Source: a virus. Taken from it: a DNA stretch of 23,259 nucleotides. The notes under the pieces were generated by a model. That model did not search any database, was not told the DNA's origin, and worked only from the letters and a program-made list of their open reading frames with translations. The stretch is taken from the IMG/VR virus record IMGVR_UViG_3300028920_000275, positions 1 through 23,259 of that record, one strand, 5' to 3'. Position numbers and translations under genes: made by a program. Below, piece after piece: positions 1 through 23,259 of the stretch. How positions within the stretch are numbered: the first letter of the stretch is position 1; every line of letters starts with the position of its first letter.

Positions 1-1593
1 AGAGTAATACCCGAACTCAGGATTTGCCCCGTTGGAAGTCATCGTATCAATATCCTCCTTTCGGTAGATGAGGTTTAAATCAAGAACGGCAGCACAAAAA
101 TCCCTGTTTTTGTCATCTCTGGGCCCCCGATATTCGTACCTGATCTTGTACAGCCCCTTGTCAAGGTAGCTTGGATCTTCCGGATCGCTTTCAATCTGCT
201 GAAAATGTTCCGGTCTCAGCCTTAACTTCACCCCTTCAGTAGTCAGCATCCCATCCTCTTCGATAAGAACCCATCCCTCAGCTTCCAGATCCTCCCGGCT
301 TTCACCTTTGGATTTCAAATGTCGCACTACAGCAGGGATCACGTCATCTTCGATCACGTACTGCCCCTGATGTTGGAACTTCGCCATTCCTTCCGCTTCA
401 TCTGTTTCAGTCGATGCTGTGGCATCATCCTCGCCACCATTGCCCTCGAGGAATTGAAGCGGCTGAAGTGTGTCGATCTCAATTTCAACAGGCCAGTCAT
501 TGATCCGGAATATCTCTTTAAGCTCGTCAAGGATAAGATTCTGCATTGGCACGATCACCATTTTATTGAACAGTAGACTTGAGCTTTCAAGTTCCTCGGC
601 ATTGTTACCAAGTCCGGTGCTTTCCCTGATCCCAAACAGTAGCGGAGATGTTACCCTGTGGGCAATCATAATATTTTGGTGAATCTCAGGCATGAGATCC
701 CTGAACCGCTTGTCGATATTTGCAGGCTCATAAGTATCGAATGCGACCTTTTGTTCCTGATTGTCATTATATACGAACACAATCTTGGATTGAGCTTTTC
801 CGGTGAACTTATCCATAAAGCCCATTTCAATTTTACGCTTCTGTTCCTGCGGTGGTTCTCCATTGAAGAATTGAACTACCGATGACGGGAAGAACCCATT
901 TTCAATATTATTCAGATGAAATTCACCGACCCTGTTATCCATCAAGATCCAGTTCATCCCGCCCACATATGAAGGTGTCGAATAATAGTATTGATTCGGC
1001 CTGTATTGCTTAACGAACAGCATCTGCTTGGGATCGCTTCTGTCCGTCATGCTGAACGCCTTGATTTTTTGAGGTTTAAACTTTTTCTTCCTGTATTGTT
1101 CCCAGTCCCAAGAAACATAGTAGTATTCGACTTCCTGTTCATCGTTGGCTTTTCCCGATCTTATCTGTTCAGCCGGAGTATGGTAAATCTCTGCGATCTT
1201 TGTCCTTGCATTGTTCCAGATCACTTGCCAACCGAAATAGCCATGCAGATATAAATCGAACGAAGTTCTGGCAATCAATTCATCCAGGGTCAGACCCTTC
1301 CTGTTCACTTTTTTCCTGAAGGTTTCAACCTCCACAATTTTCTGGTCAAAAGTCACACCCTCCCCGGCAATAAGCTGAACAATACCATTGGTCAAGGCGT
1401 TGTGCGTACTGCTTTGCAGCCACGCATTAATGAGCATTTGAGGGTAAAGATTGTCCTCTCCATAGATGACAAATTCCTCGTAAGGCTTTTCCACCACTAC
1501 GGGCAGATCCACTTCCCCAAATGTGTAGATGCTGATTCGGGGATCGTCCTTAGAGGTGTTCTTTATACTCACCCCGCTCCCTGTCTGTTCCAT
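1..1593 (-). CDS. Phage portal protein, 3' end beyond the window
   Basis: An uninterrupted frame of 531 codons runs from an ATG at 1593 to the left edge with no stop, so the C-terminus is missing. The protein starts MEQTGSGVSIKN. It has the portal-like N-terminal pattern IYGEDNLYPQMLINAWLQSS (about residues 43-62), a mid-region GYFGWQVIWNN, and the helix-rich stretch FGIRESTGLGNNAEELE followed by a long helix, as in portals of Bacteroidota phages. Portals form the dodecameric DNA gate at one capsid vertex and dock terminase. After about residue 395 an acidic linker leads to an extra domain containing YRGPRDDKNRDFC and IYRKEDIDTM, which resembles domains attached to minor head or head-morphogenesis proteins; the family of that part is inference. 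It overlaps the preceding gene by 44 bases. The portal call is firm, the nature of the C-terminal extension is not. Confidence 0.85.
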   Translation of the reverse strand, partial: MEQTGSGVSIKNTSKDDPRISIYTFGEVDLPVVVEKPYEEFVIYGEDNLYPQMLINAWLQSSTHNALTNGIVQLIAGEGVTFDQKIVEVETFRKKVNRKGLTLDELIARTSFDLYLHGYFGWQVIWNNARTKIAEIYHTPAEQIRSGKANDEQEVEYYYVSWDWEQYRKKKFKPQKIKAFSMTDRSDPKQMLFVKQYRPNQYYYSTPSYVGGMNWILMDNRVGEFHLNNIENGFFPSSVVQFFNGEPPQEQKRKIEMGFMDKFTGKAQSKIVFVYNDNQEQKVAFDTYEPANIDKRFRDLMPEIHQNIMIAHRVTSPLLFGIRESTGLGNNAEELESSSLLFNKMVIVPMQNLILDELKEIFRINDWPVEIEIDTLQPLQFLEGNGGEDDATASTETDEAEGMAKFQHQGQYVIEDDVIPAVVRHLKSKGESREDLEAEGWVLIEEDGMLTTEGVKLRLRPEHFQQIESDPEDPSYLDKGLYKIRYEYRGPRDDKNRDFCAAVLDLNLIYRKEDIDTMTSNGANPEFGYYS

Positions 1594-1909
1594 ACTCGGT
1601 TTTGGTTATCGGTGTATCAACGACCTGAAACAAGCCAGATTCGATTTCAACAGGATTCAACGGATCAATGACATTGAAAATCGTGTAATCGTACTGCCCT
1701 GTAAAGGCAAAGATGTTTGTAGGGATGTTAGCTATTGAAACGTAATTGCCGTACCCTGTTACATCCAATGCGGGTATAGCATAGGAATCCGTGTTATTGG
1801 TTCCCTTTCTTTTAAACCATAACGATAGAGCCGGGGGAGTTTCAGTTTCCTCCGACCCTAACGTCACGGTCAGGTTAAATGAGCCAAAAGATTGATCAAC
1901 GTAAAACAT
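1550..1909 (-). CDS. Small beta-rich virion-associated protein, unknown function
   Basis: This 119-aa protein begins MFYVDQSFGSFNLTV. Its first 90 residues alternate hydrophobic and polar positions (LSLWFKRKGTNNTD, YDYTIFNVIDPLNP) as in an immunoglobulin-like or jelly-roll beta sandwich. The last 20 residues are charged, but that part overlaps the portal start by 44 bases, so its sequence may be constrained by the overlap. The start ATG shares its A with the TAA of the upstream tail tube gene (TAATG), which argues for translational coupling and for this start. I do not recognise the family. The position between a tail-tube-like gene and the portal suggests a structural or connector role in the head-tail region, which is inference from context only. 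Confidence 0.7.
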   Translation of the reverse strand: MFYVDQSFGSFNLTVTLGSEETETPPALSLWFKRKGTNNTDSYAIPALDVTGYGNYVSIANIPTNIFAFTGQYDYTIFNVIDPLNPVEIESGLFQVVDTPITKTEYGTDRERGEYKEHL

Positions 1910-2460
1910 TAGTACGCTGGTGCTACAGTCACATTGGCAAAATTATCGAATGGGTCAGTGGTATAATCCTGCAGGAATATTGCGTAATCATTTTCCTCTG
2001 CAATAAATGAAAGATCAAGACCTTTCTTATCTCCCGCAGCCGTACCACTTGTTTCAGAACCGCCATTCACTGTACAGCCGTTATACCTTCCAAACAGCCG
2101 GATCTTATTCTGAAAATCCAATGAAAAGATCGCCCAACGACCAAGTTTCAAGTTATTCAGATCAGCCAGATCAGCGGGTTTGATTGCAAACAACGTCAGG
2201 GTAAGGGTTTGCTGTACGAATACAGTCCCGTTTTCCTGACTGGCGTTTACCGCCTGTTCGAACATCCCCACGTTATCAGCCATCTCGAACCTGAAAACAT
2301 CAATTGGATCAGCTCCAAGGTCGGTGATCTCTCCACCACTTTCAACAACCCCGGTCAATGCCCGGAAATCATTCAGCTTGGCAAAGAACAGCGTTTTAAT
2401 ACCTGCACGACCAACGAGACATTCGTCAAGTAGTCGTCCATTTGTTAAGTCGCAAGCCAT
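1909..2460 (-). CDS. Probable major tail tube protein
   Basis: The 183-aa product begins MACDLTNGRLLDECLVGRAG and has the beta-rich character of siphovirus tail tube subunits. The start with a short Cys-containing segment (CDLTNGRLLDEC), the middle (TLTLFAIKPADLADLNNLKLG) and a late Gly/Thr-rich loop followed by GDKKGLDLSFIAEEND match the pattern I recall for tail tube proteins of Bacteroidota phages. Such subunits stack in hexameric rings around the tape measure protein. The gene lies 77 bases downstream of the capsid gene, behind a possible attenuator hairpin, and ends in a TAATG overlap with the next gene. An alternative is a capsid-associated or head-tail joining protein, since it sits in the head block rather than beside the tail genes. 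Confidence 0.55.
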   Translation of the reverse strand: MACDLTNGRLLDECLVGRAGIKTLFFAKLNDFRALTGVVESGGEITDLGADPIDVFRFEMADNVGMFEQAVNASQENGTVFVQQTLTLTLFAIKPADLADLNNLKLGRWAIFSLDFQNKIRLFGRYNGCTVNGGSETSGTAAGDKKGLDLSFIAEENDYAIFLQDYTTDPFDNFANVTVAPAY

Positions 2461-2492
2461 GTTATTATGGTTTTAAAATGAATGAAAAGGGT

Positions 2493-2523
2493 GGGAGGTT
2501 TTTTATGGGATCTCATACCCCCC
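2493..2523 (-). terminator. Possible attenuator hairpin after the capsid gene
   Basis: In the RNA sense, GGGGGGU (2523-2517) can pair with ACCUCCC (2499-2493), seven pairs including one G.U, around a 17-base loop that may hold a further short AUG/CAU pairing. The sequence continues ACCCUUUUCAUUC, so only a short U run follows. It lies in the 77-base gap between the capsid stop and the tail tube start. Partial terminators after capsid genes are common, but this one is weak. Confidence 0.3.
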
Positions 2524-2537
2524 GAACCCCTTATCAA

Positions 2538-3467
2538 TTACGGTCCGTCATGCAGAGCGATTTCTTCAGGCCATCCCATCTCGACCCCAATAACTGAATA
2601 GGCACGGAAACGAACATTATCGCTGAGATCAACGTCAGCCATATCCTTCAGGATAACTTCGTTGTAATTGCTTACGGATTCCGTTCCTACGTACAGGTTG
2701 CTCTTATGGGACAGTACAATCTCATGGGTATTCAGCCCCGGAGCAATCGCCATCGGAATGCCCACATAATTCAGGGGCTTATCACCGGCTTGGTACTGAT
2801 CCATGAACCCTTGGTTAGCCAGAGCCTGCTTATAGGCAGCAGCCACATTCGGTGCAACCCAATACATCAGGTCAGGGGCATCGAACCAGGGCTCCGGTGC
2901 AGCAATGTCGTACAGGTCTGCCAGATCCTGAACAACGGTTGTGGAATCCACCACTGAAGGTGTGGTCTGCTGTCCACCCGGAACATCAGCCAGCATTTTC
3001 TTCATTAAACCGTCAATCAGATTGTACGACACGGCAAGTGTATCACCACGCCACATCAGAAATTCGATTTCCCTTCCAACGTGTCCGAGGATCTCCTTGA
3101 TCACGCTGTCGATCACATCCTGAGCCAATTGACGGTTCGCACCTGTTCCCATTCGAACGCTCGACCAATCAACGTGCTTGAAGTCAGCTTTACACATTTG
3201 AAGATTGACCTCGAACGGCTCTACGTCAAGGCTCCTTTCATCAATGTCCACCGTGCCGACGGGGGTGAAATCGCAGGTTGGTACCGCAATCAGATCGGTG
3301 GCTGCAAGCCTGCGAATTTTATAGGACTTATTTACATCGTCCTTGATGGTAATATTCCCGTCCCCAATTGTCTTGGCTCCGAAGAACATTTTATTGATCA
3401 ACTCCGTAGCGGCCTCGCCGATATATGAAGTCGTCAAATTCAGTGTAGTTGCAAATTTGTAACGCAT
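2538..3467 (-). CDS. Major capsid protein
   Basis: The 309-aa product begins MRYKFATTLNLTTSYIGEAA. Its size, its lack of signal peptide or membrane segment, and its position 11 bases after a protease/scaffold gene fit a major head protein of HK97-like fold. Visible features are a central helical segment (NRQLAQDVIDSVIKEILGHV, about residues 111-130) like the spine helix region, a polypeptide of mixed strands after it, and a C-terminal part (SHKSNLYVGTESVSNYNEVI, about residues 253-272) of the kind found in the peripheral domain. There is no long N-terminal delta-like coiled coil, consistent with the scaffold being carried by the upstream protease protein. It would build the icosahedral shell. 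The family is inferred from context and general character; no catalytic motif is expected. Confidence 0.8.
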   Translation of the reverse strand: MRYKFATTLNLTTSYIGEAATELINKMFFGAKTIGDGNITIKDDVNKSYKIRRLAATDLIAVPTCDFTPVGTVDIDERSLDVEPFEVNLQMCKADFKHVDWSSVRMGTGANRQLAQDVIDSVIKEILGHVGREIEFLMWRGDTLAVSYNLIDGLMKKMLADVPGGQQTTPSVVDSTTVVQDLADLYDIAAPEPWFDAPDLMYWVAPNVAAAYKQALANQGFMDQYQAGDKPLNYVGIPMAIAPGLNTHEIVLSHKSNLYVGTESVSNYNEVILKDMADVDLSDNVRFRAYSVIGVEMGWPEEIALHDGP

Positions 3468-3478
3468 TTTAGTAGAAT

Positions 3479-4852
3479 TTAAGGTTTAGACTTTTCCTTT
3501 GCCTCCGACACAAATCGGCTGAGACCCTGAACAATGGCTTTCTTTTCTCCACCATCCGGAACCTCGTCTTTGTGGTTTGCACCGGGAAGGTTCAACTCCG
3601 TTCTGAGGGATTTGGTTACAGCCTTGATCTGGCTGTTGAAATCCTGCTTTAGTTCAGCCTTGAATGAAGCAATGATTTCTGCAATACCATCGATCAGTTT
3701 ATCAAGCTGCTCGGCTTTCAGACCTCCGTCATCATGTTCCATGTCTTCGGTGTCCTCTGTGGCAGCTCTCAGATCACCGACCACACCTTCTTCGGCAACA
3801 ACGAGAATGTTTCCGTCTGACAGAACATATTCGCCTGTCGGTACAGGAACTTCCTCGCCATCCACAGTGTGAGTGATAGCTGCGCCAACCTCCAGAACTT
3901 CACCAGGGAAGTTAATTGTGACGGCAGTTCCTTCGGCATCCTGAGCTTCAATGCTACCGAATTTCTCGGCTCCGCTTTCTTCTCCCTGATCCTCCGGCTC
4001 TCCCTGCTTTGGAAGCGAAAACTCTCCGGCTTCCTGAATGAGAACGATCTTGCTGTCGCTGTCAAGTTGGATCTTGCTCCCATTTTCCAGAACATATTCA
4101 CCCGACTGGATTGGGTACTCGCTTCCATCCTCATAAACTCCAACAACCTGATCGCCCACGGCAAAGGTTTCATTTTTTACTTCGATTTCCCATTTCGAGA
4201 TCTGGCTGATTTTAGCCATCCTCTGACGGACAGCTTCAGCCTGTTCCTCGCTGAACAAGCCCCTGATCTTATCAAGGTATTTGTCCAATGTTGTTTTTTT
4301 CATCTGTTTGGATTGTTTGATTAATTCCTGAGTGAATACTCCCTCGACAGAAAACCCAGAAACAGATTTCTCCTTTACCAAAGCCCACACATCATCGTTT
4401 AGAACCTTCACCTTCACGAACCATGATCCCACTGGTAGGTCGAACCCGTAAAGAGCAGATTTATCCTTTTCAGGATCTTCCACAATCCACGATTCGACAA
4501 CCGAAAGGTCGTTCAGTGTCGCCTCATGCTCCAACGTCATGCTGTTTTGTTTGCCTTGTAATAGAAACCTTTCAGATAATTCCCGAATGGTATCCTCCTT
4601 GAAAAAGACGAAAAATTCCTCGCCCTCGTCATTGACCCGATAGATCAATTTATCCGGCACCATTGCCGGACCTGCCAAGATTCGCTGTTCCTTATCAATC
4701 GTTTTGAACATGAACCGAGGATCGGGTTTCATTTTTTGACCCTCTGAAAAGGCGATCCATGTCTGCTCGATTGCAGGGTGTTTGACCAGTGAAATGGCTG
4801 TAATACCCTCGCCAGTCTTGGCTTCCTGTAGCTTGAGTTCGATAATTTTCAT
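3479..4852 (-). CDS. XkdF-like prohead protease fused to a scaffold-like C-terminus
   Basis: The 457-aa product begins MKIIELKLQEAKTGEGITAI and contains the order of motifs typical of the XkdF-like (S78_2) prohead serine protease: VKHPAIEQTWIAFSE (about residues 23-37), LAGPAMVPDKLIYR (59-72), FFVFFKEDTIRELSERFL, LEHEA with a candidate catalytic His109, VGSWFVKVKV, and SVSGFSVEGVF with a candidate catalytic Ser168. The protease matures the capsid by cutting the scaffold and itself. From about residue 180 it changes to an acidic low-complexity part (about 220-370, with repeated GEYVLENG / GEYVLSDG units) and a helical stretch (about 375-455) that could act as the scaffold domain. It starts 10-17 bases after a promoter box and opens the head block, directly before the capsid gene. 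Confidence 0.8.
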   Translation of the reverse strand: MKIIELKLQEAKTGEGITAISLVKHPAIEQTWIAFSEGQKMKPDPRFMFKTIDKEQRILAGPAMVPDKLIYRVNDEGEEFFVFFKEDTIRELSERFLLQGKQNSMTLEHEATLNDLSVVESWIVEDPEKDKSALYGFDLPVGSWFVKVKVLNDDVWALVKEKSVSGFSVEGVFTQELIKQSKQMKKTTLDKYLDKIRGLFSEEQAEAVRQRMAKISQISKWEIEVKNETFAVGDQVVGVYEDGSEYPIQSGEYVLENGSKIQLDSDSKIVLIQEAGEFSLPKQGEPEDQGEESGAEKFGSIEAQDAEGTAVTINFPGEVLEVGAAITHTVDGEEVPVPTGEYVLSDGNILVVAEEGVVGDLRAATEDTEDMEHDDGGLKAEQLDKLIDGIAEIIASFKAELKQDFNSQIKAVTKSLRTELNLPGANHKDEVPDGGEKKAIVQGLSRFVSEAKEKSKP

Positions 4853-4868
4853 CTGGTATCGGTTTTCA

Positions 4869-4899
4869 CAAAGTTAGGTTACGTATTTTTCACTTAAAA
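4869..4899 (-). promoter_or_regulatory. Bacteroidota-type promoter of the head block
   Basis: On the minus strand a perfect -7 box TAACTTTG (4876-4869) follows a TTTT -33 element (4899-4896) at exactly 19 bases, against a consensus of TTTG-N19-TAnnTTTG. The protease ATG at 4852 would sit only about 10 bases after the expected transcription start. The surrounding 4861-4904 segment is 32/44 identical, without gaps, to 16681-16724 in front of the fibre cassette. Confidence 0.75.
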
Positions 4900-5027
4900 A
4901 CACAACGGTTCACATTTGATCGAAAACGTCAAAGATCTGCCGAGATTTCCATTCAACGCCCTTTCATGTATGTTTGTATCACCGTTATATAGATCCATCG
5001 ACTTCCTGATAATCAATAAGTTAGAAC

Positions 5028-5043
5028 CGTGTTAAAGAACACG
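5028..5043 (-). terminator. Hairpin directly after the tape measure stop
   Basis: The sequence CGTGTTCTTTAACACG on the minus strand forms a perfect 6-bp stem with a CTTT loop, beginning at the base after the TAA of the tape measure gene. There is no following U run, so it could be an RNA-stabilising 3' end or a weak terminator separating the tail block from the head block promoter downstream. The palindrome is seen directly; the role is inference. Confidence 0.3.
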
Positions 5044-6660
5044 TTATAAAGTTACGTCCTCCATCCTCTTTCGCTCGATTTCTTGCTCTGCCGTTACATC
5101 GCTCGACACGACATACGTTTTTACGGCTCCCCTTGTCGTGCTGTCCTGAATGATTGAAACCTGTTGCGGTATGCCTTGATCAGCGTTCATCAGATCAGCC
5201 ATGTTCACATTTCCCTGTGGTTGAGCCAATGATACAGAAGGAGTTGCCGGACTCGCTGCCCCTGTCGGATCGGGTGTTTGGATAATCTTGCGGACGTTTG
5301 CCATTCCAACAGCCAAAGCAGCAGCTGCCGCTATTGGTGCCAGAACAGAACCCACCACCGGGATGCCGATTGCTGATTTATAAGCACTCATGGCTGACAG
5401 AATAGCTGTCCTCGTAGCATCTGCAACCTGAACACCTTTGGCAATCCTTGATCCTTCGCCCAAAAAACCAAGCAAAGCCGTTACCGTGTTGGCATAGATT
5501 CCTTCCTTTACAGCAGCCAGTCTCTGTTCATTTTCTATCTGAGTCTGGATAAGTTGCTCTTCGTAATCGAACCTGTCCTGAGCATTTTTGATCAGTGCTT
5601 CGTTATTTGCCTTGTCAATAGCTTCAGCCTGAGTTGCGAAATCCTTTTGGAGATCAAGCATTGATTTCTCGAACTCCTCTTCCAGAAGCAATTCGAGTTC
5701 CATTTCCTCTTTTCTGGCATCAGACTTGGCTTTTGCCTCCGCTTCAAGTGCTTTCTGTTTCTCCGCTTCCTCCCTTGCTTTCTCACTGGCTGCAGCAGTT
5801 GCAGCTGCCCTCGCTGCATTGTCCAATTCGTTCAGCCTGTTTTTAAGTTCCCTCTGTTTTGCCAGTGACTGAGTTTGCAGATCAATCAGCTTCGCTTCCT
5901 CTTCCGCTACCGCTCTGAGTTGTTCCCTTGTCCTCAATTCCTCCGGTGTATTGGCAATCGCTTGCCTTGCAATCGCAAGCCTCTGTTCCTGAAGAACAAT
6001 ATTGTCTGCAAGAATCTCTTTTTCTATTCTGTCGGCCTCAATGATCGCTGCCCGTCTTTCATCAAAGCTCTTTGTTAGATCTCTGGTCAAAAAGATCAGT
6101 TCTTCAATCTGTTGCCTACGAGTCGAATTGGCAACGATGTTATCTGTTTCAGCTTCAAACAGCCTCCTTTGCATGGCTTCAAATTCCCGTGCAGCTGCCG
6201 TTGCTTCCCTGATCTCATCACCGACACCCTTCACCGCATCTCCCATTTCCTGGAACCCTTCCTTGAATTTTCCAGTGAAGATCTTTCCAAGTGCTTTAAA
6301 TATGTTCGCTGCCCTCGCTACGATAACATCCATTGCAGCGCTCAGTGAAGCCATGATATCGTTTAATTTATCAGCCCCTGCCTGAGTCTTCGAGAAAGCC
6401 TTAACTAATCCGGCAAAAGCAGCCACAATAGCTGCTATCACCGCCACGATAGGATTTGCCAGAAGTGCCTTAAATGCTTTCGATACAGCACCGATGCCCT
6501 GTTTCACTTTCCCCAACGGCCCCGGCACACCGTCAAGCTGTTGTTCCAATCCACCAGTCGATTTGGCAACCTTGTCGGTGGATTCCGCTAACTGTTCAAG
6601 GCTTTCCTCTGCCCCTTCAGTCCGGATGTCGATAGTTTTTACAACGGTTTCCTCGGCCAT
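5044..6660 (-). CDS. Tail tape measure protein (short)
   Basis: This 538-aa product is Ala-, Glu- and Lys-rich and largely helical. It has a hydrophobic segment at about residues 64-90 (ALLANPIVAVIAAIVAAFAG), a long coiled-coil region at about 160-390 rich in EE, KA and RR pairs, and a second hydrophobic glycine/alanine-rich segment near 415-460 (IPVVGSVLAPIAAAAALAVG). These are the marks of tape measure proteins, which set tail length and take part in DNA passage through the host envelope. With about 1.5 angstroms of tail per residue, as known for siphoviruses, a tail tube of roughly 80 nm is expected. It lies downstream of the chaperone and the tail-tip genes, the reverse of the usual tape-measure-then-tip order. 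Its start overlaps the end of a 48-aa gene by 22 bases. Confidence 0.8.
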   Translation of the reverse strand: MAEETVVKTIDIRTEGAEESLEQLAESTDKVAKSTGGLEQQLDGVPGPLGKVKQGIGAVSKAFKALLANPIVAVIAAIVAAFAGLVKAFSKTQAGADKLNDIMASLSAAMDVIVARAANIFKALGKIFTGKFKEGFQEMGDAVKGVGDEIREATAAAREFEAMQRRLFEAETDNIVANSTRRQQIEELIFLTRDLTKSFDERRAAIIEADRIEKEILADNIVLQEQRLAIARQAIANTPEELRTREQLRAVAEEEAKLIDLQTQSLAKQRELKNRLNELDNAARAAATAAASEKAREEAEKQKALEAEAKAKSDARKEEMELELLLEEEFEKSMLDLQKDFATQAEAIDKANNEALIKNAQDRFDYEEQLIQTQIENEQRLAAVKEGIYANTVTALLGFLGEGSRIAKGVQVADATRTAILSAMSAYKSAIGIPVVGSVLAPIAAAAALAVGMANVRKIIQTPDPTGAASPATPSVSLAQPQGNVNMADLMNADQGIPQQVSIIQDSTTRGAVKTYVVSSDVTAEQEIERKRMEDVTL

Positions 6661-6785
6661 TTTATAGCTTGTTTAACACGGCTTGGCAACCTGTGATCAT
6701 GAGCATCCAGATGCTTCTGGTTTCCTGATCTCATGGCAACCACAATGTGCCGTAGATTCTTAAATACTATTTCTTCGAATGTCAT
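6639..6785 (-). CDS. Small 48-aa protein bridging tail-tip and tape measure genes
   Basis: The 121-base gap between two large tail genes is filled by one frame of 48 codons starting MTFEEIVFKNLRHIVVAMRS and ending AIKWPRKPL. Its ATG at 6785 overlaps the upstream TGA as ATGA, and its TAA at 6639 lies 22 bases inside the tape measure gene, so it joins its neighbours without a gap. The product is basic, with an N-terminal amphipathic helix and several His residues in LDAHDHRLPSR. I recognise no family. The overlaps at both ends are the main reason to believe it is real. A role in tail assembly is only a guess from position, and chance occurrence of a frame this short cannot be excluded. Confidence 0.5.
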   Translation of the reverse strand: MTFEEIVFKNLRHIVVAMRSGNQKHLDAHDHRLPSRVKQAIKWPRKPL

Positions 6786-8854
6786 TCGATAAAAGTTATC
6801 ATTGCTTTGATTGAAACCGCTCTCGGCTTTCCGACAACGTAATCCCTGATCTCAAGAATTTTCAACCCTACCGGAGTGCCTTTCAAGTTGATAATAATGG
6901 TATCAGCAAAATTGAAGTTTTCAATATCATAGCTGTTCAGTACAGCTTTGAACTCGATCACCTTATTTGCCAGATCGTACCTTTCCCTTAACATCTCCCG
7001 GAAATACCTGTTATAAAGCCCGAACTCGCTCGGTGCCGTGACTATTCCGGGATCAGGCGGTGTCCAAAAAGTGAAATTCAAGTCGAGTGTGCTTTGCAGA
7101 ACCTGCCAACCAGATGCCAGAAAAAGTCTGAAATTGCTGAAGAAAGGATAAACCGTCCTGATTGTCTGCGCTCCACCGGAAGCATCCACCGTCCGGTAAT
7201 TTTTTCCAGAACTCCTTTCACCATTGTAATAGTATAGAATCAGCTCAGGTTGACTAAAAGATACGTCTTCCTCGCTCTCGTAAAACTTACTGATCAGAAT
7301 ATCAGAATAAGCAGCACTGGCAACGTTCGAAATAATGCTCTGCACCGGCCCGGGTGACAAAGTTGGAATTGCCGGAGGCATATCCTGAGTAAACGGGATC
7401 CGCGTATCCTCCCGGTAGCTTCCATATTGACGACCAGCGACTTCGAAATATTCCTTATTCAAGATATCATTGGTGCGGGTAAGCTCAAGATTGATAGGAT
7501 TTCTAAGTTCATTATTGATCGGCTTTACCATCGGCAAGCTATTCAGATCAACCTTACTCGTCCAATCTTTTTTCGTGCCGTAATTCGCCATGTAGTAAGT
7601 CCATGTGTCGATATTGATTTTCTGGTCTTTGTCCTGCCAGATGATAATGTTAAAATTACTGAGTATGGCTTTCAGAAAATCCACCTGTCGAATATTTGTC
7701 CAGAACTCTGACGGGTTTACGCTAATCCCTGTCAGCACCGTGTTCACCAATTTCAGCGTATTGGTGTTATAAGTATATAGATACCCATTTGTTGTCGGTG
7801 CCGAATTGACATATATTTGGACCCTGAAAGTATTTCCGGCAGTCAATGGAATGGCCATATTCGTTATCACCCTCTGCGAACTCCAATTACCAACATAAGG
7901 CGCTCCGAAATTTACTCCATTGATCTGCGGTTGGATCAGCATAATATTTGTTGTCGGAGTTCCCGGTGTCGGAGTGACAACAAGATCCCAGAAATAGGTT
8001 CCGGATTGTGGTGCTGTATATTCATACAAAGTGTTCGACCAATTTGGATCAGCAGGGTTGGCAAAGTACCTGATCGTTGTAGGCGTTGTGGTTAATGTCT
8101 GAGTTGAACTCAGTGTCGCTTGCATTGTTCCGATCAAAGTAATGAAACTGCTTCGAGGATTGTTTGCCTGTACGTAAATCTCTTCGACCTCCGACTCGCT
8201 GAACCATGACCCTTGGACAGTAATACCCCTTGAATTGAACATCATTCGAATAAGCTCATTCAATCGAAAAGCAGGGATCATTTGATCCAGAACGATTGGG
8301 GTGGCAACATTTGAGATGTCATATAATGTTACTGCGCCACTTTTTTTACTGTACAGCCCGAATCCGAATCCGAAATCATGGATTGGGAATACCATGTGAC
8401 CGCCAAAGATTGTCCGGCCCCAAGTTGTTGCAATCTGGCTCGGTGTAAACGTCCAGGCTGTCATGTCGAGATCAGACATAAGCGTTTCCCCTAAAAGTTC
8501 CTTGATCGTGAAAATCCTACCGCTTATCGACACATTGTACCGGCCATGCTTTGGATCGCTGGATTCCATTCTCAGGCTTCCCTCAATAATAAGGTTGGTA
8601 TTATCCAATAACCAAACAGGCGCCTCAATCGAAGCATTCCAGTAGTAACCTATGGCTGAAGGATCTCCAAACTGACCAAAAAACCAGTCGTTACGCTGTG
8701 ATCTCGGCAGGCTGAACTGCCTTGTAAAATCACCGCTCCTTTGTTCAATGTCAGTGAGGCTCAAAAATGTTTTGGTAAGAGCAATAGCCTCCCGCTGATC
8801 TACGTCAAGCTCCCATCGGGTGCCGTCAACCGTTTCCGTTACGACCTGAATCAT
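6782..8854 (-). CDS. Large tail-tip/baseplate-like structural protein
   Basis: The 690-aa product begins MIQVVTETVDGTRWELDVDQ. Its N-terminal part contains SLTDIEQRSGDFTRQFSLPR (about residues 32-51), the signature I know from tail proteins of Bacteroidota phages in which a region reading D-I-x-x-R-x-x-D-x-T-x-x-F-x-x-P opens the protein. The rest is beta-rich, with a Thr/Pro-rich middle (about 240-310, including TTTPTTIRYF and VTPTPGTPTT) and aromatic-rich later segments. It probably forms part of the tail tip or hub. The start overlaps the previous gene's stop as ATGA, and its own stop overlaps the 48-aa gene in the same way. No catalytic motif for a peptidoglycan hydrolase is visible. Confidence 0.7.
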   Translation of the reverse strand: MIQVVTETVDGTRWELDVDQREAIALTKTFLSLTDIEQRSGDFTRQFSLPRSQRNDWFFGQFGDPSAIGYYWNASIEAPVWLLDNTNLIIEGSLRMESSDPKHGRYNVSISGRIFTIKELLGETLMSDLDMTAWTFTPSQIATTWGRTIFGGHMVFPIHDFGFGFGLYSKKSGAVTLYDISNVATPIVLDQMIPAFRLNELIRMMFNSRGITVQGSWFSESEVEEIYVQANNPRSSFITLIGTMQATLSSTQTLTTTPTTIRYFANPADPNWSNTLYEYTAPQSGTYFWDLVVTPTPGTPTTNIMLIQPQINGVNFGAPYVGNWSSQRVITNMAIPLTAGNTFRVQIYVNSAPTTNGYLYTYNTNTLKLVNTVLTGISVNPSEFWTNIRQVDFLKAILSNFNIIIWQDKDQKINIDTWTYYMANYGTKKDWTSKVDLNSLPMVKPINNELRNPINLELTRTNDILNKEYFEVAGRQYGSYREDTRIPFTQDMPPAIPTLSPGPVQSIISNVASAAYSDILISKFYESEEDVSFSQPELILYYYNGERSSGKNYRTVDASGGAQTIRTVYPFFSNFRLFLASGWQVLQSTLDLNFTFWTPPDPGIVTAPSEFGLYNRYFREMLRERYDLANKVIEFKAVLNSYDIENFNFADTIIINLKGTPVGLKILEIRDYVVGKPRAVSIKAMITFIE

Positions 8855-10017
8855 GGAATAAAGAAGTCTTTAGATTTCCTGAAAGATACAGTATATTGAA
8901 ACAGCCCATCGTTCCGGCTCGTTTGTAACCTCAATGAATTAGGCACAATAACCACTTTAGTCAATGATCCATCAACCTGACTAACAAGCCAGTGTTCCTC
9001 CGAAGCCATCATTTCTTTTACCAGAACATTCTGTTCGTCAAACATCCAGTTGGTGTTAAGCTCAAGCGTTTCGCTTGCCTCCACATTGTACCGGTACCGC
9101 CCGTCCGTAATGCTTTCTGCGTTCTGCATATCGTCCACCGTGATCGATTCCCTATGTTTTTTCGTGAACGACATTGAGGCATATTGGAAATTCGAATCCC
9201 TGAACATGATCAACATTTCCGGGTCGGTACATTCATAGTGAGTCCTTTCAATATCGTATTGATCCCTGATCGTTCCACCTGATGCAATTGGAGAAGTCCT
9301 GACTGTGATCGTCAAACGTTTAAAATCTGCCTGATCGGTTACCCCCGGCCAATACATCCGCATATAGACTACCCCGATCCAACCCGGGGCTCCCCTTGAA
9401 ACATAAACCGAATAAAGCACCCCTCCCGGAGTGGCTGCTATCTCCAAGCCAAGCCACGGCTCAAGCCCAACAGAAGGCCATGATGGATCTTCCGTTTTCT
9501 GTGGATATACCTGAAACGTTTGTCCAGTATATGGCATGAATTTCGTCAGCCCATTTCTGCGATACCAGTTATCATAGATCATTAATTGAGTCGGTGAATC
9601 CGTCCACCCTCTGCCAGCCAAAAAAACCAATACAGGTCCCGCCACCTGAGTGAAAACGCCAGAATTATAATATTCCTCAGATAACGAAACCTGAAATATC
9701 CAATATGGAAAATCATTTAATTGTATAGCACCAGACGTTTGTGTAATAGGAAGTAGCGTACTCCATTGGTACGGTGATAAAAAGATCAACGTCTTGAATA
9801 AATCACAAAAATCGAAAGTACCCTGTGGTGCAACGGATGAATTTACTACCGTGTAACGTGTGCCAAGATTCAAAATAGCAGCCACATCTGCCCGGAACCG
9901 ATGCTGAGTAATCCCTGCTGTTCCGTAAACCGAACTGGATACGGTGATTAAAAAAGCATCATCAACAGTCGTTAATGCCGGTGATACAGGGGGTGCGCTT
10001 ATTACAGTTACAGCCAT
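8851..10017 (-). CDS. Distal-tail-like structural protein
   Basis: The 388-aa product begins MAVTVISAPPVSPALTTVDD. Its C-terminal ~100 residues are diagnostic for me: ASETLELNTNWMFDEQNVLV is followed by a region with EEHWLVSQVDGSLTKVVIVP and then QYTVSFRKSKDFF at the end. This arrangement (ETLxLNTxWL, a ligand-like loop, xxYTVxFxxA) recurs in distal tail proteins of Bacteroidota phages. The N-terminal part is beta-rich and aromatic (PYWIFQVSLSEEYYNSGVFT). Distal tail proteins form the ring joining the tail tube to the tip. It overlaps the 690-aa tip protein as ATGA, so the two are almost certainly coupled. The N-terminal half is not recognised and could carry an adhesin-like or capsid-facing module. 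Confidence 0.6.
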   Translation of the reverse strand: MAVTVISAPPVSPALTTVDDAFLITVSSSVYGTAGITQHRFRADVAAILNLGTRYTVVNSSVAPQGTFDFCDLFKTLIFLSPYQWSTLLPITQTSGAIQLNDFPYWIFQVSLSEEYYNSGVFTQVAGPVLVFLAGRGWTDSPTQLMIYDNWYRRNGLTKFMPYTGQTFQVYPQKTEDPSWPSVGLEPWLGLEIAATPGGVLYSVYVSRGAPGWIGVVYMRMYWPGVTDQADFKRLTITVRTSPIASGGTIRDQYDIERTHYECTDPEMLIMFRDSNFQYASMSFTKKHRESITVDDMQNAESITDGRYRYNVEASETLELNTNWMFDEQNVLVKEMMASEEHWLVSQVDGSLTKVVIVPNSLRLQTSRNDGLFQYTVSFRKSKDFFIP

Positions 10018-10023
10018 TTCTTT

Positions 10024-10548
10024 TCAGTTTTCAAGTGTTCTCAATATCTCGTCAAGGTTTTCGTCCACATCCAATGCGATCACCTTGTCCAATTCTTCAT
10101 CGAATTTCTCATATTCAGCATCGAAAGCATCAGTAAAAAATCGCCTCGGCCTCAACCCTCTGGCTGATATGGATCGCCTGATCACATAATCGTTCACCGA
10201 TATATTTTTTAACCTGATCCAGTTACGAATGGAACTCTGACCTCCGATAACCTTCCTTTTAAACCTGTATTCAGGTCTCGCCTCCGACCTGTTATATGCT
10301 ACCGGACGAACCTTTCCACCCTTAAGGTGCAGCTTCCCGGTTCCCGTAACACCCTTATCAATGAACGCCCCGTAAGTTTCCATTGTAAAGATCAGCACCT
10401 TATCCTTGAATCTGTACCGGATTGAGTTATAAAGCCTCCCTGTTGCCTTGGCTCTTTCCTTTGACAAATTCGCTTTTGCTCTCTTTACAACAGCTTTCCC
10501 AAACTGATTAACAGCTTGGTCTATCCTTTCCCAGCTGATCCTCGCCAT
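10024..10548 (-). CDS. HK97 gp10-like head-tail joining/neck protein
   Basis: The 174-aa basic product begins MARISWERIDQAVNQFGKAV. It has the layout of the HK97-gp10-like neck family: an N-terminal helix, the pattern ATGRLYNSIRYRF (about residues 35-47) in which new strands follow a GxLxxSI-type turn, then YGAFIDKGVTGTGK (about 59-72), and a C-terminal helix after RPRRFFTDAF (about 132-141). The phrase Y-x-x-F-(I/V)-D-x-G is characteristic of the family, whose members act in joining head and tail. It overlaps the preceding 63-aa gene by 28 bases and is followed by a tail protein gene 6 bases on. Confidence 0.7.
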   Translation of the reverse strand: MARISWERIDQAVNQFGKAVVKRAKANLSKERAKATGRLYNSIRYRFKDKVLIFTMETYGAFIDKGVTGTGKLHLKGGKVRPVAYNRSEARPEYRFKRKVIGGQSSIRNWIRLKNISVNDYVIRRSISARGLRPRRFFTDAFDAEYEKFDEELDKVIALDVDENLDEILRTLEN

Positions 10549-10712
10549 ACTTTATAAAGTCGGTTTTTGATCCTTTCAGTTTCGAATTGTCCGTAACAGA
10601 TAGCCGCCCTTTGGTCTTCCTCTGGGTATTCTGTTTGCATGGTTTCGTCTGCCATGCAACGTCCGATAAAATCGTCTTCGCTTTCACCTGCTCTTGGTTT
10701 TGGAATTGGCAT
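10521..10712 (-). CDS. Small MPIPKP-type phage protein
   Basis: The 63-aa product begins MPIPKPRAGESEDDFIGRCM and continues with EYPEEDQRAAICYGQF (about residues 28-43). This pattern, a Pro-rich start, EsexxFIxRCM, then a helix ending QRxAICY, is frequent as a short stand-alone protein or as an N-terminal extension near capsid and protease genes in many phages. Two conserved Cys residues (19 and 40) stand in the two helices. Its biochemical role is not known to me. Here it sits between the tail-completion and gp10-like genes instead of next to the protease. It overlaps the gp10-like gene by 28 bases. A longer frame over the same DNA (10508-10774) gives a low-complexity product and is a shadow. 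Confidence 0.7.
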   Translation of the reverse strand: MPIPKPRAGESEDDFIGRCMADETMQTEYPEEDQRAAICYGQFETERIKNRLYKVWRGSAGKG

Positions 10713-10724
10713 TTTTCCAGTTTG

Positions 10725-10841
10725 TTAGTATTCGTCAAAGAGCTTCCGAGTTTTCTCCGATCTACGTCCGGCACTTATATCCCGTCCACCCGTTTAAAGA
10801 TCAGCTAAATGACTGCGATCCAATATGTTAGAACCCGTCAT
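10725..10841 (-). pseudogene. Possible small gene interrupted by one stop codon
   Basis: An ATG at 10841 overlaps the upstream stop as ATGA and reads MTGSNILDRSHLADL, then TAA (10796-10794). The same frame continues after the stop with TGGRDISAGRRSEKTRKLF and DEY to a TAA at 10725, without any usable start of its own. The two parts together give 38 codons filling the gap between two structural genes. This could be a broken small gene, a readthrough case, a sequencing error, or chance. Both halves look protein-like, but no homologue is recognised. Confidence 0.2.
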
Positions 10842-11278
10842 GTTCCTGTCGGATAACATTCAAAAACCGCATTAAGATATACCCTGATCCCAACCGACCA
10901 CCCTGAAGATTGGCTATCCTGATAATCGTACATCGGTGTAAGCCTCAACCTATCCTCGATCCGTATAAGCTGTTCCTTGTTCAATGTCGCAAGAATTGCT
11001 GTCAAGATCGTGTGAGTCGAACCCATTACATCGACTATATTACTACGGTCAGTTTTCAGCCTGTCCATGCAGAGCAATGTAAAATCCTGAGTAACCTCAA
11101 CCGTTCCAAGCCCTCCGACAATATCCCCGGTTTCTGTCCTGATGAAAACCCTCGGCCATAAATTGGATTTCGTAACGTCAAATTCAAGCTCCCTCCCATC
11201 GTCAGCACTGTTCACCTGTGGATGCGAAAGGGCGATTGTCTTAATGCTTTCGAGCACGCCTTGATAGTTCAGCTTCAT
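10838..11278 (-). CDS. Tail-completion/neck protein
   Basis: The 146-aa product begins MKLNYQGVLESIKTIALSHP. It follows the layout of tail-terminator-like neck proteins I know from Bacteroidota phages: an opening helix ending SHPQVNSADDG, a short strand with WPRVFIRTE (about residues 41-49), a strand TQDFTLLCMDRLKTDRSN (about 63-80) followed by a helix, and a final strand pair near GWSVGIRVYLNAVFECYP (about 126-143). The phrase F-x-(L/I)-x-x-M-D-R-(L/V)-K-x-D is a recurring feature of these proteins. They close the end of the tail tube or connect it to the head. It overlaps the frameshifted chaperone product by 38 bases. Confidence 0.65.
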   Translation of the reverse strand: MKLNYQGVLESIKTIALSHPQVNSADDGRELEFDVTKSNLWPRVFIRTETGDIVGGLGTVEVTQDFTLLCMDRLKTDRSNIVDVMGSTHTILTAILATLNKEQLIRIEDRLRLTPMYDYQDSQSSGWSVGIRVYLNAVFECYPTGT

Positions 11279-11983
11279 ATCCGAAAAAAGTTATTGTTTC
11301 CATTATCCCCGACTCGACCACCTTTTGCATATTTACGAAGTTTCTTCCTGAAACAGCATAGATGAAGTGATACCAGCCCCACGAATCATATTGAGAATCG
11401 TCTGCGTTCCCGGGACTTGGAATGAGTCGTTTAAAATACTTAAGCACTTCTGCGTGACGAGCAAAAAAAAACTGGCTGCACCCCTGACCACATCAAAGGT
11501 CATGTGCTTGAGAAATATCGCCTGCCTCTGTTCCCTATCCTTTGGATCTTCCTTCGCATAGGATTTCAACCTGTACCGATCACCGTATTTGGCATCTATC
11601 GGCCTGTAAAGCACCGCCATGATTTTATGAAGGTTCTCTGCGTACTTGTCCTGTTGAGTCATTTGATCAATGTCGATGAAAGCCCCGGTTTCCATGTCCC
11701 GTACATCCTCGATGAAAGCATAGTCCCTGCCCAAGTATTTAACATACCTAACAAGCGGCTCTGTTCCTCCCCGGCTTGTCATGCTGAAAACCTTATCGTA
11801 AACCCTGTCAAGATCCTCCAGAGTTATCTGAGCAATTTCCTGCGCTGTCCTGTTGCACATGATCGCCACGATATGGATCTTTTTTGCGAACTCGTCAATG
11901 TCTGGATTCTTATCAATTAACAGAACCTTTTGAACCTGTTCAAGTGTGATTTCGCTCGTTTTTGTTGGAATCGTCAGTTTCAT
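11241..11983 (-). CDS. Tail assembly chaperone, -1 frameshift fusion product
   Basis: A second frame lying at -1 relative to the chaperone continues past its stop to 11241. It encodes a region with DSWGWYHFIYAVSGRNF and METITFFGYEAE, which resembles the second half of tail assembly chaperones in Bacteroidota phages (W-Y-x-x-I-Y-x-L-A, then x-x-F-L-A-Y). It has no good start of its own; only a GTG at 11447 is available. A -1 slip on the T9 run at 11463-11471 joins it to the first frame and gives a 247-aa product. In lambda the equivalent gpG-gpT fusion binds the tape measure protein and helps tail tube assembly. A plain homopolymer sequencing error would also fuse the frames, but the site fits the canonical T-TTT-TTG heptamer. 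Confidence 0.7.
11333..11983 (-). CDS. Tail assembly chaperone, unshifted product
   Basis: The 216-aa product begins MKLTIPTKTSEITLEQVQKV, an opening typical of tail assembly chaperones of Bacteroidota phages. It is mostly helical and predicted soluble. The start at 11983 was chosen over a longer frame from 12016 because its ATG overlaps the previous gene's stop as ATGA and because the family opens with this sequence. Residues near 176-182 (AASFFLL) are encoded by the T9 slippery run, after which a minority of ribosomes should shift. The unshifted protein ends MLFQEETS. By analogy with lambda gpG it coats the tape measure protein until the tube polymerises around it. Unusually, the tape measure gene is not next to it but about 4.7 kb downstream. 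Confidence 0.7.
   Translation of the reverse strand: MKLTIPTKTSEITLEQVQKVLLIDKNPDIDEFAKKIHIVAIMCNRTAQEIAQITLEDLDRVYDKVFSMTSRGGTEPLVRYVKYLGRDYAFIEDVRDMETGAFIDIDQMTQQDKYAENLHKIMAVLYRPIDAKYGDRYRLKSYAKEDPKDREQRQAIFLKHMTFDVVRGAASFFLLVTQKCLSILNDSFQVPGTQTILNMIRGAGITSSMLFQEETS
11462..11471 (-). other. Slippery sequence for -1 ribosomal frameshifting
   Basis: On the minus strand the chaperone reads AGT TTT TTT TTG CTC, so nine T residues (11471-11463) are followed by G (11462). The last seven bases form T-TTT-TTG in frame, a canonical X-XXY-YYZ -1 site. The -1 frame is open from here to 11241. I did not model a downstream stimulatory structure. Confidence 0.7.
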
Positions 11984-12216
11984 ATTTTCAGTTTTTCTCT
12001 CAATAGTCTGAACCAAGTCCGAGCTTTGAGTTCCTTATTCCTTGCCACAAGCCCTTCGATCATTTCTTCCTGTTCCCTAACCCTGTTCTGGCTTTCTTCC
12101 AGAAGCACACCAAGCTGCTGATTGGAGTCAAACAGTTTCAAACAATCGGAGATCAAGGCTTGCTTATCTCTCGAAACAAGGCTTTTCTCAAGCTCGAACC
12201 GGTTCTGTTTTATCAT
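11980..12216 (-). CDS. Small coiled-coil protein, unknown function
   Basis: The 78-aa product begins MIKQNRFELEKSLVSRDKQA and is almost entirely charged and helical, with heptad-like spacing of Leu, Ile and Val in LFDSNQQLGVLLEESQNRVR and EEMIEGLVARNKELKAR. A short dimeric or trimeric coiled coil is likely. The ATG at 12216 overlaps the stop of the preceding fibre gene as ATGA, and its own TGA overlaps the chaperone start as ATGA, so this start is preferred over a longer frame from 12372 that shadows the fibre gene. Function is unknown. Its location after the fibre cassette would suit a fibre-assembly or attachment helper, which is inference. Confidence 0.7.
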   Translation of the reverse strand: MIKQNRFELEKSLVSRDKQALISDCLKLFDSNQQLGVLLEESQNRVREQEEMIEGLVARNKELKARTWFRLLREKLKI

Positions 12217-12806
12217 TCTATTCTGTCGATAGAAATAATTGGTTCGCAAGTAATTATTCCAGTTCCACCGAACGCAATCTGGAAACTTAACTGATCCGGT
12301 GCCACAATATCCAGAAAATCGACCCAGTTTACGGTAAGTGCTTCCCCTGCCGCAATCTGACCCCAAGCCCAAAGGGGGTTATAAAACAAACTACCGCCAA
12401 CAGCGAAAACAGCCTGAATCTGGACAGACCCTGTAAATGAGGTCGAAAAGAAATTCCAGGTAGATAAGAAGCGATACTTGCCTATCGCCAGACCGATATT
12501 CGGATTTGCCGGTGTGAAATCTGAACCAATGTTATAGACAACTATGTCGAAAAGTTCAGTAACGGGTAAAGTTTGGGGCGGTCCGACGTTATATGGCGCA
12601 ATCATACCTCCCGCTAAACTGACCCCTAACTGAGCAAGCGACCCGCCACCGCCACCGCCGACTGCGATCCACGATGTTCCGTCACAATACATCAGGCCAC
12701 CATCAGCAATAGAATGAACCAATGCCCCGGCCTCAAGATTCAAGCCTGTCGTACTCGGTACAACTCCCGCCTGTAATTTGTACGCTGAATTTTTTGTCGT
12801 TCCCAT
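12213..12806 (-). CDS. Fibre-like protein 4: shared anchor plus jelly-roll-like tip
   Basis: The 197-aa product begins MGTTKNSAYKLQAGVVPSTT. Residues 1-50 match the module shared by all four genes of the cassette: a K-N-S-A-(F/Y)-K start, an E-x-G-A turn, and a D-G-x-x-x-Y-x-D-G-x-x-W ending (here YCDGTSWIAVG). A Gly-rich hinge (VGGGGGGS) follows. The remaining ~140 residues are beta-rich (GKYRFLSTWNFFSTSFTGSV, IQAVFAVGGSLFYNP) and end in CEPIISIDRIE, as in trimeric C1q/TNF-like jelly rolls often found at fibre tips. It is the shortest member and has no WGDGT domain or solenoid. It probably uses the same docking site as its neighbours. Fold assignment of the tip is tentative. Confidence 0.6.
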   Translation of the reverse strand: MGTTKNSAYKLQAGVVPSTTGLNLEAGALVHSIADGGLMYCDGTSWIAVGGGGGGSLAQLGVSLAGGMIAPYNVGPPQTLPVTELFDIVVYNIGSDFTPANPNIGLAIGKYRFLSTWNFFSTSFTGSVQIQAVFAVGGSLFYNPLWAWGQIAAGEALTVNWVDFLDIVAPDQLSFQIAFGGTGIITCEPIISIDRIE

Positions 12807-12810
12807 TTCT

Positions 12811-13932
12811 TTATTCGTTTACAGTTATATTCCATCCCCTGCCTAACAGTGTAGCTTTGGCTGCATCGCTTGCAGAAGTCCTTTTCTCGTTGTTGCCTCC
12901 CAAATTGAGATCGAAATTGTTATTTGTCCCGGCTGCAAATGACAACAGCACGTTATCCACTTCATTCGCTTTCAGCCCGCAGTTCTGCAACAGGATCTCG
13001 TTTCCGAAACCACTATCAAAAGACCAAGCATTGGCTGTTGAGAACCTGATCTTGCAGCCATAGAACCACAAAAAGCTGAGGATGGTCATTACATGAAAGC
13101 CTGAGATATCACCCGTAACCTTTGTGTTCCCAAATTGTAGGTTGTTTACATTCAACGCTGAAAGGCTCGATACATCACCGCTAACGTTGGTGTCCTGAAC
13201 AATCAATGAGATCAATGAAGTCAAAGCAGACCACGAACTTACATCTCCACGTAAATTAGATTCAGCAATTACCAATGTGTTTAAGCTCGTCAATGCTGAC
13301 CATCCCGACACATCTCCCACGACTTTCGTGTTGTTAAGCCTGATCTGAATTAAAGAAGTCAAATTCTTAAAATTGGTCACATCTCCTTCGACACTGGTGG
13401 TTGGCAATAAAAGAAATTGAAGCCCTGCAATGTTTTCGAATCCTTCAATGTTCCCGTAAATTGTAGACGTGTTTGCCCTGATGTAAGTCAAGTTAACCAG
13501 CTCAGACCAATCAGTAACGATCAGCTGTTTCAAAGCTGCCTGATTGTTAATATCAAGCCTCGTCATGAGTTTATAGTCACCTTCCACATAGAAATAGTAA
13601 ACCCCCGGAGTCGTGTAAGCGGTAACATGAGTGACATTTACAGCATCATTCCCCGGTACTACAGTCACGGTTCCATCCCCGTCATGGATTGTCAAGGAAT
13701 TTGCCAATGGCAACCGGAAAACGAATGTAAACTGCGTCACCCCATCAAACTCTATGAACATCCTGATCGGCACGCTCGGAGTGCCCTGCTGAAGCCATCC
13801 GGCACGTTCCCCGTAATACATCTTACCGTCTGCCCTGTTGAAAGTGATCGCTCCCGGCTCTGGGTAGTAATCTGAAACGTCAGCAACGCTTCCCGTCTTG
13901 ACCTTGAAGGCCGAATTTTTCAAATTCTCCAT
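12811..13932 (-). CDS. Fibre-like protein 3: anchor, WGDGT-like domain, leucine-rich solenoid
   Basis: The 373-aa product begins MENLKNSAFKVKTGSVADVS and carries the shared anchor in residues 1-50 (DGKMYYGERAGWLQQG at its end). Residues 55-125 form a domain with HDGDGTVTVVPG, a variant of the WGDGT motif seen in BspA-like surface proteins of Bacteroidota, followed by YTTPGVYYFYVEGDY. From about 125 to 295 lies a leucine-rich solenoid with repeat starts G-D-(V/I) at residues 160, 183, 206, 229, 252 and 274, a period of 22-23. The C-terminal part ends with an Asn-rich turn and TLLGRGWNITVNE, like the cap of BspA-type repeats. It probably presents a ligand-binding surface on the virion. It has no jelly-roll C-terminus, unlike proteins 1 and 2. 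Confidence 0.65.
   Translation of the reverse strand: MENLKNSAFKVKTGSVADVSDYYPEPGAITFNRADGKMYYGERAGWLQQGTPSVPIRMFIEFDGVTQFTFVFRLPLANSLTIHDGDGTVTVVPGNDAVNVTHVTAYTTPGVYYFYVEGDYKLMTRLDINNQAALKQLIVTDWSELVNLTYIRANTSTIYGNIEGFENIAGLQFLLLPTTSVEGDVTNFKNLTSLIQIRLNNTKVVGDVSGWSALTSLNTLVIAESNLRGDVSSWSALTSLISLIVQDTNVSGDVSSLSALNVNNLQFGNTKVTGDISGFHVMTILSFLWFYGCKIRFSTANAWSFDSGFGNEILLQNCGLKANEVDNVLLSFAAGTNNNFDLNLGGNNEKRTSASDAAKATLLGRGWNITVNE
13048..13560 (-). repeat. Leucine-rich repeat array inside fibre-like protein 3
   Basis: About six coding repeats of 22-23 codons are visible, each with the pattern A-L-T-S-L-x-x-L-x-(I/V)-x-x-(T/S)-x-(V/L)-x-G-D-V-S. The best copies are the third to fifth, where the codons ALTSL and GDVSS recur nearly unchanged. 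Fibre-like proteins 1 and 2 carry more degenerate versions of the same unit. Confidence 0.7.
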
Positions 13933-13935
13933 ATT

Positions 13936-15291
13936 TTAAGAAAAAGATTTTAAAGAAACATCGTCTAAGTAAATTCCTCCATTATTCCCAGAAGTTCCTT
14001 CCCTGAATATCAAAGAAATAGAAGTCGAAGCAGATTTGATATAAAATTGTATATCCTGAAAACCAAGAAAATCCTCCCAATCATATATGGCGAACCTGAT
14101 TAGCGAAGAATCATAGCGGGGTTGCCAGTAGTTCCCCTGCCCATTCCCTAAGTGACGAACCTTAAAAGCCCACTGATAATAGTTCCCGGAAATTATGGTA
14201 AATGTTTTTGCGATCTGTGCGTTCGCAGTCGGATTTGGATTAGCATTTACTTTAAAAGCAAACTTTCCGACCCTTTTTTGTATGCTTTGACTTATAAACT
14301 CATTTGGAGATCCAAGTCCAGTTGGTGTCCATCCAGTAACAGCATCAGCCTCTCCGATAGAATCACTGGCTGCATTCGCATCAGTGTGCAATTCAGGACC
14401 ATAAGTTAACCCTGAAACATTCGCTGAATTTGTCAATACAAGAAAAGTATTGTTATCCAAATATGTTTTTAAAGCTGCATTGCTGGCTGGTGTCCTGCTA
14501 TTTGAAGAACGAACATACAGAGTATATCCAGTAACATTTTTGAAAGATTCAATCGCATTATCGACCATCCTTCCGGTAAATTTACTATCAGGTTGATTCG
14601 ATCCGATCATTACAAATATATTTCCAACCGTGTCGAGCCAGGGATCTGACCCATCAAACGTGAGATTATCACATTGTGAAGCGGCAAGCGCTATAAGCGG
14701 AAGGTTTCTTAATTGGTTAATATCGCCATAGATAGCGGAATTGTAAGATACATTAATATTTGATAAAAGGGGTAAAGTCGCAAGTTGCGCTATATCGCCC
14801 CCGACTTTACTACCAGGTAAAGCAAAATCCGTAAGATTTGGCATTAAAGAAACCCATTTATCTATTTTACCATATAGTTCAAAATCACCATAATTAACAA
14901 CCGTCGGACCGTAAACATAGAAATAGGTAAATAAAGATAAATTTCCAGTTATCCAGATAGCATTATAACCCTTATCAGAATAATTACTATCTACCGTTAC
15001 AGGGCTTGTTCCGTTCCCCGCCGTATTCGTTACGGTCCCATCGCCCCAATGGATAGTATAAGGTTCTAAAGCTGGCGCTTTAAAGATTATTCTTACTTGA
15101 AATTCAGTAAAAAATAACTGAAAAGCCGGAAGAATATCCTCACCCTGCGGAGCCCAGAAATAGCCATCAGACCAGTACAGCTTTCCATCTGGTTCATTTA
15201 TGACCATTGCCCCGGCTTCCGGCTTTAATTGATATACGTCAGGCACCTGTTCGGCCTGAACCTTGAAAGCTGAGTTTTGTAAGATTGTCAT
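13936..15291 (-). CDS. Fibre-like protein 2: anchor, WGDGT domain, solenoid, jelly roll
   Basis: The 451-aa product begins MTILQNSAFKVQAEQVPDVY. Anchor residues 1-50 end DGKLYWSDGYFWAPQG. A domain with IHWGDGTVTNTAGNGT (about residues 80-95) follows, then degenerate leucine-rich units (GKIDKWVSLMPNLTDF, GGDIAQLATLPLLSNI, GDINQLRNLPLIALA) at about 145-215. From about residue 298 a module opens YGPELHTDANAASD and ends GGIYLDDVSLKSFS, with the strand pattern of carbohydrate-binding jelly rolls of the CBM4/9 kind, in which the final strand reads (I/V)-x-(I/L)-D-(D/N)-V-S. This suggests binding to a host surface glycan. The same module ends protein 1. The gene lies 9 bases downstream of protein 1 and 3 bases upstream of protein 3. 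Confidence 0.65.
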   Translation of the reverse strand: MTILQNSAFKVQAEQVPDVYQLKPEAGAMVINEPDGKLYWSDGYFWAPQGEDILPAFQLFFTEFQVRIIFKAPALEPYTIHWGDGTVTNTAGNGTSPVTVDSNYSDKGYNAIWITGNLSLFTYFYVYGPTVVNYGDFELYGKIDKWVSLMPNLTDFALPGSKVGGDIAQLATLPLLSNINVSYNSAIYGDINQLRNLPLIALAASQCDNLTFDGSDPWLDTVGNIFVMIGSNQPDSKFTGRMVDNAIESFKNVTGYTLYVRSSNSRTPASNAALKTYLDNNTFLVLTNSANVSGLTYGPELHTDANAASDSIGEADAVTGWTPTGLGSPNEFISQSIQKRVGKFAFKVNANPNPTANAQIAKTFTIISGNYYQWAFKVRHLGNGQGNYWQPRYDSSLIRFAIYDWEDFLGFQDIQFYIKSASTSISLIFREGTSGNNGGIYLDDVSLKSFS

Positions 15292-15301
15292 GGTATGGAT
15301 T

Positions 15302-16672
15302 TTAGAATGTTACTTTTCGCACTGAAACATTATCAAGATAAATGCCTCCAATGTCCACCCCGGGGAACTGTTCTCTGAACGCAATTTCAAGGCTTGTATC
15401 TGGAGCAAGCCGATAGTATGCTATTCTCGTAAATTCAGTATCCCACGGAAAAACATTCTGAGCCGGATATGAATTAAATATTCTCGCGCTCCACCTTCCC
15501 CATATTAGTGGCATTTTTATATCTCCTTCATGGTATCCACCGGAACCCGTATGCCTCCAATCCCAAGCGACACGCATAACATCTCCCGCTACAACCGTGA
15601 TAGGCGTGGTGAGTGCTATCTCTGCAAAATTTGTGGGATTTGGTGTGCAGTCACATTTTATCGAATAGGCTCCTTTCGTCTTTCTCAAAGTTTCGACTGC
15701 AAATATATTCGGTGGGGCAAGTCCGGTTGCCGTGAATGCCGACAAGCTGTTTGACTCTGCCCCTGCCGGATCACTGATAGGTGAAGGATCGGTAAATAAC
15801 TCAGGACCACATTTTTCTTCGAACAAATTAACAGGCTCATTAATCGAAAAAATGTTCCCATTATTTACGATCTGTTCAACATATGGATTGGATTCAGGAC
15901 CCCTCGACTCTTTTTCAACAATAGCTATCGTTTGGTTTGTCAGGTTGGATAATGCTTTCAAAGCATTATGGATCTCTGTTCTCGACCAGCCGTTCTCTTT
16001 AAACTGCACCTGATTACGGTTGACATGAAAAGCATCTGATCTGGTGAAGGATGTTTTTGGCAGTTCCCAGATTGTAATGTTATCGATCATGTCTTTCAGA
16101 GTGGAAACATCACCACCAACATTCGGGAGCCTTAAAAGGTAAATCTCACACCCAATAGGAAGATTGGCAAGAACAGATACATCTCCAATGGCTCCACAGG
16201 CTTCTAAGGTGAGATAATAAAGTAACTGACATTCCACAAGCCAGTCAATTCTGAATCTAAGGTTTCGATGTCCTCCAACATTAAAGGAAGTAATGTCTTT
16301 ATAATCACCGCCAAACTTTATAAAATAGCCACCCTCTTCAGTATATGTGTGAATAAGATGAATAACAGATGAACCCTGCCCCGGTATTGTTTCAATTGTA
16401 CCATCACCCCAATCTACGATTAGATTTTTGCCCACAGCCAACCGGAACCAGAAATTGGTGTTGATATTGTCAATTTTTTCAACGCCATCATAGAAGAATG
16501 TCATCTGAGCCCTTTCCTGAGAACCGACAGGCTTCCATCCCAACGAATCAGCTTCATACATCTTGCCGTCACGTTCATTGTAAACAATTGCACCAAGTTC
16601 AGGATCGATCAATGCAATATCTTTTACAGGTGCAGCTTGAATTTTAAATGAGGAATTTTTTAGAACAGTCAT
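15302..16672 (-). CDS. Fibre-like protein 1: anchor, WGDGT domain, solenoid, jelly roll
   Basis: The 456-aa product begins MTVLKNSSFKIQAAPVKDIA and is first in the fibre cassette, starting 16 bases after a promoter -7 box. Its anchor (residues 1-50) ends DGKMYEADSLGWKPVG. VDWGDGTIETIPGQG (about 86-100) and HTYTEEGGYFIKFGGDYKDI (about 108-127) give a clear PKD/BspA-like WGDGT domain. Short leucine-rich units follow (GDVSVLANLP, GGDVSTLKDM, about 163-195). The C-terminal jelly-roll module (about 288-456) opens CGPELFTDPSP and ends GGIYLDNVSVRKVTF, parallel to that of protein 2. A function as a virion-displayed receptor or glycan binder is inferred. Whether it sits on tail or head cannot be told from sequence. 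Confidence 0.65.
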   Translation of the reverse strand: MTVLKNSSFKIQAAPVKDIALIDPELGAIVYNERDGKMYEADSLGWKPVGSQERAQMTFFYDGVEKIDNINTNFWFRLAVGKNLIVDWGDGTIETIPGQGSSVIHLIHTYTEEGGYFIKFGGDYKDITSFNVGGHRNLRFRIDWLVECQLLYYLTLEACGAIGDVSVLANLPIGCEIYLLRLPNVGGDVSTLKDMIDNITIWELPKTSFTRSDAFHVNRNQVQFKENGWSRTEIHNALKALSNLTNQTIAIVEKESRGPESNPYVEQIVNNGNIFSINEPVNLFEEKCGPELFTDPSPISDPAGAESNSLSAFTATGLAPPNIFAVETLRKTKGAYSIKCDCTPNPTNFAEIALTTPITVVAGDVMRVAWDWRHTGSGGYHEGDIKMPLIWGRWSARIFNSYPAQNVFPWDTEFTRIAYYRLAPDTSLEIAFREQFPGVDIGGIYLDNVSVRKVTF

Positions 16673-16688
16673 AGTGAAGAAGTTTTCT

Positions 16689-16719
16689 CAAAGTTATGGC
16701 AACATTTTTTCACATCAAA
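16689..16719 (-). promoter_or_regulatory. Bacteroidota-type promoter of the fibre and tail block
   Basis: On the minus strand TTTG (16719-16716) is followed after exactly 19 bases by TAACTTTG (16696-16689), a perfect match to the Bacteroidota consensus TTTG-N19-TAnnTTTG. It fills the 52-base gap between the terminase stop and the first fibre start at 16672. The 44-base segment 16681-16724 is 32/44 identical to 4861-4904 in front of the head block, with the same spacing. Confidence 0.8.
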
Positions 16720-16724
16720 GCACA

Positions 16725-17924
16725 TCACGACACAGAATATTCCCCGTATCTTGGCTTCTCCCTGATATGCACTATACCGTAACGAATTGCATCAAGTGAG
16801 TGATTCCAGTTATCGACAGGCTTTCCCGTCCATTCACCGTCACGGTCTTTTGCAAAAGAATAGTTTCTGAGTTCCTTGATTGTGTTTATGGATCTCTTTG
16901 TCACATTCAATCGGAAGGATCTCACAGTTTGGATTCCGAAGCTAACACTATCCGGACCCTTTATGCTGTCCACCACATTCAGACCCATCCTGCGTAAATC
17001 TGCATTGCTTTTCGGCTCTGCACTATCAGCAACGCATTGATCCCTTCCCGCCACTGGCTTCAAAAGGTTGAAGATATCACTGTTGAACATCCCCGGTTTA
17101 TATTCCAGTTCATCGAACCAAAACTGCCCGTCAGCATATCTCAATTCGCCTATCGCTGTCGGATCATGGGTGAACCCGTAGTCAATGACGAAAACCCTCC
17201 GTTTGTATTCCTCTGGCAATTCGTCACATTTAAACCAGTGCGTTCCCTCTTTGTAGATAAGCCCTTCAAGTGTGCCATATTCACCCAAAACAAAGACCCT
17301 GTAAAAGTTCGGATCAGTCCTTGCCCTTGTTTCCAATGCGTCCACAATGTTCCGCTCGACAAGCATTTCCCCGGTTTCGACATCAACGTTCTTTTTATAT
17401 GTCGAATGAATAACCGCCACATCGTCCCGCTCGTCCTGTAATTTGGTAGCCCAGAACGGTGCGACAGGGTTCCACGTCAGCAGGATCTGCCTCCGTGTCC
17501 GGATTTCCACCTGATCGAATATTCCCTTTGTCACATTGTAAGCCTCGTCAATCAGAACGAAATCATGCCTCATGGCATAGAACCTTTGCTCGTCATCTGC
17601 CGGGATGAACTGAAGGATCGAACCTGTTTCAAAAAAGTAAGTGTTGTCCAGTTTGTTGAACCTGTCAGGCTCGTACTTTTCTTTCATAACGATTCTCGCC
17701 CAATCCCGGTAGACCGATTTCTTGATCACCGGAATTGATTCACCGATAACCGTGATCACCAATGGCTTTGGAAACTCCATGCCATATGCGGTCAAATATT
17801 GAAGTGCGCTGATTGTTTTTGATGAACTCGATCCACCGTACAGGCAGATTATTCTTTTGTCGAAATGCTCTGCCAGTTCATCGAATACCTTTGTGGTTGG
17901 ATATCTAAGTCCCGGTCTTGTCAC
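16725..17924 (-). CDS. Terminase large subunit
   Basis: The 399-aa product is the packaging ATPase-nuclease that moves DNA into the prohead through the portal. Visible motifs are a Walker A variant GGSSSSKT (residues 30-37), a Walker B strand FVLIDEA (122-128) with the catalytic Glu after the Asp, a coupling motif LTWNP (149-153), and an RNase-H-fold nuclease with candidate metal-binding Asp248 (FVIDYGFTHDP), Asp300 (VADSAEPKSNADLR) and Asp378 (NHSLDAIRYG). This order and the ~400-residue length fit the Terminase_3 (PBSX-like) family. The start is a GTG at 17924 that overlaps the small subunit by 20 bases and has AAAGG shortly upstream. A promoter follows its stop, so terminase belongs to the right-hand operon. 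Confidence 0.93.
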   Translation of the reverse strand: MTRPGLRYPTTKVFDELAEHFDKRIICLYGGSSSSKTISALQYLTAYGMEFPKPLVITVIGESIPVIKKSVYRDWARIVMKEKYEPDRFNKLDNTYFFETGSILQFIPADDEQRFYAMRHDFVLIDEAYNVTKGIFDQVEIRTRRQILLTWNPVAPFWATKLQDERDDVAVIHSTYKKNVDVETGEMLVERNIVDALETRARTDPNFYRVFVLGEYGTLEGLIYKEGTHWFKCDELPEEYKRRVFVIDYGFTHDPTAIGELRYADGQFWFDELEYKPGMFNSDIFNLLKPVAGRDQCVADSAEPKSNADLRRMGLNVVDSIKGPDSVSFGIQTVRSFRLNVTKRSINTIKELRNYSFAKDRDGEWTGKPVDNWNHSLDAIRYGIVHIREKPRYGEYSVS

Positions 17925-18309
17925 CTTTATGGATTACTTCAAGCACTTTCTTCAGACCCTTTTGCTTTTCACCCACGATAAAGGCAGGCTGTTCTGAGTA
18001 TGCAACCTCTTTTCGCTCAATGTAGCCCCGGTGTTTCATTTTTGTTTTTGCATAGAAAATGATCATTGCCGTGTTCCCGTCCTGAATCTGTTCCAACAGT
18101 TTCGATTCAACAAAGTCGAAGGTGTATTCCTCAACATCATTGACAGCCCTTGCGAATGCCTTATCGCTTGTGATCCACCGATAATAGGTTGATCTCTGGA
18201 TGTTTGCCAATTTACACGACTGCGACACATTGCCGAGGGTTTTCTTCATTGCCTCAAGCATCTCCTTTTTTTTTAGTGCCGTGTTGCGTATTGTCCTCTT
18301 TTCAGCCAT
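17905..18309 (-). CDS. Terminase small subunit
   Basis: The 134-aa product begins MAEKRTIRNTALKKKEMLEA. Residues about 13-45 form a helix-turn-helix: KKEMLEAMKKTLGNVSQSCK followed by LANIQRSTYYRWITSD, a pattern common to DNA-recognising small terminases (a phrase like G-N-V-S-x-A-C-x-x-A-x-I-x-R-x-T-Y-Y-x-W). Then come a helical oligomerisation region (VESKLLEQIQDG) and AMIIFYAKTKMKHRGYIERK. It should bind the packaging site and load the large subunit. I chose ATG 18309; a TTG nine bases upstream would overlap the lipoprotein stop but is a poorer start. It lies directly before the large subunit. Confidence 0.85.
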   Translation of the reverse strand: MAEKRTIRNTALKKKEMLEAMKKTLGNVSQSCKLANIQRSTYYRWITSDKAFARAVNDVEEYTFDFVESKLLEQIQDGNTAMIIFYAKTKMKHRGYIERKEVAYSEQPAFIVGEKQKGLKKVLEVIHKGDKTGT

Positions 18310-18314
18310 CCCTA

Positions 18315-19349
18315 TCAATGAGAATTATAAAGCGTCCTTCCGAATAGATTGAACATATAGGCCATGTTCCAGTTTCTTCCCCAGTCCTCCGAATCATTGT
18401 AGATGTAATACAGGTAATGGTTCGGATCTCCACGGGTAGCATTGCACAGCCAGATAATTTTATTGTTGGCATCTGTTCCGGGTGCCTGAGCCTCGATACA
18501 GTATTTGTGTCCTCTCTGGATTATTGCACCGCAGAAGTCCATCTGGTACCAGCAGTAATCTTGGTCATCTGTTTCAATGAATTTAGCGGGATAGAATTGA
18601 GTCAGCAATGTGTCCATTGGTTGATCGTTTTCATCCAGTTCAATGAGGGTGAAGTATATTGAGTCCCACGGATCACCCTGTTTCGCCATCATAATTTGAA
18701 GCCAGTTTGTCACATAGCTGTCGGTTGCAACGAATACGGTTCTTTTCCTGTAGTCTGGATTCTGAAATGTAGGATAGGTAAGGCTGTCCACATCGTTCCA
18801 ATTGTCTTTTAGTTCCGGATAAAGGTGATCCCTGTAATACAGCCAAATCTGGTGTGCGATCATTAATGAGTCAAAGCTACTGGAATCAATTTTGCAATAC
18901 AACAGCCATGATCTTGCCGAATCCTGATACATCCCGATTGGGATAAATGCTGTTGAGTCATACCAGAATGAGGGCGGGATAGTGTCAACGGTGATCACAT
19001 CAAATTGCATCGAACTCGTATTGCCTGAACAATCAATAGCAACTACTCGGACAATAATATCGTTGCCCGGGATTAATTTCTGCCCCGGTTCAGGTGTCTG
19101 GTAAAATGTGTCGATACAGCAATTTTCCCTGACCTCGATTGCCTCCGTGTAATCAGGCAGATAATATTCGCACGAATCATTGACAAAATAAAACTGGGTC
19201 GGTATCTGGCTCATGCAAGTACATCCCGCCATCAGTAAAGCAATGAGTCCGAGAATGAAAAGTATGGGTACAAGCATATAACGGAAGCAACCGTAATTGT
19301 CGCCCCTGCCCTGCCCCTGCCTTGGGTCTGTTTTTCTGAATTTTTTCAT
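18315..19349 (-). CDS. Phage-encoded lipoprotein with Ig-like and carbohydrate-binding-like domains
   Basis: The 344-aa product begins MKKFRKTDPRQGQGRGDNYG, a basic leader longer than usual. A hydrophobic stretch at about 25-41 (MLVPILFILGLIALLMAGC) ends in a lipobox with candidate lipidated Cys43. Residues about 55-125 look like an HYR/Ig-type domain (NDIIVRVVAIDCSGNTSSM, then FDVITVDTIPP). The C-terminal 90 residues contain YCIEAQAPGTDANNKIIWLC and EDWGRNWNMAYMFNLFG, the pattern of a small beta-sandwich module often appended to secreted proteins. Lipoproteins in phage genomes often act at the infected-cell envelope, for example in superinfection exclusion; that is a hypothesis here. It overlaps the upstream gene as ATGA and lies just before terminase, an odd place for it. 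Confidence 0.7.
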   Translation of the reverse strand: MKKFRKTDPRQGQGRGDNYGCFRYMLVPILFILGLIALLMAGCTCMSQIPTQFYFVNDSCEYYLPDYTEAIEVRENCCIDTFYQTPEPGQKLIPGNDIIVRVVAIDCSGNTSSMQFDVITVDTIPPSFWYDSTAFIPIGMYQDSARSWLLYCKIDSSSFDSLMIAHQIWLYYRDHLYPELKDNWNDVDSLTYPTFQNPDYRKRTVFVATDSYVTNWLQIMMAKQGDPWDSIYFTLIELDENDQPMDTLLTQFYPAKFIETDDQDYCWYQMDFCGAIIQRGHKYCIEAQAPGTDANNKIIWLCNATRGDPNHYLYYIYNDSEDWGRNWNMAYMFNLFGRTLYNSH

Positions 19350-20176
19350 TGGTATGTAGGTCTTTCTGCGTAATGTACGAAATGAAGAATATCCCTGTCA
19401 AGTTTATATTGATCGCCAACATCAAGATACCATGATTCATCGAACCATGGATCGCTTTCCATCTTTTCTTCGTCAGTCCATTGATAGCCCTTTTTTGCCC
19501 TGTAAGCTCCAACCGGATATGACGGTTCCAAAGCAGCACATAAATCATAGATCAATAAATTCCACGCTTTGTTCGCCTGAATGATTCTCGCGCCGATTGT
19601 TGGAATTTGAGTCATGTAGTGCATCCATGCCGACAAATGTAAAGCATAGACTGGCAACCCTCCGGTCATCTCTGCCAGTGTCAGGCTCATGTGCTGAAAC
19701 TTTTCATAGATTTTCAAATGGATATTTTTCTCCCTGATCAGATACTTACGGTATGCTTCCGTGTGGGGTCGCCATTGAATATTGAACGGCAAAGGCGTTT
19801 GTTCGATATATGTTTCCCATCCCATCAGCTTGCAGGCTGTCCAGAACATGATATATGGATCTCTGGTCATCTCTCCCACATATCGGTATTTCGTGTGCGG
19901 GTATTCCTCAGGGCAGTTCCTGTTTAACCTATCAGCACGCCTTTTCTCTGCCATGCTTTGAGCATCATTCACATGATCGAGCCATTCCGGCCACCGTCTG
20001 CCCTGCTTTATGGTTTTATAAACAGCCCTAAGCATTTCGAAGTCATGGTATGCAATTGCACCGATACTCGTCCTGAACAGAACGTCACCCTTGCCATGAG
20101 TTTCATAGCCGTAAAGATCCATCTGCCATGCGCTTGACGGTGCTAAAAGCAATCCGCCCTCTTTGTAGTAATACAT
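19346..20176 (-). CDS. Conserved-looking 276-aa phage protein, unknown function
   Basis: The product begins MYYYKEGGLLLAPSSAWQMD. It is soluble, Trp- and Tyr-rich and mostly helical, with no signal peptide. Noticeable segments are DLYGYETHGKGDVLFRTSIG (about residues 20-39), MTRDPYIMFWTACKLMGWET (about 103-122) and TGGLPVYALHLSAWMHYMTQ (about 170-189). I recall similar strings (GYET..GD.xFRT.IG..AY.D and RDPYIMF) in uncharacterised Bacteroidota phage proteins, with an appearance like alpha-toroid glycosidase or lyase folds, but I see no catalytic signature to support that. It starts one base after the second glycosyltransferase and overlaps the lipoprotein as ATGA. A link to glycan metabolism is suggested only by these neighbours. 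Confidence 0.65.
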   Translation of the reverse strand: MYYYKEGGLLLAPSSAWQMDLYGYETHGKGDVLFRTSIGAIAYHDFEMLRAVYKTIKQGRRWPEWLDHVNDAQSMAEKRRADRLNRNCPEEYPHTKYRYVGEMTRDPYIMFWTACKLMGWETYIEQTPLPFNIQWRPHTEAYRKYLIREKNIHLKIYEKFQHMSLTLAEMTGGLPVYALHLSAWMHYMTQIPTIGARIIQANKAWNLLIYDLCAALEPSYPVGAYRAKKGYQWTDEEKMESDPWFDESWYLDVGDQYKLDRDILHFVHYAERPTYQ

Positions 20177-20177
20177 T

Positions 20178-20939
20178 TCAAATTCCTTTTATCGGTATGG
20201 TTACTGATCCATTCAATAGGTCGCCCATCTTTTCCCCCGGAAGGTTATACCTGATTACCCTCTCGCCCCATTTAGCCATGATTGCTTTGCAGTACATTGT
20301 CTCCCGCTCCCGTGATCTCATTGAAACAATCCCCCCAGAATTTACGCCGTGATCACAGTCATAAGCCAGTTTCTCCACCCTCAGAAGCATCCGGTACTTC
20401 TGCAGTTGTTGCAGTGCCATGTCATAATCGTCCTTTGTTCCCATCCGTTCATCGAATAAAAGCGGATGGTCAAGGTGAACCTGAAACGGCCCCAAGGTGA
20501 TATTGGTCAGACTGAAAGGCTTCCATTCCTTAAATTCCCGCTCGTCCCCTGCTGTCCTCTGAGATACGCCCCACATCTTGCAGCCAAATTCAGCTGCGAC
20601 CTGAGTATATTGATCCAAAACAGGCATTAGCAAATCCACTGGTAGCTTACGAAAGCTGATAAATTGCTTCTTTTCTGCCGGACGACCCTCCATGTAAAGC
20701 AGATATTTTACGTCATCGTCTATCATGCAGAGCGGTCTGGGTATGTTTTTCAAGATCCAGTTCCTTTTTTTTGGAATCGAGCCATCCTCTGAATCTGGAA
20801 TAACGATCATTTTTTTCTGAGGCAAGACTTTTAAATATTCATCTTTTTGAGATTCAGGCAAAACGAATTTAGCGGAGGTAAAATATTCCAAGCCGGTCAA
20901 GCAATGCGAACGTTTATAGGTTGGAACGACAATGTTCAT
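20178..20939 (-). CDS. TAGT-like DNA-modifying glycosyltransferase B
   Basis: The 253-aa product begins MNIVVPTYKRSHCLTGLEYF. It has a GT-A-like layout: a P-(S/T)-Y-x-R opening strand and loop, FVLPESQKDEYLK (about residues 25-37), IPDSEDGSIPKKRNWIL (about 47-63), the nucleotide-sugar/metal motif CMIDDDV (Asp74-76), a later FDERMGTKDDYDMALQ (about 162-177) with candidate acidic catalytic residues, and GVNSGGIVS (about 198-206). This matches my knowledge of TET/JBP-associated glycosyltransferases (TAGT), predicted to glycosylate hydroxymethylated pyrimidines in phage DNA. It is a diverged paralogue of the enzyme at 21174-21887. It follows a 58-aa gene by ATGA-type overlap. A sugar-transfer role on other acceptors (teichoic-like or capsular glycans) cannot be excluded. 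Confidence 0.65.
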   Translation of the reverse strand: MNIVVPTYKRSHCLTGLEYFTSAKFVLPESQKDEYLKVLPQKKMIVIPDSEDGSIPKKRNWILKNIPRPLCMIDDDVKYLLYMEGRPAEKKQFISFRKLPVDLLMPVLDQYTQVAAEFGCKMWGVSQRTAGDEREFKEWKPFSLTNITLGPFQVHLDHPLLFDERMGTKDDYDMALQQLQKYRMLLRVEKLAYDCDHGVNSGGIVSMRSRERETMYCKAIMAKWGERVIRYNLPGEKMGDLLNGSVTIPIKGI

Positions 20940-21112
20940 TTCCGAAAGATATTTTTAAAACTTTTCAACAAGGCGCAAGAGTTTCGAAGCCGGTCAAGCA
21001 TTTTTAAACCTTTTCGTTCAGTCGCAAAGTTTGTAGATGTCGAAGCACCCTTTACAACCATCATTAGCGAACCGTTATAAACACTGTAAGAGCAGACCGT
21101 CACTTTCTCCAC
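20936..21112 (-). CDS. Small 58-aa basic protein between the two glycosyltransferases
   Basis: The frame opens at GTG 21112 (EKVTVCSYSVYNGSLMMVVK after the start) and runs through GASTSTNFATERKGLKML and DRLRNSCALLKSFKNIFRK to a TGA that overlaps the next start in ATGA. Alternative starts are GTG 21103, preceded by GGAG but only three bases away, and ATG 21064 or 21061, which give 41-42 aa. The product is basic with an N-terminal beta hairpin-like half and a helical C-terminal half. I recognise no family. The tight overlap with a glycosyltransferase gene and the protein-like composition support a real gene, and it may assist one of the two enzymes. Confidence 0.55.
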   Translation of the reverse strand: MEKVTVCSYSVYNGSLMMVVKGASTSTNFATERKGLKMLDRLRNSCALLKSFKNIFRK

Positions 21113-21173
21113 TTTTCACTTTTTTATGAGAACTTTGGTTTTTTCTTCAAAAAATCGAAGAAGAAATATTTTT

Positions 21174-21887
21174 TCAAACTCCTTTGTACGGTGATCTCGG
21201 AGTCAAGAAAACTCCCCTTTTTTTATCATAATTCAAGACATCTTTTCCCCACTTTTTCAACAGCCTTTCGCTGTCCTCCATCGTTTCCTCTGGGAACTCA
21301 ATGCCCCCGCTTTGCTTCCTGTCTTTCATCCTGAACTGGATGCCAATGTGGTTAAACTTCAGCGTGGCTTTGTCTTGGTGAATATGCTGAAGCCAGAAGT
21401 CCATGTCGTCCTGGCGGTCAAGCCTCTCGTCAAATCTCCTTTTGGTAACCAGTATTCCCAATATCCAGTAAAAGAACCTCCCAAAAGAGAACGGCCTGTT
21501 TACTTCCTGATGAAGCGGTTGGATATCTGAGTTGAATCCAAACAGGTGCAATTGAAGGTCAAGGCATAGTTGAAAACCCTGTTCGAAAAGTGTTAGCATC
21601 TGGTTCTCATTTAGCACCTTCCTGTTGATATTGTGACCAGCTTCAACAAAGTCATCGTCGATCATTACTATCTGAGTCAATCCCTGATCGAAAGCATAAT
21701 CCAGTATAGCGTTCCTTTTCCTTGCTATTTTCCCGTCCTTGCTGTCAGGTATCGCAATGATCCTGCCCGGATAGTTCTTTTCATAGTCCTCTCGTTGTGA
21801 TTCCGGAACCACTATCTGAGCCGATTTGAAGAACTCAGCACTATAAACCGCATTAGGTCTGCCATATGAAGGTATGAATAGATTCAT
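21174..21887 (-). CDS. TAGT-like DNA-modifying glycosyltransferase A
   Basis: The 237-aa product begins MNLFIPSYGRPNAVYSAEFF. It shares the plan of its paralogue: an N-terminal P-S-Y-G-R loop, IVVPESQREDYEKNYPGR (about residues 25-42), IPDSKDGKIARKRNAILD (about 46-63), IVMIDDDF (Asp77-79) as the metal/nucleotide-sugar motif, FDERLDRQDDMDFWLQ (about 152-167) and a late RKQSGGIEF (about 190-198). The IARxRN and DDD elements are those I associate with the TAGT family of phage DNA base glycosyltransferases. The start overlaps the ParB-fold gene as ATGA. Having two non-identical enzymes side by side suggests either two sugars added in sequence or different acceptor specificities. DNA as substrate is inferred, not seen. 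Confidence 0.7.
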   Translation of the reverse strand: MNLFIPSYGRPNAVYSAEFFKSAQIVVPESQREDYEKNYPGRIIAIPDSKDGKIARKRNAILDYAFDQGLTQIVMIDDDFVEAGHNINRKVLNENQMLTLFEQGFQLCLDLQLHLFGFNSDIQPLHQEVNRPFSFGRFFYWILGILVTKRRFDERLDRQDDMDFWLQHIHQDKATLKFNHIGIQFRMKDRKQSGGIEFPEETMEDSERLLKKWGKDVLNYDKKRGVFLTPRSPYKGV

Positions 21888-22483
21888 TTCAGCCTGTTGA
21901 TAACCGGAGCCCCTTTGATCACCCTTCCAATTCCTACCTTTTGCGACTTCACTGTTTTGATAGCCGACTTCACTTCCTTCAATCCCAATTTATCCTTCGC
22001 CACTTCCCAATCCATTGCATTATCGAAATACAAGACTACGTAATTGTGTTCAAGCATCAGCTCAGGGGAAAACTCAATCTCAGGTTTTACGGGATCCGCT
22101 TTCGGTTTGATGTCTATTCCCATTCCCTTCAGAACGGCAGGCTCATATTGTGACAGAAGAACTTCGTCATCCCAGAATCCGAAATGCTGATTGTCAATAA
22201 TTACATACTGTTTCCACTCGCCAGGGGAAAGATCTTTAAACTGCCGAACCCATTTCTTCGGTATTTTTGTATAGCCAAGCTCAAGCAAAGCCTTGTATCT
22301 CTGGTTTCCTCCTTTTATAACATTGTTCTCGTCAATTACGATCCCATTGATTTCAAGCCCTTTAAGAAATGATTCAAGGTTGTTTTTGAGTGAGTCCATC
22401 CCTGCCCGTGTGATCTTGCGTGGGTTATCCTCATTCAATTTCAGATCCTCTAGCCTGATATTGTCTTCGCTTCCCTTTGCCAT
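21884..22483 (-). CDS. ParB-fold nuclease-like protein
   Basis: The 199-aa product begins MAKGSEDNIRLEDLKLNEDN. Residues about 9-110 carry the ParB/Srx fold: IRLEDLKLNEDNPRKIT (9-25), a strand and loop VIDENNVIKGGNQRYKALLE (49-68) containing the ParB box G-G-N-Q-R-Y-x-A (58-65), and IPKKWVRQFKDLSPGEWKQY. The C-terminal part (about 140-199) has VVLYFDNAMDWEVAKDKLGL and ends KVGIGRVIKGAPVINRLK, an extension I recall from phage versions that sit beside modification genes. Phage ParB-fold proteins may bind or nick DNA or bind nucleotides, and chromosome-type segregation is unlikely because no ParA is present. Overlaps with both neighbours (34 bases upstream, ATGA downstream) put it in one unit with the glycosyltransferases. 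Confidence 0.8.
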   Translation of the reverse strand: MAKGSEDNIRLEDLKLNEDNPRKITRAGMDSLKNNLESFLKGLEINGIVIDENNVIKGGNQRYKALLELGYTKIPKKWVRQFKDLSPGEWKQYVIIDNQHFGFWDDEVLLSQYEPAVLKGMGIDIKPKADPVKPEIEFSPELMLEHNYVVLYFDNAMDWEVAKDKLGLKEVKSAIKTVKSQKVGIGRVIKGAPVINRLK

Positions 22484-22677
22484 TTGTCCAACATTTTTTT
22501 GGTTTCTTTTGCCTTGCCGTTCCTCGTCTCAGTGATTATGAAAGTTTTATATAGAAAAAAAGGATTGCTGAGCCATTTGCGAAGGGTTGGTTGTGTAACC
22601 CCTGCAAAAGCTCCGGCTTCCTTCCTTGTTTCGAAATGGTAAGCCTTACCGTCTACCGTGTTTAAAAAGATTACCAC
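22450..22677 (-). CDS. Small helix-turn-helix-like protein
   Basis: The 75-aa product begins MVIFLNTVDGKAYHFETRKE. Residues about 13-38 (YHFETRKEAGAFAGVTQPTL, then RKWLSN) resemble NUMOD-type or excisionase-like DNA-binding motifs in which a short strand with F-x-T/S is followed by E-A-A-x-x-x-G-V-x-x-x-T-(I/L)-x-x-W-L. The rest is a strand (YKTFIITETRNG) and a basic helix. It could be a regulator of this operon or a targeting subunit for the following ParB-fold protein. It overlaps the 66-aa gene by 32 bases and the ParB-fold gene by 34 bases, as phage small genes commonly do. Confidence 0.6.
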   Translation of the reverse strand: MVIFLNTVDGKAYHFETRKEAGAFAGVTQPTLRKWLSNPFFLYKTFIITETRNGKAKETKKMLDKWQREAKTISG

Positions 22678-22846
22678 GAGATAGCCAATGATTACAAGTT
22701 TCGATCCCTGTTTCTGGATCAGTAAAAAATTCCTTTATAAGCGGTTCCTGATTAATCTTCGGTTCATACCTCGCACAAATAGTACAGGGGACTCTATCGA
22801 ATCCCCTACATTTACGCATATCTGAACGCCTGAACCTTCGTGACAT
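22646..22846 (-). CDS. Small Cys-rich basic protein, possible zinc binder
   Basis: The 66-aa product begins MSRRFRRSDMRKCRGFDRVP. Cysteines 13, 20 and 23 (C-x6-C-x2-C) are followed far later by ETCNHW (Cys51, His53), a set that could bind zinc. Half the residues outside these are charged. The ATG shares its A with the TAA of the preceding gene (TAATG). I recognise no family, but small zinc-ribbon-like proteins of this kind are common in early phage operons. Confidence 0.6.
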   Translation of the reverse strand: MSRRFRRSDMRKCRGFDRVPCTICARYEPKINQEPLIKEFFTDPETGIETCNHWLSRGNLFKHGRR

Positions 22847-23187
22847 TAATTAACTGATATAGAAGCTTTTTCGTATGCCCTCCCTGTCAATTCTTCAAAT
22901 TTAGCATCCGCTCTGTTCACATCTGAGATGCTCCATGCCGTGTAGCCAAAGTCCTCGTCTTTCGGATACAGTTCCTTCGGGTGGTATTCAATTTCTCCAT
23001 GACCGGGGATAACCCTTACAGACGCTTCCTGTTTCCTGATCAGAAAGACTTCGTAAGAAACGATCCTCGGTACATCCGTGTCCATGTAGTATTGGGCATA
23101 CATAGCCACATGATCGTTCCGCTTGATCAGTCGAAATTCGAATACATCCTTTTTGGATCGCACTATGGTTTCCCTTAACATCTCCAT
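22846..23187 (-). CDS. First gene of the right-hand operon, unknown function
   Basis: The product of 113 aa starts MEMLRETIVRSKKDVFEFRL at 23187, or two codons later at 23181 with MLRETIV. A longer frame from 23205 is rejected because it would begin upstream of the -7 box described next to it. The N-terminal part is beta-rich (FEFRLIKRNDHVAMYAQYYM, SYEVFLIRKQEASVRVIPG), and a C-terminal helix follows YTAWSISDVNRADAKFEEL. This alternation of strands and a final helix, with the phrase FxxxLxxRxDxVAxYxQxY, occurs in small phage and plasmid proteins whose function is unknown to me. It leads the block that ends with terminase. Confidence 0.65.
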   Translation of the reverse strand: MEMLRETIVRSKKDVFEFRLIKRNDHVAMYAQYYMDTDVPRIVSYEVFLIRKQEASVRVIPGHGEIEYHPKELYPKDEDFGYTAWSISDVNRADAKFEELTGRAYEKASISVN

Positions 23188-23191
23188 AAAG

Positions 23192-23222
23192 CAAAGATAC
23201 GGCAAAAAACCAGAATGAAAAA
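23192..23222 (-). promoter_or_regulatory. Bacteroidota-type promoter of the right-hand operon
   Basis: The minus strand has TATCTTTG (23199-23192), a perfect TAnnTTTG -7 box, preceded at 19 bases by TTTT (23222-23219), the same -33 variant as at 4896-4899. The expected transcription start is at about 23186, so the mRNA leader in front of the first gene is nearly absent, as at the other two promoters. The flanks do not resemble the other two. Confidence 0.6.
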
Positions 23223-23259
23223 AATAGACTTATTAACACCAGATAAACCGATTCCTTTT
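23215..23259 (+). CDS. Start of a divergent gene running off the right edge
   Basis: On the plus strand an ATG at 23215 opens MKKIDLLTPDKPIPF and continues beyond the window. The composition looks like a protein start, and the upstream bases are A-rich (GGCAAAAAACCAGA), suitable for Bacteroidota translation. If real, this is the only plus-strand gene, and the two transcription directions diverge here. Only 15 codons are visible, so function cannot be assigned. Confidence 0.4.
   Translation, partial: MKKIDLLTPDKPIPF

Follow-up and report, generated by a model that had tools for sequence, protein, structure and literature searches.

Four tandem genes beside the terminase gene

What is the function of a row of four genes that lies next to the terminase large subunit gene (terL) of a phage, and whose products all begin with the same short module? 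The window, by which we mean the whole 23,259-base IMG/VR virus record analysed, has its structural genes on the minus strand; four complete tandem open reading frames, with 3-10 bp between them, are found immediately downstream of terL and read from 16672 to 12213 (Table 1). The slot that they occupy is bordered downstream by a 78-aa gene, which is retained in relatives lacking the array and missing from siphovirus P12024S. The gp38-like tail gene beyond it probably starts at 11983, MKLTIPTKTSEITLEQ. In a preliminary description of this stretch, the four genes were proposed to be fibre-like, with a shared N-terminal docking module and C-termini diverging completely behind it, and to have arisen by duplication and swapping of these C-terminal ligands as a display set for broad or switchable binding. 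A position adjoining terL is unusual for tail fibres, and the module proteins are short (188-456 aa); both observations count against a reading as appendages.

Table 1. Genes of the array and its borders, with the segments encoding the N-terminal modules (positions in the window).
Feature	Position	Strand	Description
terL, terminase large subunit, upstream slot border	16725..17924	-	PHROG terminase, E 5e-31
P0004, module protein 1	15302..16672	-	456 aa; module, PKD-like, LRR, C-terminal beta-sandwich domain
P0004 N-terminal module, residues 1-46	16535..16672	-	from alignment
P0003, module protein 2	13936..15291	-	451 aa; module, PKD-like ~59-127, LRR ~140-290, C-terminal beta domain ~300-451
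P0003 N-terminal module	15154..15291	-	from alignment and predicted short beta strands
P0002, module protein 3	12811..13932	-	373 aa; module, PKD-like, extended LRR, C-cap; lacks terminal beta-sandwich
P0002 N-terminal module	13795..13932	-	from alignment
P0001, module protein 4	12213..12806	-	197 aa; module and ~145 aa beta-rich domain, probably a C1q/BclA-like jelly roll (low-confidence model)
P0001 N-terminal module	12669..12806	-	from alignment
Small charged, possibly coiled-coil gene, downstream slot border	11980..12216	-	78 aa
Tail gene, P12024S gp38 homologue	11333..11983	-	phrog_32199 / phrog_166 tail protein; gp38 E 7e-14

The shared N-terminal module

The tandem arrangement and the common module, of around 46 residues, are both borne out. 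When the first 50 residues of P0001, P0002, P0003 and P0004 are aligned, 12 columns are invariant (M1, N6, S7, K10, V16, E25, G27, A28, D35, G36, W46 and G50), and P0001 and P0003, a pair sharing the module alone, match with an E value of 7e-9. A profile built from the window's four modules, searched against phages as the preliminary description had advised, recovered 22 such modules in related phages; together with the P0001/P0003 match, this places the similarity far beyond chance. All 22 are N-terminal and lie in the terL-side slot, and in the contigs that were searched whole the module was found nowhere else. Across the 22-sequence alignment K10, G27, A28 and W46 are invariant, and V16 is nearly so. 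The motif as originally noted held in part: E-x-G-A and W46 are present in all four proteins, but P0003 starts Q-N-S and the tyrosine of P0001 is shifted by one. In the structure model of P0003, the module is predicted to form short strands at residues 14-16, 29-32, 37-41 and 46-48, the block from residue 11 to 50 having a pLDDT of 82-91.

No family covering the whole module was found in Pfam, PHROG or the PDB, and the module profile had no credible match in the PDB at E<=10; matches to plastocyanin (PDB, E 0.09) and to Pfam CG-1 were judged to be chance. The second half of the module, however, resembles at the sequence level a hairpin of known tail fibres. It aligns with residues 54-75, near the N-terminus, of the Klebsiella phage K64-1 tail fibre S2-8 (25 bits) and with the tail fiber family phrog_13229 (E 1e-4 in one member), in which the pattern EAGAIVFDKSxxxMxYxDGxNW is recognisable; the first half (NSSFKVKAGxV) was not found there, and S2-8 is a different, longer fibre. 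A further match, of one module, is to the virion structural protein phrog_20787 (E 0.003). The N-terminal domain of the Bordetella phage protein Mtd (PF18454) is similar by eye, having a strand, a DTD turn and a DG, and had been suggested by this pattern; it was ruled out, there being no PF18454 match at E<=1 in the window and five related contigs, and comparisons of the module with BPP-1 Mtd by HMM and hhalign were not significant.

Three families of C-terminal domain

Complete divergence behind the module is true of P0001 alone, which shares nothing with the other three proteins past residue ~50. Homology between P0003 and P0004 extends over the full length (28% identity, E 4e-55), and P0002 matches both over much of its sequence, with 30% identity to P0004 over 264 columns (E 2e-27) and to P0003 over 235 (E 1e-21). 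The aligned order of domains is module, PKD-like, leucine-rich repeats (LRR) and cap, to which a further beta domain is added in P0003, P0004 and one protein of a related contig (L002); P0002 has extra repeats and no terminal beta domain. The PKD-like assignment was made by eye ('WGDGT'), with no PKD match in Pfam. An all-against-all BLAST of the C-termini of the window and its relatives gave three families without a cross-match at E 1e-3: PKD/LRR (n=5), a ~145-residue beta domain (n=13) and a ~192-residue "PHLHW" domain (n=4).

The C-terminal part of P0002, P0003 and P0004 carries an LRR solenoid, by profile and model alike. The P0003 model (mean pLDDT 69.5) has such a solenoid in its middle (VIA Z 9.9, rmsd 3.8, 198 residues aligned), an LRR profile of the five proteins matches LRR proteins in the PDB at E 1e-11, and Pfam LRR_4 is detected in P0002 at E 8e-4, under the curated cut-off. 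Among predicted viral structures, the P0003 model is best matched by a PKD-domain protein from an uncultured phage (E 2e-7, with a low TM), and its last domain is a low-confidence beta-sandwich. For P0001 the BFVD matches are to BclA, fibritin and tail fibres, and these are only suggestive because the model is poor (pLDDT 51.6); together with Pfam BclA_C, detected in one member of the protein set (E 0.0096), they hint that the C-terminus may be a C1q-like trimeric knob. Searches of the PDB by sequence with this jelly-roll type of domain gave no match. The end piece of P0002 is similar to the end of P12024S gp10 at E 2e-4, a score reached by one in 2000 shuffles, this match coming from P0002 alone and being missed by a C-cap profile. 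No beta-helix family was found in P0002, P0003 or P0004, and the Peptidase_S74 chaperone is absent from the module proteins. The LRR fold, the gp10-like end and the matches of the low-confidence P0001 model agree with the description of the ends as fibre-like.

LRR and PKD-like domains occur in cell-surface proteins too, which, along with the accessory distribution of the module genes described below, would suit proteins that are not part of the virion, such as accessory factors that work inside the cell or are secreted and have only a folding module in common. Such a role seems improbable, and more so than the capsid fibres considered in the next section: the genes lie within the structural cluster, their products have fibre-like ends, and reading the module protein sequences by eye revealed neither a signal peptide nor a membrane segment.

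Occupancy of the slot in related phages

Searches with TerL and the adjacent 227-aa tail gene recovered a group of IMG/VR contigs that share the gene order of the window. Viral contigs yielded no relatives when P0004, the four-row module alignment or a 388-aa gene was the query, and no prophage turned up in scans of prokaryote genomes; phage records held no relative of P0004, those searched with P0002 gave matches only to LRR regions in Listeria phage records, and a search with the last 99 residues of P0002 returned nothing.

The number of module genes in the slot varies between phages, from four in the window to three in L003 and two each in L004, L017, L018, L023 and L026; L027 has at least two, and a third module is cut by the end of its contig. 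Two lineages of the group lack the array: in L019 there is only a 98-bp gap, whilst L020 and L021 have no module genes and a 142-aa membrane-like gene instead. Contigs L002 and L006/L016 are from the same phage (99.95% over 10.5 kb). One covers an LRR protein and a fragment of a second before it stops, and the other starts within a beta-rich C-terminus that is followed by a further module gene; therefore this phage has at least three module genes, and probably at least four. Related genomes thus have different C-termini behind the same module, as had been anticipated, with the three unrelated families at one locus in zero to at least four copies. On the best explanation, module genes appear, from these comparisons, to be gained, lost and reshuffled in the space that separates terL from the gp38-like tail gene.

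The phage group is syntenic with P12024S (NC_018271; Nonlabens/Persicivirga host), which has the same order of structural genes and counterparts of TerL, gp38, gp41, gp42, gp44, gp45, gp49, the protease, MCP, tube-like protein and portal (E 7e-55 to 9e-6). Unlike the window, it has neither the module nor an array; its slot is empty, since gp38 overlaps the terL stop codon by the final base of the latter. P12024S gp10, encoded after the portal gene, is annotated as 'similar to putative tail fiber protein', and the closest relative of the window has a 634-aa protein with an S74 chaperone at the corresponding place downstream of the portal; in the window itself, this region is past the contig end. 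A separate main tail fibre is hence likely to be encoded after the portal in these phages, making the module array an optional extra. Because the slot is empty in some relatives and there is a separate S74 tail fibre, the array is better seen as accessory than as the sole receptor-binding set; the idea of a display set for binding is partly supported, by the different ends at one locus.

A dispensable array in phages with a tail fibre elsewhere is also compatible with the main rival explanation, that the module proteins are head (capsid) decoration fibres like phi29 gp8.5 or Hoc, which adhere to surfaces and do not serve as receptor-binding proteins of the tail; the head fibres of phi29 are capsid trimers that can aid attachment (PMC11476376). 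The adjoining terL gene, the short proteins, the Ig/PKD-like domain and the phrog_20787 match likewise favour it. However, the downstream neighbours of the array are tail and neck genes, the protease, MCP and portal being further on, and the module hairpin and the P0002 end have named similarities only to tail fibres; we consider capsid fibres rather unlikely.

Separate histories of modules and C-termini

Several pairs of proteins have modules and C-termini of discordant similarity. The modules of P0001 and its L016 relative are 70% identical and their C-termini 32%, whilst for L004 and L026 the values are 50% and 74% respectively; the P0003 module is closest (61%) to an L003 module that bears an unrelated C-terminus. 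The modules of L018 and L026 pair with a support of 96/94, and their C-termini reject the same pairing (AU p=0.018), this conflict being a single post-hoc four-taxon case. Treating each C-terminal class as a clade of modules was not rejected (PHW p=0.41, LRR p=0.14, jelly p=0.06). Exchange between modules and C-termini is likely rather than proven, as the alignments are short and the class-level tests not significant.

A single clade was rejected for the four modules of the window (p=0.0025) and for the three of L003 (p=0.025), hence recent duplication inside each genome is not the simple story. Of the origin first proposed, simple duplication in situ is thereby rejected for the window's array, whilst the swapping of C-termini draws support from the conflict within one family.

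A proposed accessory appendage array

Taking gene content and sequence comparisons together, we think it probable that the four genes encode virion appendages that form an accessory array, their ends being exchangeable and their shared module serving to dock or trimerise. The beta-rich module would dock to, or trimerise at, a single type of particle site, with the C-terminal domain pointing outward: a PKD-like domain and LRR, in some cases followed by a terminal beta-sandwich, a knob of jelly-roll-like form, or the PHLHW domain. Since the modules are of one kind, different members might occupy equivalent sites together or in competition. In this scheme we infer the presence of the proteins in the virion, their docking and trimeric state, the binding of glycans or surface proteins, and the mixed occupancy of equivalent sites. 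A more ambitious version, which we put forward tentatively, is a plug-in platform: a conserved micro-module would allow a phage to display a variable assortment of unrelated ligands, up to four or more, at equivalent sites. Virions would then be mosaics of mixed binding, and recombination at the boundary of the module would shuffle the set between phages.

Receptor-binding proteins that come in sets and share their N-terminal parts have been described in the Ackermannviridae (PMC11414711) and in phi Kp24 and K64-1 (PMC9700779). These phages, including those of the CBA120 type, likewise have several receptor-binding genes each, with conserved N-terminal parts and exchangeable C-terminal specificity; their docking domains are gp10-like XD domains and their proteins mostly beta-helical depolymerases, whereas the array described here combines a module of ~46 residues with ends of LRR or jelly-roll-like type, in a terL-side slot that is sometimes empty. 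Multi-gene clusters of that kind raise the alternative of a branched receptor-binding complex, in which members bind one another in order, as in Ackermannviridae or phi Kp24, and do not compete for a single site. Every member here has one short module of an identical type, none shows a further docking domain, the profile of the module lacks a credible match among solved structures, and the copy number falls to zero; we judge such a complex very unlikely, and slightly less likely than an intracellular role.

Modular multi-receptor-binding arrays are hence already known, and what is new in the accessory array proposed here is the module, the terL-side slot and the LRR/PKD ends, no description of which was found in the literature searched. 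If the module is a docking unit, it would be a small transferable handle for optional binding domains in siphoviruses of Bacteroidota-like hosts, and searches with it could help to annotate many genes of these phages that are now labelled 'hypothetical'. The natural series of zero, two, three and four copies, with an empty slot in a cultured relative, would then allow the effect of the array on adsorption to be tested. As regards the host, the phage group probably infects Bacteroidota, judging from the few Shine-Dalgarno-like leaders (two of 20 genes) and from the nearest TerL and portal sequences, which are those of Bacteroidota phages.

Other genes in and around the putative appendage slot and tail region

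Among the related viral contigs sharing the gene order of the window, the slot between terL and the gp38-like tail gene is occupied solely by a small membrane-like protein gene in L020 and L021, whilst in L018 this gene precedes two module genes. Near terL, L020 and L021, whose appendage slot is empty of module genes, have a gene for a caspase-like (metacaspase) protein, as judged from motifs by eye. In L046, the gene for what by eye is a second tube-like protein, fused to a long C-terminal extension, comes before one for a metallophosphoesterase-domain protein at the place of the S74 tail fibre in relatives.

Just upstream of terS in the window, a ParB-like gene adjoins two glycosyltransferase-like genes, annotated in PHROG as T4-type HMC glucosyltransferase; this set, which differs from relative to relative, is perhaps a DNA-modification cassette. 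The nearby lipoprotein-like ORF had no match in a PHROG search.

Locations of these genes
Feature	Location	Strand	Basis or position
Second tube-like protein copy, fused to long C-terminal extension	L046 4528-5853	(-)	by eye
Metallophosphoesterase-domain protein	L046 3275-4528	(-)	Pfam Metallophos, E 2e-4
Two glycosyltransferase-like genes and ParB-like gene	window 20178-20939, 21174-21887 (-), 21884-22483 (-)		phrog_842 (glycosyltransferases)
Lipoprotein-like ORF, 344 aa	window 18315-19349	(-)	between terS and glycosyltransferase genes
Caspase-like (metacaspase) protein gene	L020 83-895; L021 169-987		GHG and DSCFSG motifs, by eye
Small membrane-like protein gene	L018 7558-7944; L020 3074-3502; L021 3015-3443		terL-tail slot

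Two different metagenome sets yielded near-identical phages (L002, L006 and L047; G001 and G004), at 99.95% over 10.5 kb.
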